DNA of 32,472 nucleotides from the NCBI GenBank assembly GCA_013152945.1, contig JAADFL010000029.1, forward strand, positions 1 to 32,472, in the 5' to 3' direction. Below are positions 1 through 32,472 of the stretch, in pieces. Below the pieces are notes generated by a model, which had not been told where the DNA came from, searched no databases, and saw nothing but the letters and a program-made list of their open reading frames with translations. How positions within the stretch are numbered: the first letter of the stretch is position 1; each line of letters begins with the position of its first letter. Both the position numbers and the translations under genes were made by a program. The stretch is from Deltaproteobacteria bacterium. Its GTDB lineage: Bacteria > Myxococcota_A > JAADFL01.

Positions 1-384
1 GATCCTCATATGTATGACCTTGTTGGACGCTGATTAGCATGAAATCGTTATCAGGTGCAACAAAGGGATTACCGGGATGTTGAAACCCCTGTAATTCTTC
101 CCTTCTGTGGTTGATTTTCCGGGGGGGCAAATATGGCCGTGATATCAACAGGATATACGGAACGAAAAAACGAGACCATGCACGATGTGATTGCCGGGCG
201 TTCAAGGCGTTTTTTTGAGGCGGGTTCAGGTGCAAAATTCGGCTCTTGTACGGGAATCCAATATGAAAATTTTTTATATTGCATACATCGAGCATGGTGC
301 GAGTGACCGGTGTTTGCTTGCCGGGGGATTTTTCGCTGAAGCGAAACTTCATGGGGAGGGTCCTGTAATGATAGCAAGTTTTTG

Positions 385-412
385 ATGCCTTGAAAATCAA
401 CCTGGGTGGGGA
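385..412 (+). repeat. Dispersed repeat, left copy
   Basis: These 28 bases contain the core TGAAAATCAACCTGGGTGGG. They recur exactly, in reverse complement, at 32384-32411 near the other end of the window. The core TGAAAATCAAC is also found, reverse complemented, twice at 12318-12382, where the base after it is G instead of C. All copies are intergenic. The left copy runs straight into a GT-rich tandem repeat. The origin is unknown; it could be a REP-like element or a degenerate mobile-element end. Confidence 0.75.
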
Positions 413-456
413 ACCTGGTGGGGTGGGGAACCTGGTGGGGTGGGGAACCTGGTGGG
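406..456 (+). repeat. 17-bp tandem minisatellite, three perfect units
   Basis: The unit GTGGGGAACCTGGTGGG occurs three times in a row from 406, 423 and 440. Degenerate relatives follow to about 510, including two copies of CTGGTACAACCTGGG. G is concentrated on the + strand. There are no unique spacers, so this is not a CRISPR array. Confidence 0.8.
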
Positions 457-567
457 AATCTGGTACAACCTGGGTAGGGAAGCTGGTACAACCTGGGAGG
501 GAACCTGGGTAGGGAACACGATAGCTCCTCCCCACTGGCTTTGCCTGCAACCACAAGTAATCCGGGC

Positions 568-596
568 TTGACAGCCTTGCCATGCTGTGCTGAATT
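568..596 (+). promoter_or_regulatory. Possible sigma70-type promoter for the benzoyl-CoA gene set
   Basis: A consensus TTGACA lies at 568-573. A weak -10 candidate, TGAATT, lies 17 bp later at 591-596. It sits about 60 bases before the first start codon. The -35 box is good but the -10 box is poor, so this is tentative. Confidence 0.3.
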
Positions 597-653
597 GCCT
601 TGAGTTTTCATGTAGTAGCTTTGCTGATTGAAAATAGAAAGTGGAGGAAAGAC

Positions 654-1865
654 ATGAGCTTTACAAAGGCATTTATTCCTTACAAGGCCTACTGGAGCAC
701 ACCCTTTTGCAGGTGGCAGGGAAGTTTTGCAGACTTGCATGCTGTAGAATTCGCGGGTGAGACGGCACAAAAGGTGTTGAAAGAAAGAAATATCCCGGCG
801 GAGATTATAGACAGCGTGGATTTTGGAATCAGTATTCCCCAACCAAGCGTATTCTACGGAGGGCCATGGGTCGCGGCTTTACTCGGGGCTCAACAAGCAC
901 CGGGACCCATGCTCGGACAAGCCTGCATAACGGGGATCAGGGTGATAAACCAGGCCTCCCTCGAACTCGAGGCCGGACAATCCAATGTCAGTCTTGCCTT
1001 GACTGCGGATCGCTGCAGTAATGGTCCGCATCTCGTTTATCCGGGCCCTTCCAAACCAGGCGGCACGCCTGTGAGTGAGGATTGGGTCTGGGACAATTTC
1101 GGCAACGATCCATGGGCCGGGAATGCCATGCTCCAGACAGCCGAGAATGTTGCAAAGGAAGTAGGCATAACCAAGGAGGAGCAGGACGAAGTAGCATTTT
1201 TGCGGTACCAGCAGTACCAGGACGCTGTTGCGGACGACAAGGCCTTTCAAAGGCGGTACATGGTCATGCCGGTGGAAATAAAGAATAAAAAGGGGAAGGT
1301 CGTAAAGTCGGTTGACGGGGACGAAGGCATATTCCCATCCACCAGGGAGGGACTGGCCAGTCTTAAAGCTGTCATCCCGGGTGGCACAGTGAGCTATGGC
1401 AGCCAGACCCACCCGGCCGATGCAAATTGCGGCACCATAGTATGCACCAGGGAAAAGGCCAGGGAGCTGTCAAAGGACCCGGCAATAGAGATACAGGTGA
1501 TAAGCTTTGCCCAGGCAAGGACCAAGAAAGGTTACATGGCAATGGCGGTCGTGCCTGCGGCCAGGCTTGCCCTGGGAAGGGCCGACCTGGATATAAAGGA
1601 CATCGCGGCAATAAAGACGCATAACCCGTTCGCAGTGAACGATGTCTATTTCTGCAGGGAATTCGGAGTGAAGCAGGAAGATATGAACCACTATGGCAGT
1701 TCCATGATCTATGGCCATCCCCAGGCCCCGACCGCGCAAAGAGCGGTCATAGAGTTGATAGAGGAACTTGTAATAAGGGGCGGCGGGTATGGTTTGTTCG
1801 CAGGATGTGCTGCCGGCGATTCGGGCGGCTCGATGGTGATAAAGGTAGATACCGGCAAGGCGTGA
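654..1865 (+). CDS. Thiolase (acetyl-CoA acyltransferase family), benzoyl-CoA pathway context
   Basis: This is a 403-residue thiolase-fold enzyme. The start ATG at 654 has GGAGG at 643-647; an upstream in-frame ATG at 600 has no ribosome-binding site. The nucleophilic cysteine is Cys91 in GQACITG. The C-terminal half carries HNPFAVND (323-330), GHPQAPTAQR with the likely catalytic His355, and CAAGDSGG with the second active-site cysteine Cys385. Family knowledge says such enzymes cleave 3-oxoacyl-CoA with CoA. Because the next two genes open the ring of 6-oxocyclohexenecarbonyl-CoA to 3-hydroxypimelyl-CoA, I infer that this one cleaves 3-oxopimelyl-CoA to glutaryl-CoA and acetyl-CoA. The three genes share a strand with short gaps and probably form an operon. 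The active-site loops differ from the common GHPxGxSG and CxGGG forms, so it belongs to a divergent thiolase subgroup and its substrate is not proven. Confidence 0.85.
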   Translation: MSFTKAFIPYKAYWSTPFCRWQGSFADLHAVEFAGETAQKVLKERNIPAEIIDSVDFGISIPQPSVFYGGPWVAALLGAQQAPGPMLGQACITGIRVINQASLELEAGQSNVSLALTADRCSNGPHLVYPGPSKPGGTPVSEDWVWDNFGNDPWAGNAMLQTAENVAKEVGITKEEQDEVAFLRYQQYQDAVADDKAFQRRYMVMPVEIKNKKGKVVKSVDGDEGIFPSTREGLASLKAVIPGGTVSYGSQTHPADANCGTIVCTREKARELSKDPAIEIQVISFAQARTKKGYMAMAVVPAARLALGRADLDIKDIAAIKTHNPFAVNDVYFCREFGVKQEDMNHYGSSMIYGHPQAPTAQRAVIELIEELVIRGGGYGLFAGCAAGDSGGSMVIKVDTGKA

Positions 1866-1919
1866 ACATGGTTCTCACGAGATCCAGGTTTTTGGAAATG
1901 GATCGAAACGGAGGAAGAC

Positions 1920-2987
1920 ATGAGCGTAACCATAAAAGGTTGGCAAATGGTGGAACCCGGCAAGCCCCTGGAGCTTCGGGAATACGAAGCTCCGCCGTTA
2001 AAGGATGACGATGTTCTTGTAAAGGTGGCTGGCTGTGGAGTGTGTCATACTGATATCAGCTTTCTCTACATGGGCGTAAGGACCAATTCGCCCCCGCCGC
2101 TCACTCTGGGCCACGAGGTTTCAGGAACAGTGGAGGACGCAGGGGCCGAGTTCGCATATCTTAAGGGCAAGGAGGTAATAGTACCTGCGGTTCTGCCCTG
2201 TGGCGAATGTGAACTCTGCAAATCGGGTCAAGGAAATGCATGCAGGAAACAAAAGATGCCGGGCAACGACCTGCAAGGTGGTTTTGCAAGTCACCTTGTA
2301 GTGCCGGGACGTTACATGTGCCTGTTGGATGAGCCTGTTCCGGGATACTCCCTCGAAGAGCTGTCGGTTGTGGCCGATGCAGTTACGACACCGTACCATG
2401 CAGTAAAGAAGGCCGGAGTGAAGGAAGGCGATTTGTGCGTTCATATCGGCATAGGCGGCATCGGCACATATGCGGTCCAGGTTGCAAAGGCGATGGGGGC
2501 GCATACGGTATGCCTGGACGTTGACCAGGCAAAGTTGGATGCTGTTTTGGAGTACGGCGCCGATGTTGCGATAAACGTGCGGGATAAATCGCCCCGGGAT
2601 GTAAAAAAGGAGATATCGGCACTTGCAAAAGAAAAGGGCTGGTCCGCACTTGGTTGGAGGATTTTCGAAACATCCGGAACCTCCAAGGGGCAGGTGCTCG
2701 GTTTTTCCCTCTTGACCTTTACGGGTTCCATGTCTGTGGTGGGCTTTACCATGGACAAGGTGGAGGTCAGGTTGTCGAACCTCATGGCCTTTGATGCAAA
2801 TCTCTATGGCAACTGGGGATGCAAGCCCGAATACTATCCCGACGTGGTGGACCTGATACGGTCGGAAAAGATTACCTTGAAGCCGTTCATAGAGACCCAC
2901 CCGTTGAGTGAGATTAATAAAATCGTGGAATCGGCACATAAGGGAAAACTTACGAAGCGGGCCATAATGGTTCCTGATTTCGATTGA
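1920..2987 (+). CDS. had: 6-hydroxycyclohex-1-ene-1-carbonyl-CoA dehydrogenase (zinc alcohol dehydrogenase family)
   Basis: This 355-residue medium-chain dehydrogenase is preceded by GAGGAAG just before ATG 1920. The catalytic zinc ligands are visible as Cys42 (GCGVCHTD) and His65-Glu66 (GHE). The structural zinc loop has Cys94, Cys97, Cys100 and Cys108. A Rossmann glycine motif (GIGGIGTYAVQVAKAMGA) follows near residue 177. The family member expected beside the ring hydrolase oxidises 6-hydroxycyclohex-1-ene-1-carbonyl-CoA to the 6-oxo compound with NAD+ in the cytoplasm (called Had in Thauera, BamQ in Geobacter). The overall wording of the N-terminal half and the context support that assignment. 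Another alcohol substrate remains possible from sequence alone. Confidence 0.85.
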   Translation: MSVTIKGWQMVEPGKPLELREYEAPPLKDDDVLVKVAGCGVCHTDISFLYMGVRTNSPPPLTLGHEVSGTVEDAGAEFAYLKGKEVIVPAVLPCGECELCKSGQGNACRKQKMPGNDLQGGFASHLVVPGRYMCLLDEPVPGYSLEELSVVADAVTTPYHAVKKAGVKEGDLCVHIGIGGIGTYAVQVAKAMGAHTVCLDVDQAKLDAVLEYGADVAINVRDKSPRDVKKEISALAKEKGWSALGWRIFETSGTSKGQVLGFSLLTFTGSMSVVGFTMDKVEVRLSNLMAFDANLYGNWGCKPEYYPDVVDLIRSEKITLKPFIETHPLSEINKIVESAHKGKLTKRAIMVPDFD

Positions 2988-3022
2988 CTTTGGCAGTAAC
3001 CTGAAAAGCAAGGGAGGATAGC

Positions 3023-4114
3023 ATGGAATTGAAAGATCACAACCTCGTGGAATATAACGATTACAAGGAGATCTTGTACGAAGAGCGTCCCTGCCTGGAC
3101 CGGAGCGGCAATCCTGTCGAAGGTTTGCACAACGTATGGATCGTTTTGAACAATGAAAAGCAGTTCAACTCATACACTACGAACATGGTAAAGGAAGTAA
3201 TATTGGCCTTCAGAAGGGCTTCGAACGACAGGGCATGCGTGGCGGTCGTATTTACCGGCGCGGGCGACAAGGCGTTCTGCACGGGCGGCAACACCAAGGA
3301 GTATGCCGAGTACTACGCGGGTAATCCGCAGGAATACATGCAGTACATGAGGCTTTTCAATGACATGGTAACATCCATCCTCACCTGCGATCGTCCCGTT
3401 GTGTGCAGGGTGAACGGCATGAGGATAGGCGGGGGCCAGGAGATCGGCATGGCCTGCGATTTTTCGATCGCACAGGACCTGGCCAGGTTCGGACAGGCAG
3501 GGCCTATCCATGGATCCGCCGCAATCGGCGGGTCAACGGATTTCCTGCACCTTTACGTAGGTGTCGAGAGGGCCATGTGGTCCCTGACTCTCTGCGAGAC
3601 ATGGAGCGCTCAAAAGGCTTTTCATCTGGGCCTGTTGACAGACGTTGTGCCTGCATTGAAGGTGGATGGTAAATTCGTTCCAAACCCAATGGTCATAACC
3701 GATCGTTTCACCGATGAGTATGGCAGGATTGTATATGGTGACTACAAGACAGGTGAGGAAAGGAATAAGGCAAAGGAAATTCTGAAAAACGGGGAAGTTG
3801 ACCTGTCGTTGCTCGATCAGCGTATCGACAAGTTCTGCACGCAGATTTTATATACCATGCCGAATTGCATCACCAAGACATTGGTGGAGGCGCGTAAGAA
3901 AAAACTTGCTCACTGGAATGCAAACAAGGAAGCCAGCAGGGATTGGCTGGGATTGAACATGATGACCGAGGCAAAGGCGGGCTTTAAGGCATTCAACGAG
4001 GGGCCAAAGGGCGATCGGGAAGTCGATTTCATCAGGTTACGCCAAATGCTGGCCCAGGGAACACCCTGGACGGACGAGATGATAAGGGATATTTCTCCCC
4101 AGTATAAGAAATAA
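3023..4114 (+). CDS. bamA: 6-oxocyclohex-1-ene-1-carbonyl-CoA hydrolase (ring-opening)
   Basis: This 363-residue crotonase-fold enzyme has AGGGAGG at 3011-3017 before ATG 3023. Features are the CoA/oxyanion segment FCTGGNTKE (85-93), the second oxyanion segment NGMRIGGGQEIGMACD (131-146) and the following GQAGPIHGSAAIGGSTDF stretch. The last is characteristic of OAH/BamA, which is longer than ordinary enoyl-CoA hydratases (about 260 residues). BamA adds water and cleaves the alicyclic ring to give 3-hydroxypimelyl-CoA. It is widely used as a marker of anaerobic aromatic degradation. The dienoyl-CoA hydratase, 3-hydroxypimelyl-CoA dehydrogenase and benzoyl-CoA reductase genes are not in this window, so the pathway must be completed elsewhere. 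Confidence 0.92.
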   Translation: MELKDHNLVEYNDYKEILYEERPCLDRSGNPVEGLHNVWIVLNNEKQFNSYTTNMVKEVILAFRRASNDRACVAVVFTGAGDKAFCTGGNTKEYAEYYAGNPQEYMQYMRLFNDMVTSILTCDRPVVCRVNGMRIGGGQEIGMACDFSIAQDLARFGQAGPIHGSAAIGGSTDFLHLYVGVERAMWSLTLCETWSAQKAFHLGLLTDVVPALKVDGKFVPNPMVITDRFTDEYGRIVYGDYKTGEERNKAKEILKNGEVDLSLLDQRIDKFCTQILYTMPNCITKTLVEARKKKLAHWNANKEASRDWLGLNMMTEAKAGFKAFNEGPKGDREVDFIRLRQMLAQGTPWTDEMIRDISPQYKK

Positions 4115-4134
4115 AATAGGCGGTTGGTCGAATT

Positions 4135-5745
4135 GTGGGTCATAGATCCGAGAGACGGACTTTCGAGAAAATACAGAAACAACAAAGTTGGCGGACCGGT
4201 CTGCTCTTTACGCTCCTGACAAGTGTTTATTTCACTGCAAGTCTTATTTTCTATGTTGTTATAAAATTCATATTGCTCATATGGGTGTTTCTGGGGTCCG
4301 GGACCGGGCATGGTATCGTGAAATTCAGGGAAATCGGGTTCGTGTTTCTGTTCTCCCTCTTGGCTGCTTTGTTTCACTGGATACTTGCAAGGTCAGGTAT
4401 GCGGGAGAGGATGCTCCTAATCCTCGGCGCAAGGGAACTCGATAAAGAGGACGAATACCATAAGAGATTCAGGAAAGTGGTCGACGAATTGAGCTTGGCC
4501 GCAGGCCTTGACCGTGTCGATTGCGTTGTTATTCCCACTGTTGCCATGAATGCCTTTACACTGGACGACAATAAAAAAAGGCCCGTGCTCGGTATAACCG
4601 AAGGCCTTCTGTCAAGGCTGTCGAGAAACGAACTGCAGGCAGTGTGTGCGCACGAGTTGGCTCATGTTCTCAACAGGGATTGCAGCCTGACAACCATGGC
4701 GTGCGGTATGTGTGGCGCAATTTCCGCAATGTTGGATGCAAACAGGGGAGAGGATATAAAGGGGCGGGAGGTTATGACACCCCTGTTCCCGCTTGTCGCT
4801 GTCTTATATTTAATGGCGTTGCTGCTCAACACGGCCATATCCAGGAGAAGGGAATTTGCAGCCGATGCACTGGCCATAAAACTAACAAGGAACCCGCTTG
4901 CGCTGGCCGACGCATTGAAGAGAATCGGGAGAGCTACCAGGAGCGCGGCGCCCGAGGGATTGTCTCCTCTATTTATTATTGGAAGTGATTCCGAGGAAGG
5001 GGAGGGCTTCTTGGCCAATCTTTTCTATACACATCCTCCGCTAAAGAGACGTATTGCGGCGATCCTCGAAGTAGCCGGCATGTTGCCTGTCCGGGCGGAG
5101 ATGGAAGCGGGAAGAAATCCATCGAGTGAAAAAGGCGAGCATAAAGAGGCAGAAAGGTTTCACGTGTTCGACAGGAGAGATGGGACTTGGACCAGGTCTC
5201 TTTCTCCAGCCGAGATCGGGGCGCTTGGCTGGGCAGGTCCGGAGACCTGGCTGGTGCCGGAGGGAGGAGGAAAGGCCGTGCCTTTGGCTGGTTCAAAGGT
5301 AGCGGCTGAAATTTTGACCAATGCAGTAGGACATAGTACCCGGGGTGCATGTCCAAAATGCGGTACGGGCCTGGTGGCGGAGGCGTATGAAGGCACGAGA
5401 ATAGATCGCTGTCCCTCTTGCGGCGGGTGCCTGGTGCAGGAAGACCGGGTGCGGCGGATCATGTTCAGGAAGGACGCGGTGATGGGACCTGAAGTTGTAA
5501 AGGCCGCCGGGAGATTCAAGAAACAGGTGCCGCTTAGACCAAAGAGGTCCAAGCGAGCTGATGCCCTGGAACTTGGTTTGCCGAAGCCACTTTGTCCCAG
5601 GTGCCATCGAGAGATGTACACTGCTCCATACAGCTACCAGTACTTTGTGGAGGTGGATCGTTGTATGACTTGCGGTCTGATCTGGTTCGACAGGCAGGAG
5701 TTGGAGATCCTGCAGGCGCTTGTGGAGGGCGGGGACCGGATATGA
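4135..5745 (+). CDS. Membrane M48-family metallopeptidase with two C-terminal zinc ribbons
   Basis: This 536-residue protein has a GTG start at 4135, with only a weak AGGCGG upstream, 20 bases after the ring hydrolase. Two membrane spans lie at about 22-55 and 67-85. The M48 (HtpX-like) core has the zinc motif HELAH at 173-177, the third ligand in SRRREFAADA (Glu240) and the family's YTHPPLKRRI at 299-307. A membrane segment lies at about 215-233. Beyond residue 400 it differs from HtpX. CPKC (406-409) pairs with CPSC (426-429), and CPRC (487-490) pairs with CMTC (510-513). Each pair resembles a TFIIB-type zinc ribbon. The catalytic residues are complete, so it should be an active membrane protease; the target is unknown. 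The ribbons might recruit substrates (inference). Confidence 0.85.
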   Translation: MGHRSERRTFEKIQKQQSWRTGLLFTLLTSVYFTASLIFYVVIKFILLIWVFLGSGTGHGIVKFREIGFVFLFSLLAALFHWILARSGMRERMLLILGARELDKEDEYHKRFRKVVDELSLAAGLDRVDCVVIPTVAMNAFTLDDNKKRPVLGITEGLLSRLSRNELQAVCAHELAHVLNRDCSLTTMACGMCGAISAMLDANRGEDIKGREVMTPLFPLVAVLYLMALLLNTAISRRREFAADALAIKLTRNPLALADALKRIGRATRSAAPEGLSPLFIIGSDSEEGEGFLANLFYTHPPLKRRIAAILEVAGMLPVRAEMEAGRNPSSEKGEHKEAERFHVFDRRDGTWTRSLSPAEIGALGWAGPETWLVPEGGGKAVPLAGSKVAAEILTNAVGHSTRGACPKCGTGLVAEAYEGTRIDRCPSCGGCLVQEDRVRRIMFRKDAVMGPEVVKAAGRFKKQVPLRPKRSKRADALELGLPKPLCPRCHREMYTAPYSYQYFVEVDRCMTCGLIWFDRQELEILQALVEGGDRI

Positions 5746-5764
5746 CCGGTCCAGGGGCCGGCAG

Positions 5765-6943
5765 TTGAAAAGCCACGGCAACAAGGGATTCGATGCTCCT
5801 GCTGTTTCCCTGATAGCCGGGGTGCATTTCTTGCACGATGTTTTCACCGCCTTCCTTGCGCCCATACTGCCCCTACTGATAAACAAGTTCGATTTATCCA
5901 TGGCATTGGCCGGCACCCTTGCCGTGTTCACCCAGTTGCCATCCCTGTTCAGTCCTTTTTTTGGCTCGCTGCTGGACAGGTTCGGGTTCACCAGGCGGCT
6001 CATGGTCATATCTCCTGCAGTTACCTCCACTGCCATATGCCTGGTAGGCTTGATGCCCGATTACACTGCGCTCGCATTGTTGCTGTTGTTCGGCGGACTG
6101 GGCGTGGCCGGAATCCACCTGGCCGCTCCTGTGGTGGTGGCCGAGTTCTCGGGAGACGAGTTGGGCAAGGGAACGAGCCTTTTCATGGTGGCAGGAGAAC
6201 TGGCCCGGACAGCAGGGCCGTTGCTTGCCGTGGGAGCAGTAAGCCTTTTCGGACTTGAAGGCCTGTGGATGCTCTTGCCGGTAGGGGTCGGAGCATCCTT
6301 GTTGGCTTGGTCCCGGGTCAGGAGGATGCCCCGGCGGAACGATGCCCCGGGTGCGGGAGACCGGGGTACAGGCACGGGCATGTTCTTGGCCTTGTGGAAG
6401 ATGAAACGAACCGTCCTGGCAGTGGCCGGTATAATGGCCGCCAGGGCCTGTGTATCGGCCTCGGTGACCGTGTACTTGCCGACATTGCTTTACGAGAAGG
6501 GACAATCCCTGGCTGTTGGCGGAGGGGCACTGTCCCTGTTCGAACTGGCCGGGTCGCTCGGTGCGTACGTGGCCGGGACAGTGAGTGACAGGCTGGGAAG
6601 GCGCCTGGTGCTGTTCGTGACAATGTCCGCCGCGCCCACACTGATGTTGTTGTTTCTCTGGTCCAGCGGCGCACTGGTTGTCATATTCCTGCTGGCCATG
6701 GGCTTTTTTGTACTTGGTACCACTCCGGTGGCTCTCGCGGTCATGCTGGAAACCACTGATAACAACAAGGCCCTTGCGAGCGGAATGTTCATGACAGTAG
6801 GATTTGCGTTGAGGTCGGTACTCGTGCCGGCCTTTGGCGCCTTGAGTGACTCGGTAGGACTGGATGCGGCGTACCATGTTTTCGCCGTAGCTGCGTACTT
6901 GGGGCTTCCTTTTTTGCTGTTTCTTGGGAGAAAAACCAGGTAG
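5765..6943 (+). CDS. MFS transporter, fosmidomycin-resistance (Fsr)-like
   Basis: This is an integral membrane protein of about 392 residues with roughly 12 hydrophobic segments. The N-terminal HFLHDVFTAFLAPILPLL and the GLGVAGIHLAAPVVVAEFSG segment resemble the Fsr branch of the major facilitator superfamily, whose members export small drugs. The loop GSLLDRFGFTRR is the MFS motif A, and SDRLGRRLV repeats it in the second half. Start choice is uncertain. TTG 5765 gives a normal N-terminus; TTG 5720 would overlap the protease gene and add 15 polar residues. Its place right after the protease suggests co-transcription. The substrate cannot be told from sequence. Confidence 0.8.
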   Translation: MKSHGNKGFDAPAVSLIAGVHFLHDVFTAFLAPILPLLINKFDLSMALAGTLAVFTQLPSLFSPFFGSLLDRFGFTRRLMVISPAVTSTAICLVGLMPDYTALALLLLFGGLGVAGIHLAAPVVVAEFSGDELGKGTSLFMVAGELARTAGPLLAVGAVSLFGLEGLWMLLPVGVGASLLAWSRVRRMPRRNDAPGAGDRGTGTGMFLALWKMKRTVLAVAGIMAARACVSASVTVYLPTLLYEKGQSLAVGGGALSLFELAGSLGAYVAGTVSDRLGRRLVLFVTMSAAPTLMLLFLWSSGALVVIFLLAMGFFVLGTTPVALAVMLETTDNNKALASGMFMTVGFALRSVLVPAFGALSDSVGLDAAYHVFAVAAYLGLPFLLFLGRKTR

Positions 6944-6965
6944 GAAAAAGGGGGGCGAGACAAAT

Positions 6966-7002
6966 AAAAAGGGGACAATAAAAAGGGACAAAAAGGGGAC
7001 GG
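6966..7002 (+). repeat. Three-unit purine-rich AAAAAGGGGACA array
   Basis: Three imperfect tandem copies of AAAAAGGGGACA (the middle one with GGG) lie just after the MFS gene stop. I recall similar blocks scattered between genes in deltaproteobacterial genomes, sometimes near REP-associated transposases, but no transposase is present here. Confidence 0.6.
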
Positions 7003-7266
7003 AGGGTAATTTTATGTAGTAATAATACAGGGTTGGGGTGAAATACCGATTGTTTGTATTAATTTAGTTGTGCAATCTGCTGTTTGACAAATTAGTGAAA
7101 TCGGCAAAAGTGCGAATTTTTGGTCGGGACATGTGGAAATCATGGTCTGGTAAAAACGCCTGTCATAAAATACCGACCATAATACTCGATAATTAATAAG
7201 GAATTGACAACCTAACCGCCGCTGTGATACCGAGCTTGCATTTGATCTGACAAAGGAACGTGCATC
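7003..7266 (+). other. AT-rich intergenic region upstream of the TauE gene
   Basis: No gene is seen. A TTGACA at 7084-7089 lacks a good -10 partner. A second one at 7204-7209 is closer to the next gene and is listed separately. The words AAATACCGA and AAATACCGACC occur twice (about 7041 and 7168), which could be chance. Confidence 0.5.
7204..7230 (+). promoter_or_regulatory. Possible promoter for the TauE/SafE gene
   Basis: TTGACA lies at 7204-7209, with TGTGATAC at 7223-7230 containing a TGATAC -10 candidate 15 bp downstream. The spacing is short, so confidence is low. It stands about 37 bases before the start codon. Confidence 0.3.
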
Positions 7267-8082
7267 ATGTGGAACCTGGTCATTGCAGGTGCCCTAATCT
7301 TGATTGTTGCTGTATCGATGACCATGGTCGGCAAGGGGGGAGGCAATTTCTATGTAGTTATATTGGCCTTGTCCGGTGTTCCCATGTACCAGGCCGCTGC
7401 TACCAGTCAGTTCATCCTGTTTACAGCTTCCCTGGCATCCATGTTTGTCTTTCACAGGAACAAGGCGGTATCCTGGCCCTTGGCATTCATAATCGGCGGC
7501 TCAACAGCTCTCGCAGCCCTGACCGGTGGTTTTTTTTCCCACTTGTTTTCCGGATTCGCTCTTAAGCTGATTTTTGCGGCATTGTTAATCGTGGCCGGGG
7601 GTGTCATGCTTTTGCCGGTGGCTGGAGGCGGCAAGAAGGCCCGGGAGAAAACAAAGACGTTCGGGGTGCTCACAGTCAAGCTCGATGGCCTGCGGGTAAG
7701 AGTCAACTTGTGGATTGCCCTGCCTGTTACTCTACTGACCGGCTTTGCCGTGGGTATGGTAGGGGCATCGGGCGGTTCTTTCCTGGTTCCCCTGATGGTG
7801 TTGGTTTGTTGTACGGTCCCAATGCACGTAGCAGTAGGCACTGCTTCATCCCTGATTGCAGCCACGGCATTTATGGGTTTTCTGGGTCATGCCGCAAGAG
7901 GTGACTTTCACCCTGGAATCGCTGTTCCCCTTGCTGTTGTCACCATTGTGGGTGGAGTTATCGGCGGCCACTTTGCCCTCAAGACCAAGCCAAAGAGTTT
8001 GAAGAGATTATTCGCATACACCAACTGGTTGGCTGCCCTGTTAATGGTTTACAATGCCTTGCGTTTACAGGATTTGCTGTAA
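7267..8082 (+). CDS. TauE/SafE-family sulfite/organosulfur exporter-like permease
   Basis: This 271-residue membrane protein has about eight hydrophobic helices. ATG 7267 is preceded by AAAGGAA. It shows the internal duplication of the TauE (PF01925) family: VGKGGGNFYVVILAL near residue 21 and VGASGGSFLVPLMVL near residue 165 occupy equivalent places in the two halves. Each is followed by a conserved VPMxxA segment. Family members are proposed to move sulfite, sulfoacetate or similar anions. In a possible sulfur-metabolising anaerobe that would fit, but the substrate is not determinable here. It is a single gene, convergent with the next one across 18 bases. Confidence 0.85.
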   Translation: MWNLVIAGALILIVAVSMTMVGKGGGNFYVVILALSGVPMYQAAATSQFILFTASLASMFVFHRNKAVSWPLAFIIGGSTALAALTGGFFSHLFSGFALKLIFAALLIVAGGVMLLPVAGGGKKAREKTKTFGVLTVKLDGLRVRVNLWIALPVTLLTGFAVGMVGASGGSFLVPLMVLVCCTVPMHVAVGTASSLIAATAFMGFLGHAARGDFHPGIAVPLAVVTIVGGVIGGHFALKTKPKSLKRLFAYTNWLAALLMVYNALRLQDLL

Positions 8083-8100
8083 CAAGGGTTACAGGCGGCC

Positions 8101-9471
8101 CTAGTCATTTGGTCTTATTATATGCTCGATCTCTTTATCGATCTCACTTGCTACTTTTTCCAGGTCTTGAACGATTTTCCGGCCTATAGTCCGGTGAGTG
8201 AGCGTACGAAGCAGGACCTCCAAAAGGAAAGCTGCCAGGAAGGCTGCTGCGATGTACACAGGAAACCAGGGATCACTTTCGGCGATATGGAAAACAGCGA
8301 AAAACGCGGCCCCGAACGTCCCGAGGACCGCCATTATAATCAACGTGGCGTTGGCCCGGGTTTGGGACAATCTGCGAAGATGCCCAATATGAGTGAAGCC
8401 CTGAATGAGCAGAACCGCAACAGCCGCCGTGGCCGCAATTTGGCCGAGATTGAGCAATAGTATCATCGGCACGATGAGCAGGGCTGAAACGATTAGACCT
8501 TCCGTATTGTGGAAAACGTGCATCTCGTAAATCTCCGGCAGGTCTCCCTCCTTTGCGAGTGTATAGCCAATCTGTGTCACTGCATAGAGAGTCGCGTTTA
8601 TGGCTGATGCAGTGGCAAGAAGTGCCGTACCTGCCATCACCTTGAAGCCCCATGTCCCAAATGCCGGTTCTGCAGCCTTGGCCAATGCAAAGTCCCGGTC
8701 TTTGATGACCTCGGCAAGAGGCAGATTTCCGAAGACAGCGATCGTTACCAACAAGTACAGGGCTCCCACGATCAGGATGGCCCAGACCATGGAGCGCATC
8801 ATGGTTCGTCCCGGGTCTTTCATGTCCTCCACGCTGTTGGTGATAACGCTGAATCCCTGGTATGCAAAAAACGTCAAACCCAAGGCGTACAAAGTTGTCA
8901 TTGGTCCCGGTATGTTCGAAAGGGAGAAATTCGCAGGGTGAATAAATATGAGGGCCGAGCCTGTGAACAACCCGAGCATGGCCAGCTTGATAATTACAAT
9001 GATGGATTCCGACCGGGCCACTGTGGATGCTCCGACCAGGTTGATGATCACAAACATGAGTAGAATGCCGAGGGAGAAGATGTCGGTATACAAGGCAGTG
9101 TCACCGCTACTTATATAAGTAGCTGCATAGGTGCCGAACGACTTGGCTACTGCTGCGAGTGCAATGAGCTGAGCGAAATAGAACAGGACCCCCAGGGTGC
9201 CTGAAAACAGGCCCTCCCCATAGCCTTGGACCAGGTACTCGATTATACCGCCCCGGCTGGGGTACCGAACCGCCAACTTACCCAAGGAATATCCGCACAA
9301 CAAAGCGATTATTCCGCCCAGTATAAACGACAAGGTAACCAGGGTGCCGGCAATAGCCCCGGCTTCACCGATTACAATGAATATCCCGGCCCCGACCATG
9401 GAACCGATGCCCAGGAAAATTGCGCTCGATAGGCCGAAAGCTTTATTATCAACATTCAATACCTTTTTCAT
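8101..9471 (-). CDS. APC-superfamily amino-acid permease
   Basis: This 456-residue protein has about 12 transmembrane helices. The first helix carries the substrate-binding GIGSMVGAGIFIVIGEAG motif typical of amino acid/polyamine/organocation transporters (AA_permease_2). TM6 contains the usual FFAYQGFSVI segment. The ribosome-binding site AGGGAGAG lies about 10 bases before the ATG at 9471. A short charged tail ends the protein. Nothing in the sequence fixes which amino acid is carried. There is no operon partner. Confidence 0.88.
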   Translation of the reverse strand: MKKVLNVDNKAFGLSSAIFLGIGSMVGAGIFIVIGEAGAIAGTLVTLSFILGGIIALLCGYSLGKLAVRYPSRGGIIEYLVQGYGEGLFSGTLGVLFYFAQLIALAAVAKSFGTYAATYISSGDTALYTDIFSLGILLMFVIINLVGASTVARSESIIVIIKLAMLGLFTGSALIFIHPANFSLSNIPGPMTTLYALGLTFFAYQGFSVITNSVEDMKDPGRTMMRSMVWAILIVGALYLLVTIAVFGNLPLAEVIKDRDFALAKAAEPAFGTWGFKVMAGTALLATASAINATLYAVTQIGYTLAKEGDLPEIYEMHVFHNTEGLIVSALLIVPMILLLNLGQIAATAAVAVLLIQGFTHIGHLRRLSQTRANATLIIMAVLGTFGAAFFAVFHIAESDPWFPVYIAAAFLAAFLLEVLLRTLTHRTIGRKIVQDLEKVASEIDKEIEHIIRPND

Positions 9472-10058
9472 GTCGGTTGTTCTCTCCCTTCAATTTGTAG
9501 GATGTACCACTCTTTTGTCTGTATCAATTAAAAATTTTTCCGGTTGCCCGATCTTTTAGTCTTTAAAAAAGGGCACAAATGGGGAGCCGCTTTGCTTTTC
9601 CACAAGATTCTAATCTCTTTTCATCGCCCGGTTCCGATGTTTCGAGCCCTCCATCCATAAGTAAAACAACGAGGCCGGGTCGTCGTGTTCGGCCCGGCAA
9701 GCGCACCAGGCAGTGGACCGGTTGCAAAGCAGAGGCGGTTGTTGAGTGTTTGGCCGAGGCTCGTTCCAAGGACGAGGACGCTTTGACCGAAGGTAACATT
9801 AACGCCAGACAGTATCATCCTGGACTTATCCGGGTACGCCGGCGTACCGGGTTGGCGTCTCCCTGAATACAGGTTAACCGGAGCCATGCTGTCTGTTGAA
9901 TATTCTATATAACATGTTGGTGAATGCAGAATATTCTACAGTATCTGAAGTTTGAAAAGACCGATCATCCTGAAGAGAAAACGATTTCAGAGTGTTTTGG
10001 ACTTCATGGTTTTGGCACGTTGATTGCGATAGTTAGTAGATCAGGAGGCGACGATGCC
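9472..10058. other. Intergenic region between permease and sensor kinase
   Basis: This 587-base stretch separates divergent genes and must hold both promoters. It contains GCCGGG/CCCGGC inverted arms near 9673-9700, a perfect 16-bp palindrome at 9833-9848 and a TATATAAC run near 9906. A 95-codon open frame at 9579-9866 looks non-coding in composition. Upstream in-frame ATG 9924 of the kinase lacks a ribosome-binding site. Confidence 0.5.
9833..9848. promoter_or_regulatory. Perfect 16-bp palindrome, possible operator
   Basis: GGTACGCCGGCGTACC is a perfect dyad located about 210 bases before the sensor-kinase start. It is not followed by a T-run, so it is unlikely to be a terminator. It could be a binding site for a dimeric regulator, but there is no direct evidence. 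Confidence 0.4.
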
Positions 10059-12221
10059 ATGACGCATGACCTTGAAAGTAACTCAATTTCCACAAGAAAC
10101 GCTTCAACTTCCCATGGAGGTGCAAACTTGGATCGGATCGAAGAGCTTGAAGCGAAAACCCTTGCTTGCATCCAGGGCATTCTCGACGCACTCCCCAATC
10201 AATACGCCCTGCTGGTGGATGAGGACCACCACATCGTTCTGGCGAATAAAACCACAACGGATAGCCATGGCGTCACTCGGGATGAGATATGCGGCCGGTA
10301 TTGTCCTGAAGCCATACATGGCCTCGATGATCCCTTTCCTGGATGCCCTTTGGAGGAGGCGGTCGAAAAAGGCCGTGCAGTTGAGAGGGAGTTATGGGAC
10401 GAGGATTCCGGGAGGTGGTTCAGGTCTGCGGTTTATCCAACTCGTTTTCGAACCAAAGGAGGTAGGGCGGTTCTACTCCACACGATCTTCGACATCACGG
10501 AAGAAAAGGCCGCAAAGGATAAGTTGCTCCGAGTCTCCCAGACTCAATCTGCCCTGGATGAGATCCTGGTCGCTGCCCTCGATCCCGCGCCTCTCGATAG
10601 GATCCTGCAGATCGCCCTGGTGAAAATCCTGTCCATTCCATGGATTGGCTTGGAAGCCAAGGGCTGCATCTTCCTGGTCGACGAGATCACAAACGACCTC
10701 GTGATGAAGGCCCACCACAATTTTGATGCCCCGATTCGAAAGATGTGCGCCAGGGTTCCCTTCGGGCATTGTCTCTGCGGACGCGCTGCACGGTCTGGAA
10801 GGATTGAGCACGCCGGCAATTTGGATGAAAGGCACGAAAACGAATATGAAGGAATCCGGCCCCACGGGCACTACTGTGTTCCCATCATGCACGACGGAAG
10901 CGTGAAGGGGGTGATTAATCTCTATGTGAAGGCCGGACACACAAGGAATGAGACCGAGGAAAGATTCCTCAGGGCAGCAGCAGGTGTCTTGGCCGGTGTC
11001 GTGGAGCGCGAACAGTTGAGAGCATCCATTGCCCAGGCCGACCGAATGGCAAGCGTCGGTCTGCTTGCCGCGGGCGTGGTTCATGAAATCAACAACCCCC
11101 TGACCTACGTGCTCTACAACCTGGAAAGTCTGGTAGAGGATCTGGAGCAACTGGTTGCTAGACCGAACAACAACAGTGAAGAGAAGGAAGTAGCCAAGAG
11201 TCTTGGGCAGGAATTGCATATTGGTCTGCACGACATGTTGGATCGAACTCGTGATGCGGTTGGGGGCGCACGCCGCATTCGTGAAATCGTGAAAGATCTC
11301 AAGACGTTTTCCCGCGTCGAGAAAGAAGCCAAAACGCGGGTGCATCTCATCCAGGTAATCGAGGCGGCCATCAACATGGCGTACAACGAGATCAAGTACC
11401 GAGCCCGGCTGGTGAAGGATTTTAGAAGCATCCCTCCAGTTGTAGCGAGCCAGGGCCGGCTGGCCCAAGTCTTCTTAAACCTCCTCGTAAATGCTGCCCA
11501 GGCCATTGAAGAAGGGGATGTCGAACACAACGAGATCAGGTTGAGAACCTGGGCTGACGAGAACTGGGTCTTCGCCGAGGTCAAGGACACCGGCAAGGGC
11601 ATACTACCCGAGCACATGGATCGCCTCTTCGAGCCTTTCTTCACGACCAAGGACGTCGGATTCGGTTCCGGGCTGGGTCTTTCGATCTGCCACAAGATCA
11701 TAACCGACTTTGGCGGCAAGATAGAGGTGCGGAGCCAAGTCGGCGAGGGGACCTGTTTCCTCATCAGGCTGCCCATCAAACCCTTGGATGAAGTGCACGA
11801 GGAGAAAGAAGCTGAAAAAAAGGAGCCTGAGAGTGCCGTGGTCAGAGGCAGGATACTCGTGATCGACGATGAACCCGGAATCTGCAGAGTCATCCAACGG
11901 ACGCTCGGCAGGCAGCATGAGGTTAAAGTGGCAAACTCCGGAGCAGAGGGGAAGAGAATACTGGAAACCGACACGACATTCGACGCTATCCTCTGCGATC
12001 TGTTGATGCCGAATCTTTCGGGTATGGATCTATACGAGTGGCTCTCAAGCAGCTATCCGGAGCTGTCTGAAAAGATTGTGTTCATGACCGGAGGAGCGTT
12101 CACTCCGCGGGCCCGGGAGTTTCTTGCCCGTATACCCAACCATCGGTTTGAGAAACCATTCGATCCAAAAGGACTCACGGCATTGATACGGGATCTCGTC
12201 ATCGCCGAGCGAAACAGGTGA
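10059..12221 (+). CDS. Soluble PAS-GAF hybrid sensor histidine kinase with C-terminal receiver
   Basis: This is a 720-residue protein. The start is ATG 10059, ten bases after AGGAGG at 10043-10048; an earlier in-frame ATG (9924) lacks such a site. No membrane segment is seen, so the sensor is cytoplasmic. Domains are PAS about 40-150 (with Cys82, His87 and GCP Cys96), GAF about 165-318 (PFGHCLCG at 234-241), and HisKA with phospho-acceptor His342 in VVHEINNPL. The HATPase has the N box around Asn478, DTGKGI 510-515, LFEPFFTTK and GSGLGLSI. A receiver from about 597 has Asp603/604, phospho-acceptor Asp647 (CDLLMP) and Lys699. All catalytic residues are present. The NtrB-like HisKA/HATPase and terminal receiver suggest an internal phosphorelay. 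No separate output gene is adjacent. The ligand is unknown. Confidence 0.9.
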   Translation: MTHDLESNSISTRNASTSHGGANLDRIEELEAKTLACIQGILDALPNQYALLVDEDHHIVLANKTTTDSHGVTRDEICGRYCPEAIHGLDDPFPGCPLEEAVEKGRAVERELWDEDSGRWFRSAVYPTRFRTKGGRAVLLHTIFDITEEKAAKDKLLRVSQTQSALDEILVAALDPAPLDRILQIALVKILSIPWIGLEAKGCIFLVDEITNDLVMKAHHNFDAPIRKMCARVPFGHCLCGRAARSGRIEHAGNLDERHENEYEGIRPHGHYCVPIMHDGSVKGVINLYVKAGHTRNETEERFLRAAAGVLAGVVEREQLRASIAQADRMASVGLLAAGVVHEINNPLTYVLYNLESLVEDLEQLVARPNNNSEEKEVAKSLGQELHIGLHDMLDRTRDAVGGARRIREIVKDLKTFSRVEKEAKTRVHLIQVIEAAINMAYNEIKYRARLVKDFRSIPPVVASQGRLAQVFLNLLVNAAQAIEEGDVEHNEIRLRTWADENWVFAEVKDTGKGILPEHMDRLFEPFFTTKDVGFGSGLGLSICHKIITDFGGKIEVRSQVGEGTCFLIRLPIKPLDEVHEEKEAEKKEPESAVVRGRILVIDDEPGICRVIQRTLGRQHEVKVANSGAEGKRILETDTTFDAILCDLLMPNLSGMDLYEWLSSSYPELSEKIVFMTGGAFTPRAREFLARIPNHRFEKPFDPKGLTALIRDLVIAERNR

Positions 12222-12317
12222 TCGAAATAAATAGATTTCATGTTTTTTAAGGCAACCATTTTGTTGAATCAACAAAACGCAACCAGCAACCACAGGATTG
12301 CGGCAACCTGATTGCGG

Positions 12318-12382
12318 CAACCTAACCCACGTTGATTTTCACTCTTACCACGGTAACCTAACCCACGTTGATTTTCACTCTT
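12318..12382 (-). repeat. Two direct 29-bp copies of the TGAAAATCAAC repeat family
   Basis: The two copies at 12318-12346 and 12354-12382 differ at one end base and repeat with a 36-bp period. On the minus strand each reads AGAGTGAAAATCAACGTGGG followed by TTAGGTT. This shares the TGAAAATCAAC core and following TGGGT with the elements at 385-412 and 32384-32411. The 7-base gap and only two copies argue against CRISPR. Confidence 0.75.
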
Positions 12383-12432
12383 TGCAAAATAGATAATAAT
12401 CACATGATGTTACCTTGCAACCAAAATTTGTT

Positions 12433-12476
12433 GCCCACACGTCCGTCCCCATATCCCGCCCACACGTCCGTCCCCA
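12433..12476. repeat. Two copies of a 19-bp GTCCGTCCCC repeat, 25-bp period
   Basis: GCCCACACGTCCGTCCCCA occurs at 12433-12451 and 12458-12476. Degenerate CCCCACATCC copies follow to about 12505. The reverse complement contains GGGGACGG, the word that also ends the purine-rich array at 6966-7002. The block is intergenic. Confidence 0.65.
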
Positions 12477-12726
12477 CATCCCACCCCCACATCCACCGTC
12501 CCTACACATACATTCCTTTGTTTATTTTGAGCAGCTCTTGGATATCACCACCTGCCCCTGCATGCGCCGACAAATAACGTTCTTTGATTTGGTGTAAATA
12601 AAACATTAATAATGAATAGATAAACCAATAAATTAAAACCAATGACTTAATGTAATGGATTATTATTTTGGTAAAATCTTGTTGGCTTTTCGGCTGCTTT
12701 TGTAAATTCATTGTTTTTCTTTATGC

Positions 12727-12755
12727 TTGACACATATTCCACTCCATTGTATAGA
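12727..12755 (+). promoter_or_regulatory. Sigma70-type promoter of tRNA-Val
   Basis: A perfect -35 box TTGACA (12727-12732) is followed after exactly 17 bp by TATAGA (12750-12755). It lies about 62 bases before the tRNA. It probably also contributes transcription to thrS, which starts 83 bases after the tRNA with no terminator seen between. Confidence 0.75.
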
Positions 12756-12817
12756 CGCATCTCACCGCAGGTAGAAGCTGGTTTGCTGTTGCCTGGCGGG
12801 ATTGCGGTGTTCTGTGT

Positions 12818-12892
12818 AGGCGCGTAGCTCAGTGGGAGAGCGCTACCTTGACGCGGTAGAGGTCGTGGGTTCGATACCCTCCGCGCCTACCA
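12818..12892 (+). tRNA. tRNA-Val (anticodon GAC), CCA encoded
   Basis: This is a 75-base cloverleaf. The acceptor AGGCGCG pairs fully with CGCGCCT. T8-A9 and the D arm GCTC...GAGC are normal. The anticodon stem CTACC/GGTAG (12843-12847/12855-12859) encloses loop TTGACGC with anticodon GAC at 12850-12852, reading valine GUC/GUU. The T arm GTGGG-TTCGATA-CCCTC has one T-T mismatch. Discriminator A and an encoded CCA end the gene at 12892. Confidence 0.93.
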
Positions 12893-12974
12893 AGAATTCC
12901 CTTCCCTGACAAGGGTTTCACTTGGGCACGGCTCTTTTCGAGTCGCTGTGTTCGAGTGGAGGTGGATTGTTTTG

Positions 12975-14975
12975 ATGGCTGAAGACAAGCTTGTTTTGGT
13001 TTTACCGGATGCTACCAAGCTGGAAGTCGATAGAGGCGCGCTTGTGCGTGACATAGTGTCTGCTATCGGCTCCGGGCTTGCAAGAGCCGCAATAGCCGTG
13101 ATGGTGGATGGCCGCCTGCTCGATTTGGCCGGCAGTTTGAAACAGGGCGGAGAGTTCAGGGTTATAACCGAAAAGGATCCGGAGGCTCTTGAAGTATTGA
13201 GGCATTCGGCCGCCCATGTCATGGCACAGGCCATAACCGAACTATGGCCTTCAACCAAGCTTGCTTATGGCCCACCGGTGGAAGACGGGTTTTATTATGA
13301 CATGGAACTGGAACATAGAATCGTTCCGGATGATTTCGACAAGATAGAAAAAAGAATGGCCGAGATTATTTCCAGGGATCTTCCCTTTACAAGGGTGGGG
13401 GTTTCCAGGAAAGATGCGGCGCAGATGCTCCGGGGCCTTGAGTACAAGCTGGACAATCTCGAAAGAATTCCTGATGAAGAGGAAGTGACTTTTTATGTTA
13501 CCGGCACGGAATTCAATTCGGATTGGAAAGATCTTTGTGGTGGTCCGCATGTACCGAGCACGGGCAGGATAAAGGCCTTCAAGGTGATGAAGGTGGCGGG
13601 CGCTTTCTGGCACGGTGATCCGACAAAGCAACAACTACAGAGGGTGTACGGAACCGCCTGGTTCAAGAAAAAGGACCTGGCCCTGTACCTCGATCGTCTT
13701 GAAGAAGCTGAAAGACGGGATCACAGGAAACTTGGAAAGCAACTCGATCTCTTTTCTACTGCCGGCGACAGGAACGATTACGTGGCCATTGACGGCGAGC
13801 GGATAAAAGAGGACATCGGTCCGGGCCTGATCCTTTGGCATCCCATGGGAGGCAGGGTCAGGACTGTAATAGAAGATCACTGGAGAAGGGAACATTTCAA
13901 GGCAGGGTACGAAATCGTGTACACCCCGCACATTGCACGGGCCGATATCTGGAAGATCTCGGGACACCTGGGCTTTTACAAGGATTCCATGTTCTCTCCC
14001 ATGGACGTGGACGGTCAGGACTATCTCGTCAAGCCCATGAATTGTCCCTTTCACATACAGATCTACAAGAGCAGGCCCAGGTCATACAAGGAGTTGCCCT
14101 TGAGATGGGCTGAACTGGGCACTGTGTACAGGTATGAACTGTCCGGAGTCCTCGAAGGATTGAAAAGGGTCAGGGGATTTACACAGGACGATGCCCATAT
14201 ATTCTGCCGGCCGGACCAGATAGAGGAGGAGGTTGCGGGAACATTAGCCTTTGCACGAAAGATACTGGCGGATTTCGGCTTCGACAACTTGGCGGTCTAT
14301 TTGTCCACGAGGCCTGAAAAATCTGTCGGCGGCGACGAATCCTGGAACCTGGCCACGAACGCGCTCGAAAGCGAATTGGATAAGAGCGGACTCAAATGGA
14401 AGCTTGATCCGGGTGAGGGAGTTTTCTATGGTCCCAAGATAGACATGAAGATACGCGATGCATTGGGCAGGGAATGGCAGTGCACGACGATACAGGTAGA
14501 CTTCAATCTGCCTGAAAGGTTCAATGTGAATTATGTCGGCGAGGACGGTAAGGAACACAGGCCCATAATGATTCACCGGGCATTGCTGGGATCTTTGGAA
14601 CGTTTCATGGGCGTTATGATAGAACACTATGCAGGCGCTTTTCCGTTTTGGCTTGCGCCGGTGCAGGCGATTGTTCTTCCTGTCACCGACAGGGCCGCAG
14701 GCTATGCGGCCCGGGTTGTAAGTGATTTGAAAGAAAAAGACTTTCGCGTCGATTTGGATGACAGGAACCAAAAACTCGGGTACAAAATAAGAGAGGCACA
14801 GCTCAAGAAGATACCGTATATGTTGATTGTTGGTGACCGTGAGGTTGAAAGCCAGTGCGTATCCGTAAGGACCAGGGACGGAAAAGAGGAGAAAGACGTA
14901 GGGCTTGCGGCATTGATCGATAAAATGCTAAAGGAATCAATACCTGGAAAGCATGATCTTTTGGATAGGGAGTAA
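12975..14975 (+). CDS. thrS: Threonyl-tRNA synthetase
   Basis: This cytoplasmic class II synthetase of about 666 residues charges tRNA-Thr. ATG 12975 is preceded by GGAGG at 12958-12962; an in-frame GTG at 12948 is less likely. The order is an N-terminal TGS domain (about 1-62), the editing domain with HSAAH (77-81) and CGGPH, the class II core with MNCPFH (zinc-binding cysteine), motif 2 around RVRGFTQDDAHIF, motif 3 (HRALLGSLERFMG), and the C-terminal anticodon-binding domain. Length and motifs match full-length bacterial ThrRS with editing. It heads the conserved translation block thrS-infC-rpmI-rplT-pheST. Confidence 0.97.
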   Translation: MAEDKLVLVLPDATKLEVDRGALVRDIVSAIGSGLARAAIAVMVDGRLLDLAGSLKQGGEFRVITEKDPEALEVLRHSAAHVMAQAITELWPSTKLAYGPPVEDGFYYDMELEHRIVPDDFDKIEKRMAEIISRDLPFTRVGVSRKDAAQMLRGLEYKLDNLERIPDEEEVTFYVTGTEFNSDWKDLCGGPHVPSTGRIKAFKVMKVAGAFWHGDPTKQQLQRVYGTAWFKKKDLALYLDRLEEAERRDHRKLGKQLDLFSTAGDRNDYVAIDGERIKEDIGPGLILWHPMGGRVRTVIEDHWRREHFKAGYEIVYTPHIARADIWKISGHLGFYKDSMFSPMDVDGQDYLVKPMNCPFHIQIYKSRPRSYKELPLRWAELGTVYRYELSGVLEGLKRVRGFTQDDAHIFCRPDQIEEEVAGTLAFARKILADFGFDNLAVYLSTRPEKSVGGDESWNLATNALESELDKSGLKWKLDPGEGVFYGPKIDMKIRDALGREWQCTTIQVDFNLPERFNVNYVGEDGKEHRPIMIHRALLGSLERFMGVMIEHYAGAFPFWLAPVQAIVLPVTDRAAGYAARVVSDLKEKDFRVDLDDRNQKLGYKIREAQLKKIPYMLIVGDREVESQCVSVRTRDGKEEKDVGLAALIDKMLKESIPGKHDLLDRE

Positions 14976-15020
14976 CGCAGGGATTGTCGAATTAACCAGT
15001 TTTCATACTAGGAGGTTTGT

Positions 15021-15575
15021 GTGGCCGGATTCCGGGACGACAAGAAAATTGATAGGGAGGGAGAACTTAGAGCCAACGAACGGATTAGGGTTCCAGAAGT
15101 GAGGTTGATAGGTCCGGACGGAGAACAAATCGGTGTTATGCCGACGTATCTGGCACTTGAAAAGGCCAGGGATATCGGTCTGGACTTGGTTGAAGTATCA
15201 CCCAAGGCGAACCCGCCGGTTTGCAAGGTCATGGACTTCGGCAAGTATAAGTACAAAGCCAAGAAGGCCCAGGCAGAGGCCAAGAAACGACAAACAGTGA
15301 TCGAGGTCAAGGAAATGAAATTCAGGCCCAAGACGGATCAGCACGACTTCGAACACAAAATTCGCAGGGTCAGGAAATTCCTTGAAGCCGGGAACAAGGC
15401 AAAGGCGACAATCAGGTTCAGGGGCAGAGAGATGGCTCACAAAGACCTGGGCATCGACCTGATGAGGAGAATCCACGAGGCAGTGGAAGACGTGGCTGTG
15501 ATCGAGGTTCCGCCTTCCATGGAGGGAAGGGCCATGGTGATGGTAATGGCGCCCCAGAAACACCAGAAAAGTTGA
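15021..15575 (+). CDS. infC: Translation initiation factor IF-3
   Basis: This 184-residue protein starts at GTG 15021 with a strong AGGAGG at 15010-15015. The IF3 N domain (RANERIRVPEVRLIGPDGEQIGV) and C domain (VKEMKFRPKTDQHDFEHKI) are both complete and joined by the usual lysine-rich linker. IF-3 binds the 30S subunit and checks initiator tRNA and start codon. Many infC genes use a rare start codon for self-regulation. Here a GTG is used, which is less extreme than the AUU of E. coli. Confidence 0.97.
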   Translation: MAGFRDDKKIDREGELRANERIRVPEVRLIGPDGEQIGVMPTYLALEKARDIGLDLVEVSPKANPPVCKVMDFGKYKYKAKKAQAEAKKRQTVIEVKEMKFRPKTDQHDFEHKIRRVRKFLEAGNKAKATIRFRGREMAHKDLGIDLMRRIHEAVEDVAVIEVPPSMEGRAMVMVMAPQKHQKS

Positions 15576-15602
15576 TTGATTGAAGAAAGGAGAGGTGGCA
15601 TT

Positions 15603-15800
15603 ATGCCCAAGATCAAGACAAAGAGAAGCGCTGCCAAGAGGTTCAGGTACACCGGAAAAGGAAAGATAAGGTGTGCCACGGCCTATGCAAGCCATATTTT
15701 AACCAAGAAGAGCAGGAAAAGAAAACGTCGTCTGCGCAAGAACGACATAATCGACAAGTCTGACGAGAAACAGCTCAGGCGTTTGTTGCCGTACAGATGA
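15603..15800 (+). CDS. rpmI: 50S ribosomal protein L35
   Basis: The product is 65 residues starting [21 protein letters not shown], the universal L35 opening. ATG 15603 is chosen over an in-frame ATG at 15576 because family members begin at this MPK. GGAGAGGTGG lies just upstream. The protein is very basic, as expected for a small 50S protein. Confidence 0.96.
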
Positions 15801-15824
15801 GCTGCCGGGAAGAGGTGACACGAA

Positions 15825-16178
15825 ATGGCAAGAATAAAGAGAGGCGTTGTAACGCATCGCCGCCACAAGAAAATCATGAAACAGGCAAAGGGTTTCCGTG
15901 GAGCCAGGTCCAGGCTGTTCACGGTCGCGGTAGAGGCGGTCCATCGTGCATGGGCATACTCATATCATGACAGGAGGACCAGGAAGCGTGAGTTCAGGCG
16001 GCTTTGGATAACAAGAATCAATGCCGCGGCAAGGCAACACGGCCTGACTTACGGTAAATTGATGTATGGCTTGAACCAGGCCGATGTCGAGTTGGATCGT
16101 AAGATGCTCGCTGATTTGGCTGTGAAAGATCCCAAGGCCTTCGAGGCTGTGGTGGATTTGGCCAGGTCCTTTGATTAG
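15825..16178 (+). CDS. rplT: 50S ribosomal protein L20
   Basis: This 117-residue basic protein begins [20 protein letters not shown], as in all bacterial L20. GAGGTGA at 15812-15818 precedes the ATG. L20 binds 23S rRNA early in 50S assembly and in several bacteria represses its own operon by binding the messenger near infC/rpmI. No such mRNA site could be recognised here by eye. Confidence 0.97.
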
Positions 16179-16202
16179 AAACCGGCGTGGTTGGTGAATC
16201 TG

Positions 16203-17228
16203 ATGCAGGATTTCAGCCGGCTTGACGACTTGGTCCAACAAGCACTTGGAATTATTGAGAAGGCCGGGTCGGAAAACGAACTGAAGGAATTGAAGGTTAC
16301 TTACCTTGGTAAGAAGGGAAAGGTGACTTCGTATTTCAAGGCTCTCGGCTCCGCACCTGCACAGGAAAGAAAGGCACTCGGACAGCAGGTGAACAGGGCC
16401 CGGCAGGCAATCGAGAACGCACTGGCTGTTCGGGAAGAAGCCATCAAATTGGATGCCCTCGATCAGAAACTCGAGGCCCGTAAAGTGGACGTGACCCTGC
16501 CCGGCAGGCCTTTCGGTCGCGGCACGGTCCATATACTCGATCAGGTCATGGACAGGATCCTGGATCTTTTTTCAGGGCTGGGTTTCGACGTGGTGCTCGG
16601 CCCGGAAGTGGAAACTTCCTGGAATAATTTCGATGCCCTTAATTTTCCTCCCGATCACCCTGCGAGAGACATGCAGGATACTGTTTTCATCGAGGATGAG
16701 ATAGTACTCAGGACCCATACATCTCCTGTCCAGGTGAGAACCATGAAGAGCAGGAAGCCGCCCCTCCGGGTGGTTTGCCCGGGCGTGGTGTACAGGAGAG
16801 ATACGCCGGATGCGACTCATGCGCCTGCGTTTTTCCAGGTCGAGGGACTGATGGTCGGTGAACATGTATCCTTTGCGGAATTGAAGGGTACGCTGAACCT
16901 TTTCGCCCGGAAGTTGTTCGGAGAAGGAGATACCAGGTTCAGGCCGTCGTTCTTTCCTTTCACCGAGCCTTCAGCCGAGATGGATGTCCGGTGTTTCGCC
17001 TGTGGAGGGGAGGGTTGCGCCTTGTGTAAGCAGTCGGGATGGATCGAGATACTTGGCTGTGGAATGGTGGATCCGGCTGTTTTCGATGCTGTCGGATATG
17101 ACAACGAAAAATATACGGGCTGGGCCTTTGGCATGGGCGTGGAGAGGATCGCCATGTTGCGCCACGCCATAGATGACATCAGGCTTTTTGCAGAGAATGA
17201 TTTGAGATTTTTGAAGCAGTTCGTTTGA
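16203..17228 (+). CDS. pheS: Phenylalanyl-tRNA synthetase alpha subunit
   Basis: This is a catalytic subunit of about 341 residues of the alpha2-beta2 enzyme. I prefer ATG 16203, five bases after GGTGA, over in-frame TTG 16191 and GTG 16194. The N-terminal coiled coil carries YLGKKGKVT. The class II core shows GPEVETSWNNFDALNFPPDHPARD (split motif 1), motif 2 around RTMKSRKPPLR and VYRRD, and motif 3 GWAFGMGVERIAMLR. A CxxC-x4-CxxC cluster (about Cys264 to Cys275 in this numbering) just after PSAEMDVR may bind a metal; I recall similar insertions in related bacteria. Confidence 0.96.
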   Translation: MQDFSRLDDLVQQALGIIEKAGSENELKELKVTYLGKKGKVTSYFKALGSAPAQERKALGQQVNRARQAIENALAVREEAIKLDALDQKLEARKVDVTLPGRPFGRGTVHILDQVMDRILDLFSGLGFDVVLGPEVETSWNNFDALNFPPDHPARDMQDTVFIEDEIVLRTHTSPVQVRTMKSRKPPLRVVCPGVVYRRDTPDATHAPAFFQVEGLMVGEHVSFAELKGTLNLFARKLFGEGDTRFRPSFFPFTEPSAEMDVRCFACGGEGCALCKQSGWIEILGCGMVDPAVFDAVGYDNEKYTGWAFGMGVERIAMLRHAIDDIRLFAENDLRFLKQFV

Positions 17229-17241
17229 GAGGTAAATCGAG

Positions 17242-19653
17242 TTGCGTATTAGTCTCAATTGGCTTGGAGATTTCCTGGACATCGATATTTCTCCGGGTGA
17301 GATAGCCCGGCGATTGACATTAGCCGGTATCGAAGCCTATGCGGAAGCATTCGGTATCATGGCCTGTGAAGTTGTAGAAGTCGGAGACCACCCTCATGCA
17401 GACAAGCTCAAGGTCTGTCGTGTCTTTGACGGAACAGGTTATAGACAGGTTGTATGCGGCGCTCCTAATACGAGGAAAGGAATGAAGACCGCGCTCGTTA
17501 CTCCCGGCGCAATATTGCCGGGCGGCATAGAGGTGAAGACCGCCAAGGTAAGAGGTGTGGTTTCCGAGGGAATGCTGTGTTCCGAAAAGGAACTCGGCCT
17601 TTCCGATGAGCACTCGGGAATTATCGAGTTCGATGCTTCGTTTGTGCCGGGTGGAAGTGTACACCGGAGCCTTAAAGACTACGCGGATGTGGTAATAGAA
17701 TTGGACCTGACCCCGAACAGGCCGGACTGCCTTTCTCACCTGGGAGCCGCACGGGAGCTCGGAGCAATCCTGGGCCGGCATATCAAACCCGTGTCAACCG
17801 GGTTGGACAAGGTTTTGGACGGCGCGCCCGTGTCCGGTTTGGCTGAAATAGAAGTGAAGGCCCCGGACAAGTGCCCGAGGTACTGTGCGAGAATAATAGA
17901 AGGCGTGAAGATCGGAGAGTGTCCCGGTTGGGTGCGGGCCAGGCTGGAGGCTGCAGGTATCAGGTCGATTAACAACGTGGTGGATGCCACCAATTATGTG
18001 CTTCTGGAACTGGGGCAGCCGCTGCATGCGTTTGACCTGGACCGGCTCGCCGGAGCCAAGATAATCGTCAGGCCGGCTGATCCCGGAGAATCGTTTACCA
18101 CGTTGGACGGGATAACAAGGAAATTGTCTCGGGATGACCTCGTAATAGCGGATGCAGACCGCCCTGTCGCGCTTGCAGGGATAATGGGCGGTCTCGATTC
18201 AGAGGTTACAAAGGAAACTACTCGTATACTCCTTGAATCAGCCTGGTTCGAACCCCGTTCCATCAGAAGGACCTCGAAAAGATACGACCTGAATACCGAA
18301 TCCTCGAGGCGATTCAGCGCAGGAGTTGACCCTGAAGGCATTGACAGGGCGGCAGACCGTTGCGCGGCTTTGATCTCCGACTGGGCGGGCGGTAGGGTCG
18401 CACGCGGCAGAATAGATGTTTATCCAAAGCCGTTCAAGCCCATTGAAACGGATCTGAGGATGGACCGGTTGGCCCGGATACTGGGCAAGGATATCGAGGC
18501 GGGAGAAGCTGCAGCCGTGCTTGAGGGCCTGGATTTTTCAGTGACCGAATCGGATACAAACACACTGCATGTAAGGATACCCGGATTCAGGCCGGACGTG
18601 GAAAGGGAGATAGATCTCATCGAAGAGGTGGCAAGGCTGTACGGATATAACAAGATTCCGGCTACACGGCCGGTGGGGTATCTCAAGCATCCCGAGATAG
18701 CGAAAGAACTCATCTTCGAAAGGAAAACAAGGCAGGCCCTGGTGGCTGCCGGCGCGTCACAGGCTTACAACTATGCCTTTGTCGCCCCGGATTTCCCGGA
18801 ACGGCTTCAGGCCCCGGCGGATCATCCGGTTGCAGATCTCGTGCAAGCCGCAAATCCGATCAAGGTAGAATTTTCAGCCCTTCGGACCACGCTGCTACCC
18901 GGTCTGCTCTATAACGTGCAGACCAATGTCAACCAAAGAGCTGAATCAGTTTTTCTTTTCGAGATAGGTACGGTTTTCAAGAATACGCCGAGGAATGACG
19001 AGAACCTGCCGGTTGAGAGGCGTGTCGTGGGAGGGGTGTTGTGGGGTAGTGCCCGGGAAGAGAAGTGGTTCGGCAGATCTCGTGACATGGATTTCTATGA
19101 TGCAAAAGGGGCTGTAGAAACCATACTCGGCGGACTAAAGGTGGACCTTGGTATAGTGACATGGAAAAAGGCGAACCAGCCATGGCTGAATCCCCATGCT
19201 GCCGCATCATTAATGATGGATCACTCGGTTGCCGGATGGGTCGGAGAAATACTTCCATCGGTTTGCAGTGAATTCGATGTTCCTTGGCCGGTATTTGCCT
19301 TCGAGTTGGATATAGGTATTATCGGCCTTGCGGGAAAGGAAACAATTGAATATAAGAGCCTGCCGAAATTTCCATCTATTAGAAGGGATGTGGCATTGAT
19401 AGTGGACGAAGACCTGGATGCGGCGAGTATTATCGAAGCGGCCGAGGGATCGGGTGCCGGGTTTGTGGCCCACCTCGATGTTTTCGATGTATACAAGGGT
19501 GAAACCATACCACCGGGAAAAAAGAGTATAGCCATCAAGATCGTGTACAGGTCGAACGAAGGCAGCTTGGAGAGTTCCAGGATAGATGAAGAAAACAAGG
19601 TGCTCGTACAAGCCCTGCGAGATAAATTGAATGCGGAAATCAGGGATTCTTGA
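17242..19653 (+). CDS. pheT: Phenylalanyl-tRNA synthetase beta subunit
   Basis: This 803-residue protein starts at TTG 17242, nine bases after GAGG at 17229-17232 and 13 bases after pheS. It has the N-terminal EMAP-type tRNA-binding domain (about 40-150, with KVCRVFDGTGYRQVVCGAPN), the B3/B4 editing region, the B5 domain, the inactive class II-like core and a C-terminal FDX-ACB anticodon-binding domain (about 710-803, KFPSIRRDVALIVDE). The length is normal. It forms the tetramer with PheS. Confidence 0.96.
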   Translation: MRISLNWLGDFLDIDISPGEIARRLTLAGIEAYAEAFGIMACEVVEVGDHPHADKLKVCRVFDGTGYRQVVCGAPNTRKGMKTALVTPGAILPGGIEVKTAKVRGVVSEGMLCSEKELGLSDEHSGIIEFDASFVPGGSVHRSLKDYADVVIELDLTPNRPDCLSHLGAARELGAILGRHIKPVSTGLDKVLDGAPVSGLAEIEVKAPDKCPRYCARIIEGVKIGECPGWVRARLEAAGIRSINNVVDATNYVLLELGQPLHAFDLDRLAGAKIIVRPADPGESFTTLDGITRKLSRDDLVIADADRPVALAGIMGGLDSEVTKETTRILLESAWFEPRSIRRTSKRYDLNTESSRRFSAGVDPEGIDRAADRCAALISDWAGGRVARGRIDVYPKPFKPIETDLRMDRLARILGKDIEAGEAAAVLEGLDFSVTESDTNTLHVRIPGFRPDVEREIDLIEEVARLYGYNKIPATRPVGYLKHPEIAKELIFERKTRQALVAAGASQAYNYAFVAPDFPERLQAPADHPVADLVQAANPIKVEFSALRTTLLPGLLYNVQTNVNQRAESVFLFEIGTVFKNTPRNDENLPVERRVVGGVLWGSAREEKWFGRSRDMDFYDAKGAVETILGGLKVDLGIVTWKKANQPWLNPHAAASLMMDHSVAGWVGEILPSVCSEFDVPWPVFAFELDIGIIGLAGKETIEYKSLPKFPSIRRDVALIVDEDLDAASIIEAAEGSGAGFVAHLDVFDVYKGETIPPGKKSIAIKIVYRSNEGSLESSRIDEENKVLVQALRDKLNAEIRDS

Positions 19654-19701
19654 AACTATTTTCAGTGTGAACCCAAGGGGGAAGACACAGGAGGGTGCGA
19701 T

Positions 19702-19983
19702 ATGACAAAGGCGGATATTGTGGAGACTGTCTATCAAAGGGTCGGCTTTTCAAAGAAGGATTCAGCCGAGTTGGTGGACATGGTGTTCGAAACCTTGAAA
19801 GAGACATTGGAGAAAGGTGAGAAAATCAAGATCTCCGGTTTCGGCAATTTCGTGGTGCGGGACAAGAAGGCGAGAAAAGGCAGAAACCCCAAGACAGGTG
19901 AAGAGATCGAAATTTCAGCCAGGCGTGTCCTTACCTTCAAGCCAAGCCAGGTTTTGAAAAAGATGTTGAATCCGAACAGGTGA
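19702..19983 (+). CDS. ihfA: Integration host factor alpha subunit (HU/IHF family)
   Basis: This 93-residue DNA-bending protein has AGGAGG seven bases before ATG 19702. It shows the family signature GFGNFVVRDKKARKGRNPKTGE with the intercalating-proline arm (RNPKTGE). Its placement directly after pheT is the typical ihfA location in proteobacteria. The beta subunit gene is not in the window. Confidence 0.92.
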   Translation: MTKADIVETVYQRVGFSKKDSAELVDMVFETLKETLEKGEKIKISGFGNFVVRDKKARKGRNPKTGEEIEISARRVLTFKPSQVLKKMLNPNR

Positions 19984-20022
19984 TTTCTTTCATGGCGGTC
20001 GAACAGGTGGAGTGGATTACAG

Positions 20023-20406
20023 ATGCCTGTAACTATTCCGGACAAGCTGTATTTCAAAATCGGTGAGGTTGCTCATCTCACTGGTGTAAGACCGCATGTC
20101 TTGCGGTACTGGGAGAGTATGTTCAATATCATAAGACCCGTAAAATCAAAGACCAACCAGAGGATGTACAGGCGCAAGGACGTAGAAACGGTCCTGATGA
20201 TAAAGAACATGCTGTACAACGAAAAGTATACAATTGCAGGCGCCAGGAGAAAGCTCAAGCAGAATGCCGGAGGTGAAACCAGGAACAAGCAACTCGATCT
20301 CAACCTTGGTCGCAAGGAGGCACAAGCCGTGATCGAGGAAGCTGTCAGGGATCTGGAGTCCATGTTGCAGGAAGTGGAAAAGCTGGAGGATTCATCGACT
20401 GTCTAG
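20023..20406 (+). CDS. MerR-family transcriptional regulator
   Basis: The product is 127 residues. The N-terminal winged helix-turn-helix reads [21 protein letters not shown], followed by the wing [18 protein letters not shown] and a C-terminal helix for dimerisation. No cysteine cluster for metal binding is seen, so it is not a metal sensor of the MerR/CueR type. A gene of this kind after ihfA is a recurring arrangement in deltaproteobacteria and other proteobacteria. The target is unknown. GGTGGAG lies 10 bases before the start. Confidence 0.88.
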
Positions 20407-20462
20407 GAAAAGTTCGGTCTGATCCGGAAATAACATTTACCGGAAAGAACATTTAAATCATG

Positions 20463-20492
20463 TTGCAATGACCGGTCGCCATGGTGTATAGA
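20463..20492 (+). promoter_or_regulatory. Probable promoter of tRNA-Pro
   Basis: TTGCAA (20463-20468) and TATAGA (20487-20492) are separated by 18 bp, and the tRNA begins 28 bases later. The -10 hexamer is identical to that of the tRNA-Val promoter in this window. Confidence 0.55.
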
Positions 20493-20519
20493 ATCATCTG
20501 GTTGAAGCGAATCGGATGC

Positions 20520-20596
20520 CGGGGCGTAGCGCAGTCTGGTAGCGTACCTGAATGGGGTTCAGGTGGTCGCTGGTTCGAATCCAGTCGCCCCGACCA
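20520..20596 (+). tRNA. tRNA-Pro (anticodon GGG), CCA encoded
   Basis: This is a 77-base cloverleaf. The acceptor CGGGGCG pairs with CGCCCCG. The D arm is GCGC...GCG. The anticodon stem CCTGA/TCAGG carries loop ATGGGGT with anticodon GGG at 20554-20556. The T arm CTGG-TTCGAAT-CCAG is regular. The initial C1-G72 pair is typical of proline tRNAs. The CCA is encoded at 20594-20596. Confidence 0.95.
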
Positions 20597-20679
20597 TCAA
20601 TCGTATTTCCCTGGTTTTGATTCCTTGATGACCGTACTGTCGGGTCTGCCGATCTGACGGCAGAGCAGGGTGCCTTGAT

Positions 20680-21444
20680 ATGAACATCCTTTTGACCAAT
20701 GATGACGGAATAGAAGCTCCCGGCCTTTCCTCGTTGTTCGAAGCACTCCGGGAACTTGGAAAAACCATTGTCGTAGCGCCCAAGAACGAAATGTCCGCGG
20801 TAAGCAGGGCCATAACAATGGTGAGGCCCTTAAGACTCGATGAAGTAAAAGAGGATTGGTACGCGGTGGACGGCACCCCGGTCGATTGCGTGTACATGGC
20901 TCTTCACCATGTTTTGGGGAAAAGACCCGACATGGTTATTTCCGGAATCAATCGAGGCCCTAACGTGGGTGATGATGTATCATATTCCGGCACTGTCGCC
21001 GCTGCGGCAGAGGCTGCGTTGGCCGGGATCGGCTCATTCGCTGTTTCATTGAACGACTGGAAGCCAAAGGACTATAGCGTAGCGGCAAAATTCAGCGCGT
21101 CCATGGCAAATTTTCTTATGATGGCCGGAGTACCGGAGAGGATTTATTTCAATGTCAATGTTCCGGCAAAGCCGGCGCATGATCCGCCGAGGTTCGTCTT
21201 CACCAAGCAGGGCAAACGCAGGTATCCGCAAGATGTGGACGAGCGTCTCGATCCAAGGGGTGTACGGTATTTCTGGATAGGCGGCAAGGATGCCGGCACC
21301 TGGGAGAATATCCCGGGGTCGGATGGGGATGCCCTGGACAGAGGATTGATATCAATTACGCCGCTAAAGCTGGATTTGACTGCACACGGGTTATTGTCAA
21401 ATATGACATCTTGGGCGCTGGAAGACTTTGAAAAGGGAGTTTGA
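20680..21444 (+). CDS. surE: 5'/3'-nucleotidase SurE
   Basis: This 254-residue metal-dependent phosphatase acts on nucleoside monophosphates and is linked to stationary-phase survival. The N-terminal LLTNDDGIEAPG supplies the metal-binding Asp8-Asp9. SAVSRAIT and GINRGPNVGDDVSYSGTVAAA complete the active site. Start ATG 20680 gives the usual MNILLTNDDG N-terminus. It is followed directly by pcm (3 bases) and an nlpD-like gene, the same order as the surE-pcm-nlpD operon of enterobacteria. Confidence 0.96.
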   Translation: MNILLTNDDGIEAPGLSSLFEALRELGKTIVVAPKNEMSAVSRAITMVRPLRLDEVKEDWYAVDGTPVDCVYMALHHVLGKRPDMVISGINRGPNVGDDVSYSGTVAAAAEAALAGIGSFAVSLNDWKPKDYSVAAKFSASMANFLMMAGVPERIYFNVNVPAKPAHDPPRFVFTKQGKRRYPQDVDERLDPRGVRYFWIGGKDAGTWENIPGSDGDALDRGLISITPLKLDLTAHGLLSNMTSWALEDFEKGV

Positions 21445-21447
21445 CCT

Positions 21448-22110
21448 GTGTTTTCGCATGAATCCACGTTTGAGTTGCGTGAGAGAATGGTGCGGGAACA
21501 AATCCGGAAGCGGGGAATTCATGACAGGGCCGTACTCCAGGCAATGCTTGATGTGCCGAGGCATGAATTCGTGGAAACACGGAATGTTGAAGAGGCGTAC
21601 GGTGATCATCCGTTGCCTATCGGCGGGGAGCAGACTATTTCTCAGCCATACATGGTAGCCCTGATGACACAAGAGCTTGCTTTGAAGGGCGGTGAAAATG
21701 TATTGGAAATCGGTACGGGTTCCGGGTACCAGACTGCAATATTAGCCAGGATTGCCGGTATGGTTTGTACGATCGAACGAATAGACAGCCTATTGGCGCA
21801 GGCCGGAAAAAGACTGGAGCGCATGGGTTATTCGAATGTGAAGCTTAGAAACTGTGACGGCACCCTGGGTTGGCCTGAAGAATCTCCTTTTCAGGGAATA
21901 ATCGTTACTGCAGGAGCGCCCGGTGTTCCGCCCCCGCTTCTCGACCAACTGGACCAAGGAGGCAGACTCGTAATTCCTGTGGGCGACAGGTTCATTCAGA
22001 CGCTCCTGGTGCTCGAAAGGCATGGAAAAAGGTTCAAGAAGACCAGGTCCGGTGGATGCAGATTCGTCCCCCTGCTGGGAGAACATGGCTGGGAAGATGA
22101 CAGGCGATAA
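21448..22110 (+). CDS. pcm: Protein-L-isoaspartate O-methyltransferase
   Basis: This 220-residue repair enzyme uses S-adenosylmethionine to methylate L-isoaspartyl residues in aged proteins. GTG start 21448 is preceded by GGGAG inside the end of surE. Signatures are MVREQIRKRGI, VPRHEFV, YGDHPLPIGGEQTISQPYMV and the SAM-binding VLEIGTGSGYQTA. Translation is probably coupled to surE because only three bases separate them. Confidence 0.95.
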   Translation: MFSHESTFELRERMVREQIRKRGIHDRAVLQAMLDVPRHEFVETRNVEEAYGDHPLPIGGEQTISQPYMVALMTQELALKGGENVLEIGTGSGYQTAILARIAGMVCTIERIDSLLAQAGKRLERMGYSNVKLRNCDGTLGWPEESPFQGIIVTAGAPGVPPPLLDQLDQGGRLVIPVGDRFIQTLLVLERHGKRFKKTRSGGCRFVPLLGEHGWEDDRR

Positions 22111-22867
22111 TTGTTCAACCACCCGTCGTTACTATCGGTATCTCGTTATCTTGAGCTTATGTCTTTTCACCGGCATTAATGGGCAGGGTATCGGCTGTGT
22201 TCCACCTGCCAGGCGGACCGATGGTGTATGGCATGAGGTCAAGAGAGGCCAGACTCTTTGGCGGATTGCAAGGACCTATGGCGTCGATCTGTACGAACTT
22301 GCAGATATCAACAATATTGAAGACCCTGCAAGGATACGAGCCGGAACCAGGCTGTTCATTCCGGGTGCCAAGAAGGTTGTGGACGTAAAACCGTACAGGG
22401 CTCCGGCTATTGTCGATACAAAAGGGGTGAAGGGAGAAAAGGCAACCGTTACCAAGATAGTACATGGAAGCACAGGGAATAGTGCCTGTGGAGTGAAATT
22501 GGCTTGGCCTCTGGACGGGGTCTTGACCAGCCGTTTCGGCATGAGGTCGAAAAGGCGCCATGACGGTATAGATATCGCTGCCCCCATGGGAACACCGGTA
22601 AAAGCTGCTGCAAAAGGTGAGGTGGTGTATGCCAAGTTTACAGGCGGATACGGGAACCTGCTGATTTTGAAACATAATGACAGGTTGCTTACCATATATG
22701 CTCATTTGAAAGAATTTCTGGTGGATACTGGAGACAGGGTCGAGGCGGGTCAAGTGATAGGCCGGGTAGGCGACACCGGCCGGGCCACCGGACCACACCT
22801 TCACTTTGAAATCAGGCTGGACAGGGAGCCGAGGGATCCCTTGCTTTTTTTGCCCGGGAGGAAGTGA
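22085..22867 (+). CDS. LysM and M23-peptidase domain envelope protein (NlpD-like)
   Basis: This is a protein of about 260 residues if it starts at ATG 22085, overlapping the pcm end by 26 bases; ATG 22022 would add 21 residues. A hydrophobic signal segment (YLVILSLCLFTGI) is followed by GQGIGC, a weak lipobox. One LysM repeat (HEVKRGQTLWRIARTYGVDLYELADINNI) binds peptidoglycan. The C-terminal M23 domain has RHDGID and GPHLHFEIR, so both zinc/catalytic histidine motifs are kept, unlike the degenerate domain of E. coli NlpD. It may therefore be an active peptidoglycan endopeptidase. It ends the surE operon. Confidence 0.85.
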   Translation: MAGKMTGDNCSTTRRYYRYLVILSLCLFTGINGQGIGCVPPARRTDGVWHEVKRGQTLWRIARTYGVDLYELADINNIEDPARIRAGTRLFIPGAKKVVDVKPYRAPAIVDTKGVKGEKATVTKIVHGSTGNSACGVKLAWPLDGVLTSRFGMRSKRRHDGIDIAAPMGTPVKAAAKGEVVYAKFTGGYGNLLILKHNDRLLTIYAHLKEFLVDTGDRVEAGQVIGRVGDTGRATGPHLHFEIRLDREPRDPLLFLPGRK

Positions 22868-22894
22868 GGTGGGCTTGCAGAAAAAAAGGGTTCA

Positions 22895-22920
22895 GCCGGG
22901 CAGAAACTGCTGGCCGTTTT
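22895..22920. terminator. Probable bidirectional terminator between convergent genes
   Basis: In the 51-base gap a hairpin with stem GCAG/CTGC (22900-22903/22907-22910) extends outward by a G-T pair and CCG/GGC pairs with one bulge. It is followed by GTTTT on the + strand and by a T-run on the minus strand (A-run at 22881-22887). It could end both the nlpD-like and the TPR gene. Confidence 0.4.
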
Positions 22921-24292
22921 AAATCTGTTCCAGTTGTCTGTTAAGATAATTGATTCTCTTTTTATTCTTGGGTGTGAGTTTTCGGAGCTTGTCGATCATC
23001 ATTTTTGCTTTTTCGAGAGCCTTATTTTTAAGCATTCCCTTGGGTAGTTCGGCAGCGAGTTTCAATTCCAATTGGGCGAGCCTGAATATAGCCTCGACTT
23101 GGTCGGGATGAGACTTTAATATAGTTTCCAGTTGTTTCCTGGCCTCGGCCGGCTTTTCGGCTGCAGTAAGGGCATCCGCGCACGCAAGCCTTGACGCAAC
23201 GGAGCCGTTGGTTAGTGCAACAACTTTTATTAGTTCTTTTGCCGCTTCATCGGGTTTGTCATCTGCCATGAGCAACCTGGCTCTCTTGTACCTGATTTCA
23301 ACTGAAAGCGGATTCAGCCTGGAAGCTTTGTAATACAGCTTTTCCGCTTCCGGTTGCCTGCCGAGGGATTCGAAAACGGTTGCCAGTGCGAGCACGGGAT
23401 CGGCCCACATGGGAGCCAAGTGTATTGCCTTTTTTAATTCGGCTATACCTTGTGCCCTGTTTTCGCTTTCGAGCTTGGCCAAACCTGCAAGGTAATGAAG
23501 GAGGGGGCATTTCTCGTATTTTACCAATAGTGCCTGGACCTGGTCAGAGAGTTCTTCTCCGAGAATCCCACTCTCCGCCTGTTTCAGGAGTGCGTCCAGT
23601 TTACCTTGCCCGGCGGAAGGTACGCCGGTGAATGGGTTGGATGCCTTTACGATGATGGCTCTACCCAATTTTATGTCTTCAATTCTCGGGCGATAGTTCA
23701 ACATGCGCGAAAGCAATTCAAGGGTCTTTCGAGCCTTTCCAATCCGCAGGTATGCATCCGCCGCAGCAGGATAATACCTTGCCTGGCCGGGCGAGATTTC
23801 CAATGCCTTGTCGATTCTTTCGATTGCATCTTCAGCATTTCCTGTCAGGAGACAAGCCAGGCCGGCCCGGTATTTATATTCTCCTACCTTTGGTGCAAGC
23901 CTGGAAGCATGGTCGAAAAGGGTAATCGCTTTTGCAATTTGATCTTTCTTACCTTGGGCCAGGGCAATCAATCCAAGGCAGTAAAGAGCAATCGGAGAAT
24001 CGGGTGACATTTTGAGTGTGGACTCGTAATGTTTTTGCAGTACTTTGATATGCCCTGTCTTGAGGCTAGCCTTGATTAAACCGCGGTAAGCCCGGAGTTG
24101 TTTTGGAGCTTGTTCAATGATGGTCAGGTATTCCTTTTCAGCCATTGCCGCATCACCTGCCTCTAGGTAGGCCGAGGCTGCGTCGATCCTGTCTTTTATG
24201 CTTTTATGGGGAACACAAGCCAAGCATTGTGGTATGACGATTAACGTAATTATATAGTATACATTCTTGATATTTTTCATCGAAGCTTTCAT
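22919..24292 (-). CDS. TPR-repeat lipoprotein-like protein
   Basis: This is a 457-residue protein. An N-terminal hydrophobic stretch (VYYIITLIVIPQCLACVPH) looks like a signal peptide with an imperfect lipobox before Cys22 or Cys26. The rest is a string of about ten tetratricopeptide-like helix pairs (for example AGDAAMAEKEYLTIIEQAP, GNAEDAIERIDKALEISP, GIAELKKAIHLAP, GRQPEAEKLYYKASRLNP). Such proteins are scaffolds in envelope assembly, pilus or secretion systems. It overlaps the upstream small membrane-protein gene by 4 bases (ATGA), so the two are translationally coupled. A start at ATG 24280 is also possible. The specific role is unknown. Confidence 0.75.
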   Translation of the reverse strand: MKASMKNIKNVYYIITLIVIPQCLACVPHKSIKDRIDAASAYLEAGDAAMAEKEYLTIIEQAPKQLRAYRGLIKASLKTGHIKVLQKHYESTLKMSPDSPIALYCLGLIALAQGKKDQIAKAITLFDHASRLAPKVGEYKYRAGLACLLTGNAEDAIERIDKALEISPGQARYYPAAADAYLRIGKARKTLELLSRMLNYRPRIEDIKLGRAIIVKASNPFTGVPSAGQGKLDALLKQAESGILGEELSDQVQALLVKYEKCPLLHYLAGLAKLESENRAQGIAELKKAIHLAPMWADPVLALATVFESLGRQPEAEKLYYKASRLNPLSVEIRYKRARLLMADDKPDEAAKELIKVVALTNGSVASRLACADALTAAEKPAEARKQLETILKSHPDQVEAIFRLAQLELKLAAELPKGMLKNKALEKAKMMIDKLRKLTPKNKKRINYLNRQLEQI

Positions 24293-24648
24293 TCAAACGA
24301 ATAATGGTTGGAAAATGGATACTTGAATACCGGTGAGCCTTCCTTGGCGAGAACAAATACCTTGTAGGGCACTTTTAATTCTACGGTCTTCCCATTGTTT
24401 TCCTTGATCGAGATAAAATACCTGTCTTGGCTTACTCCGCCGTCTTCTTCGATGACATGGACACGTTTTATTTTTCTGTCAATAACAATGCCGTTGATAC
24501 CCATCAAGAAGGGGATTCTCTCGGCAAGGAAGAAATAGACCGCACCCAGCAGGATCAGGAATGCGGCCAGCCTGTAAAGATTTCTAAACAAACGTCTCCG
24601 AGCCGATGATTTTCTGACCCTCGATGTGTACGTGTCATGTTGATTCAA
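24289..24648 (-). CDS. Small single-pass membrane protein, unknown function
   Basis: The product is about 119 residues if it starts at TTG 24648, ten bases after GGAGG at 24663-24659. The open frame extends to TTG 24738 without a better site. A basic N-terminal stretch (RVRKSSARRRLFRNLYR) precedes one transmembrane helix (LAAFLILLGAVYFFLA), so the C-terminal part should lie outside the cytoplasm. It resembles a small beta-rich domain (GIVIDRKIKRVHVIEED). I do not recognise the family. It is coupled to the TPR gene and divergent from the response regulator gene. Confidence 0.6.
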   Translation of the reverse strand: MNQHDTYTSRVRKSSARRRLFRNLYRLAAFLILLGAVYFFLAERIPFLMGINGIVIDRKIKRVHVIEEDGGVSQDRYFISIKENNGKTVELKVPYKVFVLAKEGSPVFKYPFSNHYSFE

Positions 24649-24854
24649 TTCGTTTTTTCCTCCAATGGGCAGAGTATCCACATTACATCGGTTTGTTGCA
24701 AGTACTTGTATTGGATTGCCTCCTCTGTTTTCAACCAATACTGAATATATTGTAATAACTTGACATAAGGACGTTTCCTATGCTAGCTCAATATTTAATT
24801 TTGAGGCCCGCATGGGGTTTTGAGGAATAAAACGACCCTGACAGGAGGCGGTAT

Positions 24855-26339
24855 ATGGGAAGGACCATCCTCCTAGCTGATGATAGCAAGACTATCAGGA
24901 AGGCCGTGGAAATGGCCTTGGACGGTGAGGATTATGATATCGTTGCAGTTTCCAGAGCTGCAGATGTGGTGCCTAAATGTAAGGAAATCGATCTCTCGGC
25001 TGTGTTGCTGGATGTCAATTTCAATGACAAAGAAGATCAAAGGACAGGCTTGGATATATGCAGGGAACTCAAGAGTGAAGACTCTTGCAGGGACATCCCT
25101 GTAATCTTCATGCATCCTTTGATGGGAACCTTTGATGAACAAGCAGCATTTTCAGCAGGCGGCAGCGGTCATGTGTCCAAGCCTTTCGAGTGCCGCGAGC
25201 TTTTGAGCGCCCTGGATGAAGCAATCTCGAGGCCGGCACAAGAGAAATCATCAGTAGCAGCAGCCATCTCGGAAACAATAAGTGACTTTGCCGGTTCTCC
25301 TGCGGAACCTCCTGCACCGGCAGAGTCGGAAGCGATTTCACCTGAGCCGGAAGCTGTGCCCACTGTACCTGAACAGGTCGAGGAGGATGTCGAGGCTATT
25401 GCCCCGGAACCCGGTGTCAATGAAGCCAGGCCGATTGCTCCCGAACCGATTGCTCCCGAACCATCCCTTGGCGATGCCCAGGATAAGGCGGCTACTGATT
25501 TCTCGAGCATGCCTTCTCCTGTGGATGCGCAAATTCCGGATACTGGTGAAGAGGGCATGGGGACATCGGCTGAAGACCTTCCCGAGGCATCGATCGAAGA
25601 CCTTCCCGAGGCATCGATCGAAGACCTTCCCGAGGCCTCGATCGAAGATCTGCCCGAGGCATCGATCGAAGACCTTCCCGAGGCATCGATCGAAGACCTT
25701 CCCAAGGAGCCGATCGAAGATCTTTCCGAGGCGCCGATTGAAGATGGCGGCAAACTGCCGGAAGAAGAAGTTTCAGAGTCAACTACGCCGGAGCCGCTCC
25801 AGGATGAAATAGAGGCTGCTGGCAATCCACCCGAAGCCGCTAATGCCGGAGAAGCAGGTGCAGCCACGGGGACCGAAGATATTGGGGAAGATGTTTTTGA
25901 TTTCGGCCTTGACGGTGAACCGGCTCAGTCAGGCGACAATGCGAGTGAGGGCTTATCATCTTCAGCCGATGAGGCCCATGAAGAGAATCCGGAAGAATCT
26001 CTTTCGGAAGAGATGCCCGAACCATGGAAGGGGGCTGATCTTTCGGCGAGTGACGGAGCTTTAGAGAGCGTGGAGACCGAGGAAACGCCTTCTGTGCCGG
26101 ACTCCTCTCCCGTTCCATCAAGTTTGGAACCAAAGCCTGTGGTCGCATCGGACAGCCGGCATGTCGAACCGGACGGACTTGAAGCATCGAAAGCCGGGAG
26201 TGATCTGGAACGCGAGTTGGGTGCTATTGCTTACAGGATAATTGAGAGAATTGCATGGGAAGTGGTTCCCGATCTTGCAGAAACTCTGATACGCGAGGAA
26301 CTGGATCGCTTGATCAGGGAAAAGAAGGGATCCAATTGA
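24855..26339 (+). CDS. Atypical response regulator with long acidic repeat linker and conserved C-terminal helix
   Basis: This 494-residue protein has AGGAGG just before ATG 24855. Receiver 1-125: acidic pocket Asp9/Asp10, phospho-acceptor Asp53 (LLDVNF) and Lys109 (SKPF) are present. The switch Ser/Thr expected after strand 4 is replaced (VIFMHP), so signalling may be unusual. Residues 126-450 are Pro/Glu/Ser-rich, strongly acidic and probably disordered, with seven 8-residue repeats of the type DLPEASIE at 241-296. The C-terminus (about 455-490) is a predicted amphipathic helix containing IAWEVVPDLAETLIREELDRL. I recall this motif at the ends of other deltaproteobacterial regulators. No DNA-binding domain is seen, so output is probably by protein contact. 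Confidence 0.8.
   Translation: MGRTILLADDSKTIRKAVEMALDGEDYDIVAVSRAADVVPKCKEIDLSAVLLDVNFNDKEDQRTGLDICRELKSEDSCRDIPVIFMHPLMGTFDEQAAFSAGGSGHVSKPFECRELLSALDEAISRPAQEKSSVAAAISETISDFAGSPAEPPAPAESEAISPEPEAVPTVPEQVEEDVEAIAPEPGVNEARPIAPEPIAPEPSLGDAQDKAATDFSSMPSPVDAQIPDTGEEGMGTSAEDLPEASIEDLPEASIEDLPEASIEDLPEASIEDLPEASIEDLPKEPIEDLSEAPIEDGGKLPEEEVSESTTPEPLQDEIEAAGNPPEAANAGEAGAATGTEDIGEDVFDFGLDGEPAQSGDNASEGLSSSADEAHEENPEESLSEEMPEPWKGADLSASDGALESVETEETPSVPDSSPVPSSLEPKPVVASDSRHVEPDGLEASKAGSDLERELGAIAYRIIERIAWEVVPDLAETLIREELDRLIREKKGSN
25575..25742 (+). repeat. Seven in-frame 24-bp tandem repeats
   Basis: Units begin at 25575, 25599, 25623, 25647, 25671, 25695 and 25719. Five encode DLPEASIE; the last two are DLPKEPIE and DLSEAPIE. 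The near identity at DNA level in the first five suggests recent expansion by slippage or unequal exchange. Copy number could vary between strains. Confidence 0.9.
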
Positions 26340-26367
26340 AATTGATGGATCTTCAGGTCATCTGACA

Positions 26368-27225
26368 ATGGAGCTTTCAGTGGGCCTGCTAAGCAGTCCC
26401 TTGGTTGAATCAATCATAGATTTGGCGTTGTTGGAGGATGCTCCTTTTGGAGATGTTACTGTAGGAATTTCCGGCCTGGATGACGCAGTCATACAAGCAG
26501 ACATCATTGCACAAGAGAAATGTGTTATTGCCGGTTTGCCGGTGCTGGTCGCCGTATTCAAGAAAACGGATCCGGGCGTATTGGTGGACACTCATGTGTC
26601 TGACGGAGAGGCCGTGGACCCAGGTATGGTCGTGGCATCTGTACATGGCAATGCAGGCCCTATTTTAACAGCGGAAAGAACAGCTCTCAATTTTCTGCAA
26701 CGGCTCTCGGGCATTGCAACGTTGACAAGAAAATTCAAAGAAGAGTTGAAGGGCACGGACACGATTTTGCTGCCTACCCGAAAGACCACTCCGGGCCACA
26801 GGGTAATTGAGCGTTATGCTGTTTTTGTGGGTGGTGGACGAATGCACAGGGCTTCTCTGTCTGATGGCATCTTGATAAAGGATAATCATATTGCCGCTGC
26901 AGGCGGCCTTGTACAAAGTGTGCGGCTTGCAAGATTGACAGGTCCCTGGACACTCAAAGTGGAAGTGGAGGTTACTACACTGGAAGAAGTGAGAGATGCT
27001 GTTGATGCCGGTGCCGACATTATCATGTTCGACAACATGTCCCCTGAACAGGTCCAGGAAGCATGCCGGTTGTGCCCGCCGAATGTTCTGACAGAGGCTT
27101 CGGGGGGAATAACATTGGATACGGCGAGGAAATACGCCGAAGCCGGAGTCAATGCCGTTTCCGTGGGCATATTGACCCATTCTTCGAGGGCAATTGATTT
27201 TTCAATGGAAATCGAAAGGACCTGA
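26368..27225 (+). CDS. nadC: Nicotinate-nucleotide pyrophosphorylase (carboxylating), quinolinate phosphoribosyltransferase
   Basis: This 285-residue enzyme of de novo NAD synthesis converts quinolinate and PRPP to nicotinate mononucleotide. Motifs are LLEDAPFGDVT, ERTALNFLQRLSGIAT, TRKTTPGHRVIERYAV, LIKDNHI, MFDNMSPE and EASGGI. All regions are present. The usual GGGxNHR reads GGGRMHR here (Asn to Met), an oddity worth noting. It begins 28 bases after the response-regulator gene and precedes coaX, so this may be one transcript. Confidence 0.95.
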   Translation: MELSVGLLSSPLVESIIDLALLEDAPFGDVTVGISGLDDAVIQADIIAQEKCVIAGLPVLVAVFKKTDPGVLVDTHVSDGEAVDPGMVVASVHGNAGPILTAERTALNFLQRLSGIATLTRKFKEELKGTDTILLPTRKTTPGHRVIERYAVFVGGGRMHRASLSDGILIKDNHIAAAGGLVQSVRLARLTGPWTLKVEVEVTTLEEVRDAVDAGADIIMFDNMSPEQVQEACRLCPPNVLTEASGGITLDTARKYAEAGVNAVSVGILTHSSRAIDFSMEIERT

Positions 27226-27296
27226 CATCTTTTTCATTCTTGGCCGGTAGGGATTTATTGGCAATATTTCAACAGTGAGTCCATAGGGGGTCGGAA

Positions 27297-28061
27297 TTGA
27301 TTGCAGTTGTAGATATTGGTAATACGAATACCGTAATAGGACTATTCAAGGGTGACAGCTTGGCAGCCGATTGGAGGCTGGAAAGCAAGAAACAACGGAC
27401 AGCCGATGAATACTGTTTGTTTATTCGATCCCTCCTCGACGGAGCAAAGCTGCAGGATGAACAGATAAGTGGAGCCATTCTGTCGAGTGTGGTTCCGCCA
27501 CTCACCGCTACGTTCAAATCGGTCTTGAAACGCTTGCTTAATGTCATTCCGCTTGTTGTGGGACCGGGATTGAAGACAGGTATGCCAATACTATATGACA
27601 ATCCGAGGGAGGTAGGCGCAGATAGAATCGTAAATTCGGTGGCTGCCTATGAGCATTTCAAACAGGGAACGATAATAGTGGATTTTGGGACGGCCACTAC
27701 ATTCGATGTGGTTTCTCCCAAGGGGGAGTACTTGGGAGGAGCTATTTCTCCTGGCCTCTTCATCGCCAACGAGGCCCTGTTTCACAGGGCCAGCAAGCTG
27801 CCGAGGGTAGAACTGGCCAAACCGAAGCGGATAGTAGGCAAAAATACGGTAGAGAGTATACAGTCGGGCGTGTTTTTTGGTTTCGTATCTCTTGTTGATG
27901 GAATGGTTCGGAAAATTCGCAGTGAAATAGATTTTCCTTCAAGGGTAATTGCCACGGGCGGTATTGCGAGTGTGCTTGTATCGGCCACCAAGACCATCGA
28001 AGAGGTGGATGAGCACCTGACCCTGAAAGGTTTGAAAATCCTGTTTGAAAGGAACCGCTGA
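27297..28061 (+). CDS. coaX: Type III pantothenate kinase
   Basis: This 254-residue ASKHA-fold kinase performs the first step of coenzyme A synthesis. TTG start 27297 is supported by AGGGGG at 27285-27290 and gives the usual N-terminus IAVVDIGNTNTVIG with the catalytic Asp. GPGLKTGMPILYDNPREVGADRIVN, VDFGTATTFDVVSPKGEYLGGAISPG and the C-terminal ATGGIA phosphate motif follow. It is complete and of normal length. Confidence 0.94.
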   Translation: MIAVVDIGNTNTVIGLFKGDSLAADWRLESKKQRTADEYCLFIRSLLDGAKLQDEQISGAILSSVVPPLTATFKSVLKRLLNVIPLVVGPGLKTGMPILYDNPREVGADRIVNSVAAYEHFKQGTIIVDFGTATTFDVVSPKGEYLGGAISPGLFIANEALFHRASKLPRVELAKPKRIVGKNTVESIQSGVFFGFVSLVDGMVRKIRSEIDFPSRVIATGGIASVLVSATKTIEEVDEHLTLKGLKILFERNR

Positions 28062-28097
28062 ATTAGAGCACTTGCCCTGACTTACTTTTTTTATTTT

Positions 28098-29060
28098 TTA
28101 TTCGTATACTTGTATCTTGTAGTCATTTCTTGCTGCAAAGGTGAAAACTTCGAGGGCGATATCACATTCGACGCCTATCTTTTTTGCTGTATCCAGATTG
28201 ATGGCAATCTCGAGTCCTTGGGGGAATTCTATGGGCAACAGGCTCGGGGACAGCCCCTGCCTAATGATTTTTTTTGCCATCTTTCCGGCTTGTCGGCCTA
28301 TCGACGACGGCGACGGAGATAGAGATACCAGTGCCCCGGCTTTTACCATCTTTTCCGAGATTGAGAAGAAAGGAATCTTGTGTTTTTTTGTAAAGTCCAC
28401 CAGGGTCCTGAAGGCCAGGGAATTCATCAATGTGGGATCCGGGACCATCCAAAGGGCGTCCACCTTGCCCAGGAAGGCACGTGCTCCCCTGGTCACATCC
28501 TCGGATCGATCGATCTTGGCAGGGACCAAGGCCATTCCCAGTTGTTCCGAATACTCGAAAGCTTTTTCGATAAGTCTGCGCGAGTACCTTGGATTGTACA
28601 TTACACCCACGGTTCTCGTTGAAGGCGCAATCGTCTGAAGGGTGGCCAATTGAGTCTTTATCGGCAAGCTCAAGGAGATCCCGGTGATATTGTCATTTGA
28701 CAGGTTATACCTTTCAGGATGGGGCACCATGCAAAATATTATGGGAATGTCATTTATTTCCCTGGCTGCGAGAGTGGCCGCTTCAGTGCCTATGACGAGA
28801 ATGGCAAGTGGTTTTCTGGAGCGAATTCTTTGAAAGATGCTTTGACCGCGTCTCAAGTTTCCTTTCATGTCATACTCGATGATACGCATCTTGGTTTCGA
28901 CGGAGAATGCCGTAAGAACGTCGTTGTAGATCTCCAGGTCTTTGCTCTTGACGGCGGCGATTTCTTTACTGGCCAGCGCACTTGTCGGATTACCCCAAAA
29001 GAACAAGATAGCAATCAATGTGGCAGAGAATTGACGCAGGTTTAAAAAGTTGTGTTTCAT
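28098..29060 (-). CDS. PF04392-type periplasmic substrate-binding protein, stand-alone
   Basis: The product is 320 residues from ATG 29060, which has GGGAG nearby; an in-frame ATG at 29078 has none. The N-terminus is a signal peptide ending near SALASKE. The mature part is a two-lobe binding protein of the ABC_sub_bind family, with TVGVMYNPRYSRRLIEKAFEYSEQLGM, LWMVPDPTLMNSLAF, VKAGALVSLSPSPSSIGRQAG and the terminal INLDTAKKIGV. Usual partners are ABC permease and ATPase genes, but none is nearby. It lies 51 bases downstream of the kinase-fold receptor gene on the same strand, so a ligand-sensing partnership is a reasonable inference. Confidence 0.85.
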   Translation of the reverse strand: MKHNFLNLRQFSATLIAILFFWGNPTSALASKEIAAVKSKDLEIYNDVLTAFSVETKMRIIEYDMKGNLRRGQSIFQRIRSRKPLAILVIGTEAATLAAREINDIPIIFCMVPHPERYNLSNDNITGISLSLPIKTQLATLQTIAPSTRTVGVMYNPRYSRRLIEKAFEYSEQLGMALVPAKIDRSEDVTRGARAFLGKVDALWMVPDPTLMNSLAFRTLVDFTKKHKIPFFSISEKMVKAGALVSLSPSPSSIGRQAGKMAKKIIRQGLSPSLLPIEFPQGLEIAINLDTAKKIGVECDIALEVFTFAARNDYKIQVYE

Positions 29061-29111
29061 ACATTCTCCCGTGGGCATTACTTTCTAATGGCGGCTTTTA
29101 CACCGGGATGA

Positions 29112-32100
29112 CTATTTGGAGATTGGATCGGCACAACAGCGAAAACCAGCCAACGGACCTTTTGAACTGGGCGCATGATTCTCCCGGCTGGCGCATCGCA
29201 CCGCCCAATCGGGACGATCCGCCGAGCCACCTTTTTGTACTCTATCTTTTATTGTAGATGACCACAAGCCTGATGTCCATTCACTAGCGTTACCACTCAT
29301 ATCAAAGACACCATAACCGCTTCTGCATTTTCTAAATGTCCCGGATGGACTAAGGTCGCGATCCTCTCCATTTTCATCTTCATTGTCGCATTTGTTCGGC
29401 TCGAAACGGTTACCATATGGATATTTTTTATTCCCCGGACCCTTACAAGCCTTTTCCCATTCTTCCTCGGTGCATAATCGTTTTCCTCTGCGTGCACATA
29501 GCTTTGATGCAGTGTACCAGGAGACATTGACCCTTGGCTTCAGACCCCGCCCGTTCGGGTACTCATAGTAATCGATACAATAGGCAGGCAACTCGATTTT
29601 CGTGTTTGCTTTTTCACCGAAGTTCCTCATTGGATCGCCGGGAGAGCTTCCCATCAGAAAAGGTCCGGCAGGGATCATTACCATGCCGCGGGGACACTTG
29701 ATATTGCCGGTCAGGTTGCCGGGCTGTGGTTGAGCTGCCATGGCGGCTTCCCGCTCTTTTTTTATTTTCTCCAGTTCTGCAGCTTTCTGTTGCTGCCTTT
29801 TCTTTTTCTCCAGTTCTGCAGCTTTCTGTTGCTGCCTTTTCTTTTTCTCCAGTTCTGCAGCTTTCTGTTGCTGCCTTTTTATTTTCTCCAGTTCTGCAGC
29901 TTTCTGTTGTTGCCTTTTCTTTTTCAAGGCTGCAAATTTTTTATTGTTTAAACCTTTTTTTGGTTTGCCTGCTTGTTTTACCGGTTTCACGTTCTTTCTT
30001 TTGTCTATTATATTTTCCTGTCCCGGCTCATTTTCCTGGTTCCGGCCGGCCTGTTCTTGTGCCTGCTTTTCGTTTTCAGGCTTTTTTATAACTTTTGCCT
30101 GGGCCGTTTCTTGCTTTTCCAAAGTCGGTTTCTCTTTGCTTGGGCTTGTCTCAACTAAAACCCGCGTCTTACTTGTTTGCTTCTTTTGTGCTCTTTCCTT
30201 GGCAATAGGGGAGGCATTCCGCTTGTAATTCGTTGGTTTTTCATTTGAACCGCCTGATGAGAGATAGAGCAGGCTGCCGCCGACAATCATGGCAATAATT
30301 ATCCCGATTACCGCCAGGACAGGTAGAATAGACTTGTTGGTGCGGCCCATTGATTCAGGACTTGTTGTTTTTGCGCTTTTATCAAGGGCAGGAGGTTCAG
30401 CTATTTCTTGCTTGGATGTCGGGGCTTTTTCCCCGGACGCGAGGTCGCGAACATCCGGTCCCAGTTCTTGACCGAGTTCGTCCGCCTGTGTGCCAGAATA
30501 TTTTTCGTCTTCTTCAGCGCCGATAATCCTGGCTACGGTTTCTTCACCGCCCAGGTGCTCGGCTGTTCGTATACCGGCTTCACGTTCGTCTTCCGGTGGA
30601 GGAGCGGGTAATGCCCCTTCTTCGATTCCCTCTTCAGACTCCTCTTCTTCCGGTTCATCGTCTCCCATGTCAATATCGATGGAAAATTCCTCTTCCTCGA
30701 TATTCGATTCGTCGACCGGTTGAAATTCGTCTTCTTTGCCTTTTGATGGCGGATGCTCTTCGTCAAGCTCGACTTGTTTCTCCTCGTGTATTTGTTCATC
30801 TATATTTTTTTGAGCAGGCACCTGCGAATCTTTCATAAAAACCGGGGTCTCTTTTGCTTTTGATGCAGGTACTGCCTCCAATTCAACATCATCCCAAGCA
30901 GAGTCATCGATGTCCGAAACTTTGTCGCTTGTTGTTGGGCCGGTTGAAGGTTTTTCGATTACTGGAGCCGCTTCTTTCGGCTGTTTGCTTTTTACATCAT
31001 CCGAATGTTCGGTATGTTCGGCCTTTTTCTTTTGTTTCAGAGTTTTTTTCTTTTTTTCAGCAGCCTTTCTTTTCCCGGCCGCCAATTGTTTATCCTCTGA
31101 TTTGCCGGGAATAGGAGGAGGCGAGGGAGATGGCCTGGATTGCGGCATACTGAGGTCATCCAGCGAGTAGGCATATGTAAGATCACCCTTTTCAAGTATC
31201 TCCAGCAAATCTTCGGCCAAATCCTCAACCGCCGGATATCTTACTGAAGGCACCGGGTGAACAGAACGTAAAAAAACATAATCCAAGGCCGGTGGAATCT
31301 GGTCATTGAATTTGGATAATTTGAAGGGGATCCCCTTGAAAATTCTTCCTGCAAGCATCTCTCCGATCATTATGCCCAAGGAGTAGATGTCGGTTCTCCG
31401 ATCGGCCCTTGCCGCAATATGTTTCTGTTCCGGAGAAAGGTAGTCAAGGGTTCCGCTTTCCGCCTGTGCGTTCAGATACGCCTCATGATGAATTGCCCGA
31501 TCCAAACAAAAATCAGTGACCTTGAGAAGGTCCGGCAAAACAATAATGTTGTCAGGTTTCAGGTTGCCGTGAAACGTATACTGGTGCGCATGCTGCAGGG
31601 CCAGTGAAACCTGGCTGATAATAGGTTCGATTTCCGGTATGCTGAATAGTTGCCCCTTGCCCTGACGAAGATCGATTATCTGCCTTAACGATAAGCCTTC
31701 AAGAAGCTGCATAGTCACATAATAGCTTCGGCCGATCTGTTCCACATCGTATATTCTTACGATGTTGGGCTGTGAAAATCTCCGGATTGCCCGTACAGAC
31801 TTGCCGAAACGATCCAGGCTTGCACTGTCCGGAAAAAGAGATGGGTCAAAATATTTCAGCGCAACATCCACGTCGATTTCAAGATCCCTGACCCTGTAAA
31901 CCACCCCCAGACCGCCACTGCCGATTACGTCAATAACTTCGTAACGCTCTGCAATCTTTTCACCTTTTTCATGAAAGGACTGGCGCGTGATTGGCGAGGT
32001 TTTCTTTCGTATGCCCCCACGGCCCGCATTATGCCCCTTTTTCAAGCGGTATCCGCAGTGTGGACAAATGTCAGTGCCATCCGGCAAGACGCTTCCGCAA

Positions 32101-32114
32101 CGGTAACAGAGCAA
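29112..32114 (-). CDS. Transmembrane protein kinase-like (predicted pseudokinase) with extracytoplasmic SUMF1/FGE-like domain
   Basis: This 1000-residue protein starts at TTG 32114, seven bases after GGAG. A zinc ribbon (Cys3, Cys6, Cys17, Cys20) is followed by a Ser/Thr-kinase fold at 57-310. Gly loop GSGGLG (65-70) and Lys87 are present, as are SPEQ and DIYSLG. However, the alpha-C Glu position is Ser106, the catalytic HRD Asp is Asn184 (HGNLKPDN) and DFG is DFC (201-203), so phosphotransfer is doubtful. A long acidic linker leads to a membrane helix at about 596-618. Then come a Lys/Gln/Glu-rich region with four 13-residue repeats (about 733-784) and a formylglycine-generating-enzyme-like domain (807-996: MVMIPAGPFLMGS, EEEWEKAC, DMSGNASEW, GFRCCAD). 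Only one of the two FGE active-site cysteines aligns (Cys974), so that domain is more likely ligand-binding. It is probably co-transcribed with the binding-protein gene. Confidence 0.88.
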   Translation of the reverse strand: MLCYRCGSVLPDGTDICPHCGYRLKKGHNAGRGGIRKKTSPITRQSFHEKGEKIAERYEVIDVIGSGGLGVVYRVRDLEIDVDVALKYFDPSLFPDSASLDRFGKSVRAIRRFSQPNIVRIYDVEQIGRSYYVTMQLLEGLSLRQIIDLRQGKGQLFSIPEIEPIISQVSLALQHAHQYTFHGNLKPDNIIVLPDLLKVTDFCLDRAIHHEAYLNAQAESGTLDYLSPEQKHIAARADRRTDIYSLGIMIGEMLAGRIFKGIPFKLSKFNDQIPPALDYVFLRSVHPVPSVRYPAVEDLAEDLLEILEKGDLTYAYSLDDLSMPQSRPSPSPPPIPGKSEDKQLAAGKRKAAEKKKKTLKQKKKAEHTEHSDDVKSKQPKEAAPVIEKPSTGPTTSDKVSDIDDSAWDDVELEAVPASKAKETPVFMKDSQVPAQKNIDEQIHEEKQVELDEEHPPSKGKEDEFQPVDESNIEEEEFSIDIDMGDDEPEEEESEEGIEEGALPAPPPEDEREAGIRTAEHLGGEETVARIIGAEEDEKYSGTQADELGQELGPDVRDLASGEKAPTSKQEIAEPPALDKSAKTTSPESMGRTNKSILPVLAVIGIIIAMIVGGSLLYLSSGGSNEKPTNYKRNASPIAKERAQKKQTSKTRVLVETSPSKEKPTLEKQETAQAKVIKKPENEKQAQEQAGRNQENEPGQENIIDKRKNVKPVKQAGKPKKGLNNKKFAALKKKRQQQKAAELEKIKRQQQKAAELEKKKRQQQKAAELEKKKRQQQKAAELEKIKKEREAAMAAQPQPGNLTGNIKCPRGMVMIPAGPFLMGSSPGDPMRNFGEKANTKIELPAYCIDYYEYPNGRGLKPRVNVSWYTASKLCARRGKRLCTEEEWEKACKGPGNKKYPYGNRFEPNKCDNEDENGEDRDLSPSGTFRKCRSGYGVFDMSGNASEWTSGLWSSTIKDRVQKGGSADRPDWAVRCASRENHAPSSKGPLAGFRCCADPISK
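29769..29924 (-). repeat. Four 39-bp tandem repeats inside the kinase-like gene
   Basis: Near-identical 39-bp units recur; the shared CCAGTTCTGCAG word on the + strand falls at 29771, 29810, 29849 and 29888. Each encodes 13 residues of the type QQQKAAELEKKKR, a coiled-coil or rod spacer between membrane helix and SUMF1 domain. The repeats keep frame and probably vary in number. Confidence 0.85.
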
Positions 32115-32472
32115 TCCTTACTCCATGCCCACGTGGCCGAGTGAATAGAACAACAACCCGCTTTGCGAGTGCCTCGGCTGAATTTCGATTAAATATTGGT
32201 AGCACAATACGAGCTGGACAGGCAAGGACAATTTAAAATATCCGCTTGCTTGTCGGCAAAATAGAGGCAATGGTCTGTCGAAGCCGAGTCAATATGTCAG
32301 TATAGTGCCGAGTGAAAATGTCGTTGGGGTAATGGTTCATGCCACATACCTTTGGTTGGAGTCAGGCCCTCCCCACCCGGTCCTCCCCACCCAGGTTGAT
32401 TTTCAAGGCATGAAAAAAAGCCAAACAATTTGTTTTTTTATCTCCTGGACCAGGCCGGCTATCCACCACCCT
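32115..32472. other. Upstream region of the kinase-like gene
   Basis: No gene is seen. It holds three copies of GCCGAGTSAA (32136, 32283, 32307), an imperfect 18-bp palindrome GGACAATTTAAAATATCC (32226-32243) and the right copy of the dispersed repeat. These may be regulatory, but no confident promoter could be assigned. Confidence 0.45.
32368..32411 (-). repeat. Dispersed repeat, right copy, with CCTCCCCACCC doublet
   Basis: Positions 32384-32411 are the exact reverse complement of 385-412 (28 of 28 bases). Beside it, CCTCCCCACCC occurs at 32368-32378 and again at 32382-32392. This parallels the GT-rich tandem repeat adjoining the left copy, so the element seems to be a conserved core plus a variable G-rich tail. 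Confidence 0.75.

Follow-up and report, generated by a model that had tools for sequence, protein, structure and literature searches.

A PF04392 binding protein encoded next to a pseudokinase–FGE receptor probably acts as the sensor of a signalling receptor rather than as a nutrient importer

Introduction

In the genome of a Deltaproteobacteria bacterium (GTDB lineage Myxococcota_A; JAADFL01; assembly GCA_013152945.1), one gene pair on the minus strand of contig JAADFL010000029.1 spans positions 28098–32114; a receptor gene comes first and a PF04392 binding-protein gene second. The window analysed here is the entire contig, 32,472 nucleotides in length. PF04392 is named for ABC transport. The locus raises the question of what such a protein does beside a receptor gene: does it belong to an importer, or does it sense a ligand on behalf of the receptor? 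The initial annotation favoured the second possibility; it described a possible two-component envelope sensor, in which the binding protein would pass its ligand state to a kinase-fold receptor.

Both functions have precedents. TrpX and CD0873, two members of PF04392, are importers (PMC6816091). Signalling from a binding protein to a sensor kinase has been described for LuxP/LuxQ, TorT/TorS and XylFII/LytS (PMC6321045), and signalling to a Ser/Thr kinase for GlnH–GlnX–PknG of Actinobacteria (PMC6069109, PMC9769921). One review describes the stimulation of receptors by binding proteins as general and widespread, and counts Ser/Thr kinases among these receptors (PMC9602780).

Results

Domain structure of the receptor

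The receptor gene (29112–32114, minus strand, like all features described below) encodes a protein of 1000 residues; it starts with TTG, preceded by GGAGTAAGGA. The N-terminus contains a zinc ribbon of the form CYRC...CPHC (residues 3–24; 32043–32108), which gave sub-threshold Pfam matches and is kept in the f7 and f19 relatives. The kinase domain (residues 48–310; 31185–31973; Pkinase, 100 bits) resembles the StkP/PknB types most among the PDB kinases. Lys87 of VALK, the asparagine of KPDN and the aspartate of DFG are all kept. As listed in our motif table, HRD is replaced by HGN (31563–31571), DFG by DFC (31506–31514), and the glutamate of helix αC by serine; these replacements bear out the earlier assignment of the domain as a pseudokinase.

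The kinase domain is connected to the membrane through an acidic, presumably cytoplasmic linker (30345–31184; net charge −38). The single transmembrane helix (residues 596–614; 30273–30329) has a hydropathy peak of 2.58; it is followed by a basic, presumably periplasmic spacer (29700–30257; net charge +27) with tandem coiled repeats RQQQKAAELEK.K, four of the RQQQKAAELEK type in total. At the DNA level, near-perfect tandem 39-nt repeats at 29766–29921 encode KKRQQQKAAELEK in this spacer, and a comparable repeat-rich spacer (REAKAQAAREER) is present in locus L159.

The C-terminal domain (residues 806–997; 29124–29699; FGE-sulfatase, 98 bits) is a pseudo-FGE (SUMF1) domain with 10 cysteines. In the alignment to human FGE (1y1e), it lacks both active-site cysteines (C336 and C341 of the human enzyme); the AlphaFold2 model (pLDDT 80) keeps the FGE fold. 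Judged by their motifs, the kinase and FGE domains both look catalytically dead. Because the charges around the helix, acidic before and basic after, are the opposite of the positive-inside rule, the topology rests on the logic of the family. Most members of the family contain 8–10 cysteines on the C side of the helix versus 0–3 on the kinase side; from this distribution and the family topology, we infer that the FGE domain is periplasmic.

Homologues of the receptor stand in other contexts

Homologues of the receptor are common in the phylum and were found across our sample of 377 genomes. The receptor of the window fits this pseudokinase–TM–FGE family, having a degenerate HRD/DFG kinase, a single helix and a cysteine-rich FGE domain that lacks the catalytic pair. 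HRD is absent in all 24 members compared in the motif table of the sampled phylum, and no member in the FGE alignment has the catalytic cysteine pair; by these motifs, the predicted loss of catalysis in both domains is a trait of the family.

The closest zinc-ribbon members (f7 and f19) have an active kinase gene nearby, lie upstream of genes that, by sequence recognition, we take to be purB- and purC-like, or both. Such genes were seen near zinc-ribbon receptors in L070–L075, L167, L168, L173 and L176; in L168, a response-regulator-like gene lies between them and the receptor gene. The f7 receptors often adjoin an active kinase and a PspA-like gene. No binding-protein gene was present beside the f7 and f19 homologues in the loci read. 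Since homologous receptors elsewhere have none alongside, the receptor can work without a binding protein. The exact receptor–PF04392 pair was found in no other genome when we inspected the surroundings of the receptor homologues and of the PF04392 genes in the phylum sample; the genomes searched offered no relative closer than the phylum level.

PF04392 genes recur beside receptor genes

PF04392 matches above the cut-off occur in 44 of the sampled genomes, and we read the gene neighbourhoods in nearly all 44. In 14 genomes (G013, G028, G023, G037, G052, G197, G328, G202, G301, G072, G245, G099, G282 and G289), a Ser/Thr kinase gene is located immediately upstream of the PF04392 gene on the same strand; in G207 and G316, counted outside the 14, contig ends cut the upstream gene and the PEGA-like tail alone is visible. 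HRD and DFG are intact in all 14 kinases (motif table), and the PEGA tails gave a Pfam match in each of the three kinases scanned, one of them under the curated cut-off. The kinase–PEGA/PF04392 tandems belong to families f12, f15, f18 and f51 (L063–L067, L119–L125, L134 and L136); where the starts are clear, the gap is about −4 to +35 nt. Like the pair in the window, these tandems encode a single-pass kinase first and a binding protein second with tight spacing; different from it, their kinase is active by motif, the outer domain is PEGA-like and the binding protein comes from another branch.

Other receptor types were also found. A histidine kinase gene stands immediately downstream of the PF04392 gene in nine genomes, and PF04392 is fused to a histidine kinase in two weak matches. 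The PF04392 gene precedes a SpoIIE phosphatase gene in one case and follows a dCache chemoreceptor gene in another (L126:5594–8190 and L133:6047–8867). Only two sampled PF04392 proteins (G060 and G199) are transport-type by appearance, and about a dozen PF04392 genes have no recognisable partner.

By chance, 0.5–1.6 of 46 PF04392 genes would be expected after a kinase gene if kinases make up 1–3.4% of genes; the upper value of about 1.6 comes from 3.4%, which is a loose bound. The sampled genomes are related, and the counts of coupled loci are not independent. The tree requires four changes of the Ser/Thr-kinase label; four independent origins by themselves give P of about 0.07 under the loose 3.4% bound, which is not extreme. 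The gene-neighbour survey proposed by the initial annotation thus gave a divided answer: coupling between sensor-type PF04392 proteins and receptors does recur, but the exact pair is confined to one genome.

Two further features of these neighbourhoods were recorded. In three f15 genomes (L112, L114 and L124), an OppD-like ABC ATPase gene lies directly downstream of the binding-protein gene; no accompanying permease was apparent in these three loci. Outer-membrane-receptor-like genes, with C-termini of the FVGLSYRF or IQVGVEVAF type by eye, adjoin many sensor-type PF04392 genes (L041, L043, L044, L056, L062 and others; also L115, L116, L124, L129 and L131), which suggests a shared extracellular ligand route. 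None was found near the pair in the window.

The binding protein and its relatives

The PF04392 gene (28098–29060) encodes a protein that matches the PF04392 (ABC_sub_bind) profile with 118 bits, compared to a gathering cut-off of 25.9. Read by eye, its N-terminus is a signal peptide (MKHNF...ALA) without a lipoprotein cysteine. The AlphaFold2 model (pLDDT 90.7) is of class I binding-protein fold, and its top PDB matches are three PF04392 structures, 3lft, 6hni–6hnj and 3lkv. The window protein thus shares its Pfam family and fold with CD0873 and TrpX, which are of the transport type. In CD0873, VC_1101 and SP1069, selectivity for aromatic ligands is set by Ala/Glu and Tyr/Gln positions (PMC6816091). 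These side-chain selectivity positions are Ser and Pro in our alignment of the window protein; an aromatic amino acid is therefore not predicted as the ligand, and this candidate was left unsupported.

The nearest relatives of the binding protein, at 31–39% identity, come from Brocadiales (anammox) and other Planctomycetota, together with one from Nitrospinota. In 18 of the 21 readable loci outside the phylum, the PF04392 gene is followed by a membrane receptor gene, which starts at a distance of −20 to +145 nt; nine of these receptors, checked with Pfam, are HAMP histidine kinases, HAMP–HD_5 (HD-GYP) proteins or a HAMP–PAS protein. The Brocadiales operons (L041–L062) contain the closest relatives and, like the locus in the window, place them next to a membrane receptor with no permease; different from the window, the receptor gene comes after the binding-protein gene and encodes a histidine kinase or an HD-GYP protein.

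In the tree, the window protein groups as sister to the Planctomycetota set (support 94/93, just under the starred level of the tree tool). It falls outside the branch of the Ser/Thr-kinase-coupled operons; the tree gives no support for orthology with these, and they are analogous rather than orthologous pairs. Hence, on the tree, its partnership with a pseudokinase seems to stem from a separate recruitment in this lineage. Two sequence marks are shared by the receptor-coupled proteins and the window protein: an insertion of two residues that follows the D..V.T segment, and a motif of the V[KR]AGAL type. The transport-type proteins in the alignment (3lkv, 3lft, 6hni, L105 and L106) have no such insertion, and their motif differs.

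Arrangement of the two genes

The longest open reading frame of the PF04392 gene starts at 29078, leaving 33 nt to the receptor gene. Because the ATG at 29060 carries a better Shine-Dalgarno sequence (GGGAG, 5 nt upstream), we adopted this start and a gap of 51 nt, in agreement with the 51 bases given previously. No terminator-like site was found in the intergenic stretch, and coaX is convergent to the downstream end of the pair. A response regulator is encoded at 24855–26339; its receiver domain is accompanied by a long C-terminal portion that matches nothing in Pfam. In the source genome, the chance of a gene following a kinase gene is about 0.5%.

The two genes could still be mere neighbours, or be co-transcribed, with the receptor sensing alone via its FGE fold and the binding protein serving another receptor, for instance a HAMP histidine kinase elsewhere. 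Such an arrangement would agree with the receptor homologues standing alone or in other contexts, with the closest relatives of the binding protein being coupled to histidine kinases, and with the pair being unique to the source genome within the sample. However, the shared strand, the narrow gap without a terminator, the convergent coaX and the low chance of following a kinase gene all argue against it, and we consider it rather unlikely.

No transporter partner in the genome

No ABC gene was found near the PF04392 gene when its neighbourhood on the contig was read, and this gene is the only one of its family in the 94%-complete assembly. The usual partner of PF04392 is a PF02653 (BPD_transp_2) permease. 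In L106, from the same phylum, the transport-type PF04392 gene has a PF02653 permease and an ATPase as neighbours, which makes PF02653 the appropriate test for transport. The profile search gave zero PF02653 matches in the whole 94%-complete genome; run on 14 control genomes, it was positive in 12. With a sole PF04392 gene and no PF02653, the binding protein is therefore a real orphan. The proposal that it lacks an ABC permease and ATPase thus extends from the neighbourhood to PF02653 genome-wide; the initial annotation had taken a transporter elsewhere in the genome as speaking against its reading, which the result favours. Assignment as an importer subunit of the TrpX/CD0873 type is not supported, the window protein having neither a cognate PF02653 permease/ATPase nor the aromatic-selectivity residues.

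A transporter subunit might nevertheless use a permease outside PF02653, or one absent from the assembly. The name of the family, the importers TrpX and CD0873 (PMC6816091) and the 94% completeness of the genome leave room for this, but the zero PF02653 matches next to positive controls, and sequence marks that are those of the receptor-coupled members and not of the transport-type members, make it very improbable. A recent accidental juxtaposition of two unrelated genes without shared function is the least probable explanation: it could be suspected in a single genome of 218 contigs, with the contig end, our visible limit, 358 nt upstream of the receptor gene, but both frames are open throughout, their codon composition resembles that of the neighbours, the spacing is tight and housekeeping genes share the contig.

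Discussion

The locus is best read as encoding a sensor-type binding protein together with a receptor partner that has become a double pseudoenzyme; the binding protein probably does the sensing for a signalling receptor rather than importing a nutrient. We regard as somewhat favoured that both genes belong to a single operon encoding a ligand receptor, consisting of binding protein, pseudo-FGE domain and pseudokinase scaffold. In such a receptor, the PF04392 protein would be exported and would close on a small molecule bound in its interlobe cleft; the outer, non-enzymatic FGE-fold domain would read the open or closed state, and the transmembrane helix would relay the change to the cytoplasmic pseudokinase. 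The pseudokinase, unable to phosphorylate, would act as a conformational or allosteric scaffold, probably controlling another Ser/Thr kinase of the genome, which has about 24 kinase-type matches, or some other partner. In our judgement, the kinase repertoire resembles that of Myxococcota. The periplasmic contact, the ligand-dependent signalling and the allosteric output are the inferred parts of this model. The idea of a binding protein passing its ligand state to the receptor gains from its orphan status, the two-gene unit and the receptor coupling of its relatives; it loses from the fact that the exact pair is not conserved beyond the source genome in anything sampled.

Compared to known systems, the principle is established and the type of receptor is new, so the earlier claim of an undescribed arrangement goes too far. 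The 'two-component' label is misleading, because the pair has no histidine kinase or response regulator. Like GlnH–GlnX–PknG, the locus would place an extracytoplasmic solute-binding protein, a membrane protein and a Ser/Thr-kinase pathway in series; GlnX and PknG are separate and PknG is active, whereas the window receptor joins a pseudokinase and an outer domain in one chain. In LuxP/LuxQ, TorT/TorS and XylFII/LytS, the binding protein docks onto a receptor kinase at its periplasmic domain, as proposed here; the receptors in those systems are sensor (histidine) kinases. We know of no LuxQ/TorS/LytS-type receptor whose outer domain has the FGE fold or whose kinase is a Hanks pseudokinase. In the literature searched, we found no description of a double pseudoenzyme receptor with a binding-protein partner or of a tandem PF04392/Ser/Thr-kinase operon; searches on PF04392 with histidine kinases and on pseudokinases with formylglycine gave nothing on point. 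It seems that these two arrangements are the undescribed parts.

A wider proposal, which we put forward tentatively and hold to be possible, is that a receptor of two dead enzymes is gated by a dedicated PF04392 protein recruited from a histidine-kinase-coupled lineage, within a wider exchange of partners. If true, sensor-type PF04392 proteins would have been swapped between Ser/Thr kinases, pseudokinases, histidine kinases, HD-GYP proteins, SpoIIE phosphatases and chemoreceptors. The stimuli of bacterial Ser/Thr kinases and pseudokinases are mostly unknown; an adjoining binding protein offers a handle, as it can be put through a thermal-shift screen for its ligand. The insertion and the V[KR]AGAL-type motif may separate sensor-type from transport-type PF04392 proteins, and the survey suggests that a large share of the 'ABC substrate-binding' PF04392 genes of the phylum are receptor subunits misnamed as transporters.
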